This document shows, one piece after another, positions 1 through 64,000 of a stretch of DNA of 64,000 bases (within the stretch, counting starts at the first letter, position 1; the number at the start of each line of letters is the position of its first letter). The notes beneath the pieces were generated by a model, which saw nothing but the letters and a program-made list of their open reading frames with translations, had not been told where the DNA came from and searched no databases. The position numbers were made by a program, and so were the translations under genes. This stretch comes from Candidatus Woesearchaeota archaeon. GTDB taxonomy: Archaea; Nanobdellota; Nanobdellia; Woesearchaeales; GW2011-AR4. The stretch lies in NCBI GenBank assembly GCA_016185755.1, contig JACPMX010000006.1, positions 1-64,000 on the forward strand. Direction: 5' to 3'.

Positions 1-554
1 CCAGCCTCTCTTAAGTATTGGTCAAGCAATCCTTTAGAAAATCCGTTTTTCCGACTAAATGCTATCTCTCTAACATCAATTAATTGCTCTATTTTTTCTT
101 GCATTAACTTGTCAATAAAATCTTCAATTTTTAATCCTTCATACCCTATTGTAAATATAAAGTTGTTTTCCAATTTCCAGATAGTTGTACCACCTATTTT
201 AATTCTCTTTAAGCCGATGCCTTCCTCTAATTTCTTGACCCATTGGTTATTTGGGGCTTGTTGTGGAAAATTCATTTTATCTTTAATTTCAGTCCATGTT
301 AATCCTAATGGATGTCTTTTTAGAAGATTCTCGATAGAATCTTTAAATTCTTGATAAATCGGTTGCTCTTTTTCTTTGTTTAGTTCTTCTTTAGTCAAAG
401 GTCGAATTTTCAGAACTTCTTTATCTACCTCATCCTTTAATTCGGTGCCTTCTTTCCACCCAAGCTGTGTAATTTTTTCTGGCGGTACTACTAAAACCCA
501 TTTTGCATATTCCTTGTTGCCCGATTTTCTTGATAATTGTTTTTGTAGTCTCAT
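1..554 (-). CDS. DUF488 protein with AbrB-like and winged-helix N-terminus (partial)
   Basis: About 184 residues are visible; the C-terminus runs off the left edge of the window. The N-terminal ~45 residues (RLQKQLSRKSG, then KWVLVVPPEKITQLGW) look like an AbrB/SpoVT swapped-hairpin DNA-binding domain. Residues ~70-130 look like a winged helix ending in TTIWKL. From ~135 the DUF488 signature begins: FTIGYEGLKIEDFIDKL and then DVREIAFSRKNGFSK. DUF488 proteins are of uncertain biochemical role. A TATA-like TTATATAG lies about 25 nt before the ATG, suggesting a leaderless transcript, and a palindrome covers the expected transcription start. The gene is divergent from the transposase. The domain order is read from the sequence; a regulatory role is inference. 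Confidence 0.8.
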   Translation of the reverse strand, partial: MRLQKQLSRKSGNKEYAKWVLVVPPEKITQLGWKEGTELKDEVDKEVLKIRPLTKEELNKEKEQPIYQEFKDSIENLLKRHPLGLTWTEIKDKMNFPQQAPNNQWVKKLEEGIGLKRIKIGGTTIWKLENNFIFTIGYEGLKIEDFIDKLMQEKIEQLIDVREIAFSRKNGFSKGLLDQYLREA

Positions 555-681
555 TAAAATTGTAGGTACCTATTGCTATATAAGCCTTTCGGTTCCTACA
601 GCTTAAAGACCATAAATTAGCGCAGTAGGTACCGAAAAGTATTTAAACAAGTGTAGGTACCTATTAGTAAGGTGATTAATT
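555..681. promoter_or_regulatory. Divergent promoter with paired palindromic operators
   Basis: The palindrome TAGGTACCTA occurs at 563-572 and again at 654-663. Each copy lies just downstream of a TATA-like box (TTATATAG near 575-582 on the minus strand; TATTTAAAC near 640-648 on the plus strand), so each covers the expected start of one of the two divergent transcripts. Two further half-similar sites, TTTCGGTTCCTAC (587-599) and GTAGGTACCGAAA (625-637), form an inverted pair inside. One regulator probably binds all of them; the AbrB-like DUF488 protein is the obvious candidate (inference). Confidence 0.7.
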
Positions 682-1806
682 ATGGAAAAAGCAAAATATG
701 AAACAAGAAAGGCAAGAAGTTTAGATATGTTGAAATCAGGCGTAGAGCCAATAAAGAATGGCTTTAACGAATACTTGATACCAAGCCAAGTAGAGAAAAG
801 CAAAAAATACAAAGTTGTTATTAAGAACGGCTGGTATTCCTGTGAATGTCCCGACAACAAAGAAGGCAACCTATGCAAACATATTCTTTTGTTAAAGACC
901 TATTTGGCTCTAAAATTCAAAGTTCAGGAATACAAGCACAGGGTAAGCATTTCAAATCCATGCCCTTTCTGTCAAAGTGCCAAGATAAAGAAAGATGGCA
1001 CACGAAAAACCATTATGGGCAAAAAGCAGAAATGGCTCTGTCAAGATTGCGGTAAAAGGTTCGTAAATTCGCCAGTAAGCAGGATAAAAGGCAATACAGA
1101 ATGTGTCATAACGGCGATTGATTTGTATATGAAAGGCGTAAGCTATCGGGGCATAGCTGACAGCATGAAACAGCTTTTTGGCTTGAAAGTAACCCATGTT
1201 ACAATAATAAATTGGGTTAATGACTACATGAGCAAGATAAACAAATATGTAGAAGGAATGAAGCCCAATGTTTCTGACTTATGGAACGCTGACGAGCAAT
1301 TCATAAAAGTCAAAGGAAAAGAAGCGTATGTATGGAATGTCCTTGACAATGAAACACGATTTTTATTAGCAAGTAATCAAAGCCCAACAAGAACTTATGA
1401 AGATGCACGAAAGACTTTTCAGATTGCGAAAGCAACCGCACAAAAGAAAGCCAAGACAATAGTTACAGATGGGGCTTTCAGCTATCAGAAAGCGGTAAGG
1501 AAAGAATTTGGAACTTATCAAAATCCAAATCCGCATTACAGATATGTTTCGCTAAATCAGCATGACAGCAATAACAACGTGATAGAGAGATTCCACGAAA
1601 GCTTTAGGCAAAGAGATAAGACCATGAGGGGTTTTAAAGGAAATGAAAAGCAGTATGCCGAGAACTTTAAGACTTACTATAATTTCGTGAGAAAACATCA
1701 AGAATTAAAGACAACCCCAGCAAAGAGGGCTGGGATAAACGAAAGCGATTTGTGGAAGGAATTATTAGAGAAAAGTTTGAAATTAACTAAAACTCTTTCC
1801 AGTTAA
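682..1806 (+). CDS. IS6/IS240-like DDE transposase with SWIM zinc finger
   Basis: A 374-residue transposase. Residues ~50-70 carry a SWIM-type zinc motif (CECPDNKEGNLCKH), followed by a CPFC...CQDCG zinc ribbon at ~93-123, a helix-turn-helix-like region (~145-175), and a DDE catalytic core with NADEQF (first Asp), VTDGAFSY (second Asp) and NVIERFHESFRQRDK (Glu). The length is typical of intact archaeal relatives and no frameshift is seen. I found no convincing terminal inverted repeats around it, and the next gene overlaps its 3' end by 20 bp, so the limits of any element are unclear. A decayed C-terminal copy of the same family lies at 53011-53212. Movement function is family knowledge; whether this copy is active is unknown. 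Confidence 0.9.
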   Translation: MEKAKYETRKARSLDMLKSGVEPIKNGFNEYLIPSQVEKSKKYKVVIKNGWYSCECPDNKEGNLCKHILLLKTYLALKFKVQEYKHRVSISNPCPFCQSAKIKKDGTRKTIMGKKQKWLCQDCGKRFVNSPVSRIKGNTECVITAIDLYMKGVSYRGIADSMKQLFGLKVTHVTIINWVNDYMSKINKYVEGMKPNVSDLWNADEQFIKVKGKEAYVWNVLDNETRFLLASNQSPTRTYEDARKTFQIAKATAQKKAKTIVTDGAFSYQKAVRKEFGTYQNPNPHYRYVSLNQHDSNNNVIERFHESFRQRDKTMRGFKGNEKQYAENFKTYYNFVRKHQELKTTPAKRAGINESDLWKELLEKSLKLTKTLSS

Positions 1807-2086
1807 AAATAAATGCCCATATTATTGCCACAAAGAAAACCCATAATTGTCTGAATAGTAAACTATATACAATTGCTAAAAATGGTATCCAAAACTTGAC
1901 AAAAGAGTTATCTTCAAAATAGTAATTTGTCCATTTATATCTACCAGTATGTGAAGGCATAGTATTTATTTTACCCTCTTTAAAATCCTTTTCTGCCTTT
2001 AATCTACCTATATGTTTATGATACTCTTTTTCTTCAATCTTATCTTCATAGAAGGGGTCTTCAAAATAAGGGTCATATTTTTTCAT
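1787..2086 (-). CDS. Small two-helix membrane protein, unknown
   Basis: A 99-residue protein. The N-terminal ~60 residues are highly charged and rich in Tyr, Glu and Lys; the C-terminal part has two hydrophobic segments (FWIPFLAIVYSLLF and WVFFVAIIWAFIF) that would form a membrane hairpin. A TATA-like TTTTAAATATAT lies about 25-30 nt upstream of the ATG. The last codons overlap the end of the convergent transposase gene by 20 bp, with which it shares a low-GC composition. I do not recognise a family. It could be cargo of, or a passenger beside, the transposase. Confidence 0.6.
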   Translation of the reverse strand: MKKYDPYFEDPFYEDKIEEKEYHKHIGRLKAEKDFKEGKINTMPSHTGRYKWTNYYFEDNSFVKFWIPFLAIVYSLLFRQLWVFFVAIIWAFIFNWKEF

Positions 2087-2199
2087 CTATATTTGTAGAA
2101 TAGGTCATATATTTAAAATTACCTCAAAAAAAGACAAAACAGCCTATAGTTACCAGCCGAAGTTTAACAGCCACAGATTAACCAATACCTTGTTAGAGC

Positions 2200-2355
2200 G
2201 GCTTCCCTGAAAATGTAGTTGCCGCCAATTTGCGAAGCTCTTAAAATGTCGACTTATAACTGACAAGGGGGAAGTCCCTTACGGGGAATGTCGGTCATTT
2301 CTATCACTTTCACAGCCGAGCCGGCGGCAACCTTGAAAAGATTTTCAGGGAAGCC
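2200..2355. repeat. Long nested inverted repeat downstream of the subtilase gene
   Basis: GGCTTCCCTGAAAAT (2200-2214) is exactly complementary to ATTTTCAGGGAAGCC (2341-2355), and inside it GTTGCCGCC (2218-2226) is exactly complementary to GGCGGCAAC (2323-2331). Further in, ACTGACA can pair with TGTCGGT (one wobble) around a G/C-rich loop. The right arm begins two bases beyond the subtilase stop codon, so the structure would form the 3' untranslated end of that mRNA. It could equally be a miniature inverted-repeat element or a structured RNA. No protein gene is visible here. Confidence 0.65.
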
Positions 2356-2357
2356 TA

Positions 2358-5300
2358 TCAGAGCTTCTTCCTGAATTTTATAAACAGGTAAGCTGAAAGA
2401 ATGCCTGCAATTGAAAGTGCCGTAACCATAAATGCGTTGAGCCTTATTGCAGCAAGATTCTTGACTGCAAATCCCGCAGCTCCTGTCTTATTTTCATTTT
2501 GCTGTGGGGCTGTTGCAGATGCATTTCCCTGCCCGCACGGCTTGCATATGCCTCCGCAGTCTATTTCATCTTCATCTTGGTTTTTGATATTGTCATTGCA
2601 GCTTTCAGCAGCCAGAGCCAGCTGCTTTGGAACTTCACACTGCTGGCTTGTAATCGGGGAATTTGCTGAGCTTGGGCACTCAAAGTCAGAAACATGCTGC
2701 GGAACCTTGGCAAAGTCGCATTGCCTTGTTTGAAGCCCGTTGCCGCATTCAGACCACTCGCCGCACTTCCAGTCCATATTGCAGACGAAGAATAATCCTG
2801 CTCCTCCGCCGCCCCCGCCTCCTCCGCCTCCTCCTCCACCGCCGCCAGAGCTTCCAGACGAGCCGGAGCTTGGTGGATTGCACCCATCGCTTGTGTGCTG
2901 GCTTGGATTGCTGTCGCAGCTGTCAGTTCCTGAAGCGCACCCATTCCCAAATCCGTCCCCATCAGCGTCTACACATAATTCTTTTACAGCAGAATGGTTT
3001 AATCCTGTTACCCTGTATCTTGCGCCTGTGTCAAAGCAAGCGTATTGTCCTGTCGTAGTGTTGTCGCATGTCAATAGAGTCTCATTAGCTCCGCTGCAGG
3101 CCGAGCTTATGGAGTCAAATCCCGCATCAGCATCCTTTATGCAGACTGATTTTACTGTCGTGTTTACCTTTTCAAGAAATACTGTTTTTGTTGAATTTCT
3201 TAGCCTTAATCCCCTTATCGAGACGGCGCTGCTGCCGTTTGCTGTGCGATTGATTGTCAGGTTTCCAAAGTCAAGAATATTGGAAGAGTTGAATGTGAAA
3301 TTAAACTCTATGAATGAATCAGAGCCGTTGCTTATGTTTATTGCAAATGTCCCATTGAATAATCTTGAAAGATTAGTTGTGCCGTTTATCGCCAGACCCA
3401 ATGAGATGGTGGAATTTATTGATGACAAATTTCCAATTAAGAAATCATCTGTATCATTAATACCGTCACCATCATCGTCTGTCTCATTGAAGTCAGGGTT
3501 GCCGTCGTTGTCAAGGTCCCTTGCATCAAGAACGGTTACATTAACAGCCAAATAGTCTATTTCGCTGCTGTCGTTTGCAGTTATGTTTATTGTGTAAACT
3601 CCACTATTTGTCAAATTAGTGTACCATAATAATGTGCTGCTTGAAACAATAAACTCTGTCTTATTGGCGCTGAAGTTCAACAAATCCCCATCCAAGTCAG
3701 AGGCGCTTAAAGAAATATTGACAAGTTGCGTTTCCTGGACTGTTATTGGGCTTATCGAAGAAGTTATTGAAGGAGCTCCATTTAATATTTTCACAGCTGA
3801 GCTGTTCACGAAATCGCTCCAGTTTTGCCCGTCAAAAACCCTTACGCTGAAAGTCCAGTTTTCAAGCTTTGTTGTGTTGACTGGGTTTATTGAAGTTTGA
3901 TTTGTATAGTTTGCTGTTAATGTATTGTTGATATACCACAATGTCTCGTTTGCCGTTATATTGTCGCCATCCAAATCGCTGAAACTCCAGAATGCCTGCA
4001 AAGTCCCGTTTGTCCTGTTGAGGAAGTCAGTGTTTGTCAGGTTGGCTGATGTTATGATTGGCACTCTATTTGTATTATTGACTGTCAGGTTCCATTGCTT
4101 GCTATCGTTTAAAAATCCGTCTGAAATTTCAACAGTTATATTATAAAATCCAAAACTTGAAAAGTTTCCGGTAAAATTAAATTCTGCAGAGGTGGATTGT
4201 AATGTGCCATTTCTGTACCAATAGATTGTCAGAATATCAGCATCAGAATTATTAATTGTAATATTAAATGTTTGATTATTTGGTTCCGTAATTTCAAAAT
4301 TTGTTATATTAGGAAAAAATTCAATTATGCTTGGTTGAGTGTTGTTTATTAGTACTACTCTTAATTCAGGAACACCAAACTTTCCTATAGTATCATTGCC
4401 CCATACTTTATAAAAATAAATTCCACTATCTAAATCTGTCTTATTTTTATACCAATTAGTTCCTGAACCATCAATTGTTTCATTGGCACCATTAAACTCT
4501 AATAGTACATTTGATAAATCTTTGTTTGAAGTTACGTTTATAAAGAATGAAGAGTTTGATAAGCTGCTTTTATTTGTAGGGGTAGGCGAAACAAACGTAA
4601 TATTTGGGGCAATATCTAAGGAGAATATCGCGGCGAAAATATTAATTCTTGAAAATGTTAAACTACTACTGGAATCGGTAATTCGTTTTCCAGTTTCATT
4701 TAAAATGTTTTTAACCTGATTGGGCATTAACAAAGTAGTATTTTCTAATTTCTTAAATTGAATTAGCAAAGCCCCTGCAGCAGCCGCATGTGGGGCAGCC
4801 ACAGATGTTCCCGAAGCGCTCGCAAAAGCATTATTCTTGTAAGTTGAAGTTACAGTGAATGCGGGAGCAATTAAATCTAAGTTTGGACCTCTATTAAATA
4901 TTATTGAATTATCATCACTTCCAACTCCTCCAATTCCAGTTACATTTGATCCGCACGCAGGCGAAGTAATACCATTTGTAACTCCGTCATTTCCAGAAGA
5001 TGCCACAACAAAAATACCACTAGCACCTGCCTGATTTGCAGCATCCACTGATGCACTAGCCCCATCACAATTAGAACTTGATATAAATTCTGAACCATTA
5101 GGTAATTGTGTACCTATACTTAAGCTAATAACAGATATATTGAGTAATGCAGCATTAGTTTTGCACCAATCAATTCCGGAAGCCACATCGCTTGTGAATC
5201 CTCCTCCAGTCTCATCTAGTGATTTTATAGCTACTATCTTAGCATCTGGTGCTATACCTTTTCTACTTGTATGGTTAGATATTACAATACCTGCCATAAA

Positions 5301-6017
5301 TGTGCCATGCCCGTGGTCGTCCATTGGATCGCTATCATCGTTCACAAAATCATAGCCACCTATAATTGTTGGACAACTGCCGTCACTTATGTTCATTGTT
5401 TGGGCACAATCTCCCAAATTATCATGCGTGTACTCTACTCCCGTATCAACTATACATATAGTTTCATGTTTGCCTCTTATTGGAGTATTGTTTAGACTGA
5501 TGTTATGGACTGAATTAGTATTTATTAAAGGGCCACTGGTAGACAAATCTACTTTAACAGGATAATCAAAATATATTTTTTTAATATTGTTATCTTGCTC
5601 TAATTTTTTTAACCCTTCTAATGTTAAATTTCCCGTAAAACCATTGATGGAATAAAATTTTCTTTTTAATTTAAAGTCAATTTTCTCATTAGCTAACTTT
5701 ACTTTGACTTTTTTTGCAGTTGATTTTTTGCTCAATACTTGTTCTTCATAATTAAGCTTTGACAAGACTTTTTCCTGTTGCTTTGCTACCATAATCTTCT
5801 TTTTTTCAAGGTTATCTTTATTCTGCAGTATTTGTATTGGGCTATCATTCAAAGTTTCGTAATTATCTTCTAAAATAACTATAACAGGAACGGAGTCTTG
5901 CCAATTAATTGCGTCAAGAATTTCTTTATCAACCTTACTATCGCCACTCTGGGATAGTGCAGTTTTAGAAAATAATACAATCACAATAGCCAAAAAAACA
6001 TACCACCCTCTTTGCAT
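2358..6017 (-). CDS. Giant secreted subtilisin-like serine protease (S8) with membrane anchor
   Basis: About 1219 residues from the start at 6017, chosen because a TATA-like CTTTAAAAATG lies ~25 nt upstream and it gives a clean signal peptide (MQRGWYVFLAIVIVLF). Residues ~25-155 resemble an I9-type propeptide. The catalytic domain shows Asp191 (CIVDTGVEY), His237 (DDHGHGT), oxyanion Asn343 (SSGNDG) and Ser405 (ASGTSVAAPH). It continues with Asn/Ser/Thr-rich Ig/PKD-like repeats full of N-glycosylation sequons, Asp-rich calcium-type motifs (DLDNDGNPDFNETDDDGDG), a polyglycine stretch, a thrombospondin-1-like segment (WKCGEWSECGNGLQTRQC), and a C-terminal hydrophobic helix before FRKKL. It is likely a cell-surface protease anchored at its C-terminus. 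Functions are by family; substrates are unknown. Confidence 0.93.
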   Translation of the reverse strand: MQRGWYVFLAIVIVLFSKTALSQSGDSKVDKEILDAINWQDSVPVIVILEDNYETLNDSPIQILQNKDNLEKKKIMVAKQQEKVLSKLNYEEQVLSKKSTAKKVKVKLANEKIDFKLKRKFYSINGFTGNLTLEGLKKLEQDNNIKKIYFDYPVKVDLSTSGPLINTNSVHNISLNNTPIRGKHETICIVDTGVEYTHDNLGDCAQTMNISDGSCPTIIGGYDFVNDDSDPMDDHGHGTFMAGIVISNHTSRKGIAPDAKIVAIKSLDETGGGFTSDVASGIDWCKTNAALLNISVISLSIGTQLPNGSEFISSSNCDGASASVDAANQAGASGIFVVASSGNDGVTNGITSPACGSNVTGIGGVGSDDNSIIFNRGPNLDLIAPAFTVTSTYKNNAFASASGTSVAAPHAAAAGALLIQFKKLENTTLLMPNQVKNILNETGKRITDSSSSLTFSRINIFAAIFSLDIAPNITFVSPTPTNKSSLSNSSFFINVTSNKDLSNVLLEFNGANETIDGSGTNWYKNKTDLDSGIYFYKVWGNDTIGKFGVPELRVVLINNTQPSIIEFFPNITNFEITEPNNQTFNITINNSDADILTIYWYRNGTLQSTSAEFNFTGNFSSFGFYNITVEISDGFLNDSKQWNLTVNNTNRVPIITSANLTNTDFLNRTNGTLQAFWSFSDLDGDNITANETLWYINNTLTANYTNQTSINPVNTTKLENWTFSVRVFDGQNWSDFVNSSAVKILNGAPSITSSISPITVQETQLVNISLSASDLDGDLLNFSANKTEFIVSSSTLLWYTNLTNSGVYTINITANDSSEIDYLAVNVTVLDARDLDNDGNPDFNETDDDGDGINDTDDFLIGNLSSINSTISLGLAINGTTNLSRLFNGTFAINISNGSDSFIEFNFTFNSSNILDFGNLTINRTANGSSAVSIRGLRLRNSTKTVFLEKVNTTVKSVCIKDADAGFDSISSACSGANETLLTCDNTTTGQYACFDTGARYRVTGLNHSAVKELCVDADGDGFGNGCASGTDSCDSNPSQHTSDGCNPPSSGSSGSSGGGGGGGGGGGGGGGAGLFFVCNMDWKCGEWSECGNGLQTRQCDFAKVPQHVSDFECPSSANSPITSQQCEVPKQLALAAESCNDNIKNQDEDEIDCGGICKPCGQGNASATAPQQNENKTGAAGFAVKNLAAIRLNAFMVTALSIAGILSAYLFIKFRKKL

Positions 6018-6073
6018 TGTAAAATGGAAACAGAATGCATTTTTAAAGGTTATCCAAAGCAAAACAATCAGGA

Positions 6074-6274
6074 TTATCGTCTATATTGAAATATTTTAAA
6101 TTTGGCTTTCTTTAGCCATTTTTTTATCGTTTTCCTCTTAACGCCTATGAGGAGAAGCCCTGCAAGAACAAAAATCCAGCCCTGCAGGATTGGGATGAAT
6201 CCCATTATCACTCCCGCTATTATCAAAAGCGTTCCAAGAATTATCCTCACTACCCTCCAAATATGCCTATACAT
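6074..6274 (-). CDS. PGPGW-like small membrane protein
   Basis: A 66-residue protein with two hydrophobic segments (IILGTLLIIAGVIMGFIPIL and WIFVLAGLLLIG) and a strongly basic C-terminus. The turn IPILQGW resembles the P-G-P-G-W turn of a family of small putative transmembrane proteins. The gene starts one base after the sppA stop codon on the same strand, so it is probably translated from the same mRNA. The function of the family is not known. It is distinct from the subtilase gene, which starts 57 bases further on with its own TATA-like sequence. Confidence 0.7.
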   Translation of the reverse strand: MYRHIWRVVRIILGTLLIIAGVIMGFIPILQGWIFVLAGLLLIGVKRKTIKKWLKKAKFKIFQYRR

Positions 6275-6275
6275 C

Positions 6276-7196
6276 TTAAGTGCTTATCTTCAGCGCTGAA
6301 GAGCCAAACAGCGAGCTTCCAATGCCCTTTCCAACAAAAAATGACTGCCTGCTGGAAACATCGCCCAGCAGCTCAAGCAATCCCTTGTCAGTCTTGTACT
6401 CAACAACTTCAGCCTTTATTTTTTCCTTATTTTCAATGTAAGCTATAGCCTCATCCTTGCCCCCGAGCTCGTCCACTAATCCAAGTTCTTTTGCCTGCAC
6501 GCCAAGATAAAACAGGCCGTTTGCCACCTTGTCAATGTCCTTTTTGCTCATATTCCTGTTCTTCGCAACCTCGCCTGCAAAATAATCCCGAATCAAATCA
6601 AGATTTTTCTGGAATATTTCTTCCTCTTCCGGTGTCATTTCTTTAAGCGGGCTTCCAATGTCCTTGTATTTTCCCGACACAAGCCTTCTGTAAGTCAAGT
6701 TGTACCTGTCCAGAAACCCTGGAAATTCAAGATAAGACGCAATTACCCCTATAGATCCTGTTATCGAGACCCTGTTTGCAACAACATGGTCAGCAGATGA
6801 TGCAATCCAGTATGCTCCAGAAGCCCCGGCTTCCCTTATCCATGCGACTGTTGTCTTGTTGACTTTTTTCACCGCATTCGCGATTTCTTCTGACGCAACA
6901 GCCGAGCCCCCGGGGCTGTTGATCTCGAATATGATAGCCTTGATATTTGGGTTCTCATCAGCCTTCTCTATCAGCTCGATAATGTCAGGCGATGCAGCTG
7001 CGCTCTCAAAAAGCAAGTCAGAGTCATCAGTCCCGACAATTATGCCTTCTATTGGAATCATCGCGACATTCCCATTTAAGTCTTCAACATCAACGCCTGC
7101 AAAAAGCGAAATAAAGCCTACTGCAATAAAACCGATTAATGCAAGAAAAAACAGCACAAATATTGCATAGCCCCACCTGAAGCCGGATTTTTCCAC
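6276..7196 (-). CDS. sppA: Signal peptide peptidase SppA
   Basis: A 306-residue membrane-bound serine protease that degrades signal peptides left in the membrane after secretion. One N-terminal transmembrane segment (~8-32) is followed by a ClpP/crotonase-fold domain. The Ser-Lys dyad is visible as Ser126 in GASGAYW and Lys178 in SGKYKDIGS; NSPGGS (~93-98) forms the oxyanion region. The length fits short archaeal/Bacillus-type SppA with a single protease domain. The start is GTG, overlapping the stop of the upstream gene as TAGTG, with GAGGAG just upstream as ribosome-binding site. It forms an operon with the RDD protein, a 65-residue protein and the PGPGW-like protein, all likely envelope-related. 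Confidence 0.95.
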   Translation of the reverse strand: MEKSGFRWGYAIFVLFFLALIGFIAVGFISLFAGVDVEDLNGNVAMIPIEGIIVGTDDSDLLFESAAASPDIIELIEKADENPNIKAIIFEINSPGGSAVASEEIANAVKKVNKTTVAWIREAGASGAYWIASSADHVVANRVSITGSIGVIASYLEFPGFLDRYNLTYRRLVSGKYKDIGSPLKEMTPEEEEIFQKNLDLIRDYFAGEVAKNRNMSKKDIDKVANGLFYLGVQAKELGLVDELGGKDEAIAYIENKEKIKAEVVEYKTDKGLLELLGDVSSRQSFFVGKGIGSSLFGSSALKIST

Positions 7197-7393
7197 TACT
7201 CCTCACCCTTTTTGAATGCCTGGAATATGTCCTTTCTGCCCTGCTTCAGATTATCAAGTATCTGGTCCTTTGCCATCTCAAGAAAGCCTATGGCTTCCTG
7301 CGGCGTCACATTCTGGGTTTTCATGGATGTCTGTATGTTGTTCGGCATCACATCAACCCTCAACAAAAAAACTTTTTGCTCTGCTTCTGCCAT
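7196..7393 (-). CDS. Conserved-looking 65-residue protein, unknown
   Basis: The protein starts MAEAEQKVFLLRVDVMPNN and is predicted soluble with an alpha-helical C-terminal half (QEAIGFLEMAKDQILDNLKQ). I chose the ATG at 7393 because GGTGGTG lies six bases before it; a longer frame from 7408 would overlap the preceding gene. It lies between the RDD membrane protein and sppA in a tight same-strand operon, overlapping the sppA start codon by one base. I do not recognise a domain. The operon position suggests a role with the membrane proteins beside it (inference). Confidence 0.65.
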   Translation of the reverse strand: MAEAEQKVFLLRVDVMPNNIQTSMKTQNVTPQEAIGFLEMAKDQILDNLKQGRKDIFQAFKKGEE

Positions 7394-7404
7394 TTGCACC
7401 ACCG

Positions 7405-7908
7405 TCAATCCAGGCTGTATTTCTCGACAACTCTTGTTTTGCTCAATATCTCGCTAAGCCTTTGGTTTGTCTTGCTGAAGACCATGAACAAGGGGTCTAA
7501 AACCCACAGCAAAATAAAAGGAAATATCGGTATGAAAGCAATGTTTCTTGCAAGCAGCTGCCATGCCTTCAGCTTGCCCTTGTCGCCTGCAACATAAAGC
7601 CTCATCAGCCTTTTCCCTATCGTCTGCGACATTTTCCTCTCGAGCATGAAAAAATAAAGTATTGCCAATACTGACATTGCAAAGGAAATCCAGCTTATAT
7701 AGCTTGCGGACATTGTGCCTGCAAATGAATTGTAAGCCTCTGAAAAGGAATATTCTTTCGGCAGCATGCTTTGGAAAAGTTTTCTGAATGGAAAAAGCAC
7801 AATAAGGTTAAGGATCATCATGTCGATTAGGAATGCCGCAATCCTTTTCCACACAAGGGCAGGCCCTATGAATTGCCTTTCTTTCGGAAGGTCAAGCCGT
7901 TTCATCAT
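7405..7908 (-). CDS. RDD-family membrane protein
   Basis: A 167-residue integral membrane protein with four hydrophobic segments. The family signature is visible: an Arg in KRIAAFLID, the Asp of FLIDMMILN, and the conserved GKRLMRLYV between the third and fourth segments. RDD proteins are widespread, and a few act in ion exchange or stress tolerance, but the role here is unknown. It is the first gene of an operon with a small protein, sppA and a PGPGW-like protein. A TATA-like TTTATAAATAC precedes the start by about 20-25 nt. The start could be either of the first two ATG codons. Confidence 0.85.
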   Translation of the reverse strand: MMKRLDLPKERQFIGPALVWKRIAAFLIDMMILNLIVLFPFRKLFQSMLPKEYSFSEAYNSFAGTMSASYISWISFAMSVLAILYFFMLERKMSQTIGKRLMRLYVAGDKGKLKAWQLLARNIAFIPIFPFILLWVLDPLFMVFSKTNQRLSEILSKTRVVEKYSLD

Positions 7909-7986
7909 GGGTGGTATTAACTTCGTATTTATAAATTTGCGTTTATATCAGAAAGATATATAAAGCGTGTAACTTTCAAATTCTCG

Positions 7987-8331
7987 ATGAGCAAGAAGAA
8001 GGAAGAGCAGCAGAAGCAGGAGCAGATACAGCAGGAGCTTTCAAGGATACACCTTCCAAGGGGAAAGGAGACTTTCGGCATCATCGAGCAGAGGCTCGGA
8101 GGATCAAGGATGAGGGTAAGGTGCCTTGACGGCAAGACAAGAATCTGCAGGATTCCCGGCAGGCTTACAAGAAAATTGTGGGTGAGGGACAATGATATTG
8201 TCATTGTTGAGCCGTGGGAATACGGCGGCGATGAAAAGGGTGACATAATATACAAGTATACGCCAACCCAGACTTCCTTTTTGAAGAGAAAGGGCCATTT
8301 GAAGCAGCTGGAAGAGTTTGATGAATTCTAA
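7987..8331 (+). CDS. aif1A: Translation initiation factor aIF1A
   Basis: A 114-residue OB-fold initiation factor that binds the A site of the small ribosomal subunit and helps place initiator tRNA. The diagnostic core is present: [41 protein letters not shown] and [18 protein letters not shown]. The N-terminus is a long Lys/Glu/Gln-rich tail and the C-terminus is acidic (LEEFDEF), as in archaeal and eukaryotic 1A factors. ATATATAAAGC lies about 28 nt before the ATG, pointing to a leaderless or nearly leaderless mRNA. It is transcribed divergently from the RDD-sppA operon. Confidence 0.97.
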
Positions 8332-8384
8332 GTTGTCACTATTCAATAGAAATGTTTAAATATCCGGATTGACACCTTTCTCTG

Positions 8385-8987
8385 ATGGAAAAGCCGCCTA
8401 TCAGCTTTTTCGCGATGAGCTTCGTGCTTCTTTTTGTACTCGTAAGCCTTATTTTTGCTGTTTTTGACCTGCACAGGTTTGCTTTTGTTTTCGAGCTTGG
8501 CATACTGCTTGTGCTGCTTACATTGGCTGCATTATCAATGCTTGCAATCTACCACGGCAGGCTGTGGGGCTGGACGATAATGAGCGCATTGCTCATCCTC
8601 ATCCTTGTCAATTTGCTCTTCATCTACCTGATTACGGGAGCTTTTGGCACGTCCCATCTGACGGCATTAGTATTCTCGCTTATAGGCCTTGGAGTTTCCT
8701 TATTTAATCTCAGGGAGCCTCAAAATGAGCAGGATGGAATGGAGATAGAGGAATATGAAAAGGCAAAGGATTACTACCCTTACATCGACAAGATGGAGCC
8801 GATAGAAGAGCCAAAAGTTGAAAAGACATTTACTCCCGGAAAATTCGTGGCCAGCAGGAAAGCGAACAAATTCCATGCCCCGAAATGCGACTGGGCCAAG
8901 AGGATAGGGAAGGAAAACCAGATTTGGTTCGATTCAGAGCAGGAGGCAAAGGCAAAAGGCTTCGAGGCAGACAAGTGCGTTGCTTGA
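8385..8987 (+). CDS. Membrane protein with C-terminal Ada-like metal-binding motif
   Basis: A 200-residue protein with four hydrophobic segments in the first ~115 residues, an acidic linker (~120-145), and a C-terminal cytoplasmic or surface domain with KFHAPKCDWAKRI, DSEQEAKAKGFEADKC. That pattern (Cys, Trp-Ala and a later Cys) matches the Ada-type metal-binding motif found at the end of many nucleases and surface proteins, although the usual second cysteine of the last pair is replaced here (DKCVA). TATA-like TTTAAATATC is ~33 nt upstream. It is a standalone gene after aif1A. Function is unknown; metal binding is inferred from the motif. Confidence 0.75.
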   Translation: MEKPPISFFAMSFVLLFVLVSLIFAVFDLHRFAFVFELGILLVLLTLAALSMLAIYHGRLWGWTIMSALLILILVNLLFIYLITGAFGTSHLTALVFSLIGLGVSLFNLREPQNEQDGMEIEEYEKAKDYYPYIDKMEPIEEPKVEKTFTPGKFVASRKANKFHAPKCDWAKRIGKENQIWFDSEQEAKAKGFEADKCVA

Positions 8988-9011
8988 TTCTGATTCTATA
9001 TGACTGAATTC

Positions 9012-9160
9012 AATCCGTCGCTACGCGACCAAATTTACACTCGGCAAAAATTTCTTACACTAATTTTCGCCTCGGATTTATTCATTAATGAATCATAGGC
9101 GAGACCGAGCGTGTGTACAACGGCGAGGTCGAGCACAAAAATTTGTCCGAAGGACGGATT
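9012..9160. repeat. Two inverted copies of a dispersed hairpin element
   Basis: Copy A (minus strand, 9012-9045) reads GCCGAGTG... then the hairpin GTCGC-GTA-GCGAC then GGATT. Copy B (plus strand, 9095-9160) begins ATAGGCGAGACCGAGCG and ends with the hairpin GTCC-GAA-GGAC followed by GGATT. Related copies lie at 17507-17545 (minus) and 51679-51746 (plus). The hairpin stems differ in sequence but stay paired, which suggests selection for structure. The two copies here face each other and could form one large cruciform or stem. No protein gene is visible in 8988-9209. Confidence 0.7.
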
Positions 9161-9209
9161 AAAAGGCTAAATAAATAATCCAATAAAAAACCTAAATAAA
9201 ACAACTTAA

Positions 9210-9656
9210 TTATTTCTTCCACAGCAATATTATCAAAAGAATAATGCTGATTGTTATGGCGCTGTCCGCTATGTTGAAGACCGGCCAAATCCTGAAATCA
9301 ATGAAGTCAATTACAGAGCCGTAAGCAATCCTGTCAATCAAATTGCCAATCGTCCCCCCAAGGAGCAATCCGACTGAGAATTGGAGCAGCCTTTCAGCAG
9401 GCTTTATTTTCCTGAGATGATGCAATACTGCAATAGCCACCGCAATTGAAAATAATATAAAAATCAAATTAAGGCCTTTGAACAGCCCAAAGGCAGAGCC
9501 GGTGTTTGTTAAATAGGTCAGGTGCAAAATATTTTTTATTATTGGGGTGGACTGGTTCAGCTGAAAATTATGTTTAATGAGAAATTTAGCGGCCTGGTCC
9601 AGAAGAACAATAAGCAAAGCAATGGAAAAAACAAAAATATTTTTTTTATTCATCAA
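9210..9656 (-). CDS. lspA: Lipoprotein signal peptidase II (LspA)
   Basis: A 148-residue membrane aspartyl protease that in bacteria cuts signal peptides of lipoproteins before the lipidated cysteine. Four transmembrane segments are visible. Conserved motifs are NTGSAFGLF (~51-59), GGTIGNLIDRI (~100-110), GSVIDFIDF and FNIADSAI; the catalytic dyad should be Asp117 and Asp131. Length is normal for LspA. Most archaea have no recognisable LspA, so the gene stands out. Two proteins in this window (39122-41104 and 45749-46033) have lipobox-like signal peptides that could be its substrates. No diacylglyceryl transferase gene is seen here. The start could be either of the first two Met codons. Confidence 0.95.
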   Translation of the reverse strand: MMNKKNIFVFSIALLIVLLDQAAKFLIKHNFQLNQSTPIIKNILHLTYLTNTGSAFGLFKGLNLIFILFSIAVAIAVLHHLRKIKPAERLLQFSVGLLLGGTIGNLIDRIAYGSVIDFIDFRIWPVFNIADSAITISIILLIILLWKK

Positions 9657-9688
9657 ATCAGATTAAAAATCCGGATATAAAAACCTTT

Positions 9689-10087
9689 TCAATAGTACCT
9701 TCTTCTCTTGTTGTCTTCCTGCTCGCCCCTTGCAATGGCCTCGATGTTTGCCAGCCTTTGGTTTATGCTCTCCATAGTCGCTCTCAGGGCATCCAGCTTG
9801 CTTGATATCACCTCCAGGTTTTTTGAGGCTATGTAATTGTCGTTTGAATTATAGGAAGGCTGAAGACTTGGCTGCGGCTGGTAGGCCGGCTGGCTCTGAA
9901 AGCCCGGCTGCTGCTGGAAAGAAGGGTATTTTTGCATTGGCTGCTGCCCGGGCGCTTCAATCCCCATCCCCAGGTCCGGGGAAGGCCCTGTGCTGAAGTC
10001 AAAATCCTTGCCAAGCCCCAAATCCTTGCCCAAGTCGTCCAAATCGTCCTTTTTCTTCCAGAATGCAAGCTTGCCGAAGAATGCCAT
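9689..10087 (-). CDS. Pro/Gln-rich protein with C-terminal coiled coil, unknown
   Basis: A 132-residue protein in three parts: a basic N-terminus (FFGKLAFWKKKD) with an acidic Asp/Leu/Gly segment, a low-complexity Pro/Gln/Tyr/Ser linker (~40-80), and a helical segment (~88-122, LEVISSKLDALRATMESINQ) with coiled-coil spacing, ending in a very basic KRRRYY. GAGAGGTG just upstream of the ATG is a good ribosome-binding site, with TATA-like ATTTATAAAG further up. I do not recognise a family. The architecture suggests an oligomerising adapter or membrane-surface protein (inference). Confidence 0.75.
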   Translation of the reverse strand: MAFFGKLAFWKKKDDLDDLGKDLGLGKDFDFSTGPSPDLGMGIEAPGQQPMQKYPSFQQQPGFQSQPAYQPQPSLQPSYNSNDNYIASKNLEVISSKLDALRATMESINQRLANIEAIARGEQEDNKRRRYY

Positions 10088-10139
10088 CTATTCACCTCTC
10101 TATTTTAATTTTGATAAGCGCCTTTATAAATATTTTGGA

Positions 10140-10301
10140 TTAGGCAAATCCCCTTAAGGCAAAATAAAGAACACCAAGCACGAACAGGGAAGAGACTATG
10201 AAGAGCAGCATGACGAAGAATTTCTCAAAGAGCTTGTGCAGCATGAACATCACTATAAGATACGCGACCGCCGCTGCTATTACTATTGACATTAACGCCA
10301 T
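10140..10301 (-). CDS. 53-residue hydrophobic membrane protein
   Basis: A short frame beginning MALMSIVIAAAVAYLIVMFM and ending VLYFALRGFA. Nearly the whole protein is hydrophobic, with two likely membrane helices separated by a short polar turn (LHKLFEKFF). A second Met three codons in is an alternative start. Its stop is 52 bases before the start of the Pro/Gln-rich gene on the same strand and its start is three bases beyond the stop codon of the 55-residue gene upstream, so the small genes here are likely co-transcribed. No family recognised. Confidence 0.6.
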   Translation of the reverse strand: MALMSIVIAAAVAYLIVMFMLHKLFEKFFVMLLFIVSSLFVLGVLYFALRGFA

Positions 10302-10304
10302 TTT

Positions 10305-10472
10305 TCAATCCATACCTCTTCTGGTATAAATATTTTTGCAGTAATCGCAATGCGCATTTATCTGGCCGCCGGAATATTCCGGAATTAATCTGCCTTCAGG
10401 GGCTACAGGCCACCAGTGCTGAGGGCCGAAGTGGGAATAAAGAGAATTGTAGATTATTTCCAATTTATTCAT
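10305..10472 (-). CDS. 55-residue protein resembling the N-terminus of endonuclease III-like enzymes
   Basis: The frame begins MNKLEIIYNSLYSHFGPQHW and continues WPVAPEGRLIPEYSGGQIN, with CDYC near the end. The FGPQHWWP stretch is typical of the extreme N-terminus of HhH-GPD (endonuclease III-related) glycosylases, but the glycosylase domain itself is absent and the frame stops normally. It could be a small metal-binding protein built on the same motif or a remnant. It lies directly upstream of the 53-residue membrane protein. No clear ribosome-binding site is seen. Confidence 0.5.
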   Translation of the reverse strand: MNKLEIIYNSLYSHFGPQHWWPVAPEGRLIPEYSGGQINAHCDYCKNIYTRRGMD

Positions 10473-10507
10473 AGGACACGTATTCTCTAGAATTATTTAA
10501 ATTTGAG

Positions 10508-11356
10508 CTATTTAAATGGCATAAAAATCGGCGGGCGCATGGTGCTCATGTTTTTGGTCCAGGCAGCCATCATTGCATAGCCAATTTGTTTCCTGTAAAT
10601 GTCTGCTCCAGTCCAGCCGTAGGTATCCTCAGGATGCGGGTCGTGAATTTTTCGGTAAGGTCTTCTGACAACTGAAACTAGCTCAAGAAGCACTTCGTTG
10701 GGCAGATTCGCCAGCCTTTCTTTCAAAGAGATTTGGTGCAGCTCGGCATTATCATCATTATACATCTTCCTAAATCCCGAAAAACCATCTCTTTCACTCG
10801 TTGCTTTTTCTATTACCCTGTCCGTGACATCTACAAGATCGTCTATTGTTACCCGGCTTATGTCTTTCAGCGTGCCATTTGGATGCTTTATCCCGCCATC
10901 AAATTTTATCCTGTTTATGGCGCAGTTAAAAGCCAAAATTTCAGAAGGATGCATCGCAATCAGCACTTCATGCGGGACTGAATAGCCTTTCCCTTCCAGG
11001 CTGGCCTGCTTAAGCCCGAAATAAGCGCTTTGCAAAAAGCGATAGGCTCTGTCCATATATGGCGGAACTGCTTTTTCTTTGGGATTGCTTCCCAAAATGC
11101 TCAGATTAGGGGCCGCAAGCCCGTAAAAATGCAAATCATTTGATCCAAAGAAAGTCTTATCTGCCAAAAAATCATATTGGCTTGTATCATATATGCCTGG
11201 CTTTTTGCGCTTTGCGTCATGTTGGGATGCATCAGCATTGTTTGCATTTATCCTGTGCAGGTCATCGCTGTGTATACCTTTTCCATGAGATTTTCTTGGA
11301 GCCCTTTGCCTTGCATGAGCCGCCCTGTGGCATTTTTTTACAATTGTCGCTAGCAT
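10508..11356 (-). CDS. Hypothetical protein, unknown family
   Basis: A protein of about 282 residues beginning MLATIVKKCHRAAHARQR. The open frame extends 27 codons further upstream, but a TATA-like TTTATAAA lies about 25 nt before this ATG, so I take it as a leaderless start. The first ~50 residues are very basic and His/Arg rich; the rest is a soluble mixed protein with a recognisable block HEVLIAMHPSEILAFNC and a C-terminal RPPIFMPF. I cannot assign a domain. It stands alone between small genes upstream and a divergent receiver-like gene, with a 92-base gap to the latter. Confidence 0.7.
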   Translation of the reverse strand: MLATIVKKCHRAAHARQRAPRKSHGKGIHSDDLHRINANNADASQHDAKRKKPGIYDTSQYDFLADKTFFGSNDLHFYGLAAPNLSILGSNPKEKAVPPYMDRAYRFLQSAYFGLKQASLEGKGYSVPHEVLIAMHPSEILAFNCAINRIKFDGGIKHPNGTLKDISRVTIDDLVDVTDRVIEKATSERDGFSGFRKMYNDDNAELHQISLKERLANLPNEVLLELVSVVRRPYRKIHDPHPEDTYGWTGADIYRKQIGYAMMAAWTKNMSTMRPPIFMPFK

Positions 11357-11448
11357 ACAGGAAACCGTTGATTTACTCTTTATAAATGTTTCTATTTTGT
11401 AACTACTGGACAGTAAATATTTAAATACTAAAAGCATATCCTAAAAGC

Positions 11449-11796
11449 ATGACATCGTTTTTAGTTGTGGACAAGGACAAATCTCTTGAGAGATTGCTTG
11501 AGAAGCTAAGAAAAAGCACAAGTAAAAAGGTAATCAGGGTCACAAGTTACGGGGATGCAATTGAACAGGCAATGCATCAGGTTCCATCAGCCATATTCGT
11601 TGATGAAAATGTTCCTTTCGGTGCAGATATAAGCCATAGCATCAAAAAAATTCCAGAGCTTCGTGAAGTACATTCTATTCATTTTGTAAGGGATTTAGAT
11701 TATGTCAACCTAAGCAACAAAATGGTTAACCAGTGGTATTTTAAGGAAACATATGCCCCGGAGACTGTAGTAAGAAGCGTAAAGCACCTTCTTTAA
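11449..11796 (+). CDS. Stand-alone receiver-like (CheY-fold) protein
   Basis: A 115-residue protein with the layout of a response-regulator receiver domain: [17 protein letters not shown] at the N-terminus in place of the usual acidic pair, [10 protein letters not shown] where the phosphorylatable Asp normally sits after strand 3, and [11 protein letters not shown] near strand 4-5. The canonical acidic pocket is incomplete (a single Asp near residue 8, Asp53-like FVDE) and the Lys of strand 5 is not clear, so it may be a pseudo-receiver. No kinase is nearby. The 3' end overlaps the convergent rps8e gene by four bases. Fold assignment is by pattern only. Confidence 0.6.
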
Positions 11797-12173
11797 GAAA
11801 TCAGCACAGCGTTGACAATTCCGTCCTGGCCGGGCCTTGATGTTACCCTTGCCTTGCCGAGCTCTGTCTCGACAACAGCGCCTTTTGTCATTATGTTTCT
11901 TCTTATGAAATGCCTGTTTGCAGGATTGTCTGTTATTGTCTTGATTTTAACCTGCTTGTATGATTTTGATTTTGGGTCAAATAAATTTGCCGTGTCAGCG
12001 CTTAACAGTCTTAGCTTCCTGTTTGCGCCCATTGTCCTTATATTCCTTATCCTTTTTTTCCCAAGCTTTGTGAAAGAAGGCTCCCGCCCAAGCTCGTACT
12101 GCCTTTTCTTCCTGTAAGCGATATACCTTCCGCCTGTTTCCTTTCTCTTCGGTCTTGCCTGTGATAATGCCAT
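11793..12173 (-). CDS. rps8e: Ribosomal protein S8e
   Basis: A 126-residue small-subunit ribosomal protein found in archaea and eukaryotes. The N-terminal [19 protein letters not shown], the middle [20 protein letters not shown], and the C-terminal [17 protein letters not shown] are diagnostic. The length fits archaeal S8e, which lacks the eukaryotic insertion. It is strongly basic, as expected of an rRNA-binding protein. It is transcribed alone; TATA-like TTTAAATAG lies ~25 nt before the start, between this gene and the divergent endonuclease-like gene. Confidence 0.97.
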
Positions 12174-12239
12174 GGAGAAAGGTAACTTTTGCCGATTTAA
12201 ATAGGTTTCTATCGATAGTTATTTATTGAAGCACAAGTA

Positions 12240-12668
12240 ATGGGATTCATGGAATTTTCTGAGTTAATCGTGGTTGTACTTTTATTGGCAGCCTTTTCTT
12301 TTGCTGCATATATAATCGGAAAGTACGTGGCAAAAAAGGAATCAGATGAAAAAATTCCTGAAATAAGGGCGGATGCCATAAGCCAGTCCAAGGCTGTCCG
12401 CGACGGCCAGCTCAACCAGAACATGGCCCCCTTTCTTCCCGGATTCCCTTACAGGCACACTGAGGCAAGGTTCATGGGCGAGCCGATAGATTTTGTGGTT
12501 TTTGAAGGGATCGACGAAAAAAACGTCAGCGAAATAGTTTTTGTTGAAGTGAAGACGGGCACGAGCCAGCTGTCCTCGGTACAGAAAAGCATTAAATCTG
12601 CGGTGAATGGCAAAAAAATCTCATGGCATGAGTACAGGATCCCGCAAAAGCCGGAAAATGGCAAATAA
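12240..12668 (+). CDS. Membrane-anchored Holliday-resolvase-related endonuclease-like protein
   Basis: A 142-residue protein. An N-terminal transmembrane helix (~10-30, IVVVLLLAAFSFAAYII) is followed by a PD-(D/E)XK-type domain. Visible family blocks are MAPFLPGFPY, RFMGEPIDFVVFEGI with the catalytic Asp, and IVFVEVKTGTSQLSSVQ with the Glu-x-Lys pair. These match the archaeal and bacterial 'endonuclease related to archaeal Holliday junction resolvase' family, whose activity has not been established as far as I know. It is followed after ~60 bases by the Sm-like gene. Confidence 0.85.
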   Translation: MGFMEFSELIVVVLLLAAFSFAAYIIGKYVAKKESDEKIPEIRADAISQSKAVRDGQLNQNMAPFLPGFPYRHTEARFMGEPIDFVVFEGIDEKNVSEIVFVEVKTGTSQLSSVQKSIKSAVNGKKISWHEYRIPQKPENGK

Positions 12669-12729
12669 GAAGTTGCGCAACATTTATAAAGAAACCCAGT
12701 TTCTTTTTGACTGGTTTTAACGTGATTTT

Positions 12730-12957
12730 ATGATGGAGCAAGCAAGGCCTTTGGACGCATTGAACAGGTCGAGAGACAAGAGGGTACTTGTAGAGCTGAA
12801 AAACAACAAGCAGTACATTGGCAAGCTAAAGTCATTCGACATACACATCAACGTCGTGCTTGAAGATGTCGAGGAAAGGGTCAGCGGCGAGGTCACCAGG
12901 AAGCTCGGGGTCGTCTTCATCAGGGGAGACACAATAACGGTAATATCAACAGAATAG
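12730..12957 (+). CDS. Sm-like (Lsm) RNA-binding protein
   Basis: A 75-residue archaeal Sm-like protein. Sm motif 1 is VLVELKNNKQYIGKLKSFDIHINVVLEDV and Sm motif 2 is LGVVFIRGDTITVI; together they make the five-stranded Sm fold that assembles into heptameric rings binding U-rich RNA. The ATG at 12730 or the next codon could be the start; a TATA-like TTTATAAAG lies upstream. It is followed 18 bases later by rpl37e, and this Lsm-L37e pairing is the usual archaeal gene order, which supports both calls. Confidence 0.96.
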   Translation: MMEQARPLDALNRSRDKRVLVELKNNKQYIGKLKSFDIHINVVLEDVEERVSGEVTRKLGVVFIRGDTITVISTE

Positions 12958-12975
12958 GTTTTCTAAGTGGTTTGA

Positions 12976-13143
12976 ATGAAAGGCACACCTTCAATGGGCA
13001 AGAAGTCCGGCAAGAAGAACATGATATACTGCCGGCGCTGCGGGAAAAGGACATTCAACTTCGGCAAGGGCAAGTGCAGCGCATGCGGCTTCGGAAAAAG
13101 CAAGAAATTGAGAAGCTATACCTGGCAGAAAAAGGGAAAGTGA
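12976..13143 (+). CDS. rpl37e: Ribosomal protein L37e
   Basis: A 55-residue zinc-ribbon protein of the large subunit: MKGTPSMGKKSGKKNMIYC opens it, followed by CRRCGKRTFN and CSACGFGKSKKLRSYTWQ. The two Cys-x2-Cys pairs bind zinc, and GTPS at the start and the SYTW block near the end are typical of L37e. GTGG lies seven bases upstream of the ATG. It is the second gene of the Lsm-L37e operon. Confidence 0.96.
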   Translation: MKGTPSMGKKSGKKNMIYCRRCGKRTFNFGKGKCSACGFGKSKKLRSYTWQKKGK

Positions 13144-13286
13144 ATATTATTTATTTATTCAAAAATTGCCTAAGGCGGATTAAATTCCAAGTTGCCCATC
13201 CAAATTTTTTCAGCAACATTTTTAAAGAAATATCATAAACAAATCCCTGCGGAGGTGCCGGAGCGGCCAAACGGGATAGGCTTAGG

Positions 13287-13321
13287 TGTGCTGAGCAATT
13301 AATTTTGCAATGAACTACGAC
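13287..13321 (+). other. tRNA-Leu intron 1, canonical position 37/38
   Basis: The 35-nt insertion follows the nucleotide after the anticodon. A bulge-helix-bulge can be drawn: outer helix is the anticodon stem, the central helix CTTA against TACG has three of four pairs, with three-nt bulges GG|T and AC|A at the cut sites. Removing it leaves a seven-nt anticodon loop. A competing pairing TAGGTGT/ACACCTA exists in the precursor. The cut could shift by one base without changing the loop length. Confidence 0.85.
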
Positions 13322-13348
13322 ACCTATTGGCTTAGTGCCTACGCAGGT

Positions 13349-13380
13349 AATCCTCAAGCCGAAAGCTTGGGGGTCTGCAA
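13349..13380 (+). other. tRNA-Leu intron 2, T-loop position
   Basis: The 32-nt insertion lies after the first base of the T-loop (about position 54/55). A textbook bulge-helix-bulge forms: exon GCAG pairs with intron CTGC as the four-bp central helix, bulges GT|A and AA|T flank it, and a ten-bp intron helix ATCCTCAAGC/GCTTGGGGGT (with G-T pairs) closes it. Splicing restores a perfect T-arm GCAGG-TTCGAAT-CCTGT. Confidence 0.88.
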
Positions 13381-13507
13381 TCGAATCCTGTCCTCCGCAT
13401 ACTTTCTTTCATGAAAATAATACACCAGTATACTAATCCCTATACGACAAATCAAAAGCTTTTTATATCAAATTAACTCAAAAAAACATACGTGGGGGTG
13501 GATTACA

Positions 13508-13636
13508 TTGCTTTTTTCTGAAGATGAAAAGCTGGATTATATCACTGTAGAAGGGAATATATACACTCACAGGCAAATTGAGAAAAGGAACGGAATAACA
13601 TTCATGCGGATGAAAAAAAGGATATTAGATAAATGA
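13508..13636 (+). CDS. 42-residue protein, unknown
   Basis: A short frame that begins at a TTG codon (LFSEDEKLDYITVEGNIYT) and ends RMKKRILDK. GGGGGTGG eleven bases upstream is a strong ribosome-binding site and TTTTTATAT further up is TATA-like. The stop codon overlaps the start of the next membrane-protein gene as ATGA, which argues that both are translated from one mRNA. The protein is small, soluble and charged with no recognised motif. Confidence 0.55.
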   Translation: MLFSEDEKLDYITVEGNIYTHRQIEKRNGITFMRMKKRILDK

Positions 13637-13833
13637 AAACTCAAAAGACCAAATTTTTGGGCAATAAAAAACTCCTGAGGCTTCTCGTCATTTTGCTTAT
13701 AATATTTCTTGTCCTGAATATTGTTTTTCTTGCCTTAAAGATCATCAATGAGTTTTTTTTCTGGATACTGATAATTGCCATAGCTGTTTTTGCGTACTTC
13801 TGGCTGCCTAAATTAAATATAAAGAAAAAATAG
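13633..13833 (+). CDS. 66-residue two-helix membrane protein
   Basis: Two hydrophobic segments (LLVILLIIFLVLNIVFLAL and FFFWILIIAIAVFAYFWL) flanked by lysine-rich ends. It overlaps the preceding 42-residue gene by four bases and is probably translationally coupled to it. No family is recognised; the length and layout are those of many small archaeal membrane proteins. Confidence 0.6.
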   Translation: MKTQKTKFLGNKKLLRLLVILLIIFLVLNIVFLALKIINEFFFWILIIAIAVFAYFWLPKLNIKKK

Positions 13834-14151
13834 GTAGGGGTCTCGCTGTTTCCCAACCAGCCGAAGCTGTCAGTTACAGTATTTTAATGCTTTATCAAAA
13901 CCTTTTTTGCAAGTAAGGTTTTGCTCTGCGCCAAACAGACGTTTAGCCGTGGCTCCTGCAAAAGCTTAACTTGCGCGCTTTGGCATTTACCGGGCATCAA
14001 TCCTTTTTGGGCATTTAGCGTTAAGCACTTATAACTGCGAATGAGTTTACAGCTACACACCCCCTTATTTGTTAAGTTTCTATAGATATTTATAACTTCC
14101 CTATATAAGTTATATAGAAAATCGAAAGTCAATATAAAAAATAAAAAAGGC
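13834..14151 (-). ncRNA. Gene-free 318-base gap with a candidate structured RNA
   Basis: No protein gene with archaeal-like features is visible. On the minus strand a TATA-like GTTATAAATATC at ~14085-14096 would start transcription near 14065 with AAATAAGGGGGTGTG. The sequence downstream has GC content above the surrounding intergenic DNA and several hairpins: AAAACCTT...AAGGTTTT, then CAGC-TTCG-GCTG with a UUCG-type tetraloop, then GGTTGGG...CCCTACC-like ends containing ACAGCGAGACCCC. I could not match it to RNase P, SRP or box C/D RNA with confidence. Confidence 0.35.
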
Positions 14152-14301
14152 TTATTTAGCCTTTCCAAGAATCCTGAAAACCTTTGTACCGCATGTTCCG
14201 CAGACACCTTTCATTGCCCTCATGCCGTTCTTCATAGTGACTTCCTTGCCATCCTTGATTTCAACTTCTTTCCTGCACTTCATGCATCTTCCTCTTGCCA
14301 T
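14152..14301 (-). CDS. DUF5679-type zinc-ribbon protein
   Basis: A 49-residue protein: MARGRCMKCRKEVEIKDGK at the start, then VTMKNGMRAMKGVCGTCGTK and VFRILGKAK. Two Cys-x2-Cys pairs form a zinc ribbon, and the CMKCRK...VTMKNG...GVC..CGTK pattern matches the small DUF5679 proteins common in archaea; their function is unknown. CGAGGTG eight bases before the ATG is the ribosome-binding site. The promoter TTATATATAA is ~105 bases upstream, leaving a leader that can fold as GAGGC...AAATC-AAA-GATTT...GCCTC. Confidence 0.88.
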   Translation of the reverse strand: MARGRCMKCRKEVEIKDGKEVTMKNGMRAMKGVCGTCGTKVFRILGKAK

Positions 14302-14469
14302 TTACAACACCTCGATTTATTTGAGGCCACCAAATCTTTGATTTGCGCCGCCTCGAATTTTAAACAAAATCTAGGATTTTACGCCTATGGACATATTATG
14401 TAGTAAGTTATATATAAATTTTTGGATTTTTTACTCGTATTTACTAATGTTTTGCTACTTTGAAGTTAA

Positions 14470-15135
14470 TCACTCCAGAATCTCCAGAAGTTCCTTTATG
14501 TCATTTATCTCATAATCCGCTTCAGAGCTGCTGGCTGCAGGATTCCCGTATCTTGCAAAACAGGTGAGCATTCCAAGCCTTTTCGCGCCTTTAATGTCTC
14601 TCTCAGGCCTGTCGCCAACCATCAGGCATTGGCCGGCTTTAATCTTAAGCCTTTTGAAAGCTATCTTGAACGGCTTCGTGCTTGGCTTGAACTCTTTTGT
14701 ATCTTCGTAAGTCACCACCACATCAAACAGGTGGTTTATCTTCATGGAGACAAGCCTTATCCATGCCTTCAGCCTTGGAGCGTCCGATACAATGGCAAGC
14801 TTTATCCCCCTTCTTTTGATATCAAACAAGACTTCGCTCACATGGGGGTAAGGCTCAAGAAAGCCTGATCTCACTCTTCTGTATGCAACTATCCCGCTTG
14901 CCAAAACTTCATAATCGATTTTTTTTGCCATCCTTTTGAGAAATTTCTGGAATATTGTCTTTTTTTCAAGCCCATATTTGTCATAAAGCCTGAAAAGCTC
15001 CTTCATTGCCTTTTCCTTGTTTACGTTCAAGCCTGCCCCTATCATTGCGGTTACGGCAGCATCGCAGCTTAGCTTCTTCATGGTCATGAAATCAATGAGC
15101 GTGTTGTCAAGGTCAAAGATTACTGCTTTAATCAT
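14470..15135 (-). CDS. HAD-superfamily hydrolase
   Basis: A protein of 221 residues from the ATG at 15135, chosen because TTTAAATATG lies ~25 nt upstream and the hydrolase motif follows directly; a longer frame of 11 more codons is open. Motif I is VIFDLDNTLIDF with the nucleophilic Asp, motif II lies in AIVSDAPRLKAW, motif III is the Lys of EFKPSTKPF, and motif IV is MVGDRPERDIKGAKRLG. A helical cap (~15-90) marks it as subclass I, phosphoglycolate-phosphatase or haloacid-dehalogenase like. The substrate cannot be told. It stands alone. Confidence 0.9.
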   Translation of the reverse strand: MIKAVIFDLDNTLIDFMTMKKLSCDAAVTAMIGAGLNVNKEKAMKELFRLYDKYGLEKKTIFQKFLKRMAKKIDYEVLASGIVAYRRVRSGFLEPYPHVSEVLFDIKRRGIKLAIVSDAPRLKAWIRLVSMKINHLFDVVVTYEDTKEFKPSTKPFKIAFKRLKIKAGQCLMVGDRPERDIKGAKRLGMLTCFARYGNPAASSSEADYEINDIKELLEILE

Positions 15136-15312
15136 AAGAATGGAATATGCATCTGCATATTTAAACATATTGAAGAAGGATATCTTAAAAATACTGCGTG
15201 TACTGTTATAATATTCCTATAATTTTGCTGCCGTCGTGCCATTTTTTAATCAAGGGATGATTAATAAGTTTATTCAAAAGCTTTAAAAATCAACTTCTAT
15301 AACTAAATCCCA

Positions 15313-16383
15313 ATGGAAACGCTTGAGGCTGTTAAATGGCTTAAAGAGCGCAATCTTTACGACTTGTCATCAAAGGCAGCGCTGTCGCTTAGGAAAGTTT
15401 TCACCCCATGCCTTGCCGTGAAGGACGAGAAAGTTCTGATAGTGGGGGACATGGGCTACGAAAACAGGAATGTGGCTGCAGTCCTCTCCGGAGCATATTA
15501 CCTTGCAGCCGAGCATCTAAAGCTCGATGCCAAGTTGATTCTTCAGGATGCAAAGTCAAGAGGCGACATATCCGATGAGGATGTGGTAAAAAGCCTTTCC
15601 GAGCTTAAATCAGGAAACATAATAATCCTCAACATGTCAGACAAGCTTGGAAATATACAGGAGCTCGGCAAGAGCTTCAGGAGATGGGTGGCAAAGAAAA
15701 ATCACCGCTTTGTGTCTGCAATGAGCCTCGGAGACCTGGCTACGAGCAATATTGAATTGATAATGCAGGCAATCGATGTCAATTACAAGCCGCTGCAGGT
15801 GCATCACGAGGAAATAAGGCAGAGGCTGGAAAGAGCAAAAGAAATCCATATAACAACGCCTGCAGGAACGGACTTCTACTATGACAAAACAGGCATAAAA
15901 GCCATAGCAGCCGACGGCAATTACACAATGCCGGGCCGCGGCGGGAACCTGCCCGCAGGAGAAGTTTATTCCCCGCCAAACGGCAAAAAAATAGGGGGGA
16001 AAGTGGTGATCGACGGCAGCTCGAGAACGCACGAGCATACGATTCTGATAAAAAAGCCGATAGAGCTGACGATAGAGAATGGGAATATAACAGAAATAAA
16101 AGGTAATGAAGAGGCAAAGCAGCTTGAAAATGCCTTGAAATGGGCAGCTTCTGTCGCAAAAAATCCCGGCAACGTGAGAAGGATTTGCGAGCTTGGAATC
16201 GGGCTGAACCCGAGGGCGCAGATTATAGGGGCGATGATAGTGGATGACAAGACTCTGGGCACAGCCCATATAGGAATAGGCTCAAACTACTGGTTCGGGG
16301 GGAGCATATACGCGATAATCCACCTTGACCAGGTGTTCAAGAACCCTTCAATATATCTGGACGGGGAACTGCTAAAGATATAG
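15313..16383 (+). CDS. M29-like aminopeptidase (leucyl aminopeptidase / aminopeptidase T family)
   Basis: A 356-residue member of the thermophilic metallo-aminopeptidase family, which removes N-terminal residues from peptides using two metal ions. Visible conserved blocks in the C-terminal half are GNLPAGEVYSPP, ELGIGLNPRAQI, GTAHIGIGSNYWFGG and HLDQVFKNPSIYLDGE, containing the Glu and His metal ligands. The N-terminal half is a Rossmann-like domain (KVLIVGDMGYENR). TATA-like TTTAAAAATC is ~25 nt before the ATG. It is monocistronic, with the tiny gene beyond its 3' end on the opposite strand. Confidence 0.88.
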   Translation: METLEAVKWLKERNLYDLSSKAALSLRKVFTPCLAVKDEKVLIVGDMGYENRNVAAVLSGAYYLAAEHLKLDAKLILQDAKSRGDISDEDVVKSLSELKSGNIIILNMSDKLGNIQELGKSFRRWVAKKNHRFVSAMSLGDLATSNIELIMQAIDVNYKPLQVHHEEIRQRLERAKEIHITTPAGTDFYYDKTGIKAIAADGNYTMPGRGGNLPAGEVYSPPNGKKIGGKVVIDGSSRTHEHTILIKKPIELTIENGNITEIKGNEEAKQLENALKWAASVAKNPGNVRRICELGIGLNPRAQIIGAMIVDDKTLGTAHIGIGSNYWFGGSIYAIIHLDQVFKNPSIYLDGELLKI

Positions 16384-16482
16384 TCACTCTTCCTCCTTTT
16401 GCATCCATTTTGGCAGCTCAATTTCAGGGTATTTCTTGTCAGAAACTTCAAAATATGACCCTTTTTCCTTTACTCTTTCCAT
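16384..16482 (-). CDS. 32-residue microprotein, unknown
   Basis: The frame reads MERVKEKGSYFEVSDKK then YPEIELPKWMQKEEE. A TATA-like TTTATATAA lies ~28 nt before the ATG, consistent with a leaderless mRNA, and codon composition resembles the neighbouring genes. Its stop abuts that of the convergent aminopeptidase gene. It is charged and has one block of Pro/Trp that looks conserved-protein-like. I do not recognise a family. Confidence 0.55.
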   Translation of the reverse strand: MERVKEKGSYFEVSDKKYPEIELPKWMQKEEE

Positions 16483-16684
16483 TGGACAAAAGTAATCTTC
16501 CGAATTATATAAACATTGTTTAGTAAGGCATAGTGACTACAGATACTTGAATCATCATTAGAAAGTATTAAAAACAATATGGAAAAATAAGATATTAGAC
16601 AAACTCAATAATAAATATTTTAAAAACCGAGAGCGGCTTTGGGACGCAATCACGCTAAAAGTTAACCGCATTTAGAAAAATAAA

Positions 16685-17029
16685 ATGCCGTACAAACAAG
16701 TGATATTAGTCAGGGAAGATTTGAAATTGCCGAAAGGCAAGATGGCAGCGCAATGCAGCCATGCTTCTGTGGACGCTGCTTTGAAATCCGATAAAAAGCT
16801 GGTGGAAAACTGGAAAAAAGATGGCGGCAAAAAAATAGTCCTGAAGGTTTCAAATGAAAAAGAGATGTTTAAGTACAAGCAGATGGCTGAAGACAACGGA
16901 TTAAAAACAGCCCTGATAACGGACGCAGGGCATACAGTTGTGGAGCCAGGCACCATAACCTGCTTGGGCATAGGGCCTGATCTGGAGGAGAAAATTGATG
17001 AGGTCACAGGCAAATTGAAGATGATGTAG
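16685..17029 (+). CDS. pth2: Peptidyl-tRNA hydrolase Pth2
   Basis: A 114-residue enzyme that frees tRNA from stalled peptidyl-tRNA, of the archaeal/eukaryotic type unrelated to bacterial Pth. The signature is complete: KQVILVREDLKLPKGKMAAQ, QCSHASVDAAL, IVLKVSNEKEM, ALITDAGHTVVEPGTITCLGIGP. The Lys, His and Asp of these motifs form the active site in characterised relatives. The mRNA seems to have a leader of about 45 nt after TATA-like TATTTTAAAAACC, with GC-rich imperfect hairpins but no assigned element. Confidence 0.97.
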   Translation: MPYKQVILVREDLKLPKGKMAAQCSHASVDAALKSDKKLVENWKKDGGKKIVLKVSNEKEMFKYKQMAEDNGLKTALITDAGHTVVEPGTITCLGIGPDLEEKIDEVTGKLKMM

Positions 17030-17062
17030 AGTTTAATAACAATTTTCTACAAAGAAGATGTG

Positions 17063-17341
17063 TCAATTTGTTTGATCCCTTTTAAAATAATTAGCCCCAA
17101 CCAGCCAGGCAAACATACCTCCATTAAAACCAACATCATATTCATGCTGGTCAGCTGGATTGGAGAATCTCCTATGTTCATTTCTTGAATAAGCATCGCA
17201 AAATCCTCGGCAAAGTTTTGTTTCCCTTAAAAGTGGCCTTCCATCAACATCGGTTTTTGTAGAAAACCCTTTTCGTCTTGCAAATTCTATATAGGCTTTT
17301 TCTTCTAATAGAATTGGTGGCACACTTGCAGTAGCAGTCAT
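17063..17341 (-). CDS. Hypothetical 92-residue protein
   Basis: A soluble protein beginning MTATASVPPILLEEKAYIEF and containing a Cys pair (KLCRGFCDAYSRNEHRRF) and a C-terminal FNGGMFAWLVGANYF. TATA-like TTTAAATAATAACC lies upstream, ~20-30 nt from the ATG. The base composition is slightly more AT-rich than that of the surrounding conserved genes. No family is recognised. It lies between pth2 and the tRNA-Lys gene. Confidence 0.55.
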   Translation of the reverse strand: MTATASVPPILLEEKAYIEFARRKGFSTKTDVDGRPLLRETKLCRGFCDAYSRNEHRRFSNPADQHEYDVGFNGGMFAWLVGANYFKRDQTN

Positions 17342-17419
17342 TCTTTTTGTGAAGTAGGTTATTATTTAAAAATCTTTGTAGTTACATTTTTAAACCATTC
17401 ACTTCTTCTTTTGTTACTT

Positions 17420-17494
17420 GGGCCCATAGCTCAGCCTGCTTAGAGCACCTGACTCTTAATCAGGGGGTCGCGGGTTGAAATCCCGTTGGGCCCA
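17420..17494 (+). tRNA. tRNA-Lys (anticodon CTT)
   Basis: A full cloverleaf without intron: acceptor GGGCCCA/TGGGCCC, D-stem GCTC/GAGC, anticodon stem CCTGA/TCAGG with loop CTCTTAA (anticodon CTT), T-stem GCGGG/CCCGT with loop TTGAAAT, discriminator A, no CCA. The T-loop has A in place of the usual C at its third-fourth position (TTGAAAT rather than TTCGAAT). The last 15 bases are repeated at 17564-17578. Confidence 0.92.
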
Positions 17495-17604
17495 TTTTAT
17501 TTATCCGTGCAATCGCAGATTGCACCTGTTTCCGCACTCAACTGACGGAACAGTTGGTTCGATATCCCGTTGGGCCCACTATTTTTAATTAAATCACAGA
17601 AAAA
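17495..17604. repeat. Duplicated tRNA-Lys 3' end plus hairpin element
   Basis: ATCCCGTTGGGCCCA, the last 15 bases of tRNA-Lys (17480-17494), recurs exactly at 17564-17578, preceded by a T-loop-like GTTGGTTCGAT that no longer makes a T-stem. Between them lie two hairpins: GTGCAATC-GCA-GATTGCAC (17507-17525) and CTGTTTCCG...CGGAACAG. Read on the minus strand, the first is followed by GGATAAATAAAA and preceded by GAGTGCGG, which fits the dispersed element seen at 9012, 9095 and 51679. The tRNA-end repeat could be an old attachment-site scar or a decayed duplicate tRNA. Confidence 0.65.
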
Positions 17605-17790
17605 TCATTTGATTTTCTTCGGCTTAGGCACTTTAGCCCCTTTCTTTCTTGCTTCTGAAAGGCCTATCGCAATGGCCTGCTTCCTGCTCTTCACTTTTTC
17701 TCCGCTTCTGCCGCTCTTGAGCTTGCCTCTCTTGTACTTGTGCATTGCTTCTTTTACTGTCTTCTGGGCTTTTTTGCCGTATTTTGCCAT
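17605..17790 (-). CDS. DUF6496-type small basic protein
   Basis: A 61-residue protein beginning MAKYGKKAQKTVKEAMHKYK and ending KKGAKVPKPKKIK. About a third of its residues are Lys or Arg. The pattern KYKRGKLKSGRSGEKVKSRKQAIAIGLSEARK (here quoted in parts: RGKLKSG, VKSRKQAIAIGLSEA) is typical of the DUF6496 family of short nucleic-acid-binding-like proteins. I chose the ATG at 17790; the frame is open six codons further. Function is unknown; nucleic-acid binding is inferred from charge. Confidence 0.8.
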   Translation of the reverse strand: MAKYGKKAQKTVKEAMHKYKRGKLKSGRSGEKVKSRKQAIAIGLSEARKKGAKVPKPKKIK

Positions 17791-17854
17791 TTGCAACAAC
17801 GCTCTCAAAGAAACAAATGTTTAAAAAATTATATTTACATAAGTTATATTGGAA

Positions 17855-18523
17855 TCAGCTGGAATTTTTATTTTTCAGGAGCTCATGGAGCGCATTATAG
17901 GCTCTCATGGAGTCTTCATTGCCAAGGATAAATGTAAGCTCTGTCATTGTTGAGACTATTTCATAAATATTTATGTTCTCCCACGCAAGCTTCCTGACGG
18001 CATTGAATATCACGCCCGGCGTGCTGTAAAAATCGTTGGAATTGAATACAATGGCGAGGGCCACAAGATTGCTTTGCTTTGCCAGTATCTTCTCTCCGGA
18101 AAGAAACTTTGCAAGCCTGCCCCTGTATTTTTCATTCACTATTATGCTGACTTCATTGTTGCCTACAATGACGTTCAATGTGTCGCCCCTTTCAAAATTC
18201 ACCAGATTGTAGATGTTTTTCAGCTTGGCCAGAAGGCTCTGCGACTTTACAATGGAAAAATCAGCTATGCTTGTTTTTACTATTATTTCTCCGGAATAGT
18301 CAAACGAGCTTGCGCTTTTCCTTTGCTGTGAAATTTGCTCTGAGTAGCGCCTTAGCGCCATCACAACAGCTGCGTGCCTTGCCTTTTTTCCAAGCTCCTG
18401 CTCTATCTTCGGCAGCATCTGCTCTGCAAGGTTGCCGAAGCTTATTATCCTGCTGCCCAAAGCCTCCTCTACAAAAGGCTGCCCGCTTACGATTTTCTTG
18501 ACTATGTGGCTTATTGTTACCAT
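17855..18523 (-). CDS. ACT-domain protein, probable amino-acid-responsive regulator
   Basis: A 222-residue protein. The N-terminal ~85 residues are helical (VTISHIVKKIVSGQPFVEEAL), perhaps a DNA-binding or dimerising domain; the rest contains two ACT-like halves, the last with TPGVIFNAVRKLAWENINIYEIVSTMTEL, very close to the C-terminal ACT domain of aspartate kinases, which binds lysine or threonine. It is divergent from the dap-lysC-asd operon with a TATA-rich gap (TTTATATAATATATAAATG) between, so it may sense lysine or threonine and control that operon (inference). No catalytic domain is present. Confidence 0.75.
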   Translation of the reverse strand: MVTISHIVKKIVSGQPFVEEALGSRIISFGNLAEQMLPKIEQELGKKARHAAVVMALRRYSEQISQQRKSASSFDYSGEIIVKTSIADFSIVKSQSLLAKLKNIYNLVNFERGDTLNVIVGNNEVSIIVNEKYRGRLAKFLSGEKILAKQSNLVALAIVFNSNDFYSTPGVIFNAVRKLAWENINIYEIVSTMTELTFILGNEDSMRAYNALHELLKNKNSS

Positions 18524-18584
18524 GCTATTTTGTTATTATAATAACATAATGTTTATATAATATATAAATGTTACTATCCAGCCT

Positions 18585-18686
18585 GTGAGTAAAACCAATG
18601 CGAAAATGAAACCGGGAAAACATGAGCGGGAGCTTGAATCATCAGCTGATTCAACAGACCTAATGTCGGAATTTTTAGAGAAGTGA
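18585..18686 (+). CDS. 33-residue microprotein upstream of dapB
   Basis: A short frame from GTG (SKTNAKMKPGKHERELESS... to MSEFLEK) lying ~28 nt downstream of TTTATATAATATATAAATG. A later ATG gives a 26-residue version. It ends 45 bases before dapB. The sequence is hydrophilic and not repetitive. It could be a small antitoxin-like protein or the leader peptide of the lysine operon; it is not rich in Lys or Thr codons in a way that would suggest attenuation. Confidence 0.4.
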   Translation: MSKTNAKMKPGKHERELESSADSTDLMSEFLEK

Positions 18687-18731
18687 TTTGGATAGGTTTT
18701 TATCTAGGCATTTTTTCTGTTCAGGAATAAA

Positions 18732-19484
18732 ATGAAAATAGCTATAATTGGTTACGGGAACATGGGGCACGAGATTGAAAAGGCTGCAATAGCCAGGGGA
18801 ATTGCCGTAAAATCCATCATAGACCCCAATGAAAAGAATGCAACCCACAGGGAAATAAATGAGGAATCCATGCGCGATGTCGATGTATGCATTGACTTTA
18901 CAAGCCCTGATGCAGCAATCAGCAATGTAGTGAAAATTTCAAAATTCAGTAAAAACATAGTTATTGGCACTACTGGGTGGCATAACAAGATTGGAGAAGT
19001 GAAAAGGATAGTAATTAAGAACAATATAGGGCTGGTATATTCCTCGAATTTTTCTATAGGCGTTAACATCTTCCTCAAAATAATCGAGAATGCAGCCAGG
19101 ATCATGAATAAGATTGAGGACTACGATGTATATGGCTATGAGCTGCATCATAACAAGAAGGTAGACAGCCCAAGCGGCACCGCAAAAACAATAGGTGATA
19201 TTTTAATAAAGAACATCAAAAGGAAAAGCAATCTGGTTTTTGACAGGATGGGCAGGAAGATCAGCCCAAGCGAGCTTCATTTTGCATCTGTTCGCGCCGG
19301 CTCCATTCCAGGAACCCATGTAGTCGGGTTTGACAGCGTTGCAGACACTATTGAATTGAAGCACACAGCGAGAAACCGGGAAGGTTTTGCTGTAGGAGCA
19401 TTGATGGCAGCGCAGTGGATATATCGTAAAAAAGGATTTTACAATATTAATGACATGATGGAAAACATTATTGGAGGAAAATAA
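18732..19484 (+). CDS. dapB: 4-hydroxy-tetrahydrodipicolinate reductase DapB
   Basis: A 250-residue enzyme reducing the DapA product to tetrahydrodipicolinate with NAD(P)H, second step of the DAP branch. Visible are the nucleotide-binding IAIIGYGNMGHEIEKAA (1-18), VCIDFTSPDAAISN, VIGTTGW, the catalytic-site block YGYELHHNKKVDSPSGTAKTI with the conserved His-His/Lys, and RAGSIPGTHVVGFDS. Length is normal. TATA-like GTTTTTATC lies ~28 nt before the ATG. It starts a six-gene operon; dapA begins two bases after its stop. Confidence 0.96.
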   Translation: MKIAIIGYGNMGHEIEKAAIARGIAVKSIIDPNEKNATHREINEESMRDVDVCIDFTSPDAAISNVVKISKFSKNIVIGTTGWHNKIGEVKRIVIKNNIGLVYSSNFSIGVNIFLKIIENAARIMNKIEDYDVYGYELHHNKKVDSPSGTAKTIGDILIKNIKRKSNLVFDRMGRKISPSELHFASVRAGSIPGTHVVGFDSVADTIELKHTARNREGFAVGALMAAQWIYRKKGFYNINDMMENIIGGK

Positions 19485-19486
19485 AA

Positions 19487-20365
19487 ATGTTCAAGGGAGC
19501 TATAACGGCGATTGTAACCCCTTTTACCGAAAAAGGCGATGTTGATGTACTGGCATTAAAGAAATTAGTGGAATTTCAGGTAAAAAACAGCATAGACGGC
19601 ATAGTTCCGTGCGGCACAACAGGGGAGAGCCCGACTCTTGACTACGACGAGCACGACAAAGTGATAGAAATAGTTATTGATGCCGCAAACGGCAAAGTTC
19701 CCGTAATCGCAGGCACCGGAAGCAACTCAGCAAGGGAAGCCATTGAAATGACAAGGCATGCCGCCGATGCAGGAGCAGACGCATCTTTGCAGGTATGCCC
19801 CTATTATAACAAGCCTACACAGGAAGGCCTGTACAGGCATTTCAGCGCAATTGCAAAATCCGTTGACCTTCCGATTATAATCTATAACATACAGGGAAGG
19901 ACAGCCGTTAATTTAGAGACATCGACATTGGCAAGGCTTGCAAGAGAGCACTCGAATATTATCGGAGTCAAGGAAGCATCCGGAAACATATCACAAATGA
20001 TGGACGTGATAAATGAGCTGCCAAAAAATTTTGATGTATTGTCAGGCGATGACAACATGACTTTGCCTTTGATGGCGCTTGGAGGCAAGGGGGTAATTTC
20101 TGTTGCAAGCAACATAGTTCCGAAAGAAATACATGATATGGCGCAGCACGCACTAAACGGCGACTTTGAAAAAGCAAAGCATATTCATTTCAAATTGCTT
20201 CCGCTGTTCAAGGGAATCTTTATAGAAACAAACCCCATCCCAATAAAGGCTGCCTTGGCAATGAAGGGCATGATAAAAGAAATTTACAGGCTGCCAATGT
20301 GCGGGATGAAGGCAGAGAACAGGGAAAAATTAAGGAAGATTTTGAAAGGATTAAATATAATTTAG
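19487..20365 (+). CDS. dapA: 4-hydroxy-tetrahydrodipicolinate synthase DapA
   Basis: A 292-residue TIM-barrel aldolase condensing pyruvate with aspartate semialdehyde. The family markers are GAITAIVTPFTEKGDVD, CGTTGESPTLDYDEH, the active-site Tyr in QVCPYYNKPTQEGLYRHF, and the Schiff-base Lys in IIGVKEASGNI (~residue 162). The C-terminal region keeps the usual LSGDDNMTLPLMALGGKGVISVAS block. Second gene of the operon, two bases after dapB. Confidence 0.97.
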   Translation: MFKGAITAIVTPFTEKGDVDVLALKKLVEFQVKNSIDGIVPCGTTGESPTLDYDEHDKVIEIVIDAANGKVPVIAGTGSNSAREAIEMTRHAADAGADASLQVCPYYNKPTQEGLYRHFSAIAKSVDLPIIIYNIQGRTAVNLETSTLARLAREHSNIIGVKEASGNISQMMDVINELPKNFDVLSGDDNMTLPLMALGGKGVISVASNIVPKEIHDMAQHALNGDFEKAKHIHFKLLPLFKGIFIETNPIPIKAALAMKGMIKEIYRLPMCGMKAENREKLRKILKGLNII

Positions 20366-20417
20366 ATTCTATTTGCCTTAACGGCAGCTAAAACATAAAC
20401 AAGGGAGTATCGATCAA

Positions 20418-21680
20418 ATGGCGCAAAAAACATTACCATTCGCCAAACAGAAAATATCGGATATTATAAAAAAATATCCGACGCCTTTTCACATTTATGA
20501 CGAAAAGGCCATTCGGCAGAATGCAAGGAGTTTTCTGAAATCATTTGGAATGCTTGAGGGATTCAGGCAATTTTTTGCTGTAAAGGCAAATCCAAATCCA
20601 TACATAATAAAAATCCTAAAACAAGAGGGAATGGGAGTTGACTGCAGCTCGTTGCCAGAGCTGGAAATAGCTGAAAGGCTTGGATTTAAAGGAGAAGATA
20701 TAATGTTCAGCTCAAATGACACTCCTGCAGGGGAATTCGTGAAGGCAAGGAAGCTCGGCGCAATCATAAACCTTGATGATATAAGCCACATAGATTTTCT
20801 TGAACAATCTGCCGGAATCCCTGACTTGATATGTTTCAGGTATAACCCGGGGCTTGCAAGGAAAGGAAACGATATAATCGGCAAGCCCGAAGAGGCAAAA
20901 TACGGCCTTACAAGGGAGCAGATTATTGAAGCATATAAAATTGCAAAAAGCAAAGGGGCAAAAAGGTTTGGAATGCACACTATGGTGATTTCAAATGAGC
21001 TTAATGAAGATTATTTTATAGAAACAGCGAGAATGATGTTCGAGCTTGCAGTGGAAGTAAACAGGAAAACAGGAATAAGAATTGAATTTGTCAATCTTGG
21101 AGGAGGAATCGGAATTCCATATAAGCCGGAGCAGGAGCCAGTGTCATATGAAAGGATTTCAAAAGGGGTAAAGGATGCCTACAACGATATAATTGTCAGA
21201 AACAAGCTGAACCCGATAAGAATATTCACGGAATGCGGAAGAGTAATCACGGGGCCTTACGGCTATCTTATAACAAAAGTAAGGCACATCAAGCACATCT
21301 ACAGGAATTATGTAGGCACAGATGCAAGCATGGCAAACTTGATGAGACCGGGCATGTATGGGGCTTATCACCACATAACTGTGCTTGGAAAAGAAAATGC
21401 TGCAAAAAATCATATTTATGATGTAACTGGCTCATTGTGCGAGAACAATGACAAGTTTGCAGTTCAAAGAAAGCTGCCTGAGATAGCGCCAGGAGATATT
21501 CTTGTAATACATGAAGCAGGAGCGCATGGGCATGCAATGGGCTTCAATTACAATGGAAAACTGAGGTCAGCAGAGCTTTTGTTGAGAAGCGATGGAACTG
21601 TAAAGCAGATAAGGAGAGCAGAGACAATGGAAGATTATTTTGCAACGCTTGATTTCAAGGGATTAAAGGGATTTGATTAA
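20418..21680 (+). CDS. lysA: Diaminopimelate decarboxylase LysA
   Basis: A 420-residue PLP enzyme of the alanine-racemase fold that decarboxylates diaminopimelate to lysine. PLP-binding Lys is in FFAVKANPNPYI (~residue 57). Other blocks are GVDCSSLPELE, HTMVISNELNEDYF (usually HxGS; here divergent), FVNLGGGIGIPY, the active-site Cys in GSLCENNDKF, and IHEAGAHGHAMGFNYNG. ECGRVITGPYG takes the place of the usual ExGR motif. It lies 52 bases after dapA and three bases before dapL. Its place in the dap operon supports the call over other group IV decarboxylases. Confidence 0.93.
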   Translation: MAQKTLPFAKQKISDIIKKYPTPFHIYDEKAIRQNARSFLKSFGMLEGFRQFFAVKANPNPYIIKILKQEGMGVDCSSLPELEIAERLGFKGEDIMFSSNDTPAGEFVKARKLGAIINLDDISHIDFLEQSAGIPDLICFRYNPGLARKGNDIIGKPEEAKYGLTREQIIEAYKIAKSKGAKRFGMHTMVISNELNEDYFIETARMMFELAVEVNRKTGIRIEFVNLGGGIGIPYKPEQEPVSYERISKGVKDAYNDIIVRNKLNPIRIFTECGRVITGPYGYLITKVRHIKHIYRNYVGTDASMANLMRPGMYGAYHHITVLGKENAAKNHIYDVTGSLCENNDKFAVQRKLPEIAPGDILVIHEAGAHGHAMGFNYNGKLRSAELLLRSDGTVKQIRRAETMEDYFATLDFKGLKGFD

Positions 21681-21682
21681 AA

Positions 21683-22897
21683 ATGGTAAAAAGAAATCCG
21701 AACATGGCAAAGCTGCAGTCAAGCTACTTGTTTCCTGAAATAGCAAGAAGGAAAAATGAATTTCTAGCCAAAAATCCAGGTGCAAAAATAATAAGCCTTG
21801 GAATAGGGGATACAACCCAGCCAATCACACCCCATATCATGAAAGGACTGTCTGGTGAAGTTTCAAGGCTGGGGACAAAGAAAGGCTACACAGGATACGG
21901 GGCGGAGCAGGGATTGAAGGAGCTAAGGGACAAGATTGCAGAAAAGATGTATGATGGATTGATTGAAGGAGACGAGGTTTTTGTCTCAGACGGGGCAAAG
22001 CCCGATACAGCAAGGCTGCAGGTGCTTTTCGGCAGCAATGCGACTATAGCAGTTCAGGACCCGTCTTACCCTGTTTATGTGGACAGCAGCGTAATCCTTG
22101 GGCAGACAGGAAGCTATAACCAAGAAAAATCCCAGTTCGACGGAATTGAATACATGGAATGCACCCCTGAAAATAATTTTTTCCCCGACTTAAGAAAAGC
22201 AAGAAGAACAGACATTATTTTCTTTTGCAATCCGAATAATCCGACAGGCGCAGCTGTTAATGCCAAACAATTGAGGGAGCTTGTGAATTTTGCCAGAAAA
22301 AACAATTCAATCATTGTTTATGATTCAGCGTACAGCCAATTTATTTCAGATAAAAACCTTCCAAGGTCGATTTATGAGATTGACGGCGCAAAGGAAGTTG
22401 CAATAGAAATCAGCTCCTTTTCAAAGCCGATTGGATTTACAGGGGTCAGGCTGGGATGGACGGTAATCCCCAATGAGCTCAAATTCGAGGATGGTACATC
22501 AGTCAATAAAGACTGGAACAGGATAATGACAACCCTGTTTAATGGAGCTTCGAATATAGCGCAGCAAGGCGCTTTAAGCGCATTGGATGAAAAAGGCATG
22601 AAGGAAATGAAGCAGACTATCTCATATTATCTTGAAAATGCAGGCATAATAAGGGCTTCAATGGAAAAGCTTGGATATGAGGTTTATGGAGGGGTGCATG
22701 CGCCGTATCTTTGGGTTAGGATCCCAGGAAAAACATCATGGCAGGCATTTGAGGAATTCCTTGGCAAGGCCCACCTTGTAACAATACCCGGTATTGGGTT
22801 CGGGCCATCTGGGGAGGGCTTTCTCAGGCTAAGCGCCCTTGGACATAGGGAAGAAGTAAAGGAAGCAGTAAAAAGAATCGAGAGGCTGATGAAATGA
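21683..22897 (+). CDS. dapL: LL-diaminopimelate aminotransferase DapL
   Basis: A 404-residue fold-type I PLP aminotransferase converting tetrahydrodipicolinate directly to LL-DAP, replacing the DapD/C/E steps. Visible: ISLGIGDTTQPITPHI, TGYGAEQGLKELRDKIAE, VFVSDGAKPDTARLQ, FFCNPNNPTGAAV with the conserved NPNNPTG, the PLP Lys in ISSFSKPIGFTGVRLGWT, and a C-terminal GIGFGPSGEGFLRLSAL. The match to the DapL subfamily, rather than a general aspartate aminotransferase, rests on SDGAKPDTARLQ and the operon. Its stop overlaps the lysC start as ATGA. Confidence 0.95.
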   Translation: MVKRNPNMAKLQSSYLFPEIARRKNEFLAKNPGAKIISLGIGDTTQPITPHIMKGLSGEVSRLGTKKGYTGYGAEQGLKELRDKIAEKMYDGLIEGDEVFVSDGAKPDTARLQVLFGSNATIAVQDPSYPVYVDSSVILGQTGSYNQEKSQFDGIEYMECTPENNFFPDLRKARRTDIIFFCNPNNPTGAAVNAKQLRELVNFARKNNSIIVYDSAYSQFISDKNLPRSIYEIDGAKEVAIEISSFSKPIGFTGVRLGWTVIPNELKFEDGTSVNKDWNRIMTTLFNGASNIAQQGALSALDEKGMKEMKQTISYYLENAGIIRASMEKLGYEVYGGVHAPYLWVRIPGKTSWQAFEEFLGKAHLVTIPGIGFGPSGEGFLRLSALGHREEVKEAVKRIERLMK

Positions 22898-24216
22898 TCA
22901 TCATGAAATTTGGAGGCACATCTGTAGGGGATGCTGACAGGATAGCCAATGTTGCGAATATTGTGAAATCAAATGTCAAGAGAAATCCAGTCGTTGTCGT
23001 GTCTGCAGTCACAAAAATAACTGATGCGCTGATAAGGCTTGGAAAGGAGAGCGCGCAGGGAAAGGGGCATGAAACTCTCGAGCATATCAGGAAAACGCAT
23101 TTTGAAATTATTGAGCGGTTGGGAATGGGCAAAGAGCTGCTGAAGGAGGATTTGAACGAGCTTGAAAGCTTGGCTGACCAAATTAGGTCAAGCAAAGGCA
23201 TAAATGAAAAAACGCTTGATCAAATCCAATCTTTTGGGGAAAGGATGTCATCAAAGATTATAGCAAGCCAATTGAATAAAATCGGAATAAAATCACAGTC
23301 TTTCGATTCATGGCAGCTTGGATTCCTGACAAATGAGGAGTTTGGAGAGGCTGAGCCATTGGATGCAAGCTATGCAAACCTGAACAAGAATATCAAAAAG
23401 CTGGATATTGTGCCAGTCATAACCGGCTTTATAGGGAAAACAGAAAAAGGAGAGATAACAACTCTTGGGAGAGGGGGTTCTGACTACACGGCAGCAATCA
23501 TAGGCGCTGCAGCCGGTGCAGATGAAATTCAAATCTGGACTGATGTCAATGGAGTCATGTCCACAGACCCAAAAATAGTGGCTAATGCAAGGACTCTTGA
23601 AAAAGTCTCATTTGCAGAGGCGTCGGAGCTTGCATATTTCGGGGCAAGGGTGCTCCACCCTAAAACAATACTGCCTGCAATGAAAAAAAATATACCCGTT
23701 AAGGTATTGAACTCGTTTAATCCAGAAAATGAAGGAACTGTGATAGTCAATATGCCTTACAGGGACAATAATGCTGTAAAGGCGATAGCGCACAAGAAAA
23801 ATATCGCGCTTGTTAACATTGACTCTACAAGAATGCTGGGAGCATACGGGTTTTTGGCAAGGCTGTTTGGAATTTTTGACAAGTACAGGAAAAGCATTGA
23901 TGTAGTATCGACATCTGAAGTCAGCGTGTCGCTGACCATAGACAGCGAGGAGAATATAGGCAGTATTTTGCAGGAATTGAAGGAGATAGCGGATGTAGAG
24001 CTTATAAGAAACAAGGCAATCATATGCATTGTAGGGGAAGGCATGAGAAAAACCCCGGGAATTGCAGGGAGGACGTTTACGGCGCTGGGCAAAAGCAAAA
24101 TAAACGTTGAGATGATATCCCAGGGTGCATCAGAAATAAACATAACATTCATTGTTGACAGCAAAGACGCTGAAAAGGCTGTCAGGGTTTTGCATGAAGA
24201 ATATTTTGGAGTATAG
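22894..24216 (+). CDS. lysC: Aspartate kinase
   Basis: A 440-residue monofunctional aspartokinase, first step to lysine and threonine. The kinase domain shows IMKFGGTSVGDADR, VVVSAVTKITDAL, TLGRGGSDYTAAIIGAA and EIQIWTDVNGVMSTDPKIV. Two C-terminal ACT domains follow (ALVNIDSTRMLGAYGFLARLF and CIVGEGMRKTPGIAGRTF), where lysine or threonine feedback normally acts. The start overlaps the dapL stop by four bases; a second in-frame ATG three codons on is possible. asd begins immediately after its stop codon. Confidence 0.97.
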   Translation: MIIMKFGGTSVGDADRIANVANIVKSNVKRNPVVVVSAVTKITDALIRLGKESAQGKGHETLEHIRKTHFEIIERLGMGKELLKEDLNELESLADQIRSSKGINEKTLDQIQSFGERMSSKIIASQLNKIGIKSQSFDSWQLGFLTNEEFGEAEPLDASYANLNKNIKKLDIVPVITGFIGKTEKGEITTLGRGGSDYTAAIIGAAAGADEIQIWTDVNGVMSTDPKIVANARTLEKVSFAEASELAYFGARVLHPKTILPAMKKNIPVKVLNSFNPENEGTVIVNMPYRDNNAVKAIAHKKNIALVNIDSTRMLGAYGFLARLFGIFDKYRKSIDVVSTSEVSVSLTIDSEENIGSILQELKEIADVELIRNKAIICIVGEGMRKTPGIAGRTFTALGKSKINVEMISQGASEINITFIVDSKDAEKAVRVLHEEYFGV

Positions 24217-25296
24217 ATGGCAAAGCTGAAAGTCGGAATTCTTGGGGCAACAGGCATGGTTGGGCAGAGATTTTTGGCTTTGCTTGAAAGACACCCGTGG
24301 TTTGAAGTTGTTTGTGTAGCTGCCTCTCCAAACTCTGCCGGCAAACCTTATGAAGAATCTGTAAGGGGCAGGTGGAAAATTAAAGATAAAATGCCAAATA
24401 ATGCAAAAAAATTGGCTGTAAAGAGAGTCGAGGAAGATATTGATGAGATATGCGGTGAAGTCGATTTTGTGTTTTCAGCCCTTGACATGGACAAGCAGAA
24501 AATTTGCGAAATAGAGGAGAATTACGCTTCAAGAGGCATTCCGGTGGTATCGAACAATTCGGTCCACAGGTGGACGGAAGACGTTCCCATGATAATCCCG
24601 GAAATCAATCCGGAGCATGTGAAGCTCATCGACATACAGCGCAAAAAAAGGTCATGGAAAAAAGGCTTCATAGCGGTAAAGCCGAACTGCTCCATACAGT
24701 CTTACGTGCCGATAATAAAGGCGCTGGAAAAATTCCAGCCTTCAAAACTCGCTGTCACGACACTGCAGGCGGTTTCCGGAGCAGGAAGAAACCTGGCAGG
24801 CTGGCCCGAGATGAATGAGAATGTCATCCCCTTTATAAGCAAAGAGGAAGAGAAATCGGAGAGGGAGCCGCTGAAAATACTGGGAAAAATCCGGAATGGA
24901 AAACTGAGCCTTGCCAAAGGGCCGGAAATATCGGCAACCTGCATCAGGGTTCCTGTCGAGGACGGCCACATGGCGAGCGTTGAAATGAAGCTGAACAAGA
25001 AAATAAGCAGGGAAAAATTCATCGATACGATAGGCAATTTCAATCCAATAGCGAAATTAAGGCTCCCAAGCTCTCCGAAGCAGTTCATCAGGTATTTTGA
25101 CGATGAAAACAGGCCGCAGACCAGGCTGGACAGGGACTTTGGAAACGGAATGGGAATCTCAGTGGGCAGGCTGAGGGAAGACAAGCTCTTCGGGTGGAAA
25201 TTTGTTGCATTGTCCCATAACACAGTAAGGGGTGCTGCAGGCGGGGCAATATTGCTTGCAGAGCTGCTGAAAGCGAAGGGGTATCTGCAGAATTAA
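24217..25296 (+). CDS. asd: Aspartate-semialdehyde dehydrogenase
   Basis: A 359-residue NADPH enzyme of the archaeal/fungal Asd type. Visible: VGILGATGMVGQRFLALLE, FVFSALDM, the nucleophilic Cys in FIAVKPNCSIQSYVPIIK, the QAVSGAGRNLAGW block, the substrate-binding VPVEDGHMASVEMKLN and the C-terminal GRLREDKLFGWKFVALSHNTVRGAAGGAILLAE (quoted in part). Its ATG directly follows the lysC stop, so the two are likely translationally coupled. It is the last gene of the operon and overlaps tail-to-tail with hom by four bases. Confidence 0.97.
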   Translation: MAKLKVGILGATGMVGQRFLALLERHPWFEVVCVAASPNSAGKPYEESVRGRWKIKDKMPNNAKKLAVKRVEEDIDEICGEVDFVFSALDMDKQKICEIEENYASRGIPVVSNNSVHRWTEDVPMIIPEINPEHVKLIDIQRKKRSWKKGFIAVKPNCSIQSYVPIIKALEKFQPSKLAVTTLQAVSGAGRNLAGWPEMNENVIPFISKEEEKSEREPLKILGKIRNGKLSLAKGPEISATCIRVPVEDGHMASVEMKLNKKISREKFIDTIGNFNPIAKLRLPSSPKQFIRYFDDENRPQTRLDRDFGNGMGISVGRLREDKLFGWKFVALSHNTVRGAAGGAILLAELLKAKGYLQN

Positions 25297-26606
25297 TGTG
25301 AATTGTGTATTCTCATGTAAAAAGGAATTCCGTGGACTGATTTTCCTTTTTCTGTCCTGATATTTATCAAATCCGGGATTGTATTTTTAATGACGCCGAA
25401 TGGAAGCGGCTCATGGGTTATGATGTTAGGCAGGCATTTTATGCCATCAACTGTCATCTCATATCTTGGCCCGCTTCTTTGAATAGAATCCTTGACATTC
25501 CAGCCGTGATTTGCAAGCACCCCGACAACGCTGTGCAGAGAGCCCGGCACGTGGCGAAGATACAGCCTTAGGTAGCCCTCAGTAGAAACTTTATCCTGGT
25601 CTGCAATCTTTAAATCTTTGTAGTTTACCCTTATCTCCCTTACTGTCTCGCTTCTTGCCATCTCTGCTATTTTTACAATGTCGTAGTATACAGAAAATGC
25701 GGTTGGTCCCTTGCCAGCGCCCTTGCCTACATTAAAATATTCGTCAAAAGGGCTGCCCTGTATGTATATTGCATTGAATTCCTCATTAACCCTTGATAGT
25801 TTGTGGCTGTTGCTTATAAGCGCCGGGTGCACCCTTACATCAACCTCCCCTTCATTTATTTTCCTTGCTGTGGCAAGCAATTTTATCGCGTAGCCAAGCT
25901 CTTTTGCATAATCTACGTCTATTGGCATTATTTCTGCAATGCCTTCGCAATAAACCTCGCTTGGCTTAATCCATCTCCCGTAAGCCAGCGAAGCAAGGAT
26001 GGCAATTTTCTGGGCAGCGTCAAGCCCCAGGACATCGAAGCCCGGATCCGATTCTGCAAACCCTTTTTCCTGTGCAATCTTGAGGGCGCTCTCGTAGTCT
26101 ATTCTTTCACCCATCCTTGTCAGTATGAAATTAGTTGTTCCATTCAGGATTCCCGTAATGCTTGTTATGTCCCCAAGGCTTAGCTGCTCAAGCAACGGGT
26201 TTATGATAGGGATGCCTCCGGCAACAGCCCCTTCAAAGCCTATGTTGACATTATGCTTCCTTGCCAGCTCGAACAGTTCCGGGCCATGTTCCGAGATAAC
26301 TGCCTTGTTTGCCGTGACAACATGCTTGCCATTTTTGATGGCCTTGACCAGATATTCCTTTGCAGGATTATGGCCGCCGATAAGCTCGACAACGATGTCT
26401 ATGCCCGGATCTTCAAGAATTTCATCAGCGTTGTCTGTAAAATTGTTAAATGGAACTTTTCTTGGCTTTTTAGAGTCTTTTACCGCGATTTTTTTCAGGT
26501 TTACCCCATTATTATTGTTTTCAGAAAACAGCTCGACAAGCCCGCTTCCAACAACTCCGCAGCCAATCAGGCCCACATTAATGGCCTTGCCTTTGTCCAT
26601 CATCAT
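25293..26606 (-). CDS. hom: Homoserine dehydrogenase with ACT domain
   Basis: A 437-residue enzyme reducing aspartate semialdehyde to homoserine. The N-terminal NAD(P) domain shows VGLIGCGVVGSGLVELF; IDIVVELIGGHNPA, VVTANKAVISEHG, VAGGIPIINPL and ILNGTTNFILTRM follow, with SDPGFDVLGLDAAQKIAILA as the catalytic segment. The C-terminal ~85 residues (RLYLRHVPGSLHSVVGVLANHG) form an ACT domain, probably for threonine inhibition. TATA-like ATTTAAATACG lies ~25 nt upstream. It is convergent with asd and divergent from the kinase gene; three Met codons at the start leave the exact start open. Confidence 0.96.
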   Translation of the reverse strand: MMMDKGKAINVGLIGCGVVGSGLVELFSENNNNGVNLKKIAVKDSKKPRKVPFNNFTDNADEILEDPGIDIVVELIGGHNPAKEYLVKAIKNGKHVVTANKAVISEHGPELFELARKHNVNIGFEGAVAGGIPIINPLLEQLSLGDITSITGILNGTTNFILTRMGERIDYESALKIAQEKGFAESDPGFDVLGLDAAQKIAILASLAYGRWIKPSEVYCEGIAEIMPIDVDYAKELGYAIKLLATARKINEGEVDVRVHPALISNSHKLSRVNEEFNAIYIQGSPFDEYFNVGKGAGKGPTAFSVYYDIVKIAEMARSETVREIRVNYKDLKIADQDKVSTEGYLRLYLRHVPGSLHSVVGVLANHGWNVKDSIQRSGPRYEMTVDGIKCLPNIITHEPLPFGVIKNTIPDLINIRTEKGKSVHGIPFYMRIHNSH

Positions 26607-26701
26607 CCCAAACTATTGGGCATTCGTATTTAAATTTTGCCAATATTGAAAGATTTATAAACAAAAATCCAAATCCAAGGCAAAATATACGGCTTAAAAT
26701 C

Positions 26702-27382
26702 ATGAAACTCACCAAATCACAATTTGAGCTTGAACTGTCCAATCCGGCAAATAGGAAATTCAATATCATTATATTAGGCATGTCCGGCGCTGGCAAAACC
26801 CATTGGTCAAAGTTGTTATCTCAGCGATACGGGTATCCGCATATTGAACTTGATGAATTAATTGGCACATCGGCAGAATTGGCAGGTCTTATCAGGGCAA
26901 TCCTAGGGAAAGATGCTGCCGAAAAAATGGCGAATTACTTTGGAATGCCGTGGAGCAAAGGCTTTCAGGCAAAAGAAGCGGCATACTTGATTGTAGAAAA
27001 AAAAATTATGTCAAAAACGCTGCCAATAGGCTCTATTTTTGACCTAACTGGAAGCTGCATATACCATCCCGATTCATTGGAAGCTATGCGCTCCACAGGA
27101 CTGGTGATTTGTCTGGAAACAAGCATGGAAAAACAACAAGAGATGCTTGGCACATTTATCCGTCATCCAAAACCAGTTTGCTGGAATGGCATTTTCCAAA
27201 AAATGAACAGTGAGACAAATGAGCAGGCGCTAGCAAGGTGCTACCCTCTTTTGCTTGCCCATAGGGCAAAATTATACCAAAAATTTGCAGATGTCGCATT
27301 GCCTTACGCAATTCATAGAAATATAAAAAGTGCAGATGGATTTGTTCAGGAAGTTAAAAAAAGATTACCGCTGCGCTCCTAA
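26702..27382 (+). CDS. P-loop kinase of shikimate-kinase-like fold; candidate homoserine kinase
   Basis: A 226-residue protein with Walker A IILGMSGAGKTHWSKLL at ~24-40, a substrate-site ELDELI at ~57, and a lid-like Arg-rich stretch (FIRHPKPVCWNG, ~155-166). This is the layout of the shikimate/gluconate kinase group, but the usual shikimate-binding Gly-Gly-Gly block is replaced by SIFDLTGSCIYHPDSLE. It sits between hom and thrC, and no GHMP-type thrB is visible in the window, so a role as homoserine kinase is suggested by context (inference). Start ATG at 26702 follows AAAATATACGG. A true shikimate kinase is less likely from the motif loss. Confidence 0.7.
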   Translation: MKLTKSQFELELSNPANRKFNIIILGMSGAGKTHWSKLLSQRYGYPHIELDELIGTSAELAGLIRAILGKDAAEKMANYFGMPWSKGFQAKEAAYLIVEKKIMSKTLPIGSIFDLTGSCIYHPDSLEAMRSTGLVICLETSMEKQQEMLGTFIRHPKPVCWNGIFQKMNSETNEQALARCYPLLLAHRAKLYQKFADVALPYAIHRNIKSADGFVQEVKKRLPLRS

Positions 27383-27397
27383 GCTTTTCAAAAAACT

Positions 27398-28771
27398 CTA
27401 TGAATTTAATTCCATTAGCCTGCACTTAAAATCCTTGTAGTCAGTTCCTATGACTTCAAATTTTTCCTGTTTTTTGCCCAAGCCTTTCAGGCTTTTTGGG
27501 ATTTTAGGCTGAATGCCAAGAATGTTCCGGATCTCGTCTGGGAATTTGGCTGGGTTGGCAGTCTCCAGCGATATTCCCAACCCTATTTTACTGTTTTTTT
27601 GATACTTTTCAAGACCGCACCAGGCAACTGCCCCATGCGGCTCCAATAAGCTTTTATATTTTGAATAGAACTTTTTTATTGTTTCGCTGGCATCTTTATC
27701 AGTTATTGAAAAGCTTGCAAAATCCTTCCTCATCATTTTCATGTCGGGCTTTTGCTTTAATATTCCCTTTTTAATTATCTTCCCGCTCCCACTCCTCTTG
27801 TCGTACAACCACCCGCCATACAAGTCAATCAATCTTGCTAAATTGCTGGGGTGCCCTATATTCATAGAATTTGAGCTGCATTTTTTTGAAGGCTCAATGG
27901 GTTTGTAAATTCCTGAGCTTAGGAATCTTGGAAATTCATAATTTTCATTGACAGAAACAACGAACTTTTCGACAGGAAGCCCCATCTCCCTTGCTATTAC
28001 CCCGCCCATCAGGTTTCCGAAATTTCCTGAGGGGACCGAGAATACGGCATTGCCCCTGCCAAACTTCGAATACGCATAAAAATAATAAAAAACCTGGGGA
28101 AGAAGCCTGCCGAAATTAATGGAATTGGCAGATGTCAGGCCAAATTCTTCAAGCTCCCTGTCGTTAAATGCCTGCTTTACCAAAGCCTGGCAGTCGTCAA
28201 AATCCCCCTTAACAGCCAGGGTCCTTACATTCTTGCCCAAAGTCGTCATTTGCATCCTTTGTACAGGGGAAACCCCCCTGAAAGGGAACAGGATGATTAC
28301 ATTCACATTATCCAGTCCGCTGAAGGCATCTGCAACAGCACCTCCTGTATCGCCGGATGTTGAAACAAGAACGGTAAGCTTTCTGCCTTCTTTTTTTGAA
28401 AAATGATGCATCAGCCCTGCCATAAGCCTGGCTGCAAAATCCTTGAAAGAGGCAGTCGGACCCCTGTCAAGCCTCATTACATGCAGGTTATTTTCTATCT
28501 TTTCTATCGGAACCCTGAAATTGTATGCTTGATTTATCAGCAGCCTGAGATCCCTGCCACCTATGCAGTCCTGAAGGAATTCTTTTGCAACATAAAAAGC
28601 AATTTCGCTGTAGCCTTTGCCGTTAAATGACTCAATCTCTTTCCCTGTAAGCCTGGGAATAAATGTCGGCATATAAAGCCCGTAATCAGGAGCCTGCCCT
28701 TTGAAGAGGGCATCCTTAAAATCAACCAAGCCGGAATTCCTGTTTGTGCTCCTGTACAATATTTTCGGCAT
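27398..28771 (-). CDS. thrC: Threonine synthase
   Basis: A 457-residue PLP enzyme converting O-phosphohomoserine to threonine. The start at 28771 (PKILYRSTNRNSGLVDF) follows a TATA-like TTTAAAATATT by ~25 nt; the frame is open seven codons further up. PLP Lys lies in DRGPTASFKDFAARLMAGL; LVSTSGDTGGAVADAFSG is the phosphate-binding block, and VPSGNFGNLMGGVIAREMG follows. The layout is the bacterial/fungal-type enzyme with YxxTR-like N-terminus (YRSTN). The gene is convergent with the kinase and divergent from lysS. Confidence 0.96.
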   Translation of the reverse strand: MPKILYRSTNRNSGLVDFKDALFKGQAPDYGLYMPTFIPRLTGKEIESFNGKGYSEIAFYVAKEFLQDCIGGRDLRLLINQAYNFRVPIEKIENNLHVMRLDRGPTASFKDFAARLMAGLMHHFSKKEGRKLTVLVSTSGDTGGAVADAFSGLDNVNVIILFPFRGVSPVQRMQMTTLGKNVRTLAVKGDFDDCQALVKQAFNDRELEEFGLTSANSINFGRLLPQVFYYFYAYSKFGRGNAVFSVPSGNFGNLMGGVIAREMGLPVEKFVVSVNENYEFPRFLSSGIYKPIEPSKKCSSNSMNIGHPSNLARLIDLYGGWLYDKRSGSGKIIKKGILKQKPDMKMMRKDFASFSITDKDASETIKKFYSKYKSLLEPHGAVAWCGLEKYQKNSKIGLGISLETANPAKFPDEIRNILGIQPKIPKSLKGLGKKQEKFEVIGTDYKDFKCRLMELNS

Positions 28772-28863
28772 TTTTGCGAAAAACTGGGGCAATATTTTAA
28801 ACTTTATTGTTTATAACAATCTTTTCCACAATCTTTAAATAATATCCGGAATTTTTCAGGCTT
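28772..28863. promoter_or_regulatory. Divergent promoters for thrC and lysS
   Basis: AATATTTTAAAC at 28791-28802 reads as a TATA box toward thrC and CTTTAAATAAT near 28832-28842 toward lysS, each about 25-30 nt from its start codon. Both transcripts would be leaderless. No operator-like palindrome is evident. Confidence 0.65.
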
Positions 28864-30498
28864 ATGCACAGCAAGGAAAACAGCGAAAAGAGCTTTGAAG
28901 ACCTCTTCTGGGCGGACCAGCTTGCAAAGCAGATAACATCAAGGAAAAAATTCCATTATACTGATTCAAAAATACCTAAATTCAGCGAATACACCGTTAA
29001 GACATCAGCATCGTTGTCAGGCGTCCTTCATATCGGAAGGCTTAGTGACACAATAAGGGGGGAGTCAGTCGCAATTGCATTGAGAGATGCTGGTGTAAAG
29101 GTAAACTTCATCTGGGTTGCCGAAAACATGGACCCGATGAGAAAAGTGCCGAAAGGCGTTCCTGCTGACTTTGAAAAATATATAGGGGTCCCCGTAACAG
29201 ATGTTCCTGACCATGAAGGATGCCATGATTCTTATGCCTCCCATCACATGGAAGAGTATTTTAAAGTCATAGACCAATTTGTCGTGACAAAGCTCGAGAA
29301 ATTTTCAATGAGGGAGGAATACAAAAAGGGCAATTTTAACCCATTTATAAAAATAATCCTTGATAAGGCCGATGAGGTCAGGGAAATACAAAACAGGTAC
29401 AGGACGAATCCTTTGAAGAAAAACTGGCTGCCCTGGACCCCAATATGCGAGAACTGCGGCAAGATAGTTACAACGCATGTGCAAAATTTCGAAAACGGCG
29501 TTGTAAGCTATGTATGCAAAGATTATGAATTCGAGACAACAACTGCGAAAGGCTGCGGATTCAAAGGGGAGAATGATCCGCTCAAAGGCAACGGGAAGCT
29601 GATGTGGAAATCCGAATGGGCCGCTCAATGGGCAAGATGGCAGGTTGTGAGCGAGGGTGCCGGAAAGGAGTATCAGGTTCCGAACAGCGCGTGGTGGATA
29701 AACGGCGAGATAGCGGAAAAAGTGCTTGATTTTCCAATGCCAGTGCCTATATTTTACGAGCACATAATGATAGACAGCCAGAAAATGTCAGCTTCCGTAG
29801 GCAATGTAGTCTACCCAAAGGACTGGCTTGAAGTAGCACCTCCAGAATTGCTAAGACTGTTTTACAACAAGAGGCTGATGACCACAAGAAGCTTTTCGTG
29901 GAGGGACTTGCCGAACCTCTATGACGAATATGACAAAATTGCAAAGATACACTTCGGAAATTTTAAGCTTGAGAATAAAAAAGAAGAATCGCACTACAAG
30001 AGACTATATGAGGTAAGCCATGGCAAGGAAATAAGGAAGGCTGTTGATTTGAGCTTTTCGCATGCTGCCGCTGTAGCGCAGATTTTTTCCAATGAAGAGG
30101 ATGCGGTTAAAAGCCTGGAAAAAACAGGCCATTACAGCAGGAAAGACCACGATGCTATTTTTGAGAGGCTCCACAAGGCAAGAATATGGCTCAGGAAATA
30201 TGCGCCTGATGACCTCAAATTTGAAGTTCAAAAATCTGTGCCAAAAAACATACAGCTTAGCGACAAGGAAAAAAAGGCCCTGCACGCAGTAGCCAGATTA
30301 TTGGAAGAGAAGGATTACGATGAAAAAACCCTCTTTGAGGAATTCTACAACACTGCCAAAAAGCTGGAAATCAACCCCCAGGAATTCTTCAGGGCAGCAT
30401 ACAAGGTTTTGCTGAACAAGGAAAGAGGTCCTAAGCTGGCTCCTTTTATACTGGCATTGGGGAAAGATAAAGTTGCTAGGTTGTTTGAAGGAGTTTGA
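28864..30498 (+). CDS. lysS: Class I lysyl-tRNA synthetase
   Basis: A 544-residue class I LysRS, the type used by most archaea instead of the class II enzyme. The Rossmann HIGH-equivalent is SGVLHIGRLSD (~55-65) and the KMSKS-equivalent is SQKMSASVGNVVYPKDW (~310). Zinc-like cysteines are present as CENCGK and YVCKDYEF with GCGF. The helical C-terminal anticodon domain (~370-544) is complete. It charges tRNA-Lys; a tRNA-Lys(CTT) gene lies at 17420. TATA-like box ~28 nt upstream. Its end overlaps larC by 23 bases tail-to-tail. Confidence 0.97.
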   Translation: MHSKENSEKSFEDLFWADQLAKQITSRKKFHYTDSKIPKFSEYTVKTSASLSGVLHIGRLSDTIRGESVAIALRDAGVKVNFIWVAENMDPMRKVPKGVPADFEKYIGVPVTDVPDHEGCHDSYASHHMEEYFKVIDQFVVTKLEKFSMREEYKKGNFNPFIKIILDKADEVREIQNRYRTNPLKKNWLPWTPICENCGKIVTTHVQNFENGVVSYVCKDYEFETTTAKGCGFKGENDPLKGNGKLMWKSEWAAQWARWQVVSEGAGKEYQVPNSAWWINGEIAEKVLDFPMPVPIFYEHIMIDSQKMSASVGNVVYPKDWLEVAPPELLRLFYNKRLMTTRSFSWRDLPNLYDEYDKIAKIHFGNFKLENKKEESHYKRLYEVSHGKEIRKAVDLSFSHAAAVAQIFSNEEDAVKSLEKTGHYSRKDHDAIFERLHKARIWLRKYAPDDLKFEVQKSVPKNIQLSDKEKKALHAVARLLEEKDYDEKTLFEEFYNTAKKLEINPQEFFRAAYKVLLNKERGPKLAPFILALGKDKVARLFEGV

Positions 30499-31639
30499 TT
30501 TCCCCATAAACCTTCTTTAGCGGAATCTTGTATTTCTTAGCAATCTTGGCACAATCCTCATATTCCGAGATTACATTCTGGATTTTGCCGTTTAATTTGG
30601 AAATCTTGACTTTTATTTTGCCGTATTTTGTTATGATTTCTTTTATTTCCCTTTCCAGTTTTTTTCTTTGCGCCGGATAGATTCTAAGGCCAAGCGTTGT
30701 TGTCTCGTCAAAAATTATATTGCACAATTTGTCTGTGTTTTTAATATCTGCCAAAACTGTCAATTTCACTGCAGGCCTGCCTTTCTTCATTATTATGCTG
30801 GTCAAGTAAGCATCCAAAGCGCCGTTTTCCATAAGCTTATCAACAACATAAGGATAAATTTCAGGATTCATGTTGTCTATGTTTGTTTCAATCACATTAA
30901 TTGTTTCATCTCCTTTATTTTCCATTTCTCCCAAAAATATCCTCAAAACATTTGGCTGTTCTAAATCCTTTGTACCGGCACCATACCCTATTTTCTCAAC
31001 CTCCATTGCAGGCATTTCCCCAAATTTATCGGCAATCGTTGTGATAATTGCAGCTCCTGTCGGGGTTACAAGCTCCGCCTCAATATTGTTGTGATAAACC
31101 GGCACATTTTTCAGGAGTTCAGCAGTTGCAGGGGCAGGAACTGGCCATTTTCCATGAGAAAAAGTTACAAATCCGGTGCCGGTATTCAGCTTTGAGCAAT
31201 AAATCTTTTCAATTCCAAGCTTTTTGAACCCAATCACTGCTCCTGCAACGTCAATTAGCGTGTCAATTGCCCCAATCTCATGGAAATGAATCTTATCAAT
31301 TGATTTATTGTGGATTCTTGCCTCAGCAGCTCCGATTTTTTGAAATATTTTTTTAATTGTGACTTTTGTTTCATTGTCTAGCATCGAATTGTCAATTATT
31401 TTATTTATTTCCCTCAAACTTCTCTCTTCATGGTGATGCTTATTAGCTTCAATGACATCGAATTTTGTTGATGTGATTCCATTTTTCACTATTTTTTTTG
31501 TTTCAATCTTGTAGCCCTTTAAGTTTAGCTTTTCCAGTCCTTTTTTTAGAAATTTGACGTCCAATCCTAAATCTATTAATGCTCCTATTATCATGTCCCC
31601 GCTTATGCCGGAAAAGCAGTCAAAGTATGCTGTTTTCAT
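30476..31639 (-). CDS. larC: Nickel-pincer cofactor nickel-insertion protein LarC
   Basis: A protein of 387 residues from the ATG at 31639 (MKTAYFDCFSGISGDMIIGA), which has AGGTGA eight bases upstream. LarC inserts nickel into the pyridinium bisthiocarboxylate mononucleotide made by LarB and LarE, in a CTP-dependent step. The family N-terminus FDCFSGISGDMIIGALIDLG, the His-rich KHHHEERSL, FHEIGAIDTLIDVAGAVIG, and ELVTPTGAAIITTIA, NIDNMNPEIYPYV are all present. It is a single full-length frame, without the programmed frameshift of some LarC genes. Last gene of the nickel operon, after larB with a three-base overlap of the alternative GTG. Confidence 0.95.
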   Translation of the reverse strand: MKTAYFDCFSGISGDMIIGALIDLGLDVKFLKKGLEKLNLKGYKIETKKIVKNGITSTKFDVIEANKHHHEERSLREINKIIDNSMLDNETKVTIKKIFQKIGAAEARIHNKSIDKIHFHEIGAIDTLIDVAGAVIGFKKLGIEKIYCSKLNTGTGFVTFSHGKWPVPAPATAELLKNVPVYHNNIEAELVTPTGAAIITTIADKFGEMPAMEVEKIGYGAGTKDLEQPNVLRIFLGEMENKGDETINVIETNIDNMNPEIYPYVVDKLMENGALDAYLTSIIMKKGRPAVKLTVLADIKNTDKLCNIIFDETTTLGLRIYPAQRKKLEREIKEIITKYGKIKVKISKLNGKIQNVISEYEDCAKIAKKYKIPLKKVYGEIKLLQTT

Positions 31640-31644
31640 AAAAA

Positions 31645-32385
31645 TCACCTATTAATCAGGCTAGCAAAATACCCGGCCCCGAAGCCGTTGTCAATGTTGA
31701 CAACAACAACTCCCGGAGAGCAGGAATTGAGCATTGTCAATAAAGGGGCAATGCCCTTGAAAGAGGCTCCATAGCCCACAGATGTCGGGACTGCAATAAT
31801 CGGCTTTCCAAACAAGCCTGACACTACGCTTGGCAAAACTCCATCCATGCCCGCTACAACAATTAGCACATTTGCATCATTTAGTTTTTCCTTGTTATTC
31901 AGAAGCCTGTGCAGTCCTGCAACTCCAACATCATACAGCCTTTCAACCCTGTTGCCCATTGCCTCTGCAACAACTGCCGCTTCTTCTGCAACATTCATGT
32001 CGGAAGTGCCTGCGCTCAAGACAAGAATCCTGCCATTTTTCATTTTTTTATTCTTTATTATGGATATTGTCCTTGAGATTTTATTGTACTTTGCCTCTTT
32101 AAGATGCTTCTTAACTTCATTAAACATTTCTTCTGTTGCTCTTGTTGCCAATACATCAGAGTTGTTTGCAGCTAGCCTTCTTATTATTGAAACGACTTGC
32201 CCTGTTGTCTTGTTCTGACAGAAAACAACCTCCGGAAATCCTTTCCTCAATGCGCGATGATGGTCAAGCTTTGCGAAGCCCAGGTCCTCAAACGGCATGA
32301 ATTTCAGCTTTTTTATTGCATCATCTACTTTCATCTCCTTGCTTGCTACTTTTCCCATGACTTTCCTAATCTTCTGCTCGTACAT
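31645..32385 (-). CDS. larB: Pyridinium-3,5-biscarboxylic acid mononucleotide synthase LarB
   Basis: A 246-residue protein homologous to PurE that carboxylates and hydrolyses nicotinic acid adenine dinucleotide, first step of nickel-pincer nucleotide synthesis. Markers: ARKGFPEVVF-like LRKGFPEVVFCQNKT, ILVLSAGTSDMNVAEEAA (the PurE-like CO2-handling block), RLYDVGVAGLHRLL, VLIVVAGMDGVLPSVVSGL and PIIAVPTSVGYGASFKG. Length and order match known LarB. The start overlaps the end of larE by 20 bases in another frame, so the operon is tightly packed. Confidence 0.96.
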   Translation of the reverse strand: MYEQKIRKVMGKVASKEMKVDDAIKKLKFMPFEDLGFAKLDHHRALRKGFPEVVFCQNKTTGQVVSIIRRLAANNSDVLATRATEEMFNEVKKHLKEAKYNKISRTISIIKNKKMKNGRILVLSAGTSDMNVAEEAAVVAEAMGNRVERLYDVGVAGLHRLLNNKEKLNDANVLIVVAGMDGVLPSVVSGLFGKPIIAVPTSVGYGASFKGIAPLLTMLNSCSPGVVVVNIDNGFGAGYFASLINR

Positions 32386-33178
32386 TCAGCACCACATTCA
32401 GATTTCCGCTCCTGAAATTTGCAACTTCAACTTTGCTGAAGCCAATTTCTTCAAATTTTTTATTTATTGAGTTTATGTTCCCGCTTACAGTTTTTTTGTC
32501 AGCATCATTGACCTCGACTCTTGCCCCATTTCCGAAATGCCTGACCCTCAATTCCTTTATTCCCAAATCCCTGAGGAAATTTTCAGCTTTTTCTATCATA
32601 GACAGCTTATGCATAGTTATTTTGTGGCCGTAGGGAACTCTTGATGACAGGCATGGGGAAGAGGGCTTGTCCCATATTTCCAGCCCAAGATGCTTTGCAA
32701 TCTCCCTTACATCTTTTTTTGTAAATTTTGCATCTTTCAGCGGGCTTATCACATTGTTTTCGTCCGCTGCTTTAAGCCCAGGCCTGTAGTCGGAAATATC
32801 GTCTAAATTAGTGCCGTTAAGTATGTTGCTGATGTTTAAATCATTGGAAACCTCTTTTAGTTTTGAGTAAAGCTCGGTCTTGCAGTAATAGCACCTGTTA
32901 TTGGGGTTTTTAAGATATTCTTCTTTCTGGGTTTCTTCTGTATTGATTATGACGTGCCTTGCCCCTATGCTTTTTGCAATTTTTTTTGCCTCTTCAAGCT
33001 CTCTCCTTGGCAACGAGGGGCTGTCTGCCGTGGCTGCAACAGCATTGCCCCCCAAAACTTCATGCGCAGCTTTCAAAACCAAAGCGCTGTCTATCCCTCC
33101 TGAAAATGCAACTATGGCGCTGCCTAGCTTTTTGATTGAATCCTTCAGTTTTTGGTATTTTTGCTCCAGCTCGTTCAT
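32366..33178 (-). CDS. larE: Sulfur-transfer protein LarE
   Basis: A 270-residue PP-loop ATPase that sacrifices or transfers cysteine sulfur to the LarB product, forming the thiocarboxylates of the nickel-pincer nucleotide. PP-loop is VAFSGGIDSALVLKAAHE (~22-39). Other blocks: RCYYCKTELYSKLKE, ILNGTNLDDISDYRPGLKA and KPSSPCLSSRVPYG. The RCYYC and SSPCLSSR cysteines are the three-cysteine set seen in the variant that holds an iron-sulfur cluster, though I cannot confirm this by eye. It overlaps the transporter stop as ATGA and larB by 20 bases. Confidence 0.95.
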   Translation of the reverse strand: MNELEQKYQKLKDSIKKLGSAIVAFSGGIDSALVLKAAHEVLGGNAVAATADSPSLPRRELEEAKKIAKSIGARHVIINTEETQKEEYLKNPNNRCYYCKTELYSKLKEVSNDLNISNILNGTNLDDISDYRPGLKAADENNVISPLKDAKFTKKDVREIAKHLGLEIWDKPSSPCLSSRVPYGHKITMHKLSMIEKAENFLRDLGIKELRVRHFGNGARVEVNDADKKTVSGNINSINKKFEEIGFSKVEVANFRSGNLNVVLNVRAED

Positions 33179-33843
33179 AGCATTATCGCCAATCCGACTG
33201 TTATGCTTATCAGGCCTGTGCTGAGCCTCAATAATTTTTGGGCATTGTGCAGCTTATTCGGAATTAATCTGAAAGGCAATGAAATTATGGCACTTGCCAG
33301 TATCATCCCAAGCATTGAGCCTGTTCCGAAAAGCAGGATGTATGCCAATCCCAATACAGTTGAGGGTATGCTGGCCAAAATCAGCAAAGTCAATGCAGCG
33401 CTTCCTGCCAGGCCATGAACCAATCCGATTATTAAGGATTTTTTAAACGGCGTATGCCGATGCAAATGATGGCTGGCTGACTTGTGGGAATGCAGATGAA
33501 TATGCTCAATATCTCCGTGCCTGTGGATGTGGAAGTGTATCTTTTCTTTTCTTATTGCAAGCAGCACATTTATTCCCAGCACAATGAGCATCACAGCAAC
33601 TACCGACTCAAAAAACACGGCTAATTTTTCCGGAATAGTTATTTTTAGCAGCAACACAATCAATCCCGCAATAAACAATGAAATTGTGTGGCCAAACCCC
33701 CAAAACAATCCGGGCAACGAAGATTTCCTGATTGAGGAATGGTTTGAAACTGCCGAGACAGCTGCAATATGGTCTATGTCAAAAGCATGCCTTAGTCCCG
33801 ACAAGAAGCCAAGCCCCAGCAGGCTTATTGGAATAAAATTCAT
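33175..33843 (-). CDS. Nickel/cobalt transporter (NiCoT/UreH-like)
   Basis: A 222-residue membrane protein with six hydrophobic segments. The nickel-permease signature LRHAFDIDHIAAVSAVSNH (H-x4-D-H) is near residue 18, a second motif is FWGFGHTISLF, and a His-rich cytoplasmic loop (FHIHRHGDIEHIHLHSH) lies in the middle, as in nickel permeases. It is the first gene of the larE-larB-larC operon and is divergent from nikR, so it should import nickel for the cofactor. Its stop overlaps the larE start by four bases. Confidence 0.93.
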   Translation of the reverse strand: MNFIPISLLGLGFLSGLRHAFDIDHIAAVSAVSNHSSIRKSSLPGLFWGFGHTISLFIAGLIVLLLKITIPEKLAVFFESVVAVMLIVLGINVLLAIRKEKIHFHIHRHGDIEHIHLHSHKSASHHLHRHTPFKKSLIIGLVHGLAGSAALTLLILASIPSTVLGLAYILLFGTGSMLGMILASAIISLPFRLIPNKLHNAQKLLRLSTGLISITVGLAIML

Positions 33844-33935
33844 AAATTAAAATAATGCAACTTTGTATTTAAATATTACGTTTTTTATAAGCGTGTTACG
33901 AAAGATATTTAAACAGAAAAGCAAGCTTATTTGCC
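33844..33935. promoter_or_regulatory. Divergent promoter of the nickel transporter/lar operon and nikR
   Basis: TATA-like GTATTTAAATAT (~33866-33877) serves the nickel operon and GATATTTAAAC (~33903-33913) serves nikR, each ~25-30 nt from its start codon. The short element TTACG recurs (ATATTACG at ~33874, GTGTTACG at ~33893) between and beside the boxes. I do not see the GTATGA-N16-TCATAC operator of enterobacterial NikR, but NikR probably acts here given gene context (inference). Confidence 0.6.
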
Positions 33936-34331
33936 ATGGACAAAGTCACAAGGACAGGAATTTCGTTTGAGCCGAAATTATTGAGGCTGTTTGACAAATT
34001 CATCAGGGAGAAAGGCTACACAAACAGGAGCGAAGCGATAAATGACATCATAAGGGAAAGGCTGTTTCACAGGCATGAAAGCCAGATTGTCGGCACTGTC
34101 AAAGTTGTCTATGACCAAAGAGCGGGGCACTACACCAAGAATGTGTCAAACCTGCAGCACGACTACCATTGCCAGATTGTCTCCTCGATGCACACTTATC
34201 TTGACCATCACACCTGTTTAGAGCTGATTGTTGTGAAAGGAAGCATCGAAAGAATCAAGAAACTGCTGGAAAAGATAAGGAAAACAGAAGGTGTTAGGGA
34301 AGCCGAGCTTATTCTTGAGAACAAACCATAA
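33936..34331 (+). CDS. nikR: Nickel-responsive regulator NikR
   Basis: A 131-residue ribbon-helix-helix regulator with C-terminal ACT-like metal domain. The N-terminal ~45 residues (KVTRTGISFEPKLLRLFDKF, RSEAINDIIRERL) are the DNA-binding arm; the nickel-site residues appear as His in HDYHCQIVSSMHTYLDHHTCLE, with the two His, further His and the Cys of the square-planar site. NikR represses nickel uptake when nickel is high. The start is ~28 nt after a TATA box. It is divergent from the nickel transporter and lar genes, its probable targets. Confidence 0.96.
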   Translation: MDKVTRTGISFEPKLLRLFDKFIREKGYTNRSEAINDIIRERLFHRHESQIVGTVKVVYDQRAGHYTKNVSNLQHDYHCQIVSSMHTYLDHHTCLELIVVKGSIERIKKLLEKIRKTEGVREAELILENKP

Positions 34332-34363
34332 ACTTAATAAAGCATTTTCGTTTCTGTTCGCCT

Positions 34364-34720
34364 ATGGGGAGTTATAGGATTCTGGGTGGCAAGATAGTGA
34401 TTGGCCTGGCTGAAAGAGTGAATGTGCACCATCCCAAGGGAAACAAAAGCGTGATTTCAAAGATAGACACAGGAGCCACAAAAAGCTCAATTGACACAAA
34501 TCTTGCTGCTGAATTAAGGCTTGGGCCCGTAATCAAGTCAAAATTAATCAAGTCAGCGCATGGCTCAAAGCTAAGGCCGATAATCGAAGCCACAATCGAA
34601 TTGGCAGGGAAAAAAATAAAGTCAGAGTTCACCTTGGCTGACAGGGCCCACATGAAATACCGGATTTTAATCGGGCAGAATATATTGAAAGATGGATTTT
34701 TGATTGACCCCAATAAATGA
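34364..34720 (+). CDS. Retropepsin-like aspartic protease of the RimK-associated family
   Basis: A 118-residue protein. SKIDTGATKSSIDTNLAAEL carries the Asp-Thr-Gly active-site motif of retroviral-type proteases, followed by the strand/flap pattern RPIIEATIELAGKKIKSEFTLAD and RILIGQNILKDGFLIDP, which matches the family often found next to RimK-type ATP-grasp ligases (once annotated as ATP-dependent zinc protease). The RimK-like gene lies two genes on. It overlaps the start of the next gene by four bases. The substrate is unknown; cutting of a glutamate-tailed or amino-acid-modified protein is inferred from the pair. Confidence 0.85.
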   Translation: MGSYRILGGKIVIGLAERVNVHHPKGNKSVISKIDTGATKSSIDTNLAAELRLGPVIKSKLIKSAHGSKLRPIIEATIELAGKKIKSEFTLADRAHMKYRILIGQNILKDGFLIDPNK

Positions 34721-35268
34721 AAAAAATGGCAACTCTAACTTTAGACGAATTACTTAAAACTGAACCAGTTGTTGAAATGCAGAGACACATCACTAAAATT
34801 GTCGAATGCTTTGTCAGGGGTTTTTTTGAATATACTTCTGTCTACCGTCCGCTAACCCAAACAAATCTTGCTGAACTGCCAAATCCTGTGGTTTCAGATC
34901 CCATATCAGCATTGCGAAGGGGTTTTTATTTAGAAACATTTACTGTAGCCGATGTAGCTTACTTTTTAAATATTCCAGAAGAACTGGTAAGGCGTAATTT
35001 TGAAGAACTTGGAACAAGGCCAAAAACCAAAGCCCTAGGAGGAAGATTGAATTGTAGATTGGCAAGTCAAATTTATCAGATTCGTGACGAATATGGTAAA
35101 GAAAGGCATGAAATTGCAGGTCTTTTAAAGGTAGACGTGAAAATTGTTAACGAAGCCATTTTGAAAAGAAGGGTTATAGAACCCAAAATTATCGATGGGT
35201 TAAGAATATTATACGGGATTCCTAATTTAGACAAGCCATATAAATTAACAAATATTCAGTTTACGTGA
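34717..35268 (+). CDS. Hypothetical 183-residue protein with helix-turn-helix-like repeats
   Basis: A soluble helical protein starting MKKMATLTLDELLKTEPVV. Two stretches look like helix-turn-helix units: FTVADVAYFLNIPEELVRRNFEEL and EYGKERHEIAGLLKVDVKIVNEAIL. An internal Met three codons in is an alternative start, but the ATGA overlap with the protease gene favours the first. It is visibly more AT-rich than its neighbours and separates the protease from the RimK-like ligase, which usually lie together. It may be an inserted regulator or a subunit of the system. I do not recognise its family. Confidence 0.7.
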   Translation: MKKMATLTLDELLKTEPVVEMQRHITKIVECFVRGFFEYTSVYRPLTQTNLAELPNPVVSDPISALRRGFYLETFTVADVAYFLNIPEELVRRNFEELGTRPKTKALGGRLNCRLASQIYQIRDEYGKERHEIAGLLKVDVKIVNEAILKRRVIEPKIIDGLRILYGIPNLDKPYKLTNIQFT

Positions 35269-35269
35269 A

Positions 35270-36340
35270 ATGAAAGCCGCAGTCATGTCGCTTGGAAGCA
35301 AAAGCTCGATGATGGTAATCGAGGCAATGAAGACTTACTTTGATTCTGTTGACAGCATTGACCTGAGGGATGTGGAAGTAAGCCTTGGAGGCAAGCTTGA
35401 TGTGATGTATGAGGGAAAGCCCATGTCCCAGTACAGCTGCATCTATCCAAGAGGCTCTTTCCGCTATGCCACATTACTGCGGTCTGTGACAAGAACTTTG
35501 TACAGGACATCCTACATGCCGATAAAGCCGGAAACCTTCACATTGGGCCATGACAAACTGCTGACGCATCTTGCGCTGCAGCATTTCAGCATTCCGATGC
35601 CCACAACATACCTTGCATCCTCCACAAGGGCGGCCAAGAAAATACTGAATGAAGTCAGATACCCATTAGTTTTGAAATTCCCGCATGGAACCCAGGGCAA
35701 AGGGGTCATGTTTGCAGAGAGCTATGCAGCAGCCTCTTCAATGCTTGATGCCCTGATTGCGCTGAAGCAGCCATTCCTGATACAGGAATACATAGAAACA
35801 GGCGGGGTTGACGTCAGGGCCTTTGTTGTCGGCGACAAGGTTGTTGCGTCAATGAAAAGGAAAGCCGTAAGGGGTGAATTCAGGGCCAATATCCATGCAG
35901 GAGGAATAGGGGAATCATGCGTACTTGACCAGAACACAAAAAGGATAGCAGTTGACACTTCAACATCAATAGGCGCTGAAATCTGCGCTGTTGACATGCT
36001 TGAAAGCCCGAAAGGGCCCTTGGTGATAGAGACAAATTTGTCGCCAGGCTTGCAGGGAATAACAAAGGCAACAGGGATAAATGTTGCTGACAAGATTGCA
36101 AAATATTTGTTTGAAAAATCAGAGATTTTTTCCGCAAGGGACAGGGACGAAGCCACTTTGAAGATTTTTGAGGACTTGGGACTGAGCGGGGAAATTGCGC
36201 AGCAGATAATAACAAATTTGGATTTCAGGGCCTCGAGGATTTTATTGCCCAAGATAGTGACTGACATTGCCCAGTTCGGTGAAAAGGATGAGGTTGTGCT
36301 CAAGGTCGAGAAGGGGAAGATTAGTGTGGAGAGGATTTAA
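35270..36340 (+). CDS. RimK-like ATP-grasp ligase
   Basis: A 356-residue ATP-grasp protein. The ATP-grasp domain spans ~90-300 with TLGHDKLLTHLAL, PLVLKFPHGTQGKGVMFAES (ATP loop), QPFLIQEYIETGGVDVRAFVVGDKVVASMKRKA and the metal-binding GPLVIETNLSPGLQGI. This matches the RimK/MptN/CofF glutamate ligase group, which adds amino acids, usually glutamate, to a protein or cofactor. A C-terminal ~55-residue helical tail is extra. Two genes upstream is the partner retropepsin-like protease. The target in this organism is unknown. Confidence 0.92.
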   Translation: MKAAVMSLGSKSSMMVIEAMKTYFDSVDSIDLRDVEVSLGGKLDVMYEGKPMSQYSCIYPRGSFRYATLLRSVTRTLYRTSYMPIKPETFTLGHDKLLTHLALQHFSIPMPTTYLASSTRAAKKILNEVRYPLVLKFPHGTQGKGVMFAESYAAASSMLDALIALKQPFLIQEYIETGGVDVRAFVVGDKVVASMKRKAVRGEFRANIHAGGIGESCVLDQNTKRIAVDTSTSIGAEICAVDMLESPKGPLVIETNLSPGLQGITKATGINVADKIAKYLFEKSEIFSARDRDEATLKIFEDLGLSGEIAQQIITNLDFRASRILLPKIVTDIAQFGEKDEVVLKVEKGKISVERI

Positions 36341-36356
36341 AACACTACCTATATTT

Positions 36357-36932
36357 ATGGATAAAAATAAATTTTTGTCATATTTAATTTTCTTATTGAT
36401 TGTTCTATTGCCGTCAATTTTTATTGCTATTCTGTTATTCTGCTCTTCATATTACATTCATGAGGCAGGGCATATATTTTTCGGCTTTATTGATAACTTA
36501 TTTCATTTAAAGTTAATTTCTCCATACATTAGTAATTACGTGGATTGTTTGTTCCTAAATGTTCCTCAACAAACAAGAAATATAGCGGATTCAACGCTAT
36601 TTGCTTTAGGCGGTTCACTTTTTTCTCTATTATTATTTGGAATGATTGCATACTATTCTAATAAGAGATTAGGGAAAAGTGCTATCTGGGCATATATGAT
36701 TCTTATTTCTTATTCTTTTAGGGAAATTATATTTAATATTATCTTTGGAACAGATAATTTCAAACATTCACCCTTAATGAACCTGCAGGATTTTCCTTTA
36801 TTGGATAAACTATTTGATTATTTTGTTTTGATTAACATAGTCCTAACTACGCTTTTATTTTATAGCATACTTCGAGATAGGCTTAAACAAAAATTAGCGA
36901 CATACCTTTCAAAACTTTATAAGAATAAATAA
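36357..36932 (+). CDS. Membrane protein with HEAGH motif (possible metalloprotease)
   Basis: A protein of 191 residues beginning MDKNKFLSYLIFLLIVLLPS; a longer open frame overlaps the RimK-like gene but lacks a signal. It has about five hydrophobic segments. The first long segment ends in YYIHEAGHIFFGFID, an H-E-x-x-H zinc-protease-like motif; in site-2 proteases the motif lies in such a helix, but the second ligand motif (often NxxPxxPLDGG) is not visible. It is AT-rich compared with the neighbouring conserved genes. Function is uncertain. Confidence 0.6.
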   Translation: MDKNKFLSYLIFLLIVLLPSIFIAILLFCSSYYIHEAGHIFFGFIDNLFHLKLISPYISNYVDCLFLNVPQQTRNIADSTLFALGGSLFSLLLFGMIAYYSNKRLGKSAIWAYMILISYSFREIIFNIIFGTDNFKHSPLMNLQDFPLLDKLFDYFVLINIVLTTLLFYSILRDRLKQKLATYLSKLYKNK

Positions 36933-36981
36933 TTCAAAAAATTATTCTTTCGCCATTTATTCATCTTTAAAAACCAAAACC

Positions 36982-37012
36982 TTTATATACCAGTTGGTAT
37001 CTATAGATACCA
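36982..37012 (+). promoter_or_regulatory. Promoter with overlapping palindromic operators
   Basis: TTTATATA (36982-36989) is the TATA box, ~30 nt before the antitoxin ATG at 37012. Two perfect palindromes overlap it and run into the start codon: ATACCAGTTGGTAT (36987-37000) and TGGTATCTATAGATACCA (36995-37012). The three half-sites ATACCA/TGGTAT are evenly arranged, the usual layout of an operator for a ribbon-helix-helix antitoxin that represses its own operon. Confidence 0.8.
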
Positions 37013-37254
37013 TGAACACGCAAATCAATGTGAGATTGCCTGAAAAAGTGTTGATTTCAGCGAAATCTTATGCAGAGGAGCATGGGTTCAGCAGCATACA
37101 GGAATTCATCAAGGAAGCTATAAGAGAAAAGCTTTTTGAAAAGCCGGAAATCTCAAAAGAGGAGCTAGCTCTAGTCAGGAAACTTGTTGATGTAAGCGAA
37201 AAGAAAAATCTTTACGGCACTGAGGAACAGCTATTTAAGAGACTAAAAAGGTAA
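37012..37254 (+). CDS. Ribbon-helix-helix antitoxin
   Basis: An 80-residue protein starting MNTQINVRLPEKVLISAKSY; the first ~45 residues are a CopG/Arc-type ribbon-helix-helix with EFIKEAIREKLFEKPE, and the C-terminal arm (SKEELALVRKLVDVSEKK) would wrap the toxin. The ATG at 37012 fits a leaderless start; an upstream start at 36994 would lie inside the operator. The toxin gene starts two bases after its stop. It is expected to repress its promoter through the palindromes upstream. Confidence 0.85.
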   Translation: MNTQINVRLPEKVLISAKSYAEEHGFSSIQEFIKEAIREKLFEKPEISKEELALVRKLVDVSEKKNLYGTEEQLFKRLKR

Positions 37255-37256
37255 AG

Positions 37257-37553
37257 ATGGAATATGAACTCAAGCCATCTCATTTCTTTCTGCAGCAGAT
37301 AGACGAGATTAGTGATGAAGCTAAAAAAATTGTTGAAAACAGATTAAGATTGGTAAAAGTCAATCCTTTTCGCAATAAGAGAATTCACGGTTACAATCTT
37401 TTCCTATTCAGAATAAGATTTGAGGAGCACCATAGGGAAAAAAGAGTTATTTATCTTGTTGACAAGCCCTATATTAAATTAATCTGCATACTTGACAGAG
37501 ATAAAGAGTATAAAGATTTGAAGAAATACTTGAAGAGTTTAGGATACATATAA
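37257..37553 (+). CDS. RelE/ParE-like toxin
   Basis: A 98-residue protein of the RelE/ParE fold: MEYELKPSHFFLQQIDEISD at the start, IVENRLRLVKVNPFRNKRIHG in the middle, and FRIRFEEHHREKRVIYLVDK then ICILDRDKEYKDLKKYLK at the end. The basic residues in the central and C-terminal strands fit an mRNA-cutting RelE type, but specific catalytic residues cannot be fixed by eye. It follows the antitoxin gene by two bases in the common toxin-antitoxin order. Confidence 0.85.
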   Translation: MEYELKPSHFFLQQIDEISDEAKKIVENRLRLVKVNPFRNKRIHGYNLFLFRIRFEEHHREKRVIYLVDKPYIKLICILDRDKEYKDLKKYLKSLGYI

Positions 37554-37613
37554 TTCCAGAGTTTCAAAAATCGTAAACTTTTTATAAACCTTTATCCTTA
37601 ATAATAAAATAAA

Positions 37614-37742
37614 ATGATTCATTCAAAGCTAATAAAAGACGGAAATGATTTTATTGTACCTCTTCCAAAGAAAATAGTGAAGAAATTAAATCTTAAAGCA
37701 AATCAGGAAATAGAAGTTGATATTTATGCTTTAATAACTTAA
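37614..37742 (+). CDS. Orphan AbrB/SpoVT-type small protein
   Basis: A 42-residue frame reading MIHSKLIKDGNDFIVPLPKK and IVKKLNLKANQEIEVDIYAL. This is the swapped-hairpin AbrB pattern (K..NS..V.LPK.I...L.L..G..IEV) found in antitoxins and transition-state regulators. It is only the DNA-binding half, with no toxin after it. TTTTTATAAAC lies ~30 nt upstream. It may be a leftover antitoxin, or a functional minimal regulator. Confidence 0.65.
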   Translation: MIHSKLIKDGNDFIVPLPKKIVKKLNLKANQEIEVDIYALIT

Positions 37743-37748
37743 GAATTC

Positions 37749-39017
<1,269 letters not shown>

Positions 39018-39121
39018 TTACGCTGTGGAAACCTGGAAAATCCGATGTTTTTTGCAAATATGTCTCATATGCTTTATTTTCACCTTAGGTTAAAATACCA
39101 TTAAAGCGTGCATTGCTGCAG

Positions 39122-41104
39122 ATGAAAATGCTGAAAATTGCCATTGCATTAGGTATATTTGTATTTTTTGCAGCATGCGGGTCTGCGCAAGACGGAATAC
39201 GGCTCCCCCAATCTTTTGTTGATGTCTCATATCCTGGGATTTCCGGCAGGACAATAGAAGTTGCCTCAGATGGGGATTTTCAGGCTGCTTTGGACCAGGC
39301 TGCTCCAGGAGATGAAATAGTGCTGCAAGCTGGCTCTCCATATGTTGGCAATTTCAGGCTTCCAAAGAAGTCAGGAGACAATTGGATTGTGATAAGAACT
39401 TCCAATATGAATGGAATTTCCAAAGAAGGCCAGCGTGTCAATCCTGAAGAGCATTCCGCATCGATGCCAAAGATAATATCTCCAAATACTATGCCTGCGG
39501 TCTCAACAGAGTCAGGAGCGCATCATTACAGGCTTGTAGGCATAGAGATAACAACGCAGCATTCAAATACTGAATTCACGCATACAAATGTCGTGGCTTT
39601 GCACGCCCCAGACAATCAGGATTTGATGGAAAAAGTTCCGCATCACATAATATTTGACAGGGCTTATATCCATGGCACGCCAACCGGGAATGTAAGGAGG
39701 GGAGTTGCTATTAATGGGGCACATATGGCTGTCATCAACTCTTACCTTTCGGATTTTCATGAAATCGGGGCTGATACACAGGCAATAGCAGGATGGATTG
39801 GCCCAGGGCCTTTTAGAATAAGCAACAATTATCTTGAGGCAGCGGGCGAAAATATAATGTTCGGAGGCGGCGATCCAAAAATACAGGATTTAGTCCCATC
39901 AGACATTGAAATCACTGGAAATCATTTTTTCAAGCCTTTATCATGGAAAGAAGGCGATGCAAGCTATGCAGGCATTCATTGGACTGTGAAAAACCTTTTC
40001 GAGCTTAAGAATGCAAGAAGGGTTTTTGTTGACAGCAACCTGTTTGAAAACAATTGGGCAGATGCGCAAATCGGCACAGCCATATTGCTCAAATCCGCAA
40101 ACCAGGATGGTGAATGTGAATGGTGTGTTACGGAGCATGTCACTTTCTCAAACAATGTGGTTAAAAATTCAGGCCATGGGCTGACAATAAATGCAGCTGA
40201 AGGAAATCCCCTGCCAAAAAAAGTTAATAGCATAACAATAAAAAATGTGCTTTTTGACAATGTTAAAGGAAGGCTGTTCCAGATATTTGACGGAGTGGAC
40301 AATGTCAGGATAGAGCATGTTACGGGATTAAGCGACTACTCCATACTGATGCCGTGGGAAACAGATATACCCAATCAAAACTTTGTATTTGTAAACAACA
40401 TAGTGAAGCGAGGCCAGTATGGAATTGCTGGAGGAGGGGAAGGCAAGAATGTCCTTGACAGGAAATTTTCCCCTTATACCTACAATAACAACCTGCTCAT
40501 TGTTGATGATTATTCGGGCATTGACCAGTTAAACTCGATATATCCGGAAGGGACTTCTTTTGCGCAGCTTGAGGATGTAGGATTTGCTGATTTGGAAAAT
40601 GGAAACTATGAATTGTTGCCTTCCAGCCCTTTCAAGAATGCAGCAAGTGACGGCACAGGCTTAGGGGCTGATATGGAATCTCTGAATAGAGTGATAGATG
40701 CTGCAACTGGAAAATCTGCAATAATCCAGAGTAATGATATCGGAGCATTTGCATCCGAAACAAATCCTATAAGTGGGGCAAGCGAGGATGATTCAGATGA
40801 TGACGATAAAGAAGACGAAGCTGAGGATGAAGGGGATTTTTCAACAAATGAATTCGTCAATTCAAATACAGAAGAATTCAACCAGGACAGCATTGAAACC
40901 AAGGTTTCTTCAGCCAATGCCGACAATGGGAATAAAGGCAGTGAAGCCGGCAAAAATCCCTTGCCTGCAGCAAAGCTCCAGGTATCTTCAGCCGAGGCAG
41001 CAAGCGAGAACAGCAAATATCTCCAATTGGCCATGATGTTTTTAGGAGCCTTAAACTTATTTATCTATGGCACATTGGCGGGAATTGGATTGACTGCTAG
41101 ATAA
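39122..41104 (+). CDS. Secreted parallel beta-helix protein with lipobox and C-terminal anchor
   Basis: A protein of 660 residues from ATG at 39122 (TATA-like GGTTAAAATACC ~27 nt upstream). Signal peptide MKMLKIAIALGIFVFFAAC ends in the lipobox-like FAAC. Residues ~35-500 contain repeated right-handed beta-helix rungs (FQAALDQAAPGDEIVLQAG, FSNNVVKNSGHGLTINAAEG, IKNVLFDNVKGRLFQIF), typical of chondroitinase-B/pectate-lyase-type polysaccharide-binding or -cleaving proteins. An acidic Asp/Glu-rich linker (~555-580) and a final hydrophobic helix (LQLAMMFLGALNLFIYG) follow. Carbohydrate action is family-based; a lipid anchor is possible because lspA is present. Confidence 0.85.
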   Translation: MKMLKIAIALGIFVFFAACGSAQDGIRLPQSFVDVSYPGISGRTIEVASDGDFQAALDQAAPGDEIVLQAGSPYVGNFRLPKKSGDNWIVIRTSNMNGISKEGQRVNPEEHSASMPKIISPNTMPAVSTESGAHHYRLVGIEITTQHSNTEFTHTNVVALHAPDNQDLMEKVPHHIIFDRAYIHGTPTGNVRRGVAINGAHMAVINSYLSDFHEIGADTQAIAGWIGPGPFRISNNYLEAAGENIMFGGGDPKIQDLVPSDIEITGNHFFKPLSWKEGDASYAGIHWTVKNLFELKNARRVFVDSNLFENNWADAQIGTAILLKSANQDGECEWCVTEHVTFSNNVVKNSGHGLTINAAEGNPLPKKVNSITIKNVLFDNVKGRLFQIFDGVDNVRIEHVTGLSDYSILMPWETDIPNQNFVFVNNIVKRGQYGIAGGGEGKNVLDRKFSPYTYNNNLLIVDDYSGIDQLNSIYPEGTSFAQLEDVGFADLENGNYELLPSSPFKNAASDGTGLGADMESLNRVIDAATGKSAIIQSNDIGAFASETNPISGASEDDSDDDDKEDEAEDEGDFSTNEFVNSNTEEFNQDSIETKVSSANADNGNKGSEAGKNPLPAAKLQVSSAEAASENSKYLQLAMMFLGALNLFIYGTLAGIGLTAR

Positions 41105-41203
41105 AAAATACCTATTATTAATATTACTTTCTATATTGTAAATAATTCTATTGTTATTCTATAGGGTAGTAAAATTTAAATAATAAAGAGTTTTTACTAT
41201 GAT

Positions 41204-42217
41204 ATGGCGCAGCCAAAATACAGGATTGCAACAATCGGTTCTCATTCTGCATTGCAGATATTCAAGGGGGCGCATGATGAAGGCTTTGAAACTATTGCCA
41301 TCTGCAAGAAGGGCTCTGAAAGGCTTTACAGGATGTTCAACGCAGCTGATGAGATAATCACGCTTGATTCTTATAAAGACTTTCCGAAAGTACAAAACGA
41401 GCTTATAAAAAAGAATGCAATTGTGATTCCGCACGGCTCCTTTGTGACATACATGGGCTATGAGGAAGTTGAAAAGCTTAAAGTGCTGTATTACGGCAAC
41501 AAGAAAATCCTCAAATGGGAGTCTGACAGGTATCTGGAAAGGCAGTGGCTGAAAAATTCCGGATTAAAGGTGCCGATGCTTTTTGACAGGCCCAAGGACA
41601 TAGACAGGCTTGTTATTGTGAAATTCATGGGCGCAGAAGGCGGCAAAGGATATTTCCTTGCAAAAGATGAAAAAGATTTCAACAAAAAAATCAAGCCGTA
41701 CAGGCTGAGAAAATATGTCATACAGGAATACATAATCGGAGTTCCTCTGTTCATACATTTCTTTTACTCCTCGTTGACCAATGAGCTTGAACTGATGGGC
41801 TGCGACATAAGGTATGAAAGCAATGTGGACTCTCTTGGAAGGATATCCGCAAGGGACCAGATTGTCCTGCCGAAAATAGACCCAAGCTATGTTATTGTGG
41901 GAAATATACCTGTTGTTGTGCGTGAGTCATTCTTGCCAAGGCTGATCCAGATGGGCGAAGATGTCGTCAAGGCATCCAAAAAATTGGCCCCGCCTGGATT
42001 GTTCGGGCCTTTCTGCCTTGAGACGATTTTGACTCCCGAAGAGGAGATTTTTGTCTTTGAGATTTCAGCAAGGATAGTTGCAGGCACAAATCCATTCATT
42101 GAAGGAAGTCCTTATACCTGGCTGAAGTACAATGAGCCGATGTCAACCGGAAGAAGGATTGCAAGGGAAATAAAGAATGCAATAAAGATGAAGCAGATGA
42201 AGAAGGTGTTGGGGTAA
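41204..42217 (+). CDS. purP: FAICAR synthetase PurP (copy 1)
   Basis: A 337-residue ATP-grasp enzyme that formylates AICAR with formate and ATP, the archaeal replacement for part of PurH. Family blocks: IATIGSHSALQIFKGAHDEGF at the start, IPHGSFVTYMGYEEVE, the substrate loop VKFMGAEGGKGYFLA, IQEYIIGVPLFIHFFYSSL, ELMGCDIRYESNVD, GPFCLETILTPEEEIFVFEISARIVAGTNPF (quoted in part). TATA-like AATTTAAATAATAA is ~25 nt upstream. A paralogue lies at 42659-43786. Confidence 0.95.
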   Translation: MAQPKYRIATIGSHSALQIFKGAHDEGFETIAICKKGSERLYRMFNAADEIITLDSYKDFPKVQNELIKKNAIVIPHGSFVTYMGYEEVEKLKVLYYGNKKILKWESDRYLERQWLKNSGLKVPMLFDRPKDIDRLVIVKFMGAEGGKGYFLAKDEKDFNKKIKPYRLRKYVIQEYIIGVPLFIHFFYSSLTNELELMGCDIRYESNVDSLGRISARDQIVLPKIDPSYVIVGNIPVVVRESFLPRLIQMGEDVVKASKKLAPPGLFGPFCLETILTPEEEIFVFEISARIVAGTNPFIEGSPYTWLKYNEPMSTGRRIAREIKNAIKMKQMKKVLG

Positions 42218-42219
42218 AG

Positions 42220-42588
42220 ATGGTATTTAAAGACGAATTATATCAATATGATGAAAATTCTATATTTATTTGTTTTTATTGTGAAGGGAATGTCAATAAG
42301 TACAGTATATTTAAAAAAAATAATCTAGAATGGGCGAAGAATGGTGTTGCGATTTGTGGTTTCTGTAATCAATATATTGAACCCTTTAAATCAATTTCAG
42401 ATTGTATTAATGAATGCAAAAAAAGATTAAAATATTACGCCCATAATGTAAAATTCAATAAAAATAAAGAAAAGATGGATGTAGTTAAAAAAATAATTAA
42501 TGCTCTACAGAAAAAACAAAAAGAAATAAGAAAATCGCTCAATCAGATAGAGTTGTCTTCCCAGACAATAAACAAAATAGTGTTATAA
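42220..42588 (+). CDS. Hypothetical zinc-finger-like protein between the purP genes
   Basis: A 122-residue AT-rich gene. CFYCEGNVNKYSIF and ICGFCNQYIEPF give two Cys-x2-Cys pairs of a probable zinc ribbon in the first ~55 residues; the rest is a Lys-rich helix (ECKKRLKYYAHNVKFNKNKE, IINALQKKQKEIRKSLNQIEL) with coiled-coil spacing. It starts two bases after purP copy 1. Codon use and composition differ from the flanking purine genes, so it may have been inserted. No family recognised. Confidence 0.6.
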   Translation: MVFKDELYQYDENSIFICFYCEGNVNKYSIFKKNNLEWAKNGVAICGFCNQYIEPFKSISDCINECKKRLKYYAHNVKFNKNKEKMDVVKKIINALQKKQKEIRKSLNQIELSSQTINKIVL

Positions 42589-42658
42589 TATATAAATGTT
42601 TTTAAAAATGATAACACCAAATATCAATTGATAATTAATAATATCAGAAAACCAAAAA

Positions 42659-43786
42659 ATGATAACACAAAAACAAATCTCGAAAATACTGGAAGATTAT
42701 GACAAGCAGGATATAACCATCGGTGTGCTTGGGGGGCATTCTGCGCTTGATGTTTGCAGGGGGGCTCATTCGCATGGATTCAAGACACTTGTTATAGCTC
42801 AAAAAGGAAGGGAAAAAACCTATGCTAAATACTTCAAGAGAAGGGAAGGCATAGGCTTTGTTGATGATGTTATTATTGTCAATAAATTCTCAGATATAAC
42901 CAAAAAAGAAATCCAGCAGGAATTGAGGAATAAAAACACGATTTTTGTCCACAACAGGTATTTCTGGGTTTACTGCAACTTCAAGGACATTGAAAACAAG
43001 TTTTTGGTTCCAATCTACGGCACAAGGGACATGGTGAAGCTTGAAGAAAGAGATATTCCAAAAAACCAGTATTTTTTCCTTGAAAAAGCCGGCATAAGAA
43101 CACCAAAAATATTCAAGGAGCCAAAAAAAATTGACAGGTTGGCGATAGTAAAAGTCGCAGAGGCGAAAAGAGGCTATGAAAGGGCTTTCTTTTTATGCTC
43201 AAGCTACAATGATTACAAGGAAAAATCAGCAGAATTGATAAAAAACAAGACGATAACGCAAAAAGACCTGAAAAAAGCAATTATTGAAGAATATGTCATT
43301 GGCGCTCCTGTCAATTTTAATTTCTTTTATAGCCCATTAAATAATGAGCTTGAATTGATGGGCACTGATACAAGAAGGCAGACAAACCTTGACGGAATCC
43401 TAAAGCTCCCTGCCACAGAACAACTGGAAGTGCTGAAGCATATAAAGCCGAAATACATTGAGACAGGCCACTATAATGTCACAATAAAAGAGTCATTGCT
43501 TGAAAAAGTTTTTGAAATGGGAGAAAGATTTGTCGCAGCAACAAAAAAACATCATCCGATTGGGATTATCGGCCCCTTTGCCCTTCAAGGCGCTGTTGTT
43601 GCCGAAGAAGGCAAAGAAGACATTGTTATTTTTGACGTAAGCATGAGGATTCCAGGCTCGCCAGGAACTTTGTTCACTCCCTATTCAGGCTATTTGTACG
43701 GCTTTTCAATCAGCTATGGCGAAAGGATAGGGTTGGAGATAAAAAAAGCAATGGAATCAGGAAAACTGGATTTGATTTGCACTTAA
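42659..43786 (+). CDS. purP: PurP-like ATP-grasp enzyme (copy 2)
   Basis: A 375-residue second PurP paralogue: TIGVLGGHSALDVCRGAHSHGF, VHNRYFWVYCNFKDIENKF, VKVAEAKRGYERAFFLC, IEEYVIGAPVNFNFFYSPL, ELMGTDTRRQTNLDG and GPFALQGAVVAEEGKEDIVIFDVSMRIPGSPG (quoted in part). The ATP-loop and substrate residues are like those of copy 1 but with GGHSALDV instead of GSHSALQI. In several archaea two PurP-like proteins occur and one may have another role, so which copy is the FAICAR synthetase cannot be told here. Confidence 0.9.
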   Translation: MITQKQISKILEDYDKQDITIGVLGGHSALDVCRGAHSHGFKTLVIAQKGREKTYAKYFKRREGIGFVDDVIIVNKFSDITKKEIQQELRNKNTIFVHNRYFWVYCNFKDIENKFLVPIYGTRDMVKLEERDIPKNQYFFLEKAGIRTPKIFKEPKKIDRLAIVKVAEAKRGYERAFFLCSSYNDYKEKSAELIKNKTITQKDLKKAIIEEYVIGAPVNFNFFYSPLNNELELMGTDTRRQTNLDGILKLPATEQLEVLKHIKPKYIETGHYNVTIKESLLEKVFEMGERFVAATKKHHPIGIIGPFALQGAVVAEEGKEDIVIFDVSMRIPGSPGTLFTPYSGYLYGFSISYGERIGLEIKKAMESGKLDLICT

Positions 43787-43787
43787 A

Positions 43788-44153
43788 ATGATAAAAAACA
43801 AAATAGAAAACATTTCAAAAAATATACTTAATAAATCTGCACCAATGTTTGGACTAGTTATCTTTATTTTAATCTTTTTATTTGGAATATCAGCTACATT
43901 GACGGGTTTTATCGCTTATAATATTAAATCCTATTTTATGGGAATTATTTTTATGATTTTTGGAATTATTTTATTAATTTATTCAGGAATTAAAATTAAA
44001 AAATATAGGTCTTTAATTATATTAAATTTTAGATATGTTTGCAAAGAATGTGATTATATCTGGAAAAGTAAAAAGATAGTTGGTACTCCCGCTAGATGCC
44101 CAAGATGTGCTTCAAAATATATAATCCACGGTAAGAATTTAAACAAAATCTAA
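43788..44153 (+). CDS. Membrane protein with C-terminal zinc ribbon
   Basis: A 121-residue AT-rich gene starting two bases after purP copy 2. Two membrane helices (FGLVIFILIFLFGISATLTG and YFMGIIFMIFGIILLIYSG) are followed by a zinc ribbon with VCKECDYIWKSKKIVGTPARCPRC. Like the zinc protein at 42220 it appears inserted in the purine cluster and differs in composition. Unknown function. Confidence 0.65.
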   Translation: MIKNKIENISKNILNKSAPMFGLVIFILIFLFGISATLTGFIAYNIKSYFMGIIFMIFGIILLIYSGIKIKKYRSLIILNFRYVCKECDYIWKSKKIVGTPARCPRCASKYIIHGKNLNKI

Positions 44154-44172
44154 TTAAAATGGAATTAACAAA

Positions 44173-45711
44173 ATGATACTCGTCCTGAATTTTGGAGCAC
44201 AATATGCGCACCTTATTGCAAGAAGAATCCGAGAGCTTGGAGTTTATTCGGAAATCCTGCCTTGCGATGTTTCCTTGAAGGAAATCGGAAAATTAAAGCC
44301 TGACGGAATCATACTTTCAGGGGGGCCTGCAAGCGTCTATGAGCACAATTCACCTTCAATGGACAGGAAAATTCTTGATTTGGGAATCCCTGTTTTAGGC
44401 ATCTGCTACGGGCTGCAGCTGATAGGTAAATTTGTCGGTGGGGAAGTGCTTGCAGGAAAGCTGAAGGAATTCGGCAAGAAAGAGCTTATCTTGAAAAAAA
44501 CCGGAAAGCTGCTCAAAGGACTGTCAAAAAAGGAGCAGATATGGATGAGCCACGGCGACCTGGTAACAAAGCTTCCCGGGGATTTTGAGATTCTGGCGTC
44601 AACAGATTCATGTCCCATAGCAGCCACCGAAAATAATCCAAAAAAAATCTATGGGATACAATTCCATGCAGAAGTTGCCCATACTCCAAAAGGCACACAA
44701 ATCCTGGAAAATTTTGTCTTTGGCATCTGCAGGGCAAAAAGGGACTGGCATATCAGCAGCATTTCGAAAAAGCTGATTAAGGAAATGAGGAAAGCGGTTG
44801 GAAAAAACTCGGTGATTATGGGGGTTTCAGGAGGCGTTGACAGCGCAGTTGCAGCCACCCTGCTGCACAAGTCGATCGGAAGCAGGCTCTACTGCGTTTT
44901 TGTCGACCACGGGCTGATAAGAAAAAATGAGGCAGGCGAGGTAATAAATTTTTTCGAAAAGAGGCTTAAATTCAAGCATTTCTATTTTGTTGATGCTTCA
45001 CAAGCATTTCTGGAAAAATTAAGTGGAGTTACAGATCCGGAGGAAAAAAGAAAAATAATCGGCCATACTTTCATCGAGGTGTTTGAAAACAAAGTTCTTG
45101 AGCTTGAAAAAAAGCACAGGGGCATAAAATTCCTGGGGCAAGGCACGATTTACCCTGACAGGATTGAAAGCGCACAGCCGAATAAATATGCGTCAAAAAT
45201 AAAATCACACCATAACATCACTTTGCCGGAAAAGATGAAGTTAAAGGTTATCGAGCCATTAAAGGAATTCTATAAAGATGAAGTGAGGAAGCTTGGAAAA
45301 GAGCTCAAGATTCCTGATGAAATTTTAAACAGGCACCCATTTCCGGGCCCCGGGCTTGCAATAAGGATACTGGGGGAAATAACTGAAGAGAGGCTTGCAA
45401 TCCTGAGGGAGGCTGACTGCATTTTCATTGACGAGCTTAAGAAATCCGGATTTTACGCCAAAACTTGGCAGGCATTTGCAGCATTGTTTCCTGTCAAATC
45501 AGTGGGCGTGATGGGTGACTCAAGGACATACGAATACATAATCTCTTTGAGGGCTGTGACAAGCGTTGATGCAATGACAGCAGACTGGGCCAGGCTGCCT
45601 AATGAGCTTCTGGAGAAAATCTCAAACAGGATAATAAACGAAGTCATGGGAGTAAACCGGGTGGTGTACGATATTTCTCAAAAACCCCCTGCTACGATCG
45701 AGTATGAGTAA
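44173..45711 (+). CDS. guaA: GMP synthase (glutamine-hydrolysing)
   Basis: A 512-residue single-chain enzyme making GMP from XMP. The class I glutaminase domain (~1-180) shows ILVLNFGAQYAHLIARRIRE, the Cys nucleophile in LGICYGLQLIG, and IQFHAEVAHTPKG. The ATP-pyrophosphatase domain has MGVSGGVDSAVAATLLHKSIG (~216-236), GQGTIYPDRIESA, and the C-terminal dimerisation domain RAVTSVDAMTADWARLP with VVYDISQKPPATIEYE at the end. Many archaea split this into two proteins; here it is fused as in bacteria. Confidence 0.97.
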   Translation: MILVLNFGAQYAHLIARRIRELGVYSEILPCDVSLKEIGKLKPDGIILSGGPASVYEHNSPSMDRKILDLGIPVLGICYGLQLIGKFVGGEVLAGKLKEFGKKELILKKTGKLLKGLSKKEQIWMSHGDLVTKLPGDFEILASTDSCPIAATENNPKKIYGIQFHAEVAHTPKGTQILENFVFGICRAKRDWHISSISKKLIKEMRKAVGKNSVIMGVSGGVDSAVAATLLHKSIGSRLYCVFVDHGLIRKNEAGEVINFFEKRLKFKHFYFVDASQAFLEKLSGVTDPEEKRKIIGHTFIEVFENKVLELEKKHRGIKFLGQGTIYPDRIESAQPNKYASKIKSHHNITLPEKMKLKVIEPLKEFYKDEVRKLGKELKIPDEILNRHPFPGPGLAIRILGEITEERLAILREADCIFIDELKKSGFYAKTWQAFAALFPVKSVGVMGDSRTYEYIISLRAVTSVDAMTADWARLPNELLEKISNRIINEVMGVNRVVYDISQKPPATIEYE

Positions 45712-45748
45712 ATTAATTTTTAAATAGAATCTCTTTCTTAAATATAAA

Positions 45749-46033
45749 ATGAACAAAATCGTGAGACCGCTAGCCGCAATTGTCTTTGCCGTATCTATTG
45801 GCGGGTGCGCAACCTTTAATTGCGAAGAAAAAGCCCGAGACATAGCTAGGATATTTCAAAATGACGGGGCGGGGGATATTTCAAATAAAGTTTCTATTAA
45901 TGGCCTGCCGGTTCCTATTAGAAGCGAGTCCTACGCAAGGTGTGTAAACCGCCAACTTGAGAGGCTTTATGGAAAAAAGTACAGGCTGATGCCGAATACC
46001 CTTGGCTCACACACAGCTTATGAATTTTATTAA
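45749..46033 (+). CDS. Small secreted putative lipoprotein
   Basis: A 94-residue protein. Signal peptide MNKIVRPLAAIVFAVSIGGC ends in a good lipobox (SIGGC); mature part begins CATFNC and contains a second Cys, with GLPVPIRSESYARCVNRQLERLYG later. TATA-like TTTTTAAATAG is ~28 nt upstream. No domain is recognised. Together with lspA (9210-9656) it suggests that this archaeon makes cysteine-anchored lipoproteins. Confidence 0.7.
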   Translation: MNKIVRPLAAIVFAVSIGGCATFNCEEKARDIARIFQNDGAGDISNKVSINGLPVPIRSESYARCVNRQLERLYGKKYRLMPNTLGSHTAYEFY

Positions 46034-46035
46034 GA

Positions 46036-46632
46036 TTAAATTTGTTTAAGTTTTTTTCCCCTAAACCAAGCAACCAGCCCCATGGCCAACCCACCCATTC
46101 CATTGAAAATCATGTCCAAATTTACATTGGTATAGCCACCCTCATCACCCATTCCATAAAGAAAAAACCCATCGCCATCTCCGAACAGTGCAAAGCCTGT
46201 CCATTCTACAATCTCGCTGACGGAGCCTACGCCAAGCGCTATGATTGTAATCAGAAACAGCCTCTTTACCCTTGATTTCTCGCCAATAAGCCTGTCGGCC
46301 ACCATTGCAACTGCAAAAGAGCCTGCAAAGTGCATGTAATGGTCAAAATTTATCCCAAACAGCCTTGTGGAGTAGAGGCCCAGGTTGTGCAGCGCAAGCG
46401 CAGAAACTAAAAAAAAGAAGCTTGTATTGTCCTGGTTTAGCCTGTTATAATTCATATAAAAGAGCATTATTATGACAAGTGCCACAGACACATCAATGGC
46501 TTGTGCAAATTGCCTGCCTGACAAATATTTAACCCACAAAGCAAGCAAAACAAAGTACGAGAAAAATAATATGAGCTCCTTTATGCTGGCAGCCTTTAAA
46601 TTGAGCCTGAGGGCGTTTGCAGTCTCTGCCAT
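46036..46632 (-). CDS. Integral membrane protein, DUF2238-like
   Basis: A 198-residue protein with six hydrophobic segments. FDHYMHFAGSFAVAMVADRL, SVSEIVEWTGFALFGDGDGF and GDEGGYTNVNLDMIFNGMGGLAMG resemble the Asp/His/Glu pattern in the DUF2238 (YjdF-like) family, whose role is unknown. ATTATAAATTC is ~25 nt before the start. It is convergent with the small lipoprotein gene, with the two stop codons two bases apart. Confidence 0.65.
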   Translation of the reverse strand: MAETANALRLNLKAASIKELILFFSYFVLLALWVKYLSGRQFAQAIDVSVALVIIMLFYMNYNRLNQDNTSFFFLVSALALHNLGLYSTRLFGINFDHYMHFAGSFAVAMVADRLIGEKSRVKRLFLITIIALGVGSVSEIVEWTGFALFGDGDGFFLYGMGDEGGYTNVNLDMIFNGMGGLAMGLVAWFRGKKLKQI

Positions 46633-46679
46633 GCCTTTAAGGTGGAGCTTAGAATTTATAATTATTGATGCATATTATA

Positions 46680-48218
46680 TCAGCAGGCATAAGTCCTTTC
46701 CTTGACCCCTTTCCTGAAGTTCTCCCATGCTTTGAGGTAAAGCTTCTTGCCGTTGGATGTTGGGTACTCCCCTGTAATGCAGGCCATGCACAGGTCTTTT
46801 GCAGGCTTGCCTATGCTTTTGACCAGCCCCTGTATGCTTTGGTATCTTAACGAGTCTGCCCCAAGGTCCTTTGCAATTTTTTTTATAACCTCTTTTGAAA
46901 CCTCGCCCTTTTTAGGCTCCCCCTCGTATTTTGGAACCAGGAGCTCGGACACAGTTGACATGTCTATGCCGTAAAAGCATGGGCCCCTTATTGGAGGGCA
47001 CGAGACCCTTACATGGACTTCCCTTGCGCCTCCGGCCTTTTTAATGTAGTTTATGAGCTGCTTTGTTGTCGAGCCGCGAACAATGCTGTCATCAACAAGA
47101 ATGACTTTTTTGTCCTTTAATATCTCCTTTAGCGCAGTGTACTTGTTTTGAACCCTGTCTTCCCTTGAGGAGCCCTCTATGAATGTCCTTCCGACAAACC
47201 TGTTTCTGATAAGGCCTTCTGCAGACGGCACTTTTAATTCATACGCCATTGCATCCCCTGCAGCCTTTGCAGTGTCCGGCACAGGCACAACAACATAGCT
47301 GTCATCAATCTTTTCGGTTTCCTGCTTTGCCAGCTCCTTCCCAAGGTTGGTCCTTGATATGTACACAGACTGGTTGTCAAGCACAGAGCTTACATTCGCA
47401 AAATAGACCCATTCAAACATGCAATGGGCTTTTTTTGGGCTTTCAGCGTATTTCCTGACTTCAACATGGCCGTTTCTTATGTAGATGAGATGCCCTGGCG
47501 GAAGATGCTTATAATCAATAACGCCGCAGTTTATCAGCGCATTTGATTCAGATGCAACAAGGAACATGTCGTCTTTCCAGCCATAGACTATTGGCCTGAA
47601 GCCGTAAGGGTCCCGCATAATTATCATCTCGCCGAAAGCGTTCATGAATGCAATGTTGAAGCAGCCGTCAAGCTTTTGGGCCAGCCTTGTAAAGACCTTG
47701 ACCAGGCTTGGCCTTGTAGAGCCTCTCAGTTCCCTTGAGAGGTAATGCATCAGAATTTCCGTGTCTGTGTTGTAGATGATATGGTAATCGGCCTTGTCAA
47801 GAAGATGCTGCTTAAGCTCGGCATAGTTTGCCAGGTTCCCGTTCCAGCAGAACGAAAACCATTTCCATTTCCTTCCGTGATGCCTCTCAAACGGCTGTGC
47901 CAGGCTTCTTTCCTCGCTTCCCGAGGTAGCATACCTGACATGCCCTATGCCTTTGTTGCCCGCATACCTCTTGAAAAGCTCAAGGCTTTGCTGCCTGTCG
48001 CTGGTCTTGAATACCTCGTTAACTGGCCCTAAATCCTTATAGGTGTCAAGGATCTGCATTCGTGAAGGGTTGTATGTTGTAACACCTGCGCTTAACTGCC
48101 CCCTGTTCTGCTGGTTGAGAAGAAGCTTGTAAAGGTAGAACAGGGCCCTGTTGGCCGAGTCACCATTTTCCTTGATGTAAACGGCCGCTATACCGCATTG
48201 ATGCATTGCCTCTGCCAT
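46680..48218 (-). CDS. purF: Amidophosphoribosyltransferase PurF
   Basis: A 512-residue enzyme that makes phosphoribosylamine from PRPP and glutamine, first committed purine step. The N-terminal Ntn glutaminase Cys is in MHQCGIAAVYIKENG, preceded by four residues that must be removed. The phosphoribosyltransferase part has VILVDDSIVRGSTTKQLINYI (PRPP loop) and ADSLRYQSI. Cysteines in VSCPPIRGPCFYGID and LCMACITGEYP fit the iron-sulfur form of PurF. GGGGG five bases before the ATG is the ribosome-binding site; TATA-like ATTTATATAAA further upstream. Confidence 0.97.
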   Translation of the reverse strand: MAEAMHQCGIAAVYIKENGDSANRALFYLYKLLLNQQNRGQLSAGVTTYNPSRMQILDTYKDLGPVNEVFKTSDRQQSLELFKRYAGNKGIGHVRYATSGSEERSLAQPFERHHGRKWKWFSFCWNGNLANYAELKQHLLDKADYHIIYNTDTEILMHYLSRELRGSTRPSLVKVFTRLAQKLDGCFNIAFMNAFGEMIIMRDPYGFRPIVYGWKDDMFLVASESNALINCGVIDYKHLPPGHLIYIRNGHVEVRKYAESPKKAHCMFEWVYFANVSSVLDNQSVYISRTNLGKELAKQETEKIDDSYVVVPVPDTAKAAGDAMAYELKVPSAEGLIRNRFVGRTFIEGSSREDRVQNKYTALKEILKDKKVILVDDSIVRGSTTKQLINYIKKAGGAREVHVRVSCPPIRGPCFYGIDMSTVSELLVPKYEGEPKKGEVSKEVIKKIAKDLGADSLRYQSIQGLVKSIGKPAKDLCMACITGEYPTSNGKKLYLKAWENFRKGVKERTYAC

Positions 48219-48348
48219 TAAGCCCCCTGGTTTTTGAGGGCATTATTTTTATATAAATGTTTCGTATTTAGTATGATTCAGATATATCAAAAAATATCAA
48301 AAAAGAAAAAGGCTGAAAGAATGTACCTTAATTTCTATTTTCTGGCAA

Positions 48349-48477
48349 TTATTTGTATCTCAGGTCGTCTGTGAAATCCTCGACATAGAGTATGTCGAGA
48401 TCCTCTAGCATCTCGATATCATCCTCTTCAGCTCTCTCGCTTATATCTATAAACTTCGTCAGGTTCATCTGCTTCAT
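48349..48477 (-). CDS. 42-residue acidic protein, unknown
   Basis: The frame opens MKQMNLTKFIDISERAEEDD and closes LYVEDFTDDLRYK, with net strong negative charge. GAGGGGTGAG just before the ATG is an excellent ribosome-binding site, and TATA-like ATATATAAAAAC with GTATAAATAAG nearer lie upstream. No family is recognised. It stands alone between purF and purD. Confidence 0.65.
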   Translation of the reverse strand: MKQMNLTKFIDISERAEEDDIEMLEDLDILYVEDFTDDLRYK

Positions 48478-48718
48478 TTTCTCACCCCTCATTGAGATGT
48501 AGCTTATTTATACTTTTTTAGAAAGTAACCACACCCCCTTGTTTTAAGTAGTGCATGAGAAGTTTTTATATATAATTTATTAGCATATTATATACAGCAT
48601 ATGCTTATGGCTTATTTTTATATTGAATTGCTTATTTAAGTTTACTATTTTAAAGTTACATCTTCTAAGCTAATAAATTTAGCAATAAACTTATAAATTA
48701 TGTATTTAGATTAGCATT
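48478..48718. promoter_or_regulatory. AT-rich intergenic region with promoters
   Basis: The region holds, on the minus strand, a TATA box (TTATATATAAAAAC, ~48567-48580) and a nearer GTATAAATAAG for the acidic 42-residue gene, with AAGGGGGTGTGG just downstream of the first; on the plus strand AACTTATAAATTATG precedes purD by ~25-30 nt. The AAGGGGGTGTG element also occurs at ~14055 beside the candidate RNA. No other feature is seen. Confidence 0.55.
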
Positions 48719-50029
48719 ATGAGGGTCTTGCTTATAGGCAGCGGCGCAAGGGAGCATGCAATAGCAGAGGCTTTGGCGAAAAACAGCCAAACAGTGCTTT
48801 TTTCTTATTTAAAGTCAAAGAATCCGGGCATCATGCCCCTGTCCAAAAGCTGCGAGATCGGAAATTACAGCGACCTTGGCAAAATAAAAGCGTTTGCAGC
48901 AAAAATAAAGCCGGATTTTGCTTTCATAGGCCCTGAAGAGCCTTTGGGCAACGGGGTTGTAGATTTGCTGAACAGCCTTGAAATTAATACAATTGGCCCG
49001 ACAAAAAGCCTTGCCAGGCTTGAGACAAGCAAGTCATTTGCCAGAAACCTGCTTGAAAAGCATAAAATCGAGGGCAACCCAAAATTTAAGATTTTCAATA
49101 AATCCAGCATAAGCCGGGCAAAAGGGTTCCTAAGCGAGCTTGGCCAATGTGTTGTGAAGCCCGACGGCTTGACAGGGGGCAAGGGCGTCAAGGTGCAAGG
49201 AGACCATTTCAAGACAAAAAAAGAGGCGCTTGATTATTGCTTCGAGATCCTTAAAACACACCCATCTGTTGTGGTTGAAGAAAAATTTGAAGGGGAAGAA
49301 TTCTCTTTGCAGTGCCTGACCGACGGAAAAACAGTGATTGCAACGCCCCCTGTCCAGGACCACAAGAGGGCTTTTGATGATGACAAAGGGCCGAACACCG
49401 GGGGAATGGGCTCGTATTCATGCGAAAATCATCTGCTCCCTTTCATAACAAAAAAGGATGTTGATAAAGGTATTGAAATAACGCAGAAGGTTGCAGCTGC
49501 CATATTCAGGGAAACAGGGGAATTCTACAGGGGAGTGATGTATGCGGGATTGATTGCCACAAAACAAGGCGTGAAGCTCGTAGAATACAATGCAAGATTC
49601 GGCGATCCCGAGGCAATGAATGTGCTGCCGCTGATGGAGACGGATTTTGCTGAGGTGTGCAATGCTATGATAGGCCAGACACTGGATAGGATCAAAATAA
49701 AATTCTCAAATAAGGCGACTGTGTGCAAATATCTGGTGCCAAACGGGTATCCTGGCAACCCTGCAAAAAATCAAAAGGTTGAAATTGGCAAAATCCCAAA
49801 TGGCGCAAGAATATATTATGCTGCTGTCGAGCAGAAAGACGGCGGAATTTATACTGCATCCTCAAGAGCAGTTGCATGCCTCGGCATTGCAGGCAGCATG
49901 GAAAATGCAGAGAAAATAGCAGAAGAAGCTGCGAATTCAGTTAAGGGCAAGCTATTCCACAGAAAAGACATAGGAACAAAAAAATTGATTGGGAAGAGAG
50001 TGAGGCATATGCAGGAGCTTCTCAAATAA
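48719..50029 (+). CDS. purD: Phosphoribosylamine-glycine ligase PurD
   Basis: A 436-residue ATP-grasp enzyme, second purine step. Markers: RVLLIGSGAREHAIAEAL, FIGPEEPLGNGVVDLL, KPDGLTGGKGVKVQGDHF, VVEEKFEGEEFSLQCLTDGKT, PPVQDHKRAFDDDKGPNTGGMGSYS and VEYNARFGDPEAMNVLPLMETDF. Full length. Leaderless promoter on the plus strand. It is not fused to other purine enzymes. Confidence 0.97.
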   Translation: MRVLLIGSGAREHAIAEALAKNSQTVLFSYLKSKNPGIMPLSKSCEIGNYSDLGKIKAFAAKIKPDFAFIGPEEPLGNGVVDLLNSLEINTIGPTKSLARLETSKSFARNLLEKHKIEGNPKFKIFNKSSISRAKGFLSELGQCVVKPDGLTGGKGVKVQGDHFKTKKEALDYCFEILKTHPSVVVEEKFEGEEFSLQCLTDGKTVIATPPVQDHKRAFDDDKGPNTGGMGSYSCENHLLPFITKKDVDKGIEITQKVAAAIFRETGEFYRGVMYAGLIATKQGVKLVEYNARFGDPEAMNVLPLMETDFAEVCNAMIGQTLDRIKIKFSNKATVCKYLVPNGYPGNPAKNQKVEIGKIPNGARIYYAAVEQKDGGIYTASSRAVACLGIAGSMENAEKIAEEAANSVKGKLFHRKDIGTKKLIGKRVRHMQELLK

Positions 50030-50068
50030 AATCAAAAACTTTAAATATCTTATTCATACTTTGCTGTT

Positions 50069-50770
50069 ATGGCTAAAAAAAGAGGCAAACCAAAACCTAA
50101 ATCCACTTCTAAAAAATCAGCTAAAAAATCCAAAATCCAAAAGCCAGCTTCAGCCGAGGCTCCAAAATCTGCTCCGGTAAAAGACGCATTGCACAAGCTT
50201 GAGATACTTGCCGAGGAGAAAAAAGTGGAAGGCAGGATAAACGGCGTGGAGAAAAAAGAGGATGAAATTGCAAGGAAGGAGCTTGAGATAATGGGCGAGG
50301 AGAAAAAAATTGAGAAAGAAACCCAAAAAGTCGAGAAAATCGAAAGGGAAATCAAGAAAGAAGTTACTTCAAAGCCGCTTTCAAAATTCAACATCAAGGA
50401 CCTGAACAAAGGGATCATAGGCGCTTTTATAGGTGTTGTGGCGCATTTTGCATTCATCTATGGCAAGGAGATAGCAAAGCAGATTTCAACAACAAGAGCC
50501 ACAATATTGATAATTTTCTCTTATATCCTTATACTGATCCTGATGTACGAAACCGGCTACAGGGAAATAAGGGAAAAAAGGCTGCTTGGAATACTGCCGA
50601 TAAGGGCAACCGTCATATTCTGCACGTCAATTGCCGTCATAATAGTGATATTCTTCCTGTTCAACCAGATCAGCTTCTCAGACAAAATAGGGCTGTACAA
50701 GCAGATAGCTGTGACGTCAGTCCTTGCGTCCCTTGGGGCAGGGACAGCTGATTTGATAGGCAGGGATTAG
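50069..50770 (+). CDS. DUF2391-like membrane protein with charged N-terminal coiled coil
   Basis: A 233-residue protein. The first ~110 residues are a Lys/Glu/Pro/Ala-rich, mostly coiled-coil segment (KKSAKKSKIQKPASAEA; ARKELEIMGEEKKIEKE). The C-terminal half has four hydrophobic segments and ends VLASLGAGTADLIGRD, which resembles the small DUF2391 integral-membrane family. ATATCTTATTC-type sequences upstream are weak; the start is 39 bases after purD. Function unknown. Confidence 0.65.
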   Translation: MAKKRGKPKPKSTSKKSAKKSKIQKPASAEAPKSAPVKDALHKLEILAEEKKVEGRINGVEKKEDEIARKELEIMGEEKKIEKETQKVEKIEREIKKEVTSKPLSKFNIKDLNKGIIGAFIGVVAHFAFIYGKEIAKQISTTRATILIIFSYILILILMYETGYREIREKRLLGILPIRATVIFCTSIAVIIVIFFLFNQISFSDKIGLYKQIAVTSVLASLGAGTADLIGRD

Positions 50771-50805
50771 AAAGTTTTTTATTGATTCTTTCAAATTTTT
50801 AACTG

Positions 50806-51366
50806 ATGAAGGGCCGGCTGAAAGGTTCAATTAACGAAAAGCGCAGTTCCCTGACCAAGGAAGAAATCCAGGGTAAAAGCGAAAAAATACAGGATAGGCT
50901 CTTCAGCCTCCTGCAGTACAGGAAATCAAAGGCCGTTATGTTTTTTGTATCATTCAACAGCGAAGTGAACACCCATGGAATGATAAGGGAAGCTTTGAAG
51001 AGCAAAACAGTCATTGTGCCCAAAGTTGCCAATAATGAGATAGTTCCTTCTGTCATAATAGATTTTGATAATTTGGTGCCAAGCGGAAAATTCGGCATCC
51101 TTGAGCCAATTGACGCAATGAATGTAGCCCATAAAAATATAGATTTGGTCTTGGTGCCGGGCATTGCATTTGACAGTGCAGGCCACCGGATTGGGTATGG
51201 CTTCGGGTATTACGACAGGTTTCTTGCAAAAGTGCCAAAGGCTGTAAAGATAGGATTGGCTTTCGATTTCCAGGTTGTTGACAAGATACCGAGCGAAGCG
51301 CATGATATCCCTGTTGATTTTATCGTGACTGAGGAAAGGGTTATTGAGTGCAGGAACAATTCTTAA
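50806..51366 (+). CDS. 5-formyltetrahydrofolate cyclo-ligase
   Basis: A 186-residue ATP enzyme converting 5-formyl-THF to methenyl-THF. Markers: KRSSLTKEEIQGKSEKIQDRLF, AVMFFVSFNSEVNTHGMI, VPKVANNEIVPSVI, SGKFGILEPI, the ATP loop LVLVPGIAFDSAGHRIGYGFGYYDRFL and VPVDFIVTEERVIEC. Its presence implies folate use, fitting a formate/folate-linked purine metabolism, though PurP itself uses formate. TATA-like AAATTTTTAAC lies ~25 nt upstream. Confidence 0.93.
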   Translation: MKGRLKGSINEKRSSLTKEEIQGKSEKIQDRLFSLLQYRKSKAVMFFVSFNSEVNTHGMIREALKSKTVIVPKVANNEIVPSVIIDFDNLVPSGKFGILEPIDAMNVAHKNIDLVLVPGIAFDSAGHRIGYGFGYYDRFLAKVPKAVKIGLAFDFQVVDKIPSEAHDIPVDFIVTEERVIECRNNS

Positions 51367-51378
51367 GAAAAAAAGCTA

Positions 51379-51484
51379 TGCGCGAGCCGAGACTTGCGAT
51401 GCGAAAGCGCTGCTTGCTTTCTGCAATTCGAACTCGGGTGAGAGCCTTGGCAAGGCCCTATCATAGCCACTAGATCACTCGCGC
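51379..51484 (-). tRNA. tRNA-Gly (anticodon GCC) with a T-loop intron
   Basis: Reading the minus strand: acceptor GCGCGAG/CTCGCGC, D-stem ATC/GAT, anticodon stem GGGCC/GGCTC with loop TTGCCAA (anticodon GCC), T-stem CCGAG/CTCGG, discriminator A, no CCA. The T-loop TTCGAA is interrupted by 34 nt (51393-51426) before its last T; removal gives TTCGAAT. Mature length is 72 nt. It is the second of two intron-bearing tRNA genes in tandem on this strand. Confidence 0.9.
51393..51426 (-). other. tRNA-Gly intron in the T-loop (59/60)
   Basis: The 34-nt insertion folds as a bulge-helix-bulge-like structure: outer helix CCGAG/CTCGG (the T-stem), central helix TTCG against CGCA (three of four pairs), bulges AA|T and AG|T at the cut sites, and an inner stem TGC-A-GAAAGC/GCTTTC-GCA. 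Cutting at the bulges rebuilds the canonical T-arm CCGAG-TTCGAAT-CTCGG. Confidence 0.85.
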
Positions 51485-51503
51485 ATAATAGCTTTATTCA
51501 AAA

Positions 51504-51616
51504 TGGGCCCGACCAGATTCGAACTGGTGACATTCACCTTGTAAGGGTGACGTCATTTGACGCCATGCAAACTCAGCAAATGCCAAATTTGCGCGGTACC
51601 GCTAGACCACGAGCCC
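51504..51616 (-). tRNA. tRNA-Val (anticodon TAC) with a D-loop intron
   Basis: Minus strand: acceptor GGGCTCG/CGGGCCC (one G-T), anticodon stem TCACC/GGTGA with loop CTTACAA (anticodon TAC), T-arm ACCAG-TTCGAAT-CTGGT, discriminator A, no CCA. The D-arm GTCT...TGAC is interrupted by 41 nt (51557-51597). Removal leaves a D-loop AGCGGTA with the conserved A14, GG and A21. Mature length is 72 nt. It lies 19 bases upstream of the tRNA-Gly gene on the same strand, so the two may be co-transcribed. Confidence 0.9.
51557..51597 (-). other. tRNA-Val intron in the D-loop (20/21)
   Basis: The 41-nt insertion can form a bulge-helix-bulge: outer helix GTCT/TGAC (D-stem), central AGCG against CGTC (two Watson-Crick pairs, one wobble, one mismatch), three-nt bulges GT|A and AA|A, and inner stem CCGCGCAAA/TTTGCATGG. 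Cuts at the bulges give exon joints that restore the D-loop. Confidence 0.85.
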
Positions 51617-51678
51617 GAAATAAAGATTTGAATTAATACAGCCTATAAAAAGCTTTTGTCCGAACATGATTATGATAA

Positions 51679-51746
51679 ATAGGCGAGGCGAGCGATGTGG
51701 CAAAACAGCGAAGCCGAGCACTAAATAATGTCACGAAGTGACGGAT
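51679..51746 (+). repeat. Dispersed hairpin element, copy near the tRNA-Val gene
   Basis: Begins ATAGGCGAGGCGAGCG and ends with hairpin GTCAC-GAA-GTGAC followed by GGAT. It matches the copy at 9095-9160 closely outside the stem, while the stem itself differs (GTCC-GAA-GGAC there) in a compensatory manner. It lies ~60 bases upstream of the tRNA-Val gene. Confidence 0.7.
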
Positions 51747-51794
51747 GAAAAAATCAATAAAAGCCCATCATAAAATTTAAATATAAAAAATGGA

Positions 51795-52112
51795 TTAAAC
51801 AGTAACCAGTGATTTGGAATTCCCGCAGTAGAAATAGCTTCTTGAGTTTTCCAGCTTTAGGTATCTCTTGGCCCTGTCCAGCTGCTTTTTTGCCTTCAGG
51901 ATCCTGTAGGAGCATTTGACTTCATACAGGTCAAACCTGCTGCCCTTTTTTGCCAGTATGTCCACCTCTCCCAATGAGCGCTTTAAGCGCCTGACCGGGA
52001 CGTTTGTGGATATAGAATCATAGTTGCCTTTTATTTTGTCCTTCAGCTCAAGGACATACCTGTCATGTTTGGACAGCTTGATGTTTTCACCCAGCCTCAG
52101 CCAATAATGAAT
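51795..52112 (-). CDS. PD-(D/E)XK nuclease-like small protein without an ATG start
   Basis: About 105 codons read in frame: HYWLRLGENIKLSKHDRYVL, then ELKDKIKGNYDSISTNVPV, LKRSLGEVDILAKKGSRFDL, YEVKCSYRILKAKKQLDRA. The GEVDIL...YEVKCS pattern with later QL is that of small PD-(D/E)XK nucleases. There is no ATG, GTG or TTG at a suitable place; an in-frame ATT at 52112 or CTG at 52100 follows a TATATAAAG box by ~25 nt, so an unusual start is possible, or the 5' end is damaged. An in-frame stop lies just upstream. Confidence 0.65.
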   Translation of the reverse strand: MHYWLRLGENIKLSKHDRYVLELKDKIKGNYDSISTNVPVRRLKRSLGEVDILAKKGSRFDLYEVKCSYRILKAKKQLDRAKRYLKLENSRSYFYCGNSKSLVTV

Positions 52113-52196
52113 TTTTGGATTAGTGCTTTATATAATTTTCGGTTGTTATTCTGTAATGAATAAATTTAAATATAATCAGCCCTCAAAATTACCAAA

Positions 52197-52964
52197 ATGG
52201 ATCCCCATGAAAGGATTTTCAGCATACTCTTCTCAAAAGCCGATGAGATAACCTGGCAGGGTATAATCTACGAGCTTGTCAGGAGCGAGCAGATGGACCC
52301 CTGGGACATTGATGTCAGCATTCTGGCCCAGAAATACATCGACATGCTTAGAGGCCTCAAGGAGCATGATTTTCGCGTTTCAGGCAAGGTTCTGCTGGCA
52401 GCTGCTATTCTCCTTAAGATAAAGTCAAACAAGCTTGTAGGGGAGGATTTAAGCGAGCTGGACAGGCTTCTTATCGGAGTGGAAGAGGAGATGGAAGAGC
52501 TTGGCTTTGACGAGACAGGCAGCATGCCCAAGATTGGCGACATTCCTGCATTGATACCCAGGACACCCCAGCCCAGAAAGAGGAAAGTTTCCATTTTTGA
52601 CCTTGTGGAAGCGCTTGAGAGGGCTTTGGAAGTCAAGAAGAGAAGGCTGCTTCATTCAATACCTCCGTTAAACCTTGAAGCCCCAAAGAAGAAAAAAGAC
52701 ATAACCCAGGTCATAAGGGATGTCTACGGAAGGATAAAGGCATTTTTTATAACAGCGCTGAAGGACAAGCTGACTTTCTCAAAGCTTTTGCCTTCTGAAT
52801 CCAGGGAAGAGAAGGTTTATACTTTTATACCATTGCTTCATCTGGCGCAGCAAAACAAGATAGAGCTTCTTCAGGAAACTCATTTTGGAGAGATAGAGGT
52901 TATGCTCAAGAAGAAGGAAGAGGAGCAGCAAGTTCAAGAGGCAAAGGAGACTGTTGAAGGATAA
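52197..52964 (+). CDS. scpA: Segregation and condensation protein ScpA
   Basis: A 255-residue kleisin that bridges the SMC heads in the bacterial/archaeal condensin. Markers: ITWQGIIYELVRSEQMDPWDIDVSILAQKYI at the start (quoted in part: EQMDPWDIDVSILAQKYI), FRVSGKVLLAAAILLKIKSN (the SMC-neck-binding helix) and a C-terminal winged helix LTFSKLLPSESREEKVYTFIPLLHLAQQNKI (in part). The middle ~130-175 is the flexible linker. TATA-like ATTTAAATATAATC lies ~25-30 nt upstream. No scpB or smc is in the window. Confidence 0.93.
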   Translation: MDPHERIFSILFSKADEITWQGIIYELVRSEQMDPWDIDVSILAQKYIDMLRGLKEHDFRVSGKVLLAAAILLKIKSNKLVGEDLSELDRLLIGVEEEMEELGFDETGSMPKIGDIPALIPRTPQPRKRKVSIFDLVEALERALEVKKRRLLHSIPPLNLEAPKKKKDITQVIRDVYGRIKAFFITALKDKLTFSKLLPSESREEKVYTFIPLLHLAQQNKIELLQETHFGEIEVMLKKKEEEQQVQEAKETVEG

Positions 52965-53010
52965 TTTTTCCATAAAAAAATTTAAAAATAATTCATTTAT
53001 CCAAAGATTA

Positions 53011-53212
53011 TGGATGAAGGAAAAGTTATGAGGGGTTTAAGGGCGACCAGAAACAATATGCCGATAAATTCAATACCTTTTACAACTTCATAAGGGGAAA
53101 TCAAGAATTGAAAATGACACCTGCACAAAGGGCAGGAATACAGCAAAAAGCGGATTGGAGAGAATTGCTAAATAAAAGTATGGAGGTAAATAAAAATGCA
53201 AATAAAAATTAA
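53011..53212 (+). pseudogene. Decayed C-terminal remnant of an IS6/IS240-like transposase
   Basis: The frame ending at 53212 reads FKGDQKQYADKFNTFYNF, RGNQELKMTPAQRAGIQQ and DWRELLNKSMEVNKN. It aligns with the last ~60 residues of the intact transposase at 682-1806 (FKGNEKQYAENFKTYYNF, RKHQELKTTPAKRAGI). One T is missing from the run after ATGAGGGG, so the upstream MRG part is out of frame, and everything before it is lost. The end overlaps the start of the next gene by 17 bases. Confidence 0.88.
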
Positions 53213-53579
53213 CTATGGAGGTCATACAGAGCCTTTTCCAAATGTGGAAAGCACGGAAGAAATAAGAAAAATAGTTCAGAATGTGGAAGGTGTTCAAAGT
53301 GCTGATGTTCGGTATGTATCACAATTATCTGAAGGCTCTGGGATAAGTACTCAAATGATTATTGATTGTGCTACTCTTGGTTTAGGCATTGCAACTTTTA
53401 TTTATACTCTTTATAGGGATAGACGTAGTAAGAATGAACCGATAAGAGTTCAAGTAAATAATCAAATAGTCAATATTTCAGAAAACGATAGTTTAGAGCA
53501 AGTTCAATTAAAGCTTCAAATAGATGGTCAAAATGAATCAAAACCCTCTACGCAACACCCAAATAAAAATGGAATATAA
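53196..53579 (+). CDS. Hypothetical protein with EACC1-like layout
   Basis: A 127-residue AT-rich gene beginning MQIKINYGGHTEPFPNVEST. A strand-like N-terminus (~1-25), helix with VEGVQSADVRYVSQLSEGSG, one hydrophobic segment (IIDCATLGLGIATFIYTLY, ~75) followed by RDRR, then two strands (IRVQVNNQIVNISEND). This order resembles the effector-associated constant component (EACC1) of predicted conflict systems, but the similarity is by layout, not sequence identity. It overlaps the transposase relic and the next gene. Confidence 0.5.
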   Translation: MQIKINYGGHTEPFPNVESTEEIRKIVQNVEGVQSADVRYVSQLSEGSGISTQMIIDCATLGLGIATFIYTLYRDRRSKNEPIRVQVNNQIVNISENDSLEQVQLKLQIDGQNESKPSTQHPNKNGI

Positions 53580-53826
53580 AAAATTTGAAGAAGTTAGTCT
53601 TAAAGGAGAAGATAGACAGGAGTGGTGTTTAGTAAGAATATTGCAAAGAAACAAAGGTGGTTGTTTCTTACAATTTGTTACAAAAAGACTTAATGGAAAA
53701 GAATTAGATTATTCCAATATTGAAGAATTTGAATTAAACGAAGAAGAATCAAAAGAACTTTTAGGTAAAATAGAGAAAACAGCCGTTATGCAACAGCCGA
53801 AAACAACAGCTAAAGATACACCATAA
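53569..53826 (+). CDS. Hypothetical 85-residue protein
   Basis: An AT-rich gene starting MEYKKFEEVSLKGEDRQEW and continuing CLVRILQRNKGGCFLQFVTK and NGKELDYSNIEEFELNEEES. The pattern of short strands and a final helix suggests a small alpha+beta domain. A longer start at 53524 is possible but lies well inside the previous gene. It overlaps the preceding gene by 11 bases, so the two form a cassette. Unknown function. Confidence 0.5.
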   Translation: MEYKKFEEVSLKGEDRQEWCLVRILQRNKGGCFLQFVTKRLNGKELDYSNIEEFELNEEESKELLGKIEKTAVMQQPKTTAKDTP

Positions 53827-53859
53827 CCAATAACCCAAAATCCCTTTAAAACCGAAAAC

Positions 53860-53890
53860 TATAAATATAACTATATTTATATCTATAATT
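53860..53890 (+). promoter_or_regulatory. Inverted-repeat operator over the vapBC promoter
   Basis: TATAAATATA (53860-53869) and TATATTTATA (53872-53881) are exact inverted repeats with a two-base centre AC. The left arm is the TATA box, ~30 nt before the antitoxin ATG, so a protein bound here would block transcription. The antitoxin is the likely ligand. Confidence 0.65.
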
Positions 53891-54091
53891 ATGGCAACAA
53901 CAATAGCAGTTAAGGAAAGCACACTGCAGCTTCTTGCAAAAGTAAAGAAGAAAACAGAAGCAGCCAGCATGGATGAGACAATCCAGATGCTTTTGCAAAA
54001 ATTTGAGCATGTGCCGAATTCAAGGTTTGGCTCTCAGCCCAGATTAGGCAAGTTTGAAGAAAAAGACAGGATGAAGGCTCATGAGCTTTAG
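53891..54091 (+). CDS. vapB: VapB-like antitoxin
   Basis: A 66-residue protein starting MATTIAVKESTLQLLAKVKK. The N-terminal half looks like an AbrB/RHH-type DNA-binding segment (TIAVKESTLQLLAKVKKKTE, ASMDETIQMLLQKFE), and the C-terminal tail (SRFGSQPRLGKFEEKDRMK) is the part expected to fill the toxin active site. It overlaps the PIN toxin gene by 11 bases, as in many vapBC pairs. Confidence 0.8.
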   Translation: MATTIAVKESTLQLLAKVKKKTEAASMDETIQMLLQKFEHVPNSRFGSQPRLGKFEEKDRMKAHEL

Positions 54092-54464
54092 CTATGTTAT
54101 AGACTCTTATGCCTGGGTTGAATATTTCCGCGGCACAAATGAGGGGGCTGCTGCAAAGGAGTATATTGAGAAAAAAAGCAATGCAACATGCTCAATAACA
54201 ATAGCAGAGCTTGCTGAGAAATACAAAAGGGAAAATAAAGACTTTTCAGAAGACTACCACTTTATTGTATCCAAAAGCGAGATAATTGATTTAAGCGGCG
54301 ATATCGCGCTTGCCGCAGGAGAAATTAATTTTGAAAGCAAGAAGAAAATCAAGAACTGGGGAATGTCTGATTCAATTATACTGGCAACTGCAAGAATGTC
54401 CAATGCAAAGGTTGTGACCGGGGATGAGCATTTCAGGAACCTGAATGAAGTGATGATAAATTAA
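54081..54464 (+). CDS. vapC: VapC PIN-domain toxin
   Basis: A 127-residue PIN ribonuclease. The four acidic residues are visible: YVIDSYAWVEYF (Asp ~8), ITIAELAEKYKRENKDF (Glu), GMSDSIILATARMS (Asp) and VVTGDEHFRNL (Asp). They coordinate the magnesium ions used to cut RNA, commonly tRNA. Length is typical. Overlap with vapB shows an operon. Confidence 0.92.
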   Translation: MSFSYVIDSYAWVEYFRGTNEGAAAKEYIEKKSNATCSITIAELAEKYKRENKDFSEDYHFIVSKSEIIDLSGDIALAAGEINFESKKKIKNWGMSDSIILATARMSNAKVVTGDEHFRNLNEVMIN

Positions 54465-54527
54465 AATCTAAAACCCAAATCTTTTTAAACAGCCGGTTTT
54501 CCTATAGACTGCAAAGGGTGGGTATAT

Positions 54528-55502
54528 TTGCTAAAGGAACACTTCAAGCTTATCTCAGGAACTGCCAACAGGAAGCTCAGCGAAGGTGTGGCTAATCTGC
54601 TAAAGGTGCCTTTAACCCCTGTCGAAATAAAGCGCTTCCATGACGGGGAGATTTATTGCAGGGTGCTTGAAAGCGTAAGAGGCTGCGATGTTTTCATAAT
54701 CCAGCCAACTTCCCCTGATGCAAGCCTTAACCTTATGGAGCTTCTCATTTTGATTGATGCCCTTAAAAGGTCATCTCCTGACAAGATAACTGCAGTCATT
54801 CCGTATTACGGGTATTGCAGGCAGGACAAGAAAACAAAGCCAAGGGAGCCGATAACGGCAAAGCTTGTCGCAAACATGATAACAATTGCAGGGGCCGACC
54901 GGGTCATAATGTTCGATGTCCACGTTGCCCAGGTGCAGGGCTTTTTTGACATACCAAGCGACAACCTTGATGTGATACCTCTTTTTGCGGATTACATAGC
55001 AGACAAGAAATTGAAGGATATAGTCATCGTGAGCCCCGATGCCGGAGGGGCTTCAAGGGCAAGGTCATTCGCAAAAGTCCTGAATGCCCCGATAGCCATT
55101 ATTGACAAGAGAAGGCCGGAGCAGAACGTTGCTGCGGTTGAAAACGTGATAGGGAATGTAAAAGGCAGGACAGCATTCATTGTTGACGACATAATAGACA
55201 CGGCCGGCTCGATAACAGAAGCGGCCAGCATATTGCTTAAGTTTGGCGCAAAAGAAGTATATGCGCTTGCAACCCACGGGGTTTTTTCAAGTCCTGCTGT
55301 TGACAGGCTGAACAAGTCGCAGATAAAAGAAGTTGTTGTTACAGACACAATTGACATACCAAAAGAGAAGAGGGCAAGCAAGCTTAAACTCATCTCAATT
55401 GTCCCGCTGCTTTCAGAAACGGTCAAAAGAACACATGAAGGCCTGCCGATGGGAGTAGTGTATGAAGAAATGTACAGAAAAATAGAGAAAAAAATAAAAT
55501 AA
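54528..55502 (+). CDS. prs: Ribose-phosphate pyrophosphokinase
   Basis: A 324-residue enzyme making PRPP for purines, pyrimidines and other pathways. Markers: FKLISGTANRKLSEGVAN, GCDVFIIQPTSPDASLNLMELLILIDAL (in part), RQDKKTKPREPITAKLVANM, FDVHVAQVQGFFDIPSDNL, VIVSPDAGGASRARSFAKVL and the PRPP loop AFIVDDIIDTAGSITEAA. The start is TTG, with GGGTGGG about six bases upstream as ribosome-binding site; no ATG is suitably placed. It is followed by pfdA five bases later. Confidence 0.95.
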   Translation: MLKEHFKLISGTANRKLSEGVANLLKVPLTPVEIKRFHDGEIYCRVLESVRGCDVFIIQPTSPDASLNLMELLILIDALKRSSPDKITAVIPYYGYCRQDKKTKPREPITAKLVANMITIAGADRVIMFDVHVAQVQGFFDIPSDNLDVIPLFADYIADKKLKDIVIVSPDAGGASRARSFAKVLNAPIAIIDKRRPEQNVAAVENVIGNVKGRTAFIVDDIIDTAGSITEAASILLKFGAKEVYALATHGVFSSPAVDRLNKSQIKEVVVTDTIDIPKEKRASKLKLISIVPLLSETVKRTHEGLPMGVVYEEMYRKIEKKIK

Positions 55503-55507
55503 GTAAA

Positions 55508-55924
55508 ATGGAAGAAAGGGAAAAGCAGGCGCAGGAAATGTATATGGAGTTCCAGGCCCTGGACCAGCACATAAAGCAGCTGCAGAAGCAGCTTGAAATG
55601 GTCACCCACCAGCTGATGGAGCTGCATTCAACCAGCAGCGGCCTTGAGGAATTCAATAAAATCGGGCAGGGAAAAGAGATATTGGTGCCCCTCAGCTCCG
55701 GAATATTCGCAAAAGCCAGCATAAAGGAAACTTCCGAGCTGCTTGTCAATGTAGGGGCCAATATTGTTGTCAAAAAAGACGTTGCATCGGCAAAAAAGCT
55801 CATCCAGGGACAGATGGAAGAGATAAAAAAAATACAGAAGCAGATGGTCGACGAGCTTGAGAAGATGACAAGCCACGCTGCCGGCATAGAGGCAAGGCTG
55901 CAGCAATTGGTTTCGCAGGAATAA
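55508..55924 (+). CDS. pfdA: Prefoldin subunit alpha
   Basis: A 138-residue chaperone subunit. Two long coiled-coil helices (~1-50: EMYMEFQALDQHIKQLQKQ; and ~90-135: KLIQGQMEEIKKIQKQMVDE) flank beta hairpins with EILVPLSSGIFAKASIKETSELLVNVGANIV (in part), the alpha-subunit signature. It assembles with beta subunits into a hexamer that delivers unfolded proteins to the thermosome. It follows prs by five bases. Confidence 0.95.
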   Translation: MEEREKQAQEMYMEFQALDQHIKQLQKQLEMVTHQLMELHSTSSGLEEFNKIGQGKEILVPLSSGIFAKASIKETSELLVNVGANIVVKKDVASAKKLIQGQMEEIKKIQKQMVDELEKMTSHAAGIEARLQQLVSQE

Positions 55925-56008
55925 TTTCTGATTTTTTAAGATGTTAAAATCAACATTTGCCGAAGGCGGATTGAAATCAGCTTCAATAAAATTAAATAAA
56001 AAATTCAA

Positions 56009-56821
56009 ATGAAAAAACCAATCATCAGCCTTACAAGCGATTTTGGCGTTCAGACACAGGGCGTCGGAATCATGGAAGCTGTCGCTTTACAGATTAATCC
56101 TGAGGCAAAAGTAATACACTTAATGCACGGCCTGCCGGATTTCAATTTGCATTGCGCGGCAAGGACAATGGAAGCTGTAACCTACATGCCCATTGGATTT
56201 CACGTCTGCGTTGTAGATCCCGGCGTCGGGACAAAAAGGAAGCCCATAATAATCGAAACCGGCAGGGGCGATTTTCTGATCGGGCCTGACAACGGCGTTT
56301 TGATTCCAGCGACAAGATTCCTTGGAGGGATAAAAAAAGCTGTAGAAATAACAAATGAGAAGTACATGAGGAAGCCCGTTTCTCCTGTTTTCCACGGAAG
56401 GGACATCTTTACCCCGGCAGCGGCGTATTTGTCAAAAGGAATAAAAATCAATGGCTTTGGAAAAGAGATAAGCCCGAAAAACCTTGCCAGGGCCCCCTAT
56501 GAAGAGGCAAAAGCAGAAGGGAATAAAATAAATGCAAAGGTCATATCAATCAACAAGTTCGGCTCGATCCACCTTAACATAACACATGCAGAATGGGATA
56601 AATTCAACATAAAATTAAATAGTTTTGTGGCCTTGAATTTAGGCAATAAATCTTTGAACCTGCCGCACTCGGCTACTTTCGGGGATGTTGCAAACGGGGA
56701 GCCTTTGATTTTCAAGGACGATTACGGCAAGATGGAAATCGCGCTCAACATGGGCAATTTTTCAAAAAAATACAGCGTAAGCATAGGAGATGAATGCACT
56801 ATAAGGAAGGTGGCAAGATAA
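56009..56821 (+). CDS. SAM hydroxide adenosyltransferase (DUF62)
   Basis: A 270-residue enzyme splitting S-adenosylmethionine to adenosine and methionine by water. Markers: ISLTSDFGVQTQGVGIMEAV, CVVDPGVGTKRKPI, LIGPDNGVLIPA and VFHGRDIFTPAAAYLSKGI. The Asp and His/Arg triad of family members should lie in the first and last of these. A C-terminal beta domain follows (GSIHLNITHAEW). It is followed directly by ftsY, and the intervening stop is one base before its ATG. Confidence 0.93.
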   Translation: MKKPIISLTSDFGVQTQGVGIMEAVALQINPEAKVIHLMHGLPDFNLHCAARTMEAVTYMPIGFHVCVVDPGVGTKRKPIIIETGRGDFLIGPDNGVLIPATRFLGGIKKAVEITNEKYMRKPVSPVFHGRDIFTPAAAYLSKGIKINGFGKEISPKNLARAPYEEAKAEGNKINAKVISINKFGSIHLNITHAEWDKFNIKLNSFVALNLGNKSLNLPHSATFGDVANGEPLIFKDDYGKMEIALNMGNFSKKYSVSIGDECTIRKVAR

Positions 56822-58291
56822 ATGTTCAAGTTCCTGAAAGACAAGCTGAAAAGCGCAATATCGAAAATTTCTGAAGGCGTCGAGAAAGAGGGTAAACTAG
56901 AAGAGAAGGAAGTAGAAATTCCAGTCCAAAATGCCCCTGAGCCGGAAACAAAGGGATTTTTTGCAAGAATCAAGGAGAAGATTGTAGGCAAACCGGAAAT
57001 AAAGGTGCAGCCTTCTGTAGACGAGCCCGAAGAAACTGTACCTGAGGTTATGTCTAAAAATGAACTTGAAGCCCTTAAAAAAACAACCGAAAATACAGAG
57101 ATTGCAGGGAGTAGTATCCCAGAGTTTTATGGCAAAGCTAAAAAGATGCATTATGATGAAAAATTTCATGAAAAAAGCCAAAAAACTTTTGAAGCCAATA
57201 TTGAAAAAGCAAAACAAGAAACTCACCAAAAAAAGCTTAAGAAAGCCCGCAAGCCCGATGTCAAAATCTTCCATAAGCCGAAGGAGATTGAAAAAGAAAA
57301 AATAAAGGAAGAATTGTTTGAAAAAATAAAGCCAAAAATAGAGGCAAAGGAAATATTTGAAGCAAAAAAAACAGAGCCAAAAGAGGAAAAAATAATCGAG
57401 CCCGGGAAAAAAGGCTTTTTTGCAGCGATAAGGGAAAAAATAATAACAACAAAGATTGATGAAGCTCAGTTTGAGAAGCTGTTTTGGGAAATGGAAATGG
57501 CCCTTATGGAAAGCAACGTGGCTGTTGAAGTGATAGGAAAAATAAAGAATGACCTGAAAAGCGAGCTTGTTGAAAAGCCGATAAGGAGAACCAAGGTAGA
57601 GGATACGGTTATGCTGGCTTTGAAGAGCTCAATTGAGGGGCTGTTTGAAAATGATGGCATCAATCTGCTTGATGAAATAAAAAGCAAGCAGGAAAAGCCC
57701 TATGTCATAGCTTTCTTCGGCATTAACGGAAGCGGCAAGACAACAAGCATTGCAAAGCTGGCAAGCATGCTGAAGTCAAATAAAATCTCGTGCGTCCTTG
57801 CAGCCTCTGACACTTTCAGGGCAGCATCAATAGAGCAGCTGCAGCAGCATGCTGACAAGCTGGAAATAAAGCTGATCAAGCATGATTATGGAAGCGACCC
57901 TGCAGCAGTGGCATTTGATGCAGTTAAGCATGCAAAGGCAAAAAACATCGACGCTGTTCTGGTTGACACTGCGGGCAGGATGCACAGCAATGAAAATCTT
58001 ATTGCCGAGATGAAAAAAATAATAAGGGTTGCAAAGCCTGACTTGAAGATATTTGTGGGAGAAAGCATAACCGGAAATGACTGTGTCGAGCAGGCAAAGA
58101 CATTCAACGATGCAGTAGGCATTGACGGGATAATACTGGCTAAAGCAGATATTGACGAGAAAGGCGGCGCTGCCGTTTCTGTCTCTTATGTGACGAAAAA
58201 GCCGATTTTATTTCTGGGAACCGGGCAAGCATACAGCGACCTTGAGACTTTTGACAAGGAAAAGATAATGAAGAATATTGGATTGGCTTGA
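56822..58291 (+). CDS. ftsY: Signal recognition particle receptor FtsY
   Basis: A 489-residue GTPase that docks SRP-ribosome complexes at the membrane. The first ~190 residues are a long charged Lys/Glu region (typical of membrane-associating FtsY N-termini), then the NG domain: FFGINGSGKTTSIAKLASML (G1), ASDTFRAASIEQLQQHADKL, VLVDTAGRMHSNENLIAEMK, and GIILAKADIDEKGGAAVSV (TKxD variant AKAD) with GTGQAYSDLETFD at the end. Gene order with prefoldin alpha is common in archaea. The long charged region is larger than in many archaeal FtsY. Confidence 0.96.
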   Translation: MFKFLKDKLKSAISKISEGVEKEGKLEEKEVEIPVQNAPEPETKGFFARIKEKIVGKPEIKVQPSVDEPEETVPEVMSKNELEALKKTTENTEIAGSSIPEFYGKAKKMHYDEKFHEKSQKTFEANIEKAKQETHQKKLKKARKPDVKIFHKPKEIEKEKIKEELFEKIKPKIEAKEIFEAKKTEPKEEKIIEPGKKGFFAAIREKIITTKIDEAQFEKLFWEMEMALMESNVAVEVIGKIKNDLKSELVEKPIRRTKVEDTVMLALKSSIEGLFENDGINLLDEIKSKQEKPYVIAFFGINGSGKTTSIAKLASMLKSNKISCVLAASDTFRAASIEQLQQHADKLEIKLIKHDYGSDPAAVAFDAVKHAKAKNIDAVLVDTAGRMHSNENLIAEMKKIIRVAKPDLKIFVGESITGNDCVEQAKTFNDAVGIDGIILAKADIDEKGGAAVSVSYVTKKPILFLGTGQAYSDLETFDKEKIMKNIGLA

Positions 58292-58954
58292 TCAATAAAA
58301 CTCAATCTTCCCGTCCAGGTAAATCCCCTTGTGCAGCTTCACAGGCCTCCATTCATCAGCAATCAAATCGGCATGCAGCCATTCTGCAAGCTCTTCTGCA
58401 TTCCCTATAGTCGCGCTCAGCCCTATTATCTGCACATTCTTTAAAATCTTTTTTAGGATGGTGAGCAGGATCTCCAGCGTAGGGCCCCTTTCAGTGTCGT
58501 TAAGGAGATGGATTTCGTCAACAACAACAGTTGCTATGCCTGCAAGCCATGGCGCATGGTGCCTTGTCAAAGAGTCAAGCTTTTCTGATGTAGTGACAAT
58601 CAGGTCGTAGTCTGCAAGAAAAGGGTCTGCCGAATCAATATCTCCGATGGACAGCGCGATTTTCGCGATATCCCCGTATTTCCTCTTGAAGTCCCTGTAT
58701 TTTTCTGATGCAAGCGCCTTAAGCGGAACAATGTAAACTGCCTTTCCTTTTCCCTCAATTACTGATTTCATAGCAGCAAGCTCAGCTATCAGGGTTTTTC
58801 CAGATGCGGTAGGGGTGCAGACAAGAAGGCTTTTTCCCTCCAAAAGGCCTTTTTTGACTGATTTTTCCTGGGCAGGCCTGAGCTTTGTTATCTCTTTTTC
58901 AAGAATGCCGTAAAGCTCCCTGGGTATCCTGTCTTTTATTGATTTCAGCTCCAT
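58292..58954 (-). CDS. Ski2/Hel308-like helicase fragment (first RecA domain only)
   Basis: A 220-residue protein. Motif I CTPTASGKTLIAELAA, Ia VPLKALASEKYRDFKRKYG, Ib VTTSEKLDSLTRHH, II VVDEIHLLND and III GLSATIGNAEELAEWL are all present, and the sequence stops shortly after ADEWRPVKLHKGIYLDGKIE. The second RecA domain and accessory domains of the ~700-residue helicases are missing. The stop is in frame and next to the ftsY stop, so this is a truncated or split helicase. The N-terminus looks complete. Confidence 0.8.
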   Translation of the reverse strand: MELKSIKDRIPRELYGILEKEITKLRPAQEKSVKKGLLEGKSLLVCTPTASGKTLIAELAAMKSVIEGKGKAVYIVPLKALASEKYRDFKRKYGDIAKIALSIGDIDSADPFLADYDLIVTTSEKLDSLTRHHAPWLAGIATVVVDEIHLLNDTERGPTLEILLTILKKILKNVQIIGLSATIGNAEELAEWLHADLIADEWRPVKLHKGIYLDGKIEFY

Positions 58955-59028
58955 GATTCGGAATATCCCACTATTGTTTTTAAATATTATGAAAAAAATT
59001 TATATACCGGATGCACCAGTTCCGGGAA

Positions 59029-59454
59029 ATGAAACCTCTGGCTCATTTTATTGCATCCCTTGCCTTGGCTGCGCTGCTTTATCCCGTGCTTGGCTGGAAA
59101 GCCATGCTCATCTTTGCAGGCGGAGTTCTCATAGACATCGACCATTATCTCTGGTATGTTTACAAATACCGGAAAATCGGCTTTTTTAAGGCATACAGAT
59201 TCTTCTCGAAAAACACAGATGCAAGGGATTTTTCAAATTTCGAGGGAATACTGCTTTTGTTCCACACAGTGGAATTTTTGCTTGTATCAGTTGTGCTGTC
59301 TTTTTATTCCCGGCTGGCTCTTGCCTTTACAGCAGGATTGATTCTGCACTATGGGTTAGACACTATCTACTTATACCGCATAGCGGGCCGGTTTATTGTG
59401 AATCACTCCCTAATCCACTGGATTTACAGCAGCCATATCAAAAAGCTTAAATAA
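59029..59454 (+). CDS. Membrane-bound metal-dependent hydrolase-like protein (DUF457/YdjM-like)
   Basis: A protein of 141 residues starting MKPLAHFIASLALAALLYPV; this ATG lies ~28 nt after TATA-like ATTTATATACC, while the next ATG upstream is too close to the box. Three to four hydrophobic segments contain AHFIASL, GVLIDIDHYLWYV with the Asp-x-Asp-His motif, and FSNFEGILLLFHTVEFLL, matching the YdjM/DUF457 family named for its similarity to metal-dependent hydrolases. Role unknown. Confidence 0.75.
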   Translation: MKPLAHFIASLALAALLYPVLGWKAMLIFAGGVLIDIDHYLWYVYKYRKIGFFKAYRFFSKNTDARDFSNFEGILLLFHTVEFLLVSVVLSFYSRLALAFTAGLILHYGLDTIYLYRIAGRFIVNHSLIHWIYSSHIKKLK

Positions 59455-59475
59455 TTCTATAATGAGTTGGTGCCT

Positions 59476-60414
59476 ATGGGCACAATAAGGAAAGACTATA
59501 TTCTTGACCGGTGGGTGTACTATGCGGCTGAAAGGAAAAAAAGGCCCAGGGACTTCAAGAGCATAGAGGTCAAAGACAATTCAAAAGCATGCTTTTTCTG
59601 CCCGTGGAACACGCATTTGACGCCTCCGGAAATCGGCAGGGTCGAGTACAAAAACGGGTGGAAAATGAGGTGGTTCCTGAACAAGTTTCCTGCATTAAGG
59701 AAAAAAGGAAGCCCCAAAATAAAATCCAAAAAATTCTTCTCTGAAGGGGATTCTTACGGCGTTCACGAGGTGATTGTTGAAACCCCGCATCATAAATCCC
59801 AGCTTGCCGACCTGCCGGTTCAGCAGATAAGGGAGCTGCTCGGTGTTTATAAGTGGAGGATAAGGGAATTGAGCGGCGTTAAAGGAATAAAGTATGTCAG
59901 CGTATTCAAGAACCATGGAAAGGACGCAGGCACTTCTCTTGTCCACAGCCATTCGCAGGTTATGGCCTTGACCCAGGTTCCGCAGCTAATAGAAGAAAAA
60001 CTGGTTGCAGTAAAAAAACACAAGAAATGCCCTTATTGCGACATCATAAAAGCCGAGACAAAGTCAAAAAGAAAGATTTTCGAGACAAAAAATGTCGTTG
60101 CATTTGCCCCTTTTGCCTCGCGCTTCAACTACGAGGCCTGGATATTCACAAAGCAGCACAAAAGGGCAATGGAAGGGCTTGAGGAAAATGAATTGATGGA
60201 TCTGGCATCAGCCTTGAAAAAAATAATATCCAAATTGAAAAGCATCAATGTTTCCTACAATTTTTACGTCCATTACTCCCCTTCAAATGAAGACCTGCAC
60301 TTCCACATTGAAGTGGCTCCAAGAATGGCAACATGGGGCGGCTTTGAATTGTCGACAAACTATGTCATAAATTCTGTTTTACCGGAAGACGCGGCAAGGT
60401 TTTACAGAGGATGA
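59476..60414 (+). CDS. galT: Galactose-1-phosphate uridylyltransferase-like protein
   Basis: A 312-residue HIT-fold nucleotidyltransferase starting MGTIRKDYILDRWVYYAAER; TATA-like CTTAAATAATT lies ~27 nt upstream. A zinc pair CFFCPWN with a later CPYCDIIKAE, the GalT signature HSHSQVMALTQVP and a final HFHIEVAPR are visible. It transfers UMP between UDP-sugars and galactose-1-phosphate or a similar sugar phosphate; the true substrate may be different, as archaeal members can be ADP- or UDP-specific. Overlaps the next convergent gene by 13 bases. Confidence 0.85.
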   Translation: MGTIRKDYILDRWVYYAAERKKRPRDFKSIEVKDNSKACFFCPWNTHLTPPEIGRVEYKNGWKMRWFLNKFPALRKKGSPKIKSKKFFSEGDSYGVHEVIVETPHHKSQLADLPVQQIRELLGVYKWRIRELSGVKGIKYVSVFKNHGKDAGTSLVHSHSQVMALTQVPQLIEEKLVAVKKHKKCPYCDIIKAETKSKRKIFETKNVVAFAPFASRFNYEAWIFTKQHKRAMEGLEENELMDLASALKKIISKLKSINVSYNFYVHYSPSNEDLHFHIEVAPRMATWGGFELSTNYVINSVLPEDAARFYRG

Positions 60415-61205
60415 TTACTTCTTACAGCAAGGTACTCTCTTTGATGTTCGGGAACATCGCCATTAGACATATAGTTAGCTGCTCTTGATATTTGTTCTAT
60501 AGCTCTCTTTACAAAATCTCCAATTGATGCCGAGCCACCAGGGTGATTCGTATATAACGACCGCACAAAATGGCCAAATTCTGCCCTGGTAAAAGGCAAA
60601 GTTATCATCCTGAATCTTGTGTCTTGTGGAAAACAGCGAAAACCTTCATGCGGCGTTACAAAATAAAGGTTTGCCCTTCTAAAAAATTCCGTATGTTCTG
60701 ATTGAATTGCTAAATAGCCTTTTACTTTCCTTTCGACAATTTCATGATTTTCGGTAATTGTAAACTCACAAAATCCAGTTATTTTTCTTGAGCTGCCATA
60801 CGACTTTACAATAAGTCCATCAGGCACTTGGACCCTATCAAGCGAATCAAAGCCGGCAGGGTTGGCTATATCGCTGGCATTAGGATACAACAAATCAAAA
60901 AATCTTTTTGTTCTTTTTGGGGACAAAACTGTAAAATCTCTAAGATGTTGCACGAGGTAGATAAATGCAACCTCTTCGAATATTTTTCCAGCGAATCTTC
61001 GAGATATCTCATTCAGGCCTTCAACATTCAAGGGGCCTAAAATTATACCTGTAAAAAATTTATAAGCATCCGGAAAATTAGATTCAATAAAACTAAAGAG
61101 ATCTTCCTTTGATATCCCGGCTAGTGGTCTGGCTTGTGACTCATCTATTTGCTCCCCAACCAAATCATCTAGGGAGATTCTTAAGCGCCTTATTCTTTCG
61201 TCCAT
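60402..61205 (-). CDS. Hypothetical 267-residue protein
   Basis: A soluble protein starting MDERIRRLRISLDDLVGEQI. It contains FAGKIFEEVAFIYLVQHLRD, QVPDGLIVKSYGSSRKITGF and CEFTITENHEIVERKVKGYLA, a spacing that loosely recalls a PD-(D/E)XK nuclease (Glu in an early helix, Asp in PDGLI, Glu-x-Thr in CEFT), but a normal Lys of the E-x-K is missing. I cannot assign a family. TATA-like TTTTAAAGC lies ~25 nt upstream. It is a standalone gene. Confidence 0.6.
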   Translation of the reverse strand: MDERIRRLRISLDDLVGEQIDESQARPLAGISKEDLFSFIESNFPDAYKFFTGIILGPLNVEGLNEISRRFAGKIFEEVAFIYLVQHLRDFTVLSPKRTKRFFDLLYPNASDIANPAGFDSLDRVQVPDGLIVKSYGSSRKITGFCEFTITENHEIVERKVKGYLAIQSEHTEFFRRANLYFVTPHEGFRCFPQDTRFRMITLPFTRAEFGHFVRSLYTNHPGGSASIGDFVKRAIEQISRAANYMSNGDVPEHQREYLAVRSNHPL

Positions 61206-61278
61206 TAATCACGCCTAAAACAATTAAAAACAAGGCAGCTTTTAAAGCTTTCTAAAGTTACTACTTTAAAATAAGAAC

Positions 61279-62025
61279 CTATTTGGCCTTCCCCTGCGCT
61301 GCAACAGCCTGAATCTTTGCCTCAATCTCTTTGGGGTCCCCGAGAAAATAATGCCGCACTGGCTTAAGATTATCATCTAATTCGTAAACAAGCGGAATGC
61401 CGGTCGGAATGTTCAGCTCAACAATGTCCTTGTCCGGAACATTGTCAAGGTACTTGACTATTGCCCTCGAGCTGTTGCCGCTTGCAACAATAATTATTTT
61501 TTTATTTTTTTTAAGCGCAGGGGCAATTTCACTTTTCCAGTAGGGAACCACTCTTTTAACGACATCTTTCAAGCACTCTGTCAATGGGATTTCATTTTTT
61601 TTGAGGTCCTTGTATTTCGGGTCATTGCCCGAGTACCTTTCATCTGTTTTCTTGAGTGCCGGCGGCCTTATGTCGTAGCTTCTTCTCCATTTCAGCACTT
61701 GTTCCTCGCCGTATTTTGCAGCCATCTCAGCCTTGTTCAGTCCCTGCAGCGCGCCATAATGCCTTTCGTTCAGCTTCCAAGAATTGACAACAGGAATGTG
61801 CCTTAAATTCATTTCCCCGAGGACTATAGACAGCGTTTCCGTGCATCGTTTCAAAATATTTGTGTATGCAACATCAAAGCTGAATCCTTTCTCTTTCAAT
61901 ACCTTTCCTGCCTTCCTTGCCTCTTCGACACCGTTCTCTGTTAACGGGACATCAGTCCAGCCAGTAAACCTATTTTCCCTGTTCCAAGTGCTTTCCCCAT
62001 GCCTTAAAAGTACAAGCTTTATCAT
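61279..62025 (-). CDS. gpmA: 2,3-bisphosphoglycerate-dependent phosphoglycerate mutase
   Basis: A protein of 248 residues from ATG at 62025, one base after the enolase stop; further upstream the frame is open but inside eno. Markers: [22 protein letters not shown] (His nucleophile), [39 protein letters not shown]-like and [14 protein letters not shown], with [19 protein letters not shown] at the end. It interconverts 3- and 2-phosphoglycerate, just before enolase. Most archaea use unrelated cofactor-independent mutases, so this is a bacterial-type gene, here co-transcribed with eno. Confidence 0.96.
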
Positions 62026-62026
62026 T

Positions 62027-63298
62027 TTATATTTTGGCAAATCCAGCCTTTTTCCCCAATTCTTCCCCAATTTTCAGCAGCCTGTTGTATTTGGCAGTCC
62101 TTTCGCTTCTTGCAGGAGCTCCAAACTTGCTTTGGCTTGCCCCCAAGCCGACTGCCAGGTCGGCGATGAAGCTGTCTTCTGTCTCCCCGCTTCTGTGGCT
62201 CACAACGACATTCCATTTGTTTTTAAAAGACAAATTTGCAGCATCTATTGACTCAGTAACTGTACCTATCTGGTTGACTTTCAAGAGCAGCGCATTGCAT
62301 GCCTTGCGCTCAAGAGCCGTCCTTATCCTGCCAATGTTCGTCACAAGAAGGTCATCCCCGACAATTTGTATCTTATTTCCCAGTTCCTTGTTAAAAAGCT
62401 GCCATCCTTCCCAGTCATCCTGGGCAAAGCCGTCTTCTATCGAGATTATCGGAAATTTTCCTGCCAAGTTCCTGTAAAAGTCTGTCAGGCCTCCTTTGCT
62501 GTAGCCCTTTCCCATTATATTGTACTTGTCATTTTTCTCGTCGTAGAATTCAGATGCAGCGCAGTCCAGGGCAAGCTTTATTTTACCGGAGTATCCGCTT
62601 TCACCAATTGCTTTCATCAGCAGCTCAAGCCTTTCCCCAATATCTTCAATTGGAGGGGCAAACCCGCCTTCATCACCAAGCAGTATTGCCTTTGCCCCGT
62701 ATTTTCGTTTTAAAATATTTTTCAAAGCATGGTAAGTTTCAACTCCTGCCCTCAATGCATCATTGAAATTTTTAAAGCCGGTAGGCATTATCATGTGCTC
62801 CTGTATGTCATTGTCAACTCCGGCATGCTTTCCGCTGTTTATCACATTCATCTGGGGGACTGGCAAAATAAGCTTTTTTGAGTTTGATAATCCTTGAATG
62901 TGCCCGTATAACGTGTTATTGCTGCATATGGCGCCTGCCTTGCACACTGCCATTGAAGCCCCCAAAAGGGCATTCGCGCCAAGCCTTGACTTGTTTTCTG
63001 TCCCGTCCAATTCAATCAGAAAATTGTCGATTTCCCCCTGCCTTCTGCAGTCAAGCCCTATCAGTTTTTTTGCTATGATTTTATTCACATTAGAAACAGC
63101 CTTGAGGACTCCTTTGCCGCTGTGCCTTCTTTTGTCATTGTCCCTTAATTCCAGCGCCTCGTGTATTCCTGTTGAAGCCCCGCTTGGCACAATGGACTTG
63201 GCGCAGCAGGATCTTGTTGCAAGGCAAACTTCAATTGTCGGGCTGCCCCTGGAGTCCAAAACTTCCCTTGCCGTGACCTTTTTTATCCTGAAATCCAA
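62027..63298 (-). CDS. eno: Enolase
   Basis: A 423-residue enzyme turning 2-phosphoglycerate into phosphoenolpyruvate. Markers: [17 protein letters not shown]-like ([17 protein letters not shown]), [104 protein letters not shown] and [21 protein letters not shown]. Full length. TATA-like ATTTAAATAGC lies ~30 nt upstream; gpmA follows at one base. Confidence 0.97.
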
Positions 63299-63384
63299 AA
63301 TTCCACCTAATGGGCAAAATAAAATTAGCTATTTAAACATTTCGGACGCAAAATTTTAAATAAGATTGAAGTGCCTGCCAAAGA

Positions 63385-63846
63385 ATGATAAGGAAAGACA
63401 TCAACAAAAGGCTGCTTGTCATGATTGCATTGCTTCTTGCATTGCTTTTATTATCTATTGTCTTCTACGAGATAAGGCTGTGGAACATTTTTAGCCACTA
63501 CAAAAAGAATTTTGGATTATACGGCCCCCAAAGCTCCCTTTTTGAAAGGTTAAACAGGACATCAGCCATAAAGGAAACGGCATTAATCGACAAAAAATAT
63601 CTGGAAAAAAGGTATGCTGATCTCCTCGGGCAGAATGAGAAGCTGACGGAAAAAATAGAGTCTCTGAAGGAAGAGCTGACCCTTGTCAAGTCCCGGGAAG
63701 AATACCAAAAGGCCAGGGACGAAGGCCCTGTTGCCCAGTTCAGGCTCATACAGGAGAAAAACACGGAGATAGCCAGGCTGAAAGAGGATATCCGGGAATT
63801 GTGCCTCAAATTAAGCTCTTATAATATAACCGAAAAAATCTGCTGA
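63385..63846 (+). CDS. Membrane-anchored coiled-coil protein
   Basis: A 153-residue protein. One N-terminal transmembrane helix (LLVMIALLLALLLLSIVFYE, ~10-29), then a linker with LYGPQSSLFERLNRTS, then a long coiled coil (~70-140: LEKRYADLLGQNEKLTEKIE; LIQEKNTEIARLKEDIRELC). TATA-like TTTAAATAAG is ~28 nt before the ATG. It is convergent with another coiled-coil gene just beyond. Unknown function; might be a structural or anchoring protein. Confidence 0.75.
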   Translation: MIRKDINKRLLVMIALLLALLLLSIVFYEIRLWNIFSHYKKNFGLYGPQSSLFERLNRTSAIKETALIDKKYLEKRYADLLGQNEKLTEKIESLKEELTLVKSREEYQKARDEGPVAQFRLIQEKNTEIARLKEDIRELCLKLSSYNITEKIC

Positions 63847-64000
63847 CTACCCGATGTAATCCAGCTCCTTGCCAAGCTTCTTCTGCAGCCTCTTCAGTGC
63901 AGCCTGCTTTGTGACCTCGCTGAGCTGCTCTGTTTTTTTGAGTATTTCCCCTTCAATGTCCTTTATTTCCCTGTCCAGCTTGTTGATGTCAAGCTTCAGG
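63847..64000 (-). CDS. C-terminal part of a coiled-coil protein (partial)
   Basis: Only the last ~50 codons are inside the window: LKLDINKLDREIKDIEGEIL, KKTEQLSEVTKQAALKRLQK, KLGKELDYIG and a stop. The heptad spacing and charge predict a coiled coil; the final KLGKELDYIG may be a short globular end. The 5' part lies beyond the right edge. It ends one base after the convergent gene's stop. Confidence 0.7.
   Translation of the reverse strand, partial: LKLDINKLDREIKDIEGEILKKTEQLSEVTKQAALKRLQKKLGKELDYIG

Follow-up and report, generated by a model that had tools for sequence, protein, structure and literature searches.

The window analysed here, a stretch of 64,000 nucleotides, is part of a metagenome-assembled genome (G000) of the Woesearchaeota (DPANN), which comprises 1.25 Mb in 16 contigs and is 94% complete. 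It contains an interrupted tRNA-Leu(UAG) gene that begins with G1 at position 13249, ends with the discriminator A73 at position 13399 and has the terminal sequences GCGGAGG...CCTCCGC-A. The features of this locus are:

13212..13226, plus strand: AGCAACATTTTTAAA, a candidate archaeal promoter (box A region) of putative function
13249..13399, plus strand: tRNA-Leu(UAG) gene, with a precursor body of 151 nt and a mature tRNA of 84 nt; CCA is not encoded
13249..13286, plus strand: exon 1, tRNA positions 1-37, holding the anticodon TAG
13287..13321, plus strand: intron 1, 35 nt, site 37/38
13322..13348, plus strand: exon 2, tRNA positions 38-54, including the long variable arm
13343..13346, plus strand: 5' strand of the intron 2 central helix, GCAG (T-stem nucleotides), followed by the bulge GUA at 13347-13349
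13349..13380, plus strand: intron 2, 32 nt, T-loop site 54/55
13350..13374, plus strand: intron hairpin of 10 bp, 13350-13359 pairing with 13365-13374
13375..13378, plus strand: 3' strand of the central helix, CUGC, followed by the bulge AAU at 13379-13381
13381..13399, plus strand: exon 3, tRNA positions 55-73

The exons are collinear within the 151 nt, unlike those of split or permuted tRNA genes. A stretch nearly identical to AGCAACATTTTTAAA is located upstream of the tRNA-Leu(UAG) orthologues of G003 and G010, which have no intron and a single intron, respectively, and it is likely an archaeal promoter from which the precursor would be transcribed. Directly 5' of tRNA-Leu(UAG) in G009 and G024 (loci L151 and L128) lies a hairpin-folded partial copy of the acceptor end (GCGGAGGT...GACCTCCGC).

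When the raw sequence (13249-13399) was analysed, no tRNA was reported by ARAGORN, including its intron mode, or by the Rfam tRNA model. With both inserts cut out, ARAGORN called a tRNA-Leu(tag) of 84 nt with a normal long variable arm and the T-loop TTCGAAT, and with the T-loop insert alone cut out it detected the 35-nt anticodon-loop intron by itself. An independent search was performed with a script that lists motifs resembling a bulge-helix-bulge (BHB), splices up to three of them and rescores the product with ARAGORN; its best solution was the same two introns. None of 150 dinucleotide shuffles of the gene yielded any tRNA after the same search, and none of 20,000 shuffled 32-nt T-loop inserts formed an equally good BHB at that junction. 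The spliced tRNA was identical to the intronless orthologue of G003, a member of the same genus, at 83 of 84 positions, so that removal of the inserts yields a standard tRNA, as expected of archaeal BHB introns. The claims of the first-pass annotation that this class II tRNA gene carries two introns, one of them in the T-loop, that both can be excised at motifs resembling a BHB, and that cutting out the T-loop insert restores the T-arm were thus borne out. As both ARAGORN and the Rfam model miss genes of this kind, the number of tRNA genes in these genomes may be underestimated.

Both introns fit the BHB register, which has a 4-bp central helix, 3-nt bulges and the cut between bulge nucleotides 2 and 3; for intron 2 this places the cut at 54/55. 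The T-loop intron has four of four central pairs, two 3-nt bulges and an intron helix of 10 bp. The same annotation had described it as a textbook BHB: the GCAG/CTGC helix and the three-base bulges stand, but the exon-side helix is missing (0 pairs), and the motif is therefore of the relaxed HBh' form. Intron 1, the only one of the two at the canonical position, has a good exon helix in the anticodon stem (ATAGG/CCTAT), an intron helix of just 2 bp and a central helix (CUUA/UACG) with three of four pairs and one mismatch, and its BHB motif is weaker than that of the T-loop intron. Neither intron thus has the strict hBHBh' structure.

Introns at 37/38 were also present in 12 compared relatives. 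Comparison of intron 1 (13287-13321) with the corresponding introns of G001, G002, G005, G008, G009, G011, G012, G013, G016, G017 and G023 revealed a common core like GGUGU-nAUGAGC...GCnAUGA-nnUGAAGACACC, in which GGUGU/ACACC is replaced by GGUAU/AUACC in G023. The UGA...AUGA pair around the GC stem of these introns resembles a kink-turn or a box C/D remnant.

The T-loop intron was found in six other genomes (G005, G007, G013, G023, G031 and G032) and again in G000 itself, in the tRNA-Leu(CAA) gene on contig G000:C12, and hence occurs in both Leu(UAG) and Leu(CAA). Among the eight sequences, the BHB and the hairpin were paired in 99.1% of cells (31-43% in slid controls), and two hairpin pairs were changed on both sides in a compensatory manner, indicating a conserved structure. 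The covariation score was reached by 2 of 500 shuffles, which ignore the relatedness of the sequences. The central helix is invariant, since the T-stem supplies one of its strands. Searches with a covariance model of the intron gave high scores only in tRNA-Leu genes, in 7 of 147 genomes, all belonging to one family. Site 54/55 is not named among the known tRNA intron sites (53/54, 56/57, 59/60, etc.) in an open-ended list (PMC4090602).

In tRNA-Leu(UAA) and tRNA-Leu(CAG) an intron is located at 9/10, between the acceptor stem and the D-stem (L226 = G000:C3:96200-96480; L194, L225, L224), and its arms resemble those of the 54/55 intron. The T-loop model weakly matched 9/10 introns of tRNA-Leu(TAA/CAG) in G007, G016 and G017 as well as a 53/54 intron of a tRNA-Gly. 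These similarities hint at a common origin or at intron movement between tRNAs, a hint too weak to be made a claim.

Within the genus, the exons of the orthologous tRNA-Leu(UAG) genes were identical at 81-84 of 84 positions, while the genes carried zero to three introns at at least five sites:

no intron: G003
one intron, 30/31: G004, G010
two introns, 30/31 and 37/38: G008, G012, G016
two introns, D-loop and 37/38: G017
three introns, D-loop, 37/38 and 54/55: G005, G013
three introns, 30/31, 37/38 and about 59/60: G002, G009
three introns, D-loop, 37/38 and about 59/60: G001, G011

The T-loop site of G009 and G011 was placed by alignment to within 1-2 nt of 59/60; in G011 the gene lies at the end of its contig. 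Even genes with three (G013) or two (G008 and G016) introns had exons identical to the intronless G003 gene at all 84 positions. As the exons are nearly constant while the introns vary, introns come and go with hardly any alteration of the tRNA. The turnover is quick, the same exons carrying none to three introns at the D-loop, 30/31, 37/38, 54/55 or 59/60, and the genus documents the gain and loss of introns in fine detail, with near-identical exons interrupted by zero, one, two or three introns.

Four other readings of the locus were weighed against spliced introns cut at 37/38 and 54/55. A decaying pseudogene whose inserts are never removed, with another tRNA reading the CUA and CUG codons, would agree with the unspliced gene scoring as no tRNA; it is very improbable, however, because across the genus the introns change around exons that hardly vary, because the hairpin is maintained by compensatory change and because the promoter-like upstream stretch is conserved. 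Moreover, BLAST searches of the 94%-complete genome found no second tRNA-Leu(UAG), an intact copy of which had been put forward as evidence that would speak against the introns; the sole relative was the interrupted tRNA-Leu(CAA). Retention of the T-loop insert as an expanded T-arm of a working tRNA, in line with the stable hairpin that the insert itself forms, is hardly credible, as the T-stem has to compete with the central helix and the T-loop TTCGAAT would be left split, and as orthologues lack the insert or have one at 59/60 instead. An assembly or binning artefact might be suspected in a metagenome assembly of 16 contigs, but the same intron is present at the same site in the six other genomes listed above, and we give this reading practically no weight. 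The introns may also be real and the T-loop cut located at 53/54 rather than 54/55: introns at 53/54 exist in G000, in Arg(CCT) and Gly(TCC), and in G031 and G032, where the 3' side is CTGCATTCGAA, both registers give the same product. In the window gene, however, this cut would put A54 where U54 is nearly universal, and 54/55 is the site expected from the geometry of the bulges, so that a 53/54 cut is improbable. Two removable introns, the second at 54/55, are therefore the preferred reading.

The gene is not isolated in this respect. On the minus strand of the window, tRNA-Val(UAC) (51504-51616) contains a 38-nt D-loop intron (51561-51598), and the adjoining tRNA-Gly(GCC) (51379-51484) contains a 34-nt T-loop intron at 59/60 (51393-51426); both genes were missed by ARAGORN, and Rfam detected only a fragment of tRNA-Val(UAC). 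The tRNA-Leu(CAA) gene (L141, G000:C12:22500-23200) has three introns, at about 30/31, 37/38 and 54/55 (sites read by eye). Using the splicing script, T-arm introns were located in G000 at 53/54 in Arg(CCU) and Gly(UCC) and at 59/60 in Arg(UCG), Gly(CCC), Pro(UGG), two class II tRNAs (probably Ser) and probably Glu(UUC). Including the two tRNA-Leu genes and tRNA-Gly(GCC), about 11 tRNA genes of G000 have T-loop introns, a census that covers Rfam-detected tRNAs with a clean T-arm after splicing, in which not every gene was checked by hand and some were missed. The isotypes assigned by the script are wrong for some genes (for example, Val(TAC) was given as Pro, and two class II tRNAs as Ile and Val).

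In G044, a genome of the same order that is complete in one contig, 11 of 24 tRNA loci contain a 59/60 intron. These introns follow the pattern TTCRAA|...GAAAG|TC or one close to it, in which the T-stem serves as exon helix and T54-T55-C56-R57 pair with YGAA of the intron. Since TTCRA is nearly universal in the tRNA T-loop, one intron end could presumably form a BHB in almost any tRNA. Site 59/60 separates the sixth and seventh nucleotides of a loop that has 7 nt and is closed by a stem of 5 bp, and we infer that it is the T-loop counterpart of 37/38. The arrangement in tRNA-Leu(UAG), which the first-pass annotation had called unusual, is so when compared with archaea in general; in its own lineage, however, T-loop introns are common, and tRNAs with two or three introns have been described in several archaeal groups (PMC4090602, PMC8450103, PMC11291895).

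The tRNA endonuclease gene of the host genome was also inspected. EndA, encoded within locus L230 (G000:C9:18900-20474), has 197 aa from its ATG, and its gene adjoins an RNase Z-like gene. Alignment to M. jannaschii EndA (1a79), in which all gaps are of a single residue, assigned the catalytic residues to Tyr133, His143 and Lys174. Identity to proteins of Candidatus Woesearchaeota MAGs was up to 85%, which places the host genome in this group, and the best PDB match in a single-sequence search was the N. equitans alpha chain 3iey_A. An insertion linked to broad specificity, for which the first-pass annotation had suggested searching, is absent: the segment VEKPRGADF of A. pernix (3p1z_B), taken as the CSL because the K-P-R triplet described for residues 44-46 lies inside it (PMC12397907, PMC6379350), has no counterpart in EndA or in any of the 32 aligned sequences, and there is no CSL or ASL insertion ahead of the strand carrying LSLIEALYL. 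RtcB is also encoded in G000 (580 bits).

EndA matches were present in 53 of 59 genomes, in 51 of them at a single locus, and no beta subunit was found with PF01974 or with the 32-sequence EndA profile. NEQ261, the beta subunit of N. equitans, is recovered by the profile (7e-19), as is a P. aerophilum partner chain (0.004), and the A. pernix partner chain is absent from its matches. As NEQ261 is picked up, a beta subunit of the usual kind ought to have been detected, although a strongly diverged one could hide. A weak PF01974 match within the window (34728-34835, minus strand, 12 bits) was discarded, being antisense to a longer ORF. A second EndA-like match in G000 (G000:C12:2-262; L227, G000:C12:1-900) shows 94.7% DNA identity over 337 bp and is cut by the contig end; its N-terminal tail and flank differ, pointing to a recent duplication or a strain variant. 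In G012 the additional copy encodes another complete protein of the alpha type.

A single gene with a catalytic unit of about 180-200 aa corresponds to the alpha4 type, and judged by gene content EndA is most likely a homotetramer. According to reviews, alpha4 enzymes that have neither CSL nor ASL cut canonical motifs only, and relaxed motifs need (alpha beta)2 or epsilon2 enzymes (PMC4033280, PMC6379350), and a direct role of endonuclease loops in specificity has been described (PMC12397907). Strict motifs such as those of the 59/60 type fit this accepted view of alpha4 enzymes, whereas the 54/55, 53/54 and several D-loop introns, whose exon helix is small or absent according to the splicing script, conflict with it. 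It is tentatively proposed, at somewhat less than even odds, that in Woesearchaeota an alpha-type EndA, acting alone and lacking both CSL and ASL, excises relaxed BHB introns located in the D-, anticodon and T-loops of numerous tRNAs. Loop insertions and a second subunit would then be dispensable for broad specificity, and the T-loop would have become a major intron site, with 59/60 structurally like 37/38. According to the accepted view, broad specificity arose with CSL or ASL insertions or with a second subunit, and intron diversity co-evolved with it; the present lineage, with its intron diversity and no detectable loop or subunit, offers a direct test of this rule.

Broad specificity might instead be provided by a hidden beta subunit or another factor, on the model of N. 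equitans with its (alpha beta)2 enzyme. This organism also belongs to the DPANN and has a broad-specificity endonuclease, and its alpha chain is the best PDB match of EndA in the single-sequence search. Nearly all of the 53 genomes have one EndA-type gene, however, the profile does detect NEQ261, and the extra copies are a near-identical contig-end fragment (G000) and a full alpha-type protein (G012), which makes a second component unlikely, if worth considering. EndA would cut between nucleotides 2 and 3 of each bulge, generating cyclic phosphate and 5'-OH ends that RtcB would join. The T-stem strand GCAG doubles as half of the intron 2 central helix and, being engaged there, would prevent the T-arm from forming before intron 2 leaves; removal of intron 2 would probably precede T-loop modification and final folding. 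The least certain step is that a single EndA, acting as an alpha4 homotetramer, handles relaxed motifs without CSL or ASL. As far as the genomes allow a judgement, the explanation as a whole, namely a tRNA-Leu(UAG) precursor with two BHB introns, fast intron turnover and the lone EndA as the likely enzyme, has a probability of roughly 90%.

Thermoproteales, Thaumarchaeota, ARMAN and Asgard archaea are known to have tRNAs that carry several introns and are interrupted at non-canonical sites (PMC8450103, PMC4033280, PMC11291895), and the two-intron tRNA-Leu(UAG) belongs to this class; a possible novelty lies in the enzyme. In the open full-text literature (subscription papers being outside this scope) no paper on Woesearchaeota tRNA introns was found. 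The Thermoproteales (Pyrobaculum, Thermofilum) have up to three BHB introns per tRNA, at D-, anticodon and T-loop sites and partly of the HBh' form, among them P. islandicum tRNA-Pro(UGG), which is interrupted at 25/26, at 56/57 and at the canonical site (PMC4090602). The Woesearchaeota genes resemble these in all three respects but belong to another phylum; the crenarchaeal introns accompany an (alpha beta)2 endonuclease with CSL, and 54/55 is not among the examples in PMC4090602. In the Asgard lineages Atabeyarchaeia and Freyarchaeia most tRNA genes are interrupted, more than half of them several times and often at non-canonical sites (PMC11291895). The Woesearchaeota share such multiply interrupted genes but form a different lineage, in which the distribution of introns can be followed inside a single genus that includes an orthologue free of introns, and the endonuclease is not mentioned in PMC11291895. 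Relaxed motifs at various tRNA sites are likewise shared with the ultrasmall ARMAN-2 (Micrarchaeum), which has an epsilon2 endonuclease (PMC12397907, PMC4033280); that enzyme is a homodimer of three-unit chains with ASL, whereas EndA of G000 is a single 197-aa unit without it. In size, in the single-residue gaps of the alignment and in its catalytic Tyr, His and Lys, EndA resembles the alpha4 enzyme of M. jannaschii, a type reported to cut canonical BHBs only (PMC4033280), whereas relaxed motifs are abundant here. This mismatch between an EndA without loops and relaxed introns is the interesting, testable part.
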